DNA of 16,622 nt from Bdellovibrio sp. (lineage in GTDB: Bacteria > Bdellovibrionota > Bdellovibrionia > Bdellovibrionales > Bdellovibrionaceae). Position 1 is the stretch's first letter. Each line of letters begins with the position of its first letter. Below, one piece after another: positions 1-16,622 of the stretch. The translations under genes were made by a program, and so were the position numbers. The stretch is taken from NCBI GenBank assembly GCA_019104905.1, contig JAHRXB010000184.1, forward strand, positions 1 through 16,622, written 5' to 3'. The notes beneath the pieces are model-generated. The model was not told where the DNA came from. It worked only from the letters and a program-made list of their open reading frames with translations, and did no database searches.

Positions 1-418
1 CTGATGATGATTTTTCCACAAGAAGATCCTTCAGGCTTAGGCCCTTATAAAAATCCGTGAGTCGATCATTCAATTGTGTGATTGGAGAAACTATATTGCA
101 GGTCCCTTGAATCTGACAGGGACCCTCTTTGTGAAGACACTTCACTAAAGCGGTGGGACCATCCACAACCTCCACCAGATCGTGAATAGAAACTTTCGCT
201 AAGTCTTTGGTGATTTGATAGCCGCCGTTGGCTCCGTATTCGGCGCGCAAAATTCCGCCTTTTTGAGCCATCTGCTGCATAACTCGGGCAGTTGCATCAA
301 AAGGAGTATGAAAAGAATCTGAAACTTCTTTGGCCGTCGTTAATTCCCCTGGAATCTTTTGGCTCATATATTTTAAAGCCATCAAAGCATACTCAAGCTT
401 ACGGTTGATTTTGTTCAT
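1..418 (-). CDS. Rrf2/IscR-type transcriptional regulator (3' end outside window)
   Basis: The start is an ATG whose first base is 418 on the minus strand. It is preceded by a GGGGGAG ribosome site about 8 bases away. The frame stays open for 139 codons to the window edge, so the C-terminus is missing. The N-terminal half reads as an Rrf2 winged helix (MNKINRKLEYALMALKYM, then the wing ending GANGGYQI). Three cysteines follow at residues 94, 101 and 107, in the region where IscR-type members bind a [2Fe-2S] cluster. Spacing is C-x6-C-x5-C, against C-x5-C-x5-C in E. coli IscR. Such proteins sense Fe-S or redox state and often head suf or isc operons, so Fe-S assembly genes may lie just left of the window. 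That last point is inference. Family assignment is firm; the exact ligand and targets are not known. Confidence 0.9.
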   Translation of the reverse strand, partial: MNKINRKLEYALMALKYMSQKIPGELTTAKEVSDSFHTPFDATARVMQQMAQKGGILRAEYGANGGYQITKDLAKVSIHDLVEVVDGPTALVKCLHKEGPCQIQGTCNIVSPITQLNDRLTDFYKGLSLKDLLVEKSSS

Positions 419-430
419 GTCCTCAACTCC

Positions 431-462
431 CCCAATATATGGGTACTCAGCGTTTCTAAACG
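431..462. promoter_or_regulatory. candidate operator region of the Rrf2 gene (two palindromes)
   Basis: Two inverted repeats lie between the Rrf2 start codon and its likely promoter. CCCA-ATATA-TGGG (431-443) overlaps the G-rich ribosome site, and CGTTT-CT-AAACG (451-462) covers the candidate -10. Rrf2 proteins commonly repress their own genes, so autoregulation is a reasonable inference. Neither repeat clearly matches the published E. coli IscR type 1 or type 2 sites as I recall them. Confidence 0.35.
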
Positions 463-481
463 AAAGTGTAATGAAAAACAA
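453..481 (-). promoter_or_regulatory. candidate sigma-70 promoter of the Rrf2 gene
   Basis: On the minus strand TTGTTT (481-476) and TAGAAA (458-453) are separated by 17 bases, matching the -35 and -10 consensus at 3/6 and 4/6 positions. The -10 lies inside the palindrome CGTTTCTAAACG (451-462), an arrangement typical of a repressor site covering a promoter. The match is modest and was found by eye. Confidence 0.35.
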
Positions 482-516
482 GACGAAATACGCCTAATTT
501 TAGCGTATTTAAGTCT
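481..516. repeat. long interrupted inverted repeat in the 419-590 intergenic region
   Basis: AAATACGC (486-493) and GCGTATTT (503-510) are perfect 8-bp arms around a 9-base AT-rich spacer. Outside them AGAC (481-484) pairs with GTCT (513-516), giving arms of about 12 pairs with a small asymmetric bulge. Read leftward the repeat is followed by TTGTTTTT, so it could act as a terminator in that direction. Its place between two divergent genes equally fits an operator. The short palindrome CTGTGACAG (515-523) is adjacent. Confidence 0.5.
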
Positions 517-590
517 GTGACAGAAAAGATTGTGTTAGTTTGAAAAAAATATGCTGATTTCAATGCCTTAGGGTGCTATACGAAGGTCCT

Positions 591-1457
591 ATGAGAATCT
601 TTTTCATTACTGTTGCAAGCCTTGTCGTCCTGGGAGTTCTAGTTGTGATGGCCCGTATTTGGGGCCTGGGTCAAAACTACCCCTTATATGAACACGCCTT
701 CTTTGCTGGCCCCAGCCCCGCCATCATCGTGAAAGCCAACACTCTTGAGGATGTCGAAAACGCCTTGAAACTTCGTCCTGACGCCATCATTTGGGTGGAT
801 GTTCGTTATTCCCGCGAGAAGGTGCCTTTTGCATTGTCCCCGTCCCGCGATAAAGAATTTCTAGAGATGAAACGCCAAGAACAGGAAAAAAATCCCACCA
901 CACCGATCCTGATTGGCGGAAAACTTCCCGAATACCCCTGGGAACAAATCAACGAGTTTTACAAAACCACCCCAGCAATCAAAGAATACTACGAACAGTT
1001 TCCGCAAACTCGCTTCATCCTGAATGTGGTGGACAATGTTTCCGAAGCTCACACCGCCCTTGTCGAGGCCATCAAAGACCTGAAACCCAATGAGCGCACG
1101 CTCATTCAAAGTGAAGCTTTGATTATCATGACCTCTATCAAAGACATCAAGCCCGAGTGGGTTTACGGAACCAGCACTCCGGATCTGATGCGACTGATGA
1201 CCTTTGACGCCATGTATGTTCTGCCCTCCACGCAATTCAAAGGGGATGTCTTCATTGCGCCCTTTAAGATTTTGAATCGTTCCGCGTTTAACGACGACAT
1301 CATTCTAGAAATGCGTCGTCGCAATAAAAGAATTTTCCTAGGGCCGATCCAGAGTGATTCTCAACTTGCCGAGGCGAGTCGCTATAAGGCGGACGGATAT
1401 ATCACGGAGAATCTGCCGGAATTGCTTCGCCTCCTCGGCCAAGGTCCTGCGCAATAG
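591..1457 (+). CDS. membrane-anchored GDPD-like protein with degenerate active site
   Basis: This 288-residue protein starts at the ATG at 591, which has AAGG upstream; an in-frame GTG at 573 has no ribosome site. Residues 3-22 form one hydrophobic segment, a signal anchor or uncleaved signal peptide, so the body is probably periplasmic. The body resembles the glycerophosphodiester phosphodiesterase TIM barrel. ANTLEDVENAL (from residue 49) matches the ENTL-x-A-F region, IWVDVR (67-72) matches the E-x-D strand, and KADGYITENLPEL near the C-terminus matches the closing GADGVITD-x-P-x-L strand. The HRG motif is absent and the usual HHD is replaced by a Ser/Pro stretch, so both expected catalytic histidines are missing. 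It may bind a ligand or be structural rather than hydrolyse phosphodiesters. It lies just before the tol genes in the same direction. The fold assignment is from motif reading only. Confidence 0.65.
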   Translation: MRIFFITVASLVVLGVLVVMARIWGLGQNYPLYEHAFFAGPSPAIIVKANTLEDVENALKLRPDAIIWVDVRYSREKVPFALSPSRDKEFLEMKRQEQEKNPTTPILIGGKLPEYPWEQINEFYKTTPAIKEYYEQFPQTRFILNVVDNVSEAHTALVEAIKDLKPNERTLIQSEALIIMTSIKDIKPEWVYGTSTPDLMRLMTFDAMYVLPSTQFKGDVFIAPFKILNRSAFNDDIILEMRRRNKRIFLGPIQSDSQLAEASRYKADGYITENLPELLRLLGQGPAQ

Positions 1458-1458
1458 G

Positions 1459-1487
1459 TTGAACTCGACTGCATTTGAGCATATCTT
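1459..1487 (+). promoter_or_regulatory. candidate sigma-70 promoter for the tol operon
   Basis: TTGAAC (1459-1464) and TATCTT (1482-1487) have a 17-base spacer and each match consensus at 4 of 6 positions. The site begins directly after the stop codon of the upstream gene and would start transcription near 1494, giving tolQ a leader of about 40 bases. Confidence 0.4.
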
Positions 1488-1496
1488 TTTACTCTA

Positions 1497-1514
1497 GGGA
1501 CGGGTTTGCGTCCC
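1497..1514 (+). promoter_or_regulatory. GC-rich hairpin in the tolQ leader
   Basis: GGGACG (1497-1502) and CGTCCC (1509-1514) form a perfect 6-bp stem with a 6-base loop. The stem ends 5 bases before the ribosome site GGAGGT (1520-1525) of tolQ. No T-run follows, so it is not a terminator. It could protect the 5' end of the message or affect ribosome loading. Confidence 0.45.
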
Positions 1515-1531
1515 CCATCGGAGGTCAAGAT

Positions 1532-2272
1532 ATGTCCGTTCTATCCTTTGTTAATGTGGCCCAGGCCGCCCCCTCTGTATCAGTGAATACCAGCTCCATT
1601 GATGCGATTTTTCAAGCTAGCCCCATTGTGCAACTGACTTTGCTGATTCTGATCATCTTGTCTGTGTTCTGCTGGGCTATTGGTTATTCCAAATATCAGA
1701 CCTTTAAAAAGATGAAACAATCTGACGAGTTATTCCTTAACAAATTTTGGAAGGTGAACTCTTTAGACACTCTTTATGAAGACATTGATCAGTATAATGA
1801 ATCGTCCGTCGCGCGTGTTTTTAAGGCGGCCTATCTTGAGATGAAGAAGATCTCGGAATCCCCTTTGTTGGCAAAAACGGAGGGCGATAAGCCCATCTTG
1901 TCTGGTCTCGACAATCTGGAGCGCATGCTCAACAAAGCTTCTGAAAATGAGATCGCGAAACTGGAGTCTCGCTTGACCGTTCTTGCCACGACCGGAAGTA
2001 CGGGACCCTTCATTGGTCTTTTTGGAACCGTGTGGGGGATCATGGGCTCTTTCCATAAAATTGGTCAAACAGGCACAGCCAGCTTGGCCGTCGTTGCTCC
2101 GGGTATTTCTGAAGCTTTGATTGCTACAGCCATCGGATTGGCGGCAGCCATCCCTGCGGTTGTTTTGTATAACAACTTTATTTCGCGCATCCGTAAACAA
2201 GAAATCGCCTTGAATAATTTCAGCGCGGACTTCTTGAATATTGTAAAAAGAAACTTCTTCCAAGGAAACTAA
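1532..2272 (+). CDS. tolQ: TolQ, proton-channel subunit of the Tol motor
   Basis: This 246-residue inner-membrane protein of the MotA/TolQ/ExbB family forms, with TolR, the proton-driven stator that energises TolA and outer-membrane constriction. The ATG at 1532 is chosen because GGAGGT lies 6 bases upstream; the frame is open further upstream without another good start. A first membrane segment lies around residues 30-50 (IVQLTLLILIILSVFCWAIG). A cytoplasmic loop follows, then the conserved TGPFIGLFGTVWGIM block and a third segment with PGISEALIATAIGLAAAIPAV, the proton-path helices of the family. Length and motif order are normal. The context tolQ-tolR-tolA-tolB settles the choice of TolQ over ExbB. 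tolR starts one base after the stop. Confidence 0.95.
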   Translation: MSVLSFVNVAQAAPSVSVNTSSIDAIFQASPIVQLTLLILIILSVFCWAIGYSKYQTFKKMKQSDELFLNKFWKVNSLDTLYEDIDQYNESSVARVFKAAYLEMKKISESPLLAKTEGDKPILSGLDNLERMLNKASENEIAKLESRLTVLATTGSTGPFIGLFGTVWGIMGSFHKIGQTGTASLAVVAPGISEALIATAIGLAAAIPAVVLYNNFISRIRKQEIALNNFSADFLNIVKRNFFQGN

Positions 2273-2273
2273 C

Positions 2274-2696
2274 ATGGGAATGGGTTCTGGCGGCGGCAAA
2301 GGAAAAAGCCGCGCAACATTGAGCGAAATCAACGTCACTCCCCTCGTGGATGTGATGCTGGTGCTTCTCATTATGTTCATGGTGACCACTCCCTTGATGC
2401 AACAGGGAATCGAAGTCGATCTTCCCAAAACGTCTTCTTCGGGCGTGGAGTTGAACGATGAGCCTTTTGTTTTGGTCATTGGACCGGATCAAAAGATGAC
2501 TGTGGCAAAAACAAAAATTGCCATGAACGAACTTCGCCCAAAACTAAAAGCTATCTTTGAAAACAAAAAGAACAAACAGGTTTATATCCAGGCAGATCGC
2601 AAAGTGGATTATGGTTTTGTCGCCGAAGCCATGGCCGAAGTTCGCGCTGCGGGAATTTTTAACATTGGTCTTATCACCTTACCTAAAGAACAGTGA
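2274..2696 (+). CDS. tolR: TolR, ExbD-family stator subunit
   Basis: This 140-residue protein has a short Gly/Lys-rich cytoplasmic tail and one membrane helix in TPLVDVMLVLLIMFMVTTP. Asp26 matches the essential protonatable Asp of TolR (Asp23 in E. coli). A periplasmic domain follows, ending AEVRAAGIFNIGLITLP, the usual ExbD/TolR close. It couples proton flow through TolQ to movement of TolA and can contact peptidoglycan through its periplasmic domain (family knowledge). The gene sits one base after tolQ with AAGGAA upstream; a second ATG at 2280 is an alternative start. Its last bases overlap the start of tolA. Confidence 0.95.
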   Translation: MGMGSGGGKGKSRATLSEINVTPLVDVMLVLLIMFMVTTPLMQQGIEVDLPKTSSSGVELNDEPFVLVIGPDQKMTVAKTKIAMNELRPKLKAIFENKKNKQVYIQADRKVDYGFVAEAMAEVRAAGIFNIGLITLPKEQ

Positions 2697-3529
2697 ATTA
2701 CTTAGAAGAAGACAACCAACAAGATGAACAACTTTCGCGCGGCCTTGGGGTTTCCTTTGCCCTGCATGCGTTGATTGTTTCTATCTTCACTTTGAAGACT
2801 GTGTTCTTTTCTTCTGAGCCCATTGATTTTTCTCAAGCCGTGCGCGTCGATATCGTCGGATTGCCTGACAAGGTCGAACCCAAAACTTTACCCCCACCCT
2901 CCAAGGAGGAGGCAAAGGCGGCTCTTCCTGATAAAGAGGTTTCTGCGGTAAAACCTGTTGAAAAGCCTGTGGAAAAAGTTGTCGAAAAGAAAGTCGAACC
3001 CAAGGCAGAACCTGTTAAAGAACACTCCAAAAAAGAAGATGATGGGGTGAATCTTGAGAAGGTGAAGTCCAAGCAGCAAAGTGCTCTGGAAAAACTTAAA
3101 GCCATGGCGGCCCTTGAGAAAATCAAAGAAGACGTGGCTGAAGAAAAAAGAAAGAACCCCCCAGGTGCTGGAAAATCCGATACAGGGGCTTCGAAAATTA
3201 AAGGCAATGTGTTGTCTCCCGGCACTTCACTGACCGGTCTGACAAAACTTCAACACGAATCTTATGCTTCAGATTTAGATCGCCACATCAAACAAAACTG
3301 GGCCCTGCCAGAGTGGTTGGCGAAGCGAGACTTTAAAGCTCAAGCCCGCGTCTTTATCGACTCGCGCGGGAATATTTTGGGACGAAAAATTATTAAATCG
3401 AGCGGCAATACCAGCTACGATGAAGAAGTATTAGCAACAATTGATCGATCTGCGCCCTTCCCGGCTCCGCCAGAAAAGTTCTTGGCGATCGTGTCTGTCG
3501 ATGGAATCCTTATTGGGTTCCCAGAATAA
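2693..3529 (+). CDS. tolA: TolA, energy-transducing envelope-spanning protein
   Basis: The start is a GTG at 2693 that overlaps the TGA of tolR by four bases, indicating translational coupling. The product has 278 residues. A single membrane helix spans about residues 19-40 and carries Ser21-x3-His25, the S-x3-H pattern through which TolA and TonB contact their stators. A Lys/Glu/Pro/Val-rich segment (about 58-115) with VEKPVEK-type repeats and a charged helical stretch (about 115-155) make up domain II. The C-terminal domain (about 187-278) is TonB_C/TolA-III-like, with IKQNWALPEW and the SYDEEVLATIDRSAPFPAPP block. It is much shorter than the 421-residue E. coli protein, mainly in domain II. 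TonB is the alternative name, but operon position favours TolA. Confidence 0.9.
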   Translation: MNYLEEDNQQDEQLSRGLGVSFALHALIVSIFTLKTVFFSSEPIDFSQAVRVDIVGLPDKVEPKTLPPPSKEEAKAALPDKEVSAVKPVEKPVEKVVEKKVEPKAEPVKEHSKKEDDGVNLEKVKSKQQSALEKLKAMAALEKIKEDVAEEKRKNPPGAGKSDTGASKIKGNVLSPGTSLTGLTKLQHESYASDLDRHIKQNWALPEWLAKRDFKAQARVFIDSRGNILGRKIIKSSGNTSYDEEVLATIDRSAPFPAPPEKFLAIVSVDGILIGFPE

Positions 3530-3547
3530 CTTTTTAGGAGGAATCTT

Positions 3548-4930
3548 ATGATAAAGCAGCTTTTGGCCGTGCTCCTCGTCCTTGGACTTTCACCTGTTTT
3601 CTCGCAAGCCCAAGAAAACGGAATCTACATTAAACTGGGAGAAGCTCGCACCAAAAAAAGTTTGGCGGCGTTTCCTCCTCTGCAATATTTTGGTGCCCCC
3701 ACGACGGCTTCGAAATATCAGTCTGTGGGCGTTGAGCTATTTAACACCATCACTAATGATCTTTCCGTGTCCTCTTACTTCCAATTCATTAATCAAAGTG
3801 CCTTTTTGGAAGACACCAGCAAAACAGGCTTGATGCCAGCCCCTGGACAACCCAACGGATTTAAATTCCAAAGCTGGTCTGCGATTGGAGCCGACTTCCT
3901 GATCCGTGCTGGATACTCGATTGTGGGCAACGAAGTGACTCTTGAGACTTATACTTATCACGTGCCACGAGCCAATCTGGTTCTTGGCAAGAAATACAAG
4001 GGACCTCTTTCCAGTGCCCGTCGTATTGCGCATACTTTTTCTAACGACGTTCTGAAAGCTCTCACCGGACAAGAAGGGCCCTTCCTTTCTCGCGTGGTGG
4101 CTTCTTCAGACCGCGGTGGCGGACAAGCCAAAGAAATTTTCGTGATGGATTGGGATGGCGCCAATATGGATCAAGTGTCTTCCCATCGCAGTATCTCTAT
4201 TTCTCCCGCCTGGTCGCCGGATGGAAAGAAGGTCGCCTACACTTCTTACGTCAAAAGAGTGGGCGCCAAATTCAGAAATGCCGACATGATTCTTTTAGAT
4301 CTTACGACTGGCAAACGCTCTCTCGTATCCTATCGACAAGGGATCAACTCGGGGGCGGCCTTTTCTCCAGATGGACGCCATATCTATCTGACCATTTCAC
4401 AAGGTACCAGTCCTGACATCTATAAGATGACATTGGATGGAACTTTGGTGGGTAAAATCACCAACGGCCCTGCGGGCGCCATGAACGTGGAGCCTAATAT
4501 TTCTAACGATGGCAAATTGGTCTTTTCTTCGGATCGAGCGGGACGCCCCATGATCTATACCGCCAACGCCGATGGCAACAACGTAAAGCGTATCACCTTT
4601 GCCGGGGTCTTTAACTCGTCCCCTTCTTGGTCGCCAGATGGGAAGAAAATTGCTTTTGCAGGGCAAAGTGATAACAACTTCGATATCTTTGTCATGAATG
4701 CTGATGGCACGGGAATGATTCGCCTGACTTCCGCAAAAAAAGCGAACGGACGCATGGCCAGCAACGAAGATCCTTCTTTTTCTCCCGACGGTCGTTTTGT
4801 GATGTACACAAGCAATCGCACCGGAAAAAGTCAGATCTATATCTCGACGGTGGATGGCACCGAAGAACGTCGTGTGACCAACGACAACTTCAACTACTAC
4901 AAACCCAAATGGTCTAACAACATTGACTAA
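3548..4930 (+). CDS. tolB: TolB, periplasmic beta-propeller of the Tol system
   Basis: This 460-residue exported protein has a signal peptide (residues 1-21, ending SQA) and AGGAGG six bases before the ATG. An N-terminal domain (about 25-165) is followed by a propeller whose blades are marked by repeated SPDG motifs ([51 protein letters not shown]) and by [16 protein letters not shown] strands. In the family, TolB binds Pal and links the TolQRA motor to the outer membrane. It is about 30 residues longer than the E. coli protein. It follows tolA after 18 bases and overlaps the next gene by 8 bases. No pal gene follows, which is unusual. Confidence 0.95.
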
Positions 4931-7229
4931 TCTATCCTTCGAGGATCAGTTAAGAAAAGAGCGCAACGAGATCTGGTCTCGAAGCGCTCTTTGCGCTAAA
5001 AACAACTCGGAGTCTTCAGAAAAAATCTGTAAAGAGTGGAGTCAGGCCTCCGACGCCTTACTGCAAAAAGCCTTTGATTTTTGCTTTGCTCAACAAAAAG
5101 TCGCCTTATTTGCTCTGGGAAAATTGGGATCTCAAGAACTGAACTTGAGTTCTGATGTCGATGTTCTTTTAGTTGCCCAAGACGAATCTTCAGTGAGTCT
5201 CTCAAGCCTTCGAAAATTTCAGAAGGTTCTCACCGAAAGAACTTCACAAGGGTTTGTCTTCCGCGTGGACTTTGATCTTCGGCCCGGTGGAAAACAAGGC
5301 CCTCTCGTCCCCACTTTGGATCAATTCAAAGACTATTATGGAAACTACGGAGAAACCTGGGAACGTCTGGCTTTTGTGCGCTTGCGCCCCCTTTGTGGTG
5401 AGGCCCTTGTCATCAATGAGGTGATGAGTTTTGCAAAGAAGTTTTCCTTTCGCCGACATCTGGATTTTACTCTTTTAGAAGATCTCAAAACTTTACGCTC
5501 GAAAATTCAAGGCCATTACTGGGCCCGATCACAAGAAAACGTCATTGATCTGAAGCTCGGAGTCGGTGGAATTCGTGATGTCGAACTTTTCACGCACGCC
5601 CTGCAAGTCATTCACGGAGGCCGGGATCCCGGTTTGCAAGTCAAGGGAACCACGGAGGCCCTCAAACTGTTGGAGGAAAAAGGACTTCTTCCTCAGGAAG
5701 AGGCTCAGTTCCTGCGCACTCATTATTGGAACCTACGTCAGCTTGAAAATTACGTCCAAGCCTTGAACGACGAACAAACTCATCTTTTAAGAACCCAAGA
5801 AGATCATCCGAAGTTCATTCTTGAGGCTCTTACCCGTTTGCCGGATGAAATGAAACGTTGTGATCAAATCGTAAAAAGTCTCCTCGGGGAAGCCCCCAAG
5901 GATCTTCTCTTGGAAGATGAGATCAAAAAACTCAATCTTCCCGAAGAGGATCTTAAAGAACTCTGGCAAGAGATTTTGGGACAAGAGGTTCTATCGCGCA
6001 ATAAAGGGCGTGATGAACTTGCTCGCAAAGCTTTTTTGGCGGACTTTCTAGATACTTTGCAGCAGCAAAAGGGCGACATCCGTCGTGGCCTTTTGTTACT
6101 TAAGGACTTCATTCATGGCACTCGCGCCAAAGCGAGTTTTTTTGCCATGCTTATTCGGGAGAAGGAACTTTTACAGGAATTGGCTTGGCTCTTCGGGCAC
6201 TCTCCCTATCTGTCGCGCATTTTGTGCAATCGCCCGGAGCTCTTAGATAGTTTTGTATACCGGGCTCAAGATAAGATGTCCGAAGATCTGGGAACTCTGC
6301 TTGAAGAGATGGCGGAGAAACGATTGCTCTCTGAAGTGATCAATGGAAGTGCTTTTCTTGAGGACAAAGATCTTCCGTCCCTTTTAAGTCACCTCAGCTC
6401 CACGGCCGACTCGATCGTTGAGTCTTTGCTGGGAGCCCTGAAAAAAGATTATCCCTCTTCAATTCAAATTTTAGCTTTGGGAAAGTGGGGCGGCCAAGAA
6501 CTGGGATTCCGTTCCGATTTGGATTTTATTTTCGTGGTCCCTGAGGAGCCCACGGAAAACGATTTTAAGCTCGCAAAACGATTTATTACCCGACTCACCG
6601 AACCTCATCGCGGTGGGAATATTTATTCGATTGATATGCGTTTGCGACCTTCGGGAAAAGCCGGGCCCTTGGTTATTCCCGTTAAAGATCTGATCCACTA
6701 TCTTGCGCATGAAGCGTCTGCGTGGGAGCGGCAGGCTTACACAAAAGCTCGTTGGATTGGGGGGGCACAAAATGTTTTGCCTTTACAATCTTTCATTCGC
6801 CGAGGCCTCACCAAGGATGAATTGGAAGAGCTTGAGAAAATCCGCCTGCAGCTTTTACCGAACTCCGGCGTCCTTAATGTCAAATTCAGTGAAGGTGGAT
6901 TGATCGATATTGAACTTGCGGCGCAAACCTATTTGCTCGCGCATAAGATCATTCCGGCTTCATCTCACACGCAAGATTTCATCGCCACTTTCGGTGATCC
7001 TGGTCGCACTCTGATTGAAAATTACGGGCGACTGCGTCAGATAGAACAAATGCTTCAGCTTGTTGCGTCAGAGTCACTCGTTGAACTGCAGCCAAATCAT
7101 GAGTCCTTTCAATCTCTTGCCTTAGTGCTTCAATCCACCCCCCAAGATCTTCTTCAAGAAGTCTCCGACCTATTTGCGGCCAATATTGCCGTTTTGAAGG
7201 AACTTGACCCTCGCAGACAGCCTCACTAA
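4923..7229 (+). CDS. glnE: GlnE, glutamine synthetase adenylyltransferase / adenylyl-removing enzyme
   Basis: In its family this cytoplasmic enzyme adds AMP to, and removes it from, a tyrosine of glutamine synthetase under PII and glutamine control. Two nucleotidyltransferase domains are visible. The N-terminal one has [15 protein letters not shown] (residues 66-80) and later [17 protein letters not shown]. The C-terminal one has [15 protein letters not shown] (520-534) and later [17 protein letters not shown]. Both catalytic Asp pairs are kept, so both half-reactions should be possible. At 768 residues it is well short of the 946-residue E. coli protein, and only 65 residues precede the first motif. 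The start is a TTG at 4923 that overlaps the last 8 bases of tolB and has no ribosome site, implying translational coupling. I see no better start downstream. No PII or glnA gene is in the window. Confidence 0.93.
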
Positions 7230-7263
7230 TAGTAAGAGAGTTAGACAAAAGTCAGGAGATACA

Positions 7264-7920
7264 ATGTCGAAAAATATCGATATTAAAAAGGTATTTTGGA
7301 TCTACCTCTGTGCGTTTTTATTAGCGGCCTTCAGCTTCCGCGCAGATGCAAAAACTGATGTCAAAGAGGAAACTAAAAAAGCCGCTAAAGGAACAGCGAA
7401 GAAAGGAAAAGAGATGTTCGCACTTTTTGAAACATCCAAAGGAAATTTTAAAGTTAAACTTTTGAGCGACAAAGCTCCAAAGACAGTTGAAAACTTTGTT
7501 GGTTTGGCGGAAGGCACGAAAGAGTGGACCGACCCTAAAACAGGAAGCAAAGTTAAAAAGCCTTTCTATGATGGTTTGGTTTTCCACCGTGTTATCAAGG
7601 ATTTCATGATTCAGGGCGGATGTCCTCTTGGCAACGGAACTGGTGGACCTGGATATCGTTTTGAAGACGAGTTCACTCCCGGCCAACAAAAGCACGACAA
7701 GCCTGGAATTCTTTCTATGGCCAATGCGGGTCCGAACACCAATGGTTCTCAGTTCTTCGTGACAACTGTTCCGACTCCTTGGTTGGATGGACGTCACACT
7801 GTTTTCGGTGAAGTTGTTGAAGGAATGGACGTTGTTCACTCTATCGAGAACTCTAAAACAGGTCCGATGGATCGCCCGGTGGAAGCCGTTGTGATCAAAC
7901 ACATCAAGATCGAAAAATAG
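7264..7920 (+). CDS. exported cyclophilin-type peptidyl-prolyl isomerase
   Basis: This 218-residue protein starts at the ATG at 7264 with AGGAGA five bases upstream. Residues 9-29 are a hydrophobic signal peptide ending ADA, so the mature form should be periplasmic. A Lys-rich linker (30-50) leads to a full cyclophilin domain (51-218). Catalytic-site residues are present: Arg109, Phe114 and Gln117 in [13 protein letters not shown], Phe164/165 in NGSQFFVTT, and Trp173 and His178 in [10 protein letters not shown]. It speeds cis-trans isomerisation of proline bonds, probably during folding of envelope proteins. It lies 34 bases after glnE and ends at a strong terminator, making it the last gene of the tol transcript. 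An internal ATG at 7414 with its own AGGA could yield a cytoplasmic form. Confidence 0.93.
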
Positions 7921-7941
7921 AACTTTTAAAAAATACTTCTG

Positions 7942-7974
7942 AAAAGCCCTCTGGAAACAGAGGGCTTTTTTTTT
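7942..7974 (+). terminator. intrinsic terminator of the tol-glnE-cyclophilin operon
   Basis: AAAAGCCCTCTG (7942-7953) pairs perfectly with CAGAGGGCTTTT (7958-7969) around a GAAA tetraloop, and the T-run continues to 7974. It begins 22 bases after the cyclophilin stop codon. Confidence 0.95.
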
Positions 7975-7976
7975 GC

Positions 7977-7991
7977 GCTTACAGTGTAAGC
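7977..7991. promoter_or_regulatory. palindrome 1, candidate operator upstream of lipoprotein gene
   Basis: GCTTACA-G-TGTAAGC is a perfect 7-1-7 palindrome just beyond the terminator. It shares arm length, central G and 11 of 15 bases with the palindrome at 8086-8100. The regulator is unknown. Confidence 0.4.
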
Positions 7992-8085
7992 TTTCAACGC
8001 CAATTTCCCTTGCGTCTTCCAAAAAACGGAAAACGGACCTGCTTTTAAAATAACTCAATTAAATTTGTCACTTAAAGGCGTTCCC

Positions 8086-8100
8086 GCTCAAAGTTTGAGC
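8086..8100. promoter_or_regulatory. palindrome 2, candidate operator upstream of lipoprotein gene
   Basis: GCTCAAA-G-TTTGAGC is a perfect 7-1-7 palindrome centred 109 bases after palindrome 1 and 121 bases before the lipoprotein start. TTGTCA (8066-8071) lies just upstream and could be a -35, but I see no convincing -10. Apart from these two repeats and the terminator, the stretch 7921-8213 shows no gene. Confidence 0.4.
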
Positions 8101-8213
8101 AACTCACTTCAATCTCTTTAGTCCAGAATAACGTGGATTTCTCAAAGTCCTTCTCGGTCCTAACTAAGATCTTGCTTGTTACAAAACAACAACTTCTTAA
8201 GGAGGAGTTTTAT

Positions 8214-9743
8214 ATGAAAAAATGGATAAAGTTCTCTACCGGCCTTGCCACAGCGTCCATGCTGGCGGCGTGTTCCGGCGGTGGCGGCAGTGATAGTGCG
8301 GCCCCCTCAACGGAGCCCACAAAATCACTGACAGTTTCAGGAACCGTCAGCGCACCGACAATCATGAACTACAAACCACTGGGATGGGATTCAAGTTTGG
8401 GTGCCTACTTTGTTGATACAAAAGTGATGCGCTGTACTCCCGGCTCAGGTCCGAATGTGGCTGGTGAAGGCACCATCGGTGACGACGGTAAGTTCAGCTT
8501 TACGATCAGCGGAATGGCTGAAGGCGCAGCTTTGGGTTGCTGGATCTATATTAATGGCATTCCTTCGATTCCTCTGGCCTTTGCCAACTCAACAGCTCTC
8601 TCTGGCTCAGGAAGCACTCAGCAAACGGGTTATGCTCCAAGAGCCAATGCCACGTCACTGAGCTTAGGCACTATTTCTATTCAGACCGTCAGTCTTCCAG
8701 GAGGCGGTAGCTATTCTGTGGCCGTGGTCACCCCGTCATCTATCGTGGACAACGGCACGACTGAGGCCGCCGCTTTTGCTGACATGACCGGTATTTGGTC
8801 TGCGTCTGTCGTTGACGATCAGTCCAATGGTTATGTTCACCCTTGTGCTAACGAAGGTGCTGACTATCAAGCAGAGTGCCAGGCTGAATGGACAAATGCG
8901 TCTTTCTTCATCAACAACTTCTCTGCGACCAAAGATGCTGAAGTTCGAAGAGGCTTTTCTCTTTGGGCCAGCAAAGCTGCGTTTGACAACTGCGGTGGCA
9001 AGGAAGGCATCATTATTGATCCCTCATGGACGATTGATGGAACCTACAAAGACACTGTGAAAACTTCCTACGGCGCCCCCGCGTTTGATCCCACACAGTT
9101 GATCACTGACGACATGTTGTTGAAAGCTCCGTTTAAAAAGTGGACAGATTCAAATGACCCTTCTCGCACCAACTGCCAACGCATGGGCAGCAGTACTCAA
9201 AGCACCACGTGTGACACCGCCACGAACTGCCAAGAGTTTGTTGCGGGCTTCACAAGTCCTGACAACGCCGACAAACTGAGCTGTATAATAAACTCCATGA
9301 ACAGCGGCGGTCTTCGTGCTTACAACTGGGGTGCGAATGTTTGCGCTCGCCGCATCGATCAAGATGATTGGACAAAGATCTCTGGTAATTTTGATGGGGA
9401 TAAGAAGTGCAAGACGGCGGACTGTGATGGGGGAATCAAATGGAAATCCGAACCGGCTTTCCGTCATTTCTCTAGCGAATTGATCACTAGTGGAAACACG
9501 GGTTCGGCCTCATTCACTGGCGAAGAGTCTGACAACTACAATGGCAAACTTTGTGAAGTGTTCCGCACAACAAGCTTTTACATCACTCAAGCTTCTGCCA
9601 CAAAGGCGACAATCATTGTGGAATTCTCAATGCGCAAAAAAGATCCTGATAACTGGCCACAGGAGTGCGAGGACAGCTCATGGATGAGTTCTCAGATGGA
9701 TAAAGTGCTTCGTCACAAAATCAATCTGACTAAAGTTCAATAA
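8214..9743 (+). CDS. Cys-rich surface-type lipoprotein, function unknown
   Basis: This 509-residue protein starts at the ATG at 8214 with AAGGAGGAG (8199-8207) upstream; the frame is open before this but lacks a good start. A lipoprotein signal ends in LAAC (residues 17-20), so Cys20 should be lipidated. Ser at +2 and a GGGGS linker suit export to the outer membrane. Residues about 38-100 look like a beta-sandwich or Ig-like module (LTVSGTVSAP, then GTIGDDGKFSFTISG). The rest is rich in Thr, Ser, Asn and aromatic residues and holds most of the 14 further cysteines, an even number that fits disulfides after export. DMTGIWSASVVDD may begin a second domain. I do not recognise the family. The gene stands alone between two terminators. 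Confidence 0.85.
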   Translation: MKKWIKFSTGLATASMLAACSGGGGSDSAAPSTEPTKSLTVSGTVSAPTIMNYKPLGWDSSLGAYFVDTKVMRCTPGSGPNVAGEGTIGDDGKFSFTISGMAEGAALGCWIYINGIPSIPLAFANSTALSGSGSTQQTGYAPRANATSLSLGTISIQTVSLPGGGSYSVAVVTPSSIVDNGTTEAAAFADMTGIWSASVVDDQSNGYVHPCANEGADYQAECQAEWTNASFFINNFSATKDAEVRRGFSLWASKAAFDNCGGKEGIIIDPSWTIDGTYKDTVKTSYGAPAFDPTQLITDDMLLKAPFKKWTDSNDPSRTNCQRMGSSTQSTTCDTATNCQEFVAGFTSPDNADKLSCIINSMNSGGLRAYNWGANVCARRIDQDDWTKISGNFDGDKKCKTADCDGGIKWKSEPAFRHFSSELITSGNTGSASFTGEESDNYNGKLCEVFRTTSFYITQASATKATIIVEFSMRKKDPDNWPQECEDSSWMSSQMDKVLRHKINLTKVQ

Positions 9744-9767
9744 TTTAGCTTTTATTCCGGCCACCTC

Positions 9768-9796
9768 AAGGGAGTCCTCAGGACTCCCTTCTTTTT
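9768..9796 (+). terminator. intrinsic terminator of the lipoprotein gene
   Basis: AAGGGAGTCC (9768-9777) and GGACTCCCTT (9781-9790) pair perfectly around a 3-base loop, followed by CTTTTT. It lies between two convergent genes. The minus-strand transcript would fold the same stem but has no U-run after it, so action is mainly on the plus strand. Confidence 0.9.
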
Positions 9797-9802
9797 CAGA
9801 CA

Positions 9803-11329
9803 CTATTGTACCGTGTCCTGCCCCTCTAACATAGCCAGAGCCTGCTTGCGCCAAGGAGCTTCAGCTTCCAGATCTGCCAAGAGACTCCAAAGGCTGGCGT
9901 TGACCAAAAAGGAGCGCAGTAAAGACTTATCAAAGCGTAATTTCTTGCGATCTTTGAAGTTGCGATTTTCCATATTCATCGAGCGCAAAAAAGATCGTGT
10001 GATCCTAAATGGCGTCTCCACAAGATGATGTTCTTGTTGCTTCTGCAGCAAACGCCAAAACTCCTCAAAGTTAAAGGACTCAGGATCCTGAATAAGACTT
10101 CTTTTTTTGAATTCAGCAAAAACCTGCGCCTTTCTTTTATTGAGAATGGCCAAATACAAGAATCTTTCTTTTTCAAGCTCGTCACTTTCGTACTCAATGA
10201 TGCGGCCAAAATCCAAGAAAACCACCTGGTTCTCTCTAAAAAGAAAGTTTCCAGGATGAGCATCCCCGTGCAGAAGACCCCGTCGGAAGATGGCATAACT
10301 ATGAAAATAGGCGATCAAAAGTCCGGCCTGAGATTTTTCTTGAGCCGTGGCTCTTGCGCAGAATGTGGCAAAAGGAAGTCCCGACTCAAATTGACTGACA
10401 ATAACATTTTTATTGCACAGCTCGCGATATGTTTTGGGAATCACGATGCGAGGTTCGTGCTCAAAAATATTGCGAAAGCGCTCTTGATTGTACACCTCTC
10501 GCTCATAATCGACTTCCAACAATACCTGATTTTGAATTTCCTGAAGAACGTCTTCGGACTGCTTCCCCAAGAGACCACCTAAAAAGGAAATGATGGCCAA
10601 CTTTTTAAACTGGCCATCCAGGATTTGTGAGATTCCAGGATGTTTCACCTTGATCACAACTTCTTCACCACCCAACAATGTCGCTCGATGAACTTGAGCA
10701 AGACTTGTTACCACCATGGGCTCTGGATTGATCTTGGCAAAAATTTTCGCTAAGGGACGTCCGTAGGACTCTTTTAAGATCTCTTGAATCTGCGGGAATG
10801 AGAGTGGCTTTCCTTTGGACTGAATATCCCCAAGAAGGGTCGAAATCTCGGGCGGTAATCCCATCTCCAAAAAACTCGCCATCTGGGCAACTTTAATTGA
10901 AAGTCCGCGAGAACCCTCGAAAGATTTTAAAATCTGCCGGGCCACGGCCAATTTCACCTTGCCACGCACACGATCCTTGGCGAAAGCATCTCCAAAGAAT
11001 GACTCAATAAAGCTATTTAGATGTTTTTTTGTGTCCTCTTCAAGGATGAGATGCTCGTCGTTAAGGGTCTCTATCAGGCTTTTAAAAAAATCCCGAGATA
11101 CCTGCAAAGCTTCTTCAGTGATTATGGACTCTGACGCTGCCCGCAGACTCAGTGATTCTTCATAGATGTCGATCAAACGAATAACGGGCCCCGGAATAGG
11201 GCGAGCCCCTGACTCCCAGTGAGCAATCGCTCCGCTCGTTACTTGGAATTCATTGGCAAGATCACGCTGGGAATACCCCAAAAACTCGCGAAGCTTTTTT
11301 AGACGGATCGGATTCTCTGACTGAGCCAT
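9803..11329 (-). CDS. XRE-type helix-turn-helix fused to ABC1/UbiB atypical kinase
   Basis: This 508-residue protein starts at the ATG whose first base is 11329; the GTG at 11344 has no ribosome site. Residues about 6-55 form a Cro/C1 helix-turn-helix (RLKKLREFLGYSQRDLANEF, then VTSGAIAHWESG). An acidic helical linker follows to about residue 120. The remainder is an ABC1/ADCK/UbiB kinase: KVAQ at 146-149 in place of KxGQ, SLAQVHRA at 209-216, VIKVKHPG with the probable catalytic Lys227, LEVDYERE with Glu272, HGDAHPGN at 354-361 and DFG at 373-375. All core kinase residues seem present. The C-terminal membrane hairpin of classical UbiB proteins is not visible, so the protein is probably soluble. 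UbiB-type ATPases serve quinone synthesis or lipid handling; joining one to a DNA-binding domain suggests a regulator, by inference. A thioredoxin gene lies 56 bases upstream, same strand. Confidence 0.9.
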   Translation of the reverse strand: MAQSENPIRLKKLREFLGYSQRDLANEFQVTSGAIAHWESGARPIPGPVIRLIDIYEESLSLRAASESIITEEALQVSRDFFKSLIETLNDEHLILEEDTKKHLNSFIESFFGDAFAKDRVRGKVKLAVARQILKSFEGSRGLSIKVAQMASFLEMGLPPEISTLLGDIQSKGKPLSFPQIQEILKESYGRPLAKIFAKINPEPMVVTSLAQVHRATLLGGEEVVIKVKHPGISQILDGQFKKLAIISFLGGLLGKQSEDVLQEIQNQVLLEVDYEREVYNQERFRNIFEHEPRIVIPKTYRELCNKNVIVSQFESGLPFATFCARATAQEKSQAGLLIAYFHSYAIFRRGLLHGDAHPGNFLFRENQVVFLDFGRIIEYESDELEKERFLYLAILNKRKAQVFAEFKKRSLIQDPESFNFEEFWRLLQKQQEHHLVETPFRITRSFLRSMNMENRNFKDRKKLRFDKSLLRSFLVNASLWSLLADLEAEAPWRKQALAMLEGQDTVQ

Positions 11330-11385
11330 GGCCCATCTCACCACCTGGGAGGTAGAAATGTCAAAGCTCCTTTTGCTCTTATTAT

Positions 11386-11736
11386 TTACGGATTCTGTCG
11401 ACGAACTTCTTCCATGTCGACCTCTTTGGCTTTTTCAACGACCTGCTCGAAAACATTCTCTGACAAAGCTCCCGGCTGCACAAAAATAATATCACCGTCT
11501 TTAATCACGGCAATCGTCGGAATCGACATCACTTCAAATTGCGCCGCCAGCTCTTGTTCCGCTTCAGTGTCCACTTTACCGAAAACAACACCTGGATGTT
11601 TGATTGCCACCGTTTCAAAAATGGGGGCAAAACGACGACAGGGACCACACCACGAAGCCCAAAAATCCAAAATAACAAGTTCGTTATTTTGAATGGTCTC
11701 TTTGATATTTTGTTTCGTGATTTCTAGCACAGCCAT
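11386..11736 (-). CDS. thioredoxin
   Basis: This 116-residue thioredoxin has no signal peptide, so it should act in the cytoplasm as a dithiol reductant. The start is the ATG at 11736 with GGAG seven bases upstream; a TTG four codons earlier overlaps that ribosome site. The active site is WCGPC with Cys30 and Cys33, preceded by the buried Asp24 in LDFWASWC. The cis-proline is Pro73 in SIPT. The domain is complete, with a short charged tail (VDMEEVRRQNP) beyond the usual end. It is divergent from the DUF3015 gene and followed on the same strand by the HTH-ABC1 kinase gene, with no terminator between, so the two may be co-transcribed. It may be one of several thioredoxins, so I give no symbol. 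Confidence 0.93.
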   Translation of the reverse strand: MAVLEITKQNIKETIQNNELVILDFWASWCGPCRRFAPIFETVAIKHPGVVFGKVDTEAEQELAAQFEVMSIPTIAVIKDGDIIFVQPGALSENVFEQVVEKAKEVDMEEVRRQNP

Positions 11737-11748
11737 GCAGATCTCCAA

Positions 11749-11844
11749 TGGGCGTAAGTCTATGAATAGGATTCCTTTTTCAAAATCTTTGATGTTCTTT
11801 CATAAATAAGCAACGATTTAAATTAAATATTTAGGAGGTTCCAT
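11749..11844. promoter_or_regulatory. divergent intergenic region, AT-rich
   Basis: These bases separate the divergent thioredoxin and DUF3015 genes and must hold promoters for both unless either is read through. TTGATG (11789-11794) is a possible rightward -35 but has no good -10 at 17 bases. A perfect AT palindrome, ATTTAA-A-TTAAAT (11816-11828), sits just before AGGAGG (11833-11838), the ribosome site of the DUF3015 gene. No operator can be assigned. Confidence 0.3.
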
Positions 11845-12321
11845 ATGAAAAGAGTCATTCTTTCTTTAACTTTTCTATTCTGTGTCCCTGCTTTTGCAGG
11901 AGATGCCGGTTGCGGACTTGGAAGTGTCATCATCCAAAAGAACTCAAAAGGATTACAGCTTCTTGCGATGACAACCAACTCATTCCTTTTCACTCAACCC
12001 CTTGGTATTACTTCGGGAACCTCAGGTTGCTCCTCCAGCGGTCTCGTTATGGCCGACAAAGAAGTTCAATACTTCGTTGAAATAAATCAAGAGGAACTCT
12101 CACGTGAGATGGCGCAAGGTCATGGCGAAAAGCTGGCTGCGTTGGCTCAGATGAAGGGTTGTCGCAATGATCTTTCTCAAAAAGCCTTCGGTGCATTCAC
12201 ACAGAGCTCTTACTCAAAAATCATTCCCACGGCCGAAACGTCTGCCGTCGACATGGTCCAAAACTTAAATAGAGAACTGTCAAACCAAGGCGAGCTCGCA
12301 CATATGTGCCATGGTTCTTAA
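11845..12321 (+). CDS. DUF3015 family exported protein
   Basis: This 158-residue protein has a clear signal peptide (residues 1-18, ending AFA) and AGGAGG six bases before its ATG. The mature part opens GDAGCGLGS and continues with MTTNSFLFTQPLGITSGTSGC, the pattern I know from DUF3015 proteins. Four cysteines remain after cleavage (in AGCGLG, SGCSSS, KGCRND and MCHGS), enough for two disulfides in the periplasm. No enzymatic motif is visible and the family's function is unknown. Its end overlaps the following DUF4105 gene by 11 bases, which points to coupled translation and a shared role. Confidence 0.8.
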   Translation: MKRVILSLTFLFCVPAFAGDAGCGLGSVIIQKNSKGLQLLAMTTNSFLFTQPLGITSGTSGCSSSGLVMADKEVQYFVEINQEELSREMAQGHGEKLAALAQMKGCRNDLSQKAFGAFTQSSYSKIIPTAETSAVDMVQNLNRELSNQGELAHMCHGS

Positions 12322-14116
12322 GATCGTCTTAATTTTTCTATTTATGACCCCACTTTCAACGTGGGGTTTTTCGTCTGAACGTGTCTCTCACTATCAGAAC
12401 TATGCCCAAGAAAATGAGCTTTGGAATAACTCGCAATGGCTTCGCCTTGGTCACTATCGAAAAAATCTCTGGGGTGAGTCTCACTCGCCCATTTTAGGCA
12501 ATTTTTTTGTCTCGCCCGTTGGAGCCAATGATCCACGTCAGGAATTGTTGGCAACAATTCAACTGCTCTTTGAAAAAAAAGAGACCGCTCAAATTTCTCA
12601 ATGTCGCTATCTGGCTCGGACCGCCTGGCTTAAGAAAGTTCTGCCACTAGAGTCCGAGGATCTCGTGTCTTGCCCGGAGCAAGAGCAGTGGAAACGCCAA
12701 CTCGGCGCCGAGGAACTCTATATTGTTTTTGCCGCCAGCGATCTCAACAGTGCTGGTTCCAGCTTTGGACACACCTTTTTAAGAGTTCACAATCCGAAAA
12801 ACACGCACGAACTCGAACTGCTGGATTACGGCATTAACTACGCCGCGGTGACGGGAGAGGACAGTGGGGCTCTCTATGCGCTCAAAGGACTTTCAGGTTT
12901 TTATCCCGGGGCCTACTCTATGCTTCCTTACTATCAAAAGATCCGAGAGTACACCAACCTGGAGGGTCGCGATCTGTGGGAGTATCGACTTGATTTTTCC
13001 AAAGAGGAGGTTCAGTTTCTGATCGATCATTTGTTAGAGCTCGAGGGCAGCTACACACCCTACTATTTTACAAATGAGAATTGTTCAAAACAGATAATGG
13101 AACTTATTGACGTCGTCAGGCCAGATCAAGACTTCAGCGGATCCTTTGAAAACATCTCGATTCCCTTGGACACAGTCAAAGTCCTCTCAGAAAATAATCT
13201 TCTAAAAGGAGAAAAGCTCCGAATGTCCTTGCAGGCCGAGTGGCGCAGTCGGTACTCAAATTTGGGATATTCGGAAAAACGAGCTTTGCAGAACCTGATC
13301 GAATCTAAAGATCAAAAGCTTCTTTCAGAGCTTCCCGCAAAAGAACAAGCAAAGACCCTGGAGGCGACCATGAGCTATCTCGCCATCCAAGAGTACCGAC
13401 AACAAAAAGATCTGAAGCAAGAGAAGTATGCCCTGTCCGTGGCTCGCGCACGCTTGGGAAATCAAACAGATCCTGTTGAAGTTCTTAAACCCAAATCCCC
13501 CTTACAAAGCGCTGATTCGGTTGCATATTACTTCGGCTATGGAAAATTTGATTCGCACGATTTTTACCGATTAAAATACCGTCGAGCTTTTCACGACCTG
13601 CTTTCCGATGACAGCGGTCTTTCCGCTTTTTCTCATCTTGAAGTAATGAGCTTTGAGTTCAGATATTTTCCCGAGCTACAGAATCTTGATCTCTATCGCT
13701 GGATCTTTCTAAAAATTCTTTCAACAGCTCCAGTCACTGAACTCGACACGCCACTCAGTTGGCGCTTGGATATTGGAACCGAACCTCGGCTGTCCCCTTT
13801 TCTCAATTTTGGCGCAGGCCTCAGTTGGGACTTTTCTCTTTTCTCCCAATCTCGCTTCAGTCTTTTTGCTATTAGCGAAAACTATGAACTCGCTGAAGTT
13901 GCCAAACCTCATGTGGGACTTGAGGGTCTTTTGATGTTCAAGGGTTCTTGGGGACGAAGCTTCCTTTCTGGAAAATATCTGCAGAACTTCTCAAGTGGCG
14001 AGGCCTTTCCCGACTGTGGATTTGGCTTTTCAAAGAACGTTTTTAAGAGTGAAATTCGCGTTGAAACGCGCCTGAAAGACCGCACCCCTGAGATCGCACT
14101 TTCGGTTGTCTTTTAG
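12311..14116 (+). CDS. DUF4105 (Lnb N-terminal-like) protein with C-terminal barrel-like region
   Basis: This 601-residue protein has a signal peptide (about residues 1-19, ending TWG). The DUF4105 domain covers roughly 125-270 and shows its hallmarks: SFGHTFLRVHN with His154, the LDYGINYAA strand, and NENCSK with Cys258. His and Cys suggest a papain-like (NlpC/P60-like) thiol catalytic pair. The same domain forms the periplasmic part of Lnb, the Bacteroides lipoprotein N-acyltransferase, as I recall, so acyl transfer is a candidate activity. The segment from about residue 395 to 601 has alternating hydrophobic strands with many aromatics and ends in Phe (ALSVVF), like an outer-membrane beta-barrel. 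That would place the domain at the outer membrane. It starts within the end of the DUF3015 gene. Domain call is good; the function is inference. Confidence 0.82.
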   Translation: MVLKIVLIFLFMTPLSTWGFSSERVSHYQNYAQENELWNNSQWLRLGHYRKNLWGESHSPILGNFFVSPVGANDPRQELLATIQLLFEKKETAQISQCRYLARTAWLKKVLPLESEDLVSCPEQEQWKRQLGAEELYIVFAASDLNSAGSSFGHTFLRVHNPKNTHELELLDYGINYAAVTGEDSGALYALKGLSGFYPGAYSMLPYYQKIREYTNLEGRDLWEYRLDFSKEEVQFLIDHLLELEGSYTPYYFTNENCSKQIMELIDVVRPDQDFSGSFENISIPLDTVKVLSENNLLKGEKLRMSLQAEWRSRYSNLGYSEKRALQNLIESKDQKLLSELPAKEQAKTLEATMSYLAIQEYRQQKDLKQEKYALSVARARLGNQTDPVEVLKPKSPLQSADSVAYYFGYGKFDSHDFYRLKYRRAFHDLLSDDSGLSAFSHLEVMSFEFRYFPELQNLDLYRWIFLKILSTAPVTELDTPLSWRLDIGTEPRLSPFLNFGAGLSWDFSLFSQSRFSLFAISENYELAEVAKPHVGLEGLLMFKGSWGRSFLSGKYLQNFSSGEAFPDCGFGFSKNVFKSEIRVETRLKDRTPEIALSVVF

Positions 14117-14228
14117 ACAGCCTGGTGCCCCAATATGTCTTTGTCTCGCTCTGAGACAGTTTCTTACAGCTTTATTTAGATCTGGGAGGCCTAGGGCTTG
14201 CTTATAGTCACAGTGAGACAACGTGTCT
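14115..14228. repeat. cluster of AGACA/TGTCT half-sites upstream of the large membrane protein gene
   Basis: Six copies of AGACA or its complement lie at 14115-14119, 14136-14140, 14142-14146, 14154-14158, 14216-14220 and 14224-14228. Two pairs form hairpin-capable palindromes: TGTCTC-GCTCT-GAGACA (14142-14158) and AGACA-ACG-TGTCT (14216-14228). The first is followed by GTTTCTT and could be a weak terminator of the DUF4105 gene. The second lies between a possible -10, TATAGT (14203-14208), and the ribosome site. I see no good -35. Confidence 0.45.
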
Positions 14229-14242
14229 TAAGGGAGCATGCC

Positions 14243-16622
14243 ATGAAATGGTTCCAAAATATCCTCACTGCAATTGCCCTCATCAATCTGGTGGTAGCAC
14301 CAGCGATTGCGGCAGCTCCTGAATGGACGGACAAAGACAAGGCGCAACTTGCCCAATATCGCGACTATTTAGAGCCTCTTGGGTATCGCCTCACTTTAGA
14401 CCCACAAGCCAAAAAAGCCCTGGTCTATGATAAAACATCTAATAAACTTGCGATGGAAGTTCCTTTTGCGGAAGAAGCCCAACTGCGCAAGTTCTCTCCG
14501 AAATCATTAAACAAAATGATGATGGATGAGATGGTTCGCGTAAAAGCAGCTTCTAAGTCGTCCTGGTCTCACTCCGTCAGAAATCTTCCTGCTGAGTCGG
14601 CGATCTTCTTTGTCGCAATGGGAGCTGTTGTCGCGGGACAACTTATCACCAACTATTCTCAAAATCCTATGGCGATGAAACAACACATTGATCACTCGCT
14701 ATCGCCCATTGGAGTCTTTGGCTTCTTCACCTTCATGTATTCACAAGGCGTCACAGCCAATGTTCTTTCCATGTACATGAAAAACCCCAAGTTCCACCAC
14801 ATGATTCCTTATTTGGGAATGACGGTCGGAGCTTTCCTGCAAACATACCTTTCTCAAGTGGCCTCCGATCCCAACGTAATGTCGTGTGCAAAAGTAATGA
14901 TGGGAAAGCAAGTCACAGAGAAAGATCTTGCGGCGGGAGTCGATGCTGATCCTTGCGCAAAAGCTTATGAATATTTGGTCATTCAAAAGAAAGTTTGGGA
15001 GTTCGCTCCTGGCATCGTTTCTATGCTTATTTCTTCGGGTCTGGCGGGGATCGCCCAATCGACTATTACAAAAGCAGTTCTGCGAGTGACCGGCGTTGAC
15101 ATTGCGTTGTGGCTGATGCCCGGAACCATGCAATTAAAAGGCATCCGTCTTCTTTTGGTAAAGGGTCTACAAATCACCATGTTCGTAGCTATCGACATGT
15201 GGATTAATCGCACCGTCACTACGACCTGGAAGAATATGTATGACGGCGCCGAGTTCTATGACGTCAACGATCGTTTAAATGAAAAGATGAACTTGATGAA
15301 GAAGAGTCAGTGGACGGCCTCTGACAAAGACCTCCAGGCTGAAATCAAAGACTTCCGCAAGAAGATGTTAGATTGGCGCATGATGAATATGTCTGAGGTG
15401 TATGAGGCTCATCAACACTGGTCCGAAGCTCTTCATCAACTCACAAGCATGTTCAATACAAGCTATTCTTTCTATAACTCTGTGGTGAATGAGATTAGAA
15501 ATTCTCGCTTTAACGAGTCTCGGGTAAAACCTCTTGAGATGCTCTATCCTCTTAATGGCGTCAAAGCAAAAGATCTCGCTGAAGGTAAAGAAGACCTTTA
15601 CCTCACAAATCCTCAGTTTATCCAAACCATGCAGCTAGACACTGTGGCCGATACCGTCCTTCTTATTGATAAGATTTTGGCTGAAGCCCGCTATCTATTC
15701 CCCATTGAGAAGAAGGCCTTAAAAGAAGTGGCCGACCTTCTTCGCACAGGCGATCTGGATAAAGTCAGTACCGGAATTCAAAATTTAGTTCGGGAAAAAC
15801 GCAACAGTGCCATGAATGTGGGAACCTCCCGAGGATACCATCAGACACTTTTACAGATTTACGCCTCTTTGGGCGCTCCAGAACCCATGATGGGTCCGGG
15901 TCAGGGATATTTCGCCGCCTACCTTCAAGCTCCGTCGACAGCAGAGAGCCTGAAGGGAACTTCTTACTATCGCCGCGTCGGTCTTTTCCAGACCCCTAAA
16001 ATCACCGATTATCTTTTAATGCAGATGATCTGCGGTCCCGACGCCGAAGCCGGCCAACGCGTGGTGAAGAACTCAAAAGGATTCCCTTCCGTGTTCTTGC
16101 CGCCTCAGATTAGAAATGTGAATGATGATTTTTCTCAATGCGAAGGCATTTCTGCGGGCGCAACTGCGGATCATATTTACAAGTGGCCCGTGAAAGCGGC
16201 CAGCAATAAATCTTATAATGGCTTTGTCTCTTATCTTGTTCACGAAGCTCGCTCTTCCGCGATCGGCGGAATTAACGAATCCACATTCCCTGAATGGTGG
16301 ACTAAAACAACCGAAAGCCAGATGCAAAAAGCTTTCGACGAATATTCCAAGAACTACGACGAAATCGTCGTAAAGCTTGTTAAAGCGGTTTATTATCCTG
16401 GTCGTAGCTTCTTTAATGGTCGACCTATCGTAAACAATCCTTGGAAAACCATTAAGCTCTACACTTCACGACAAGCGCAGAAGCGCTATTTTGAAGGTGG
16501 CCCCATCTATAATGGTGGCATGAATTCGGCCTTTCAAGAAGAGCGCGTTTATCTTTCTCTTCTCGAGGATCTGCTAAAGCCGACGTCGGAATTTAATGTC
16601 GATATGGCAAAAATTCTTGAGA
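14243..16622 (+). CDS. large exported multi-pass membrane protein, unknown family (3' end outside window)
   Basis: The frame is open from the ATG at 14243 to the window edge, at least 793 residues. AGGGAG (14231-14236) precedes the start; an ATG at 14238 meets a stop after two codons. Residues 1-24 are a signal peptide ending AIAA. Hydrophobic segments suggestive of membrane helices lie near 118-136, 154-177, 187-206, 253-272 and 302-321. Two cysteines, 215 and 238, sit in the loop after the third. From about 325 onward the protein is largely helical and soluble, rich in Lys, Glu and Met at first and Tyr, Gly and Asn later. I recognise no catalytic motif or family. A cleavable signal followed by internal helices implies the large C-terminal part is extracytoplasmic, though topology is inferred. 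Confidence 0.85.
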   Translation, partial: MKWFQNILTAIALINLVVAPAIAAAPEWTDKDKAQLAQYRDYLEPLGYRLTLDPQAKKALVYDKTSNKLAMEVPFAEEAQLRKFSPKSLNKMMMDEMVRVKAASKSSWSHSVRNLPAESAIFFVAMGAVVAGQLITNYSQNPMAMKQHIDHSLSPIGVFGFFTFMYSQGVTANVLSMYMKNPKFHHMIPYLGMTVGAFLQTYLSQVASDPNVMSCAKVMMGKQVTEKDLAAGVDADPCAKAYEYLVIQKKVWEFAPGIVSMLISSGLAGIAQSTITKAVLRVTGVDIALWLMPGTMQLKGIRLLLVKGLQITMFVAIDMWINRTVTTTWKNMYDGAEFYDVNDRLNEKMNLMKKSQWTASDKDLQAEIKDFRKKMLDWRMMNMSEVYEAHQHWSEALHQLTSMFNTSYSFYNSVVNEIRNSRFNESRVKPLEMLYPLNGVKAKDLAEGKEDLYLTNPQFIQTMQLDTVADTVLLIDKILAEARYLFPIEKKALKEVADLLRTGDLDKVSTGIQNLVREKRNSAMNVGTSRGYHQTLLQIYASLGAPEPMMGPGQGYFAAYLQAPSTAESLKGTSYYRRVGLFQTPKITDYLLMQMICGPDAEAGQRVVKNSKGFPSVFLPPQIRNVNDDFSQCEGISAGATADHIYKWPVKAASNKSYNGFVSYLVHEARSSAIGGINESTFPEWWTKTTESQMQKAFDEYSKNYDEIVVKLVKAVYYPGRSFFNGRPIVNNPWKTIKLYTSRQAQKRYFEGGPIYNGGMNSAFQEERVYLSLLEDLLKPTSEFNVDMAKILE

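Follow-up and report, generated by a model that had tools for sequence, protein, structure and literature searches.

Architecture of the HTH-ABC1 protein

Why should an ABC1/UbiB-type kinase carry a DNA-binding domain, and what could such a protein do? The question is raised by a gene in a stretch of 16,622 nucleotides from Bdellovibrio sp. (the window), for which the initial annotation described a Cro/C1 helix-turn-helix (HTH) in one continuous frame with an ABC1 kinase core at 9803..11329. These coordinates proved right and no frameshift was found; the gene lies on the minus strand, unlike the forward-strand presentation of the window. It starts with an ATG at 11329, stops at 9803-9805 and encodes 508 aa, comprising the HTH (aa 9-58), a linker (about aa 61-90) and a COQ8/UbiB-type kinase region (about aa 130-502). 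Both halves of this HTH-ABC1 protein scored above the Pfam cut-offs: HTH_19 matched residues 9-49 (32.1 bits, cut-off 30.2, E 1.1e-7), HTH_3 reached 23.9 bits (cut-off 23.0) and ABC1 matched residues 169-402 (155.5 bits, cut-off 22.9, E 1.7e-45), while HTH_31 fell narrowly below its cut-off (26.9 vs 27). The predicted structure has HTH helices at residues 6-17, 21-28, 32-40 and 47-59 and low confidence in the linker, and the best PDB match of the HTH part by sequence is a lambda-repressor-like protein (E 0.001). By its profile matches and predicted helices, the N-terminal part is a Cro/C1 (XRE) HTH. It had been considered that this segment might score as no HTH or that orthologues might start downstream of it; neither was the case, the HTH scoring above cut-off and close relatives keeping it in frame. 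Three near relatives (P0015, P0017 and P0018) lack the HTH and start right after it, through either loss or a mis-called start.

The ABC1 score and the intact Lys/Glu/Asp-Asn/DFG set place the protein, on sequence grounds, in the ABC1/UbiB atypical kinase superfamily. The catalytic motifs are as first described, namely K227, E272, HGDAHPGN (354-361) and DFG (373-375), and the membrane hairpin is indeed absent, the best 19-residue hydropathy being 1.22 vs 2.67 in the UbiB-length paralogue of the same genome. For comparison, relatives were collected in two protein searches (the best 120 of 257 and the best 120 of 1935 matches, with the 8000 candidates sharing most words scored), giving 239 proteins plus the window protein (P0001). 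An HTH was detected at E <1e-3 in 111 of these 240 listed proteins with a profile built from 18 of them. For the residue survey, six proteins shorter than 380 aa, none of them fused, were left out and three paralogues from the window's own genome were added. Among the matches listed, K227, E272, D356, N361 and D373 were all retained in 110/111 fused proteins, the exception being P0216, and in 125/126 unfused ones, and the 19-residue hydropathy maximum exceeded 1.6 in 10/111 fused proteins vs 39/41 unfused proteins of UbiB length.

The KxGQ position reads KVAQ (residues 146-149), as reported, and Ala148 had been taken as a telling feature on the ground that the Gly normally found there limits ATP use. 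This argument fails, because Ala occurs at that position in both fused and unfused proteins (among the matches listed, Gly in 66/111 and Ala in 33/111 fused proteins, Ala in 20/126 unfused ones) and because, in the sections of PMC4718504 that treat ADCK3/COQ8A, it is Ala339 of the Ala-rich loop that sets the ADP/ATP preference, with the KxGQ segment occluding the substrate pocket. Ala148 was thus ruled out as a special feature, and the Ala-rich loop, VVTS in the window protein, would be the better site to examine for nucleotide preference.

The HTH (residues 9-58) is the most conserved region, with a mean identity of 0.616 between the window protein and its fused relatives among the matches listed, vs 0.158 for the linker, 0.354 for kinase residues 169-402 and 0.286 for the C-terminal part. 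Both halves are, judging from these comparisons, under selection. Nor is the HTH of a generic type, since in the 24 genomes of the genus the three HTH-ABC1 proteins alone exceed 110 bits with its profile, and the next score is 40 bits. Two further ABC1 proteins may be recorded here: a very divergent ABC1 gene in the window's own genome (L004, G000:C165), whose open frame of 679 residues has a signal-like segment at the N-terminus, and another ABC1 fusion from an Elusimicrobia MAG (P0033), in which precomputed Pfam matches combine methyltransferase and ABC1 domains in 749 aa.

Distribution and origin of the fusion

Fused genes were found in at least 13 of the 368 phylum genomes and in 3 of the 24 genus genomes. 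Among the 13 phylum copies, the frame of G270 is interrupted in the HTH, and those of G241 and G313 reach the contig end. The G270 break (L072 9440-9700) may reflect a decaying copy or a sequence error. Few hosts of fused proteins are named among the matches listed: Bdellovibrio (P0010), an Oligoflexia bacterium (P0220) and one Verrucomicrobiota MAG (P0172). A scan of genome contigs returned one locus, that of G008. Carriage by phages or plasmids was rejected: none of 50,697 phage records covered 80% of the window protein, none of 72,556 plasmid records covered 80% of the queries P0028 and P0140, and two scans of viral contigs contained no fused relative, one being empty and the other returning one locus that matched only from query residue 109.

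A tree of the kinase part alone was built with a quick method from 106 rows, to which the 111 fused and 126 unfused proteins had been reduced; in it the 58 fused rows fall in one group of 68 together with 10 unfused ones (SH-aLRT 88). The fused/unfused label requires 11 changes, of which the starred branches force at least six, and 41 of the 103 inner branches remain open. A single origin of the fusion is therefore likely, not forced. Within the group, P0210 starts in the apparent last helix of the HTH and P0162 at the kinase start, and both are probably truncated gene calls; the five unfused rows beyond these two and P0015, P0017 and P0018 may be true losses.

A candidate operator linked to HTH-ABC1 loci

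Dyads listed upstream of 13 loci first suggested a one-base-centred ACA-N-TGT with longer arms, and the statistics came after; G305, G313 and G315 belong to one genus and were counted once, leaving 11 independent loci. ACA-N-TGT occurs at -200..+40 of HTH-ABC1 in 7/11 loci (shuffle mean 0.44, 0/2000 as high). Across 64 half-sites and 13 spacings, ACA with a one-base centre was the commonest (7 loci; next 5); in 53 of 1000 shuffles some half-site likewise attained 7 loci, always AAA or TTT in the 20 that were inspected. The upstream site is missing in the window, G013, G069 and G241: ACA-N-TGT precedes the lipoprotein gene instead in the window and G013, G241 carries TCA-N-TGA (TGCTTTCA-G-TGAAAGCA), and no site of the ACA-N-TGT type was found upstream of HTH-ABC1 in G069. 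Before other ORFs of the same loci the motif was found in 5/122 cases (Fisher 1.8e-6 vs the HTH-ABC1 upstreams), three of which are the lipoprotein genes of the window and G013 and a divergent lipoprotein gene of G305 that shares the site. The palindrome is thus linked to HTH-ABC1 loci and is regarded as a candidate operator.

The site of the window, O1 (7977..7991, no strand assigned), reads GCTTACA-G-TGTAAGC, with perfect 7-bp arms around a one-base centre, and precedes the neighbouring lipoprotein gene. A second palindrome and weaker candidate, O2 (8086..8100, likewise without strand), lies 109 bp away from centre to centre and has the same geometry without the ACA/TGT core (GCTCAAA-G-TTTGAGC). 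Compared with the core shared by G013 and G234, O2 shows mainly a single symmetrical change, from ACA to AAA. The consensus scan gave no promoter-like match over O1/O2. Ten palindromes with 7/7 arms and a one-base centre lie in the module regions, which by our own sum add up to 28.6 kb over the 13 loci, vs 13 in the 167 kb outside; the corresponding numbers for even-centred ones are 2 and 14. Seven of the ten are operator-like (O1 and O2 of the window and those of G013, G234, G350, G169 and G241), and the other three are the terminator-like stem of the window (9779) and two intragenic ones (L067 10798, L077 87).

The arms vary between families and, read by eye, extend to 13 bp in G013. The G013 and G234 sites have a 17-mer core in common, CGCTCACANTGTGAGCG, which occurs exactly in 2/368 genomes, both times at the HTH-ABC1 locus, with about 0.3 chance matches expected by hand estimate; the pattern was derived from these two loci, so what counts is that it is found nowhere else and that two families share it unchanged. 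O1 itself occurs exactly once in the 24 genus genomes, in the window, and the sole match with at most one mismatch in G008 stands upstream of its HTH-ABC1; such matches are at chance level across these genomes (15 vs 13 in the reversed control). A regulon could not be drawn from YNACANTGTNR, which is too unspecific, with 146 sites per strand in the window's own genome vs 86 in the reversed control.

Neighbouring genes and the intergenic slot

In the window, a peptidyl-prolyl-isomerase-like gene (named from sequence) is followed by a lipoprotein gene (8214..9743, plus strand; lipobox LAAC, no Pfam family at cut-off), HTH-ABC1 and a thioredoxin gene (11386..11736, minus strand) just upstream of HTH-ABC1. 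Between the convergent lipoprotein and HTH-ABC1 genes, the consensus scan placed a terminator-like stem-loop (9768..9790, plus strand), the region's count being at shuffle level. In the 24 genus genomes the lipoprotein has one strong homologue, which adjoins HTH-ABC1 in G013. Its weaker homologues are in G008, at a distance from the HTH-ABC1 of that genome, and in three genomes (G006, G023 and G004) in which the search gave no fused gene. The lipoprotein adjacent to HTH-ABC1 in G008 resembles that of the window only over the first 33 residues, the signal-peptide region. By a home-made lipobox rule, a lipoprotein adjoins HTH-ABC1 in 5/11 loci (5/20 flanking ORFs vs 6/112 others, p 0.012), so it is a frequent, not a universal, companion. 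Thioredoxin was rejected as a conserved partner, for the four relatives examined (G003, G009, G018 and G020) keep it in that neighbourhood without an intact HTH-ABC1, and no operon partner conserved across families was found, wide synteny being confined to G305, G313 and G315. In G169 (L073 116-2354), and once only, HTH-ABC1 overlaps the start of a ferritin-like frame that matches DUF2383 weakly, under the cut-off, and is reminiscent of diiron quinone enzymes.

In G003, whose thioredoxin is the most similar one (92%), the corresponding slot measures about 240 bp and contains a 34-residue HTH-ABC1 remnant (68% identical) and a decayed O1: HTH-ABC1 was once present there and has been lost. G009, G018 and G020 have other content in that slot, which looks like a variable spot. 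By eye, the G020 slot (L115 8987-11350) contains IS3-like transposase frames; it also holds a small secreted-looking protein, which visual comparison places in the G009 and G018 slots too. In G013, a homologous lipoprotein (34-38%) and HTH-ABC1 (49%) stand between Hsp33 and a phospholipase-D-like gene. The aligned ends of these two flanking genes are about 20 bp apart at the empty site of G020 and about 680 bp apart in G017, and Hsp33 was not found within the stretch examined in G023 and G002. For the G008 site, seven relatives have one flank syntenic and the other was not found within the stretch examined. The pair is convergent in the window and tandem in G013, and in these two genomes it behaves as a cassette. 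Foreign base composition was rejected, the GC of the two genes (0.50 and 0.45) being near the 0.44-0.49 of seven neighbours.

A probable one-component regulator and its alternatives

From the above analysis, HTH-ABC1 probably acts on its own locus as a soluble one-component regulator, the COQ8-type ATPase being the sensor. What is observed of this reading is the architecture, the conservation, the predicted fold and the linkage of the palindrome to the loci. The soluble DNA-binding regulator proposed initially gains support from the HTH being the most conserved part and from the linked candidate operator. The Cro/C1-type HTH, probably as a dimer, would bind (arms)-YNACA-N-TGTNR-(arms) palindromes at its own locus, and the protein would control itself and/or the adjacent gene, which in the window would be the lipoprotein gene preceded by O1/O2. 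The fused COQ8/MABP-type domain would bind ATP/ADP, probably together with a small hydrophobic ligand; it may supply dimerisation and a nucleotide- or ligand-dependent switch, and its state would decide whether the HTH holds the candidate operator. Control would be local, because candidate sites are few per genome. A dependence of DNA binding on nucleotide state or on a quinone or lipid ligand, as suggested initially, stays plausible because the catalytic residues are kept in nearly all listed fused proteins. Against the regulator reading count the 4/11 loci without ACA-N-TGT before HTH-ABC1, the differing arms and the chance level of O1 near-matches, as do the choice of the motif ahead of its statistics, the shuffles that equal its 7 loci when any half-site is admitted, the lack of a promoter-like match over O1/O2 and the usual metabolic role of known ABC1 relatives.

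On the one hand, the HTH might regulate only its own expression and the ABC1 part be an ordinary lipid/quinone ATPase, so that the protein would be an autoregulating enzyme rather than a sensor, in the manner of trigger enzymes such as PutA and BirA. The retained catalytic residues (110/111), the candidate site upstream of HTH-ABC1 itself in 7/11 loci and the near-uniqueness of the sites in the genomes searched agree with this; it is nevertheless rather doubtful, because the site precedes a lipoprotein gene in the window, G013 and G305 and because conservation is higher in the HTH than in the enzyme part. On the other hand, lipoprotein and HTH-ABC1 could form a mobile addiction, competition or defence cassette, in which HTH-ABC1 would regulate itself and be the half that provides control or immunity, and the palindromes would serve the cassette. 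The patchy distribution (at least 13/368 phylum genomes), the homologous pair at different sites in G000 (the window's genome) and G013, the empty site in G020, the remnant in G003 and the G008 lipoprotein, which has only the signal-peptide region in common with that of the window, would suit it. It is improbable given the lipoprotein's adjacency in just 5/11 loci, its lack of a Pfam family at cut-off and its weaker homologues in three genomes in which no HTH-ABC1 was found; the PADLOC search gave no convincing full-length match, only six weak partial ones (best E 0.00068 over residues 10-64). Least probable is an HTH that serves as an adaptor for binding protein or RNA, comparable to the winged helix with which RIO2 kinases act on pre-ribosomes, with the palindromes unrelated or mobile-unit ends, since the sites accompany the gene in several families at differing distances and with differing arms, the 17-mer is confined to two HTH-ABC1 loci and no second palindrome copy was found on the opposite side of the window's gene.

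Implications and comparison with known systems

Most known ABC1 relatives have a link to lipid or quinone metabolism, and how COQ8/UbiB proteins use ATP is a long-standing open question; we know of no natural read-out of the state of such a domain. If the regulator reading is true, the DNA-binding read-out would give a direct assay of what UbiB-type domains sense, in which occupancy of the predictable candidate operator reports nucleotide and ligand effects, and the COQ8-type domain would join the candidate sensor domains of one-component regulators. Candidate ligands are suggested by reported COQ8 activators: extracts of PMC7263595 report ATPase stimulation by quinone-intermediate analogues and perhaps phospholipids, and those of PMC7877690 activation by 2-propylphenol. 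Tentatively, HTH-ABC1 could represent a one-component regulator of a new class, with a COQ8/UbiB-type ATPase that senses an isoprenoid, lipid or quinone together with the ATP/ADP state; in Bdellovibrio it would reside on a mobile cassette that includes its operator and has a lipoprotein as output.

Among the matches listed from the open-licence PMC literature, no description of an HTH-ABC1 protein was found. The main text of a 2005 survey of prokaryotic kinase architectures contains no 'HTH', 'helix-turn' or 'DNA-binding' (PMC1262709), and excerpts of a signalling census from 2005 name ABC1/AarF without an HTH (PMC1183210). Databases file such genes only as 'AarF/UbiB family protein' or similar. 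Both halves are known families; as far as found, their combination with a linked candidate operator is new.

The soluble mycobacterial ABC1 proteins MABP-1 (Rv3197) and MSMEG_1954 have no HTH, unlike the window protein, which scores 114.1 bits against the cut-off of 800 of the MABP-1 model NF050082 (NCBIfam); MABP-1 is described, in portions of PMC6208485, as a slow ATPase and a dimer. From COQ8A/ADCK3 and UbiB the window protein differs in having an HTH, in lacking the membrane hairpin, which in UbiB is C-terminal, and in its Ala-rich loop VVTS, and it reaches 127.1 bits against the cut-off of 487.55 of the UbiB equivalog TIGR01982. Among the Cro/C1 (XRE) one-component regulators, none with an ABC1/COQ8 second part is described in the matches listed, and HTH-ABC1 is like them in its single polypeptide, its N-terminal HTH and its local palindromic candidate operator.
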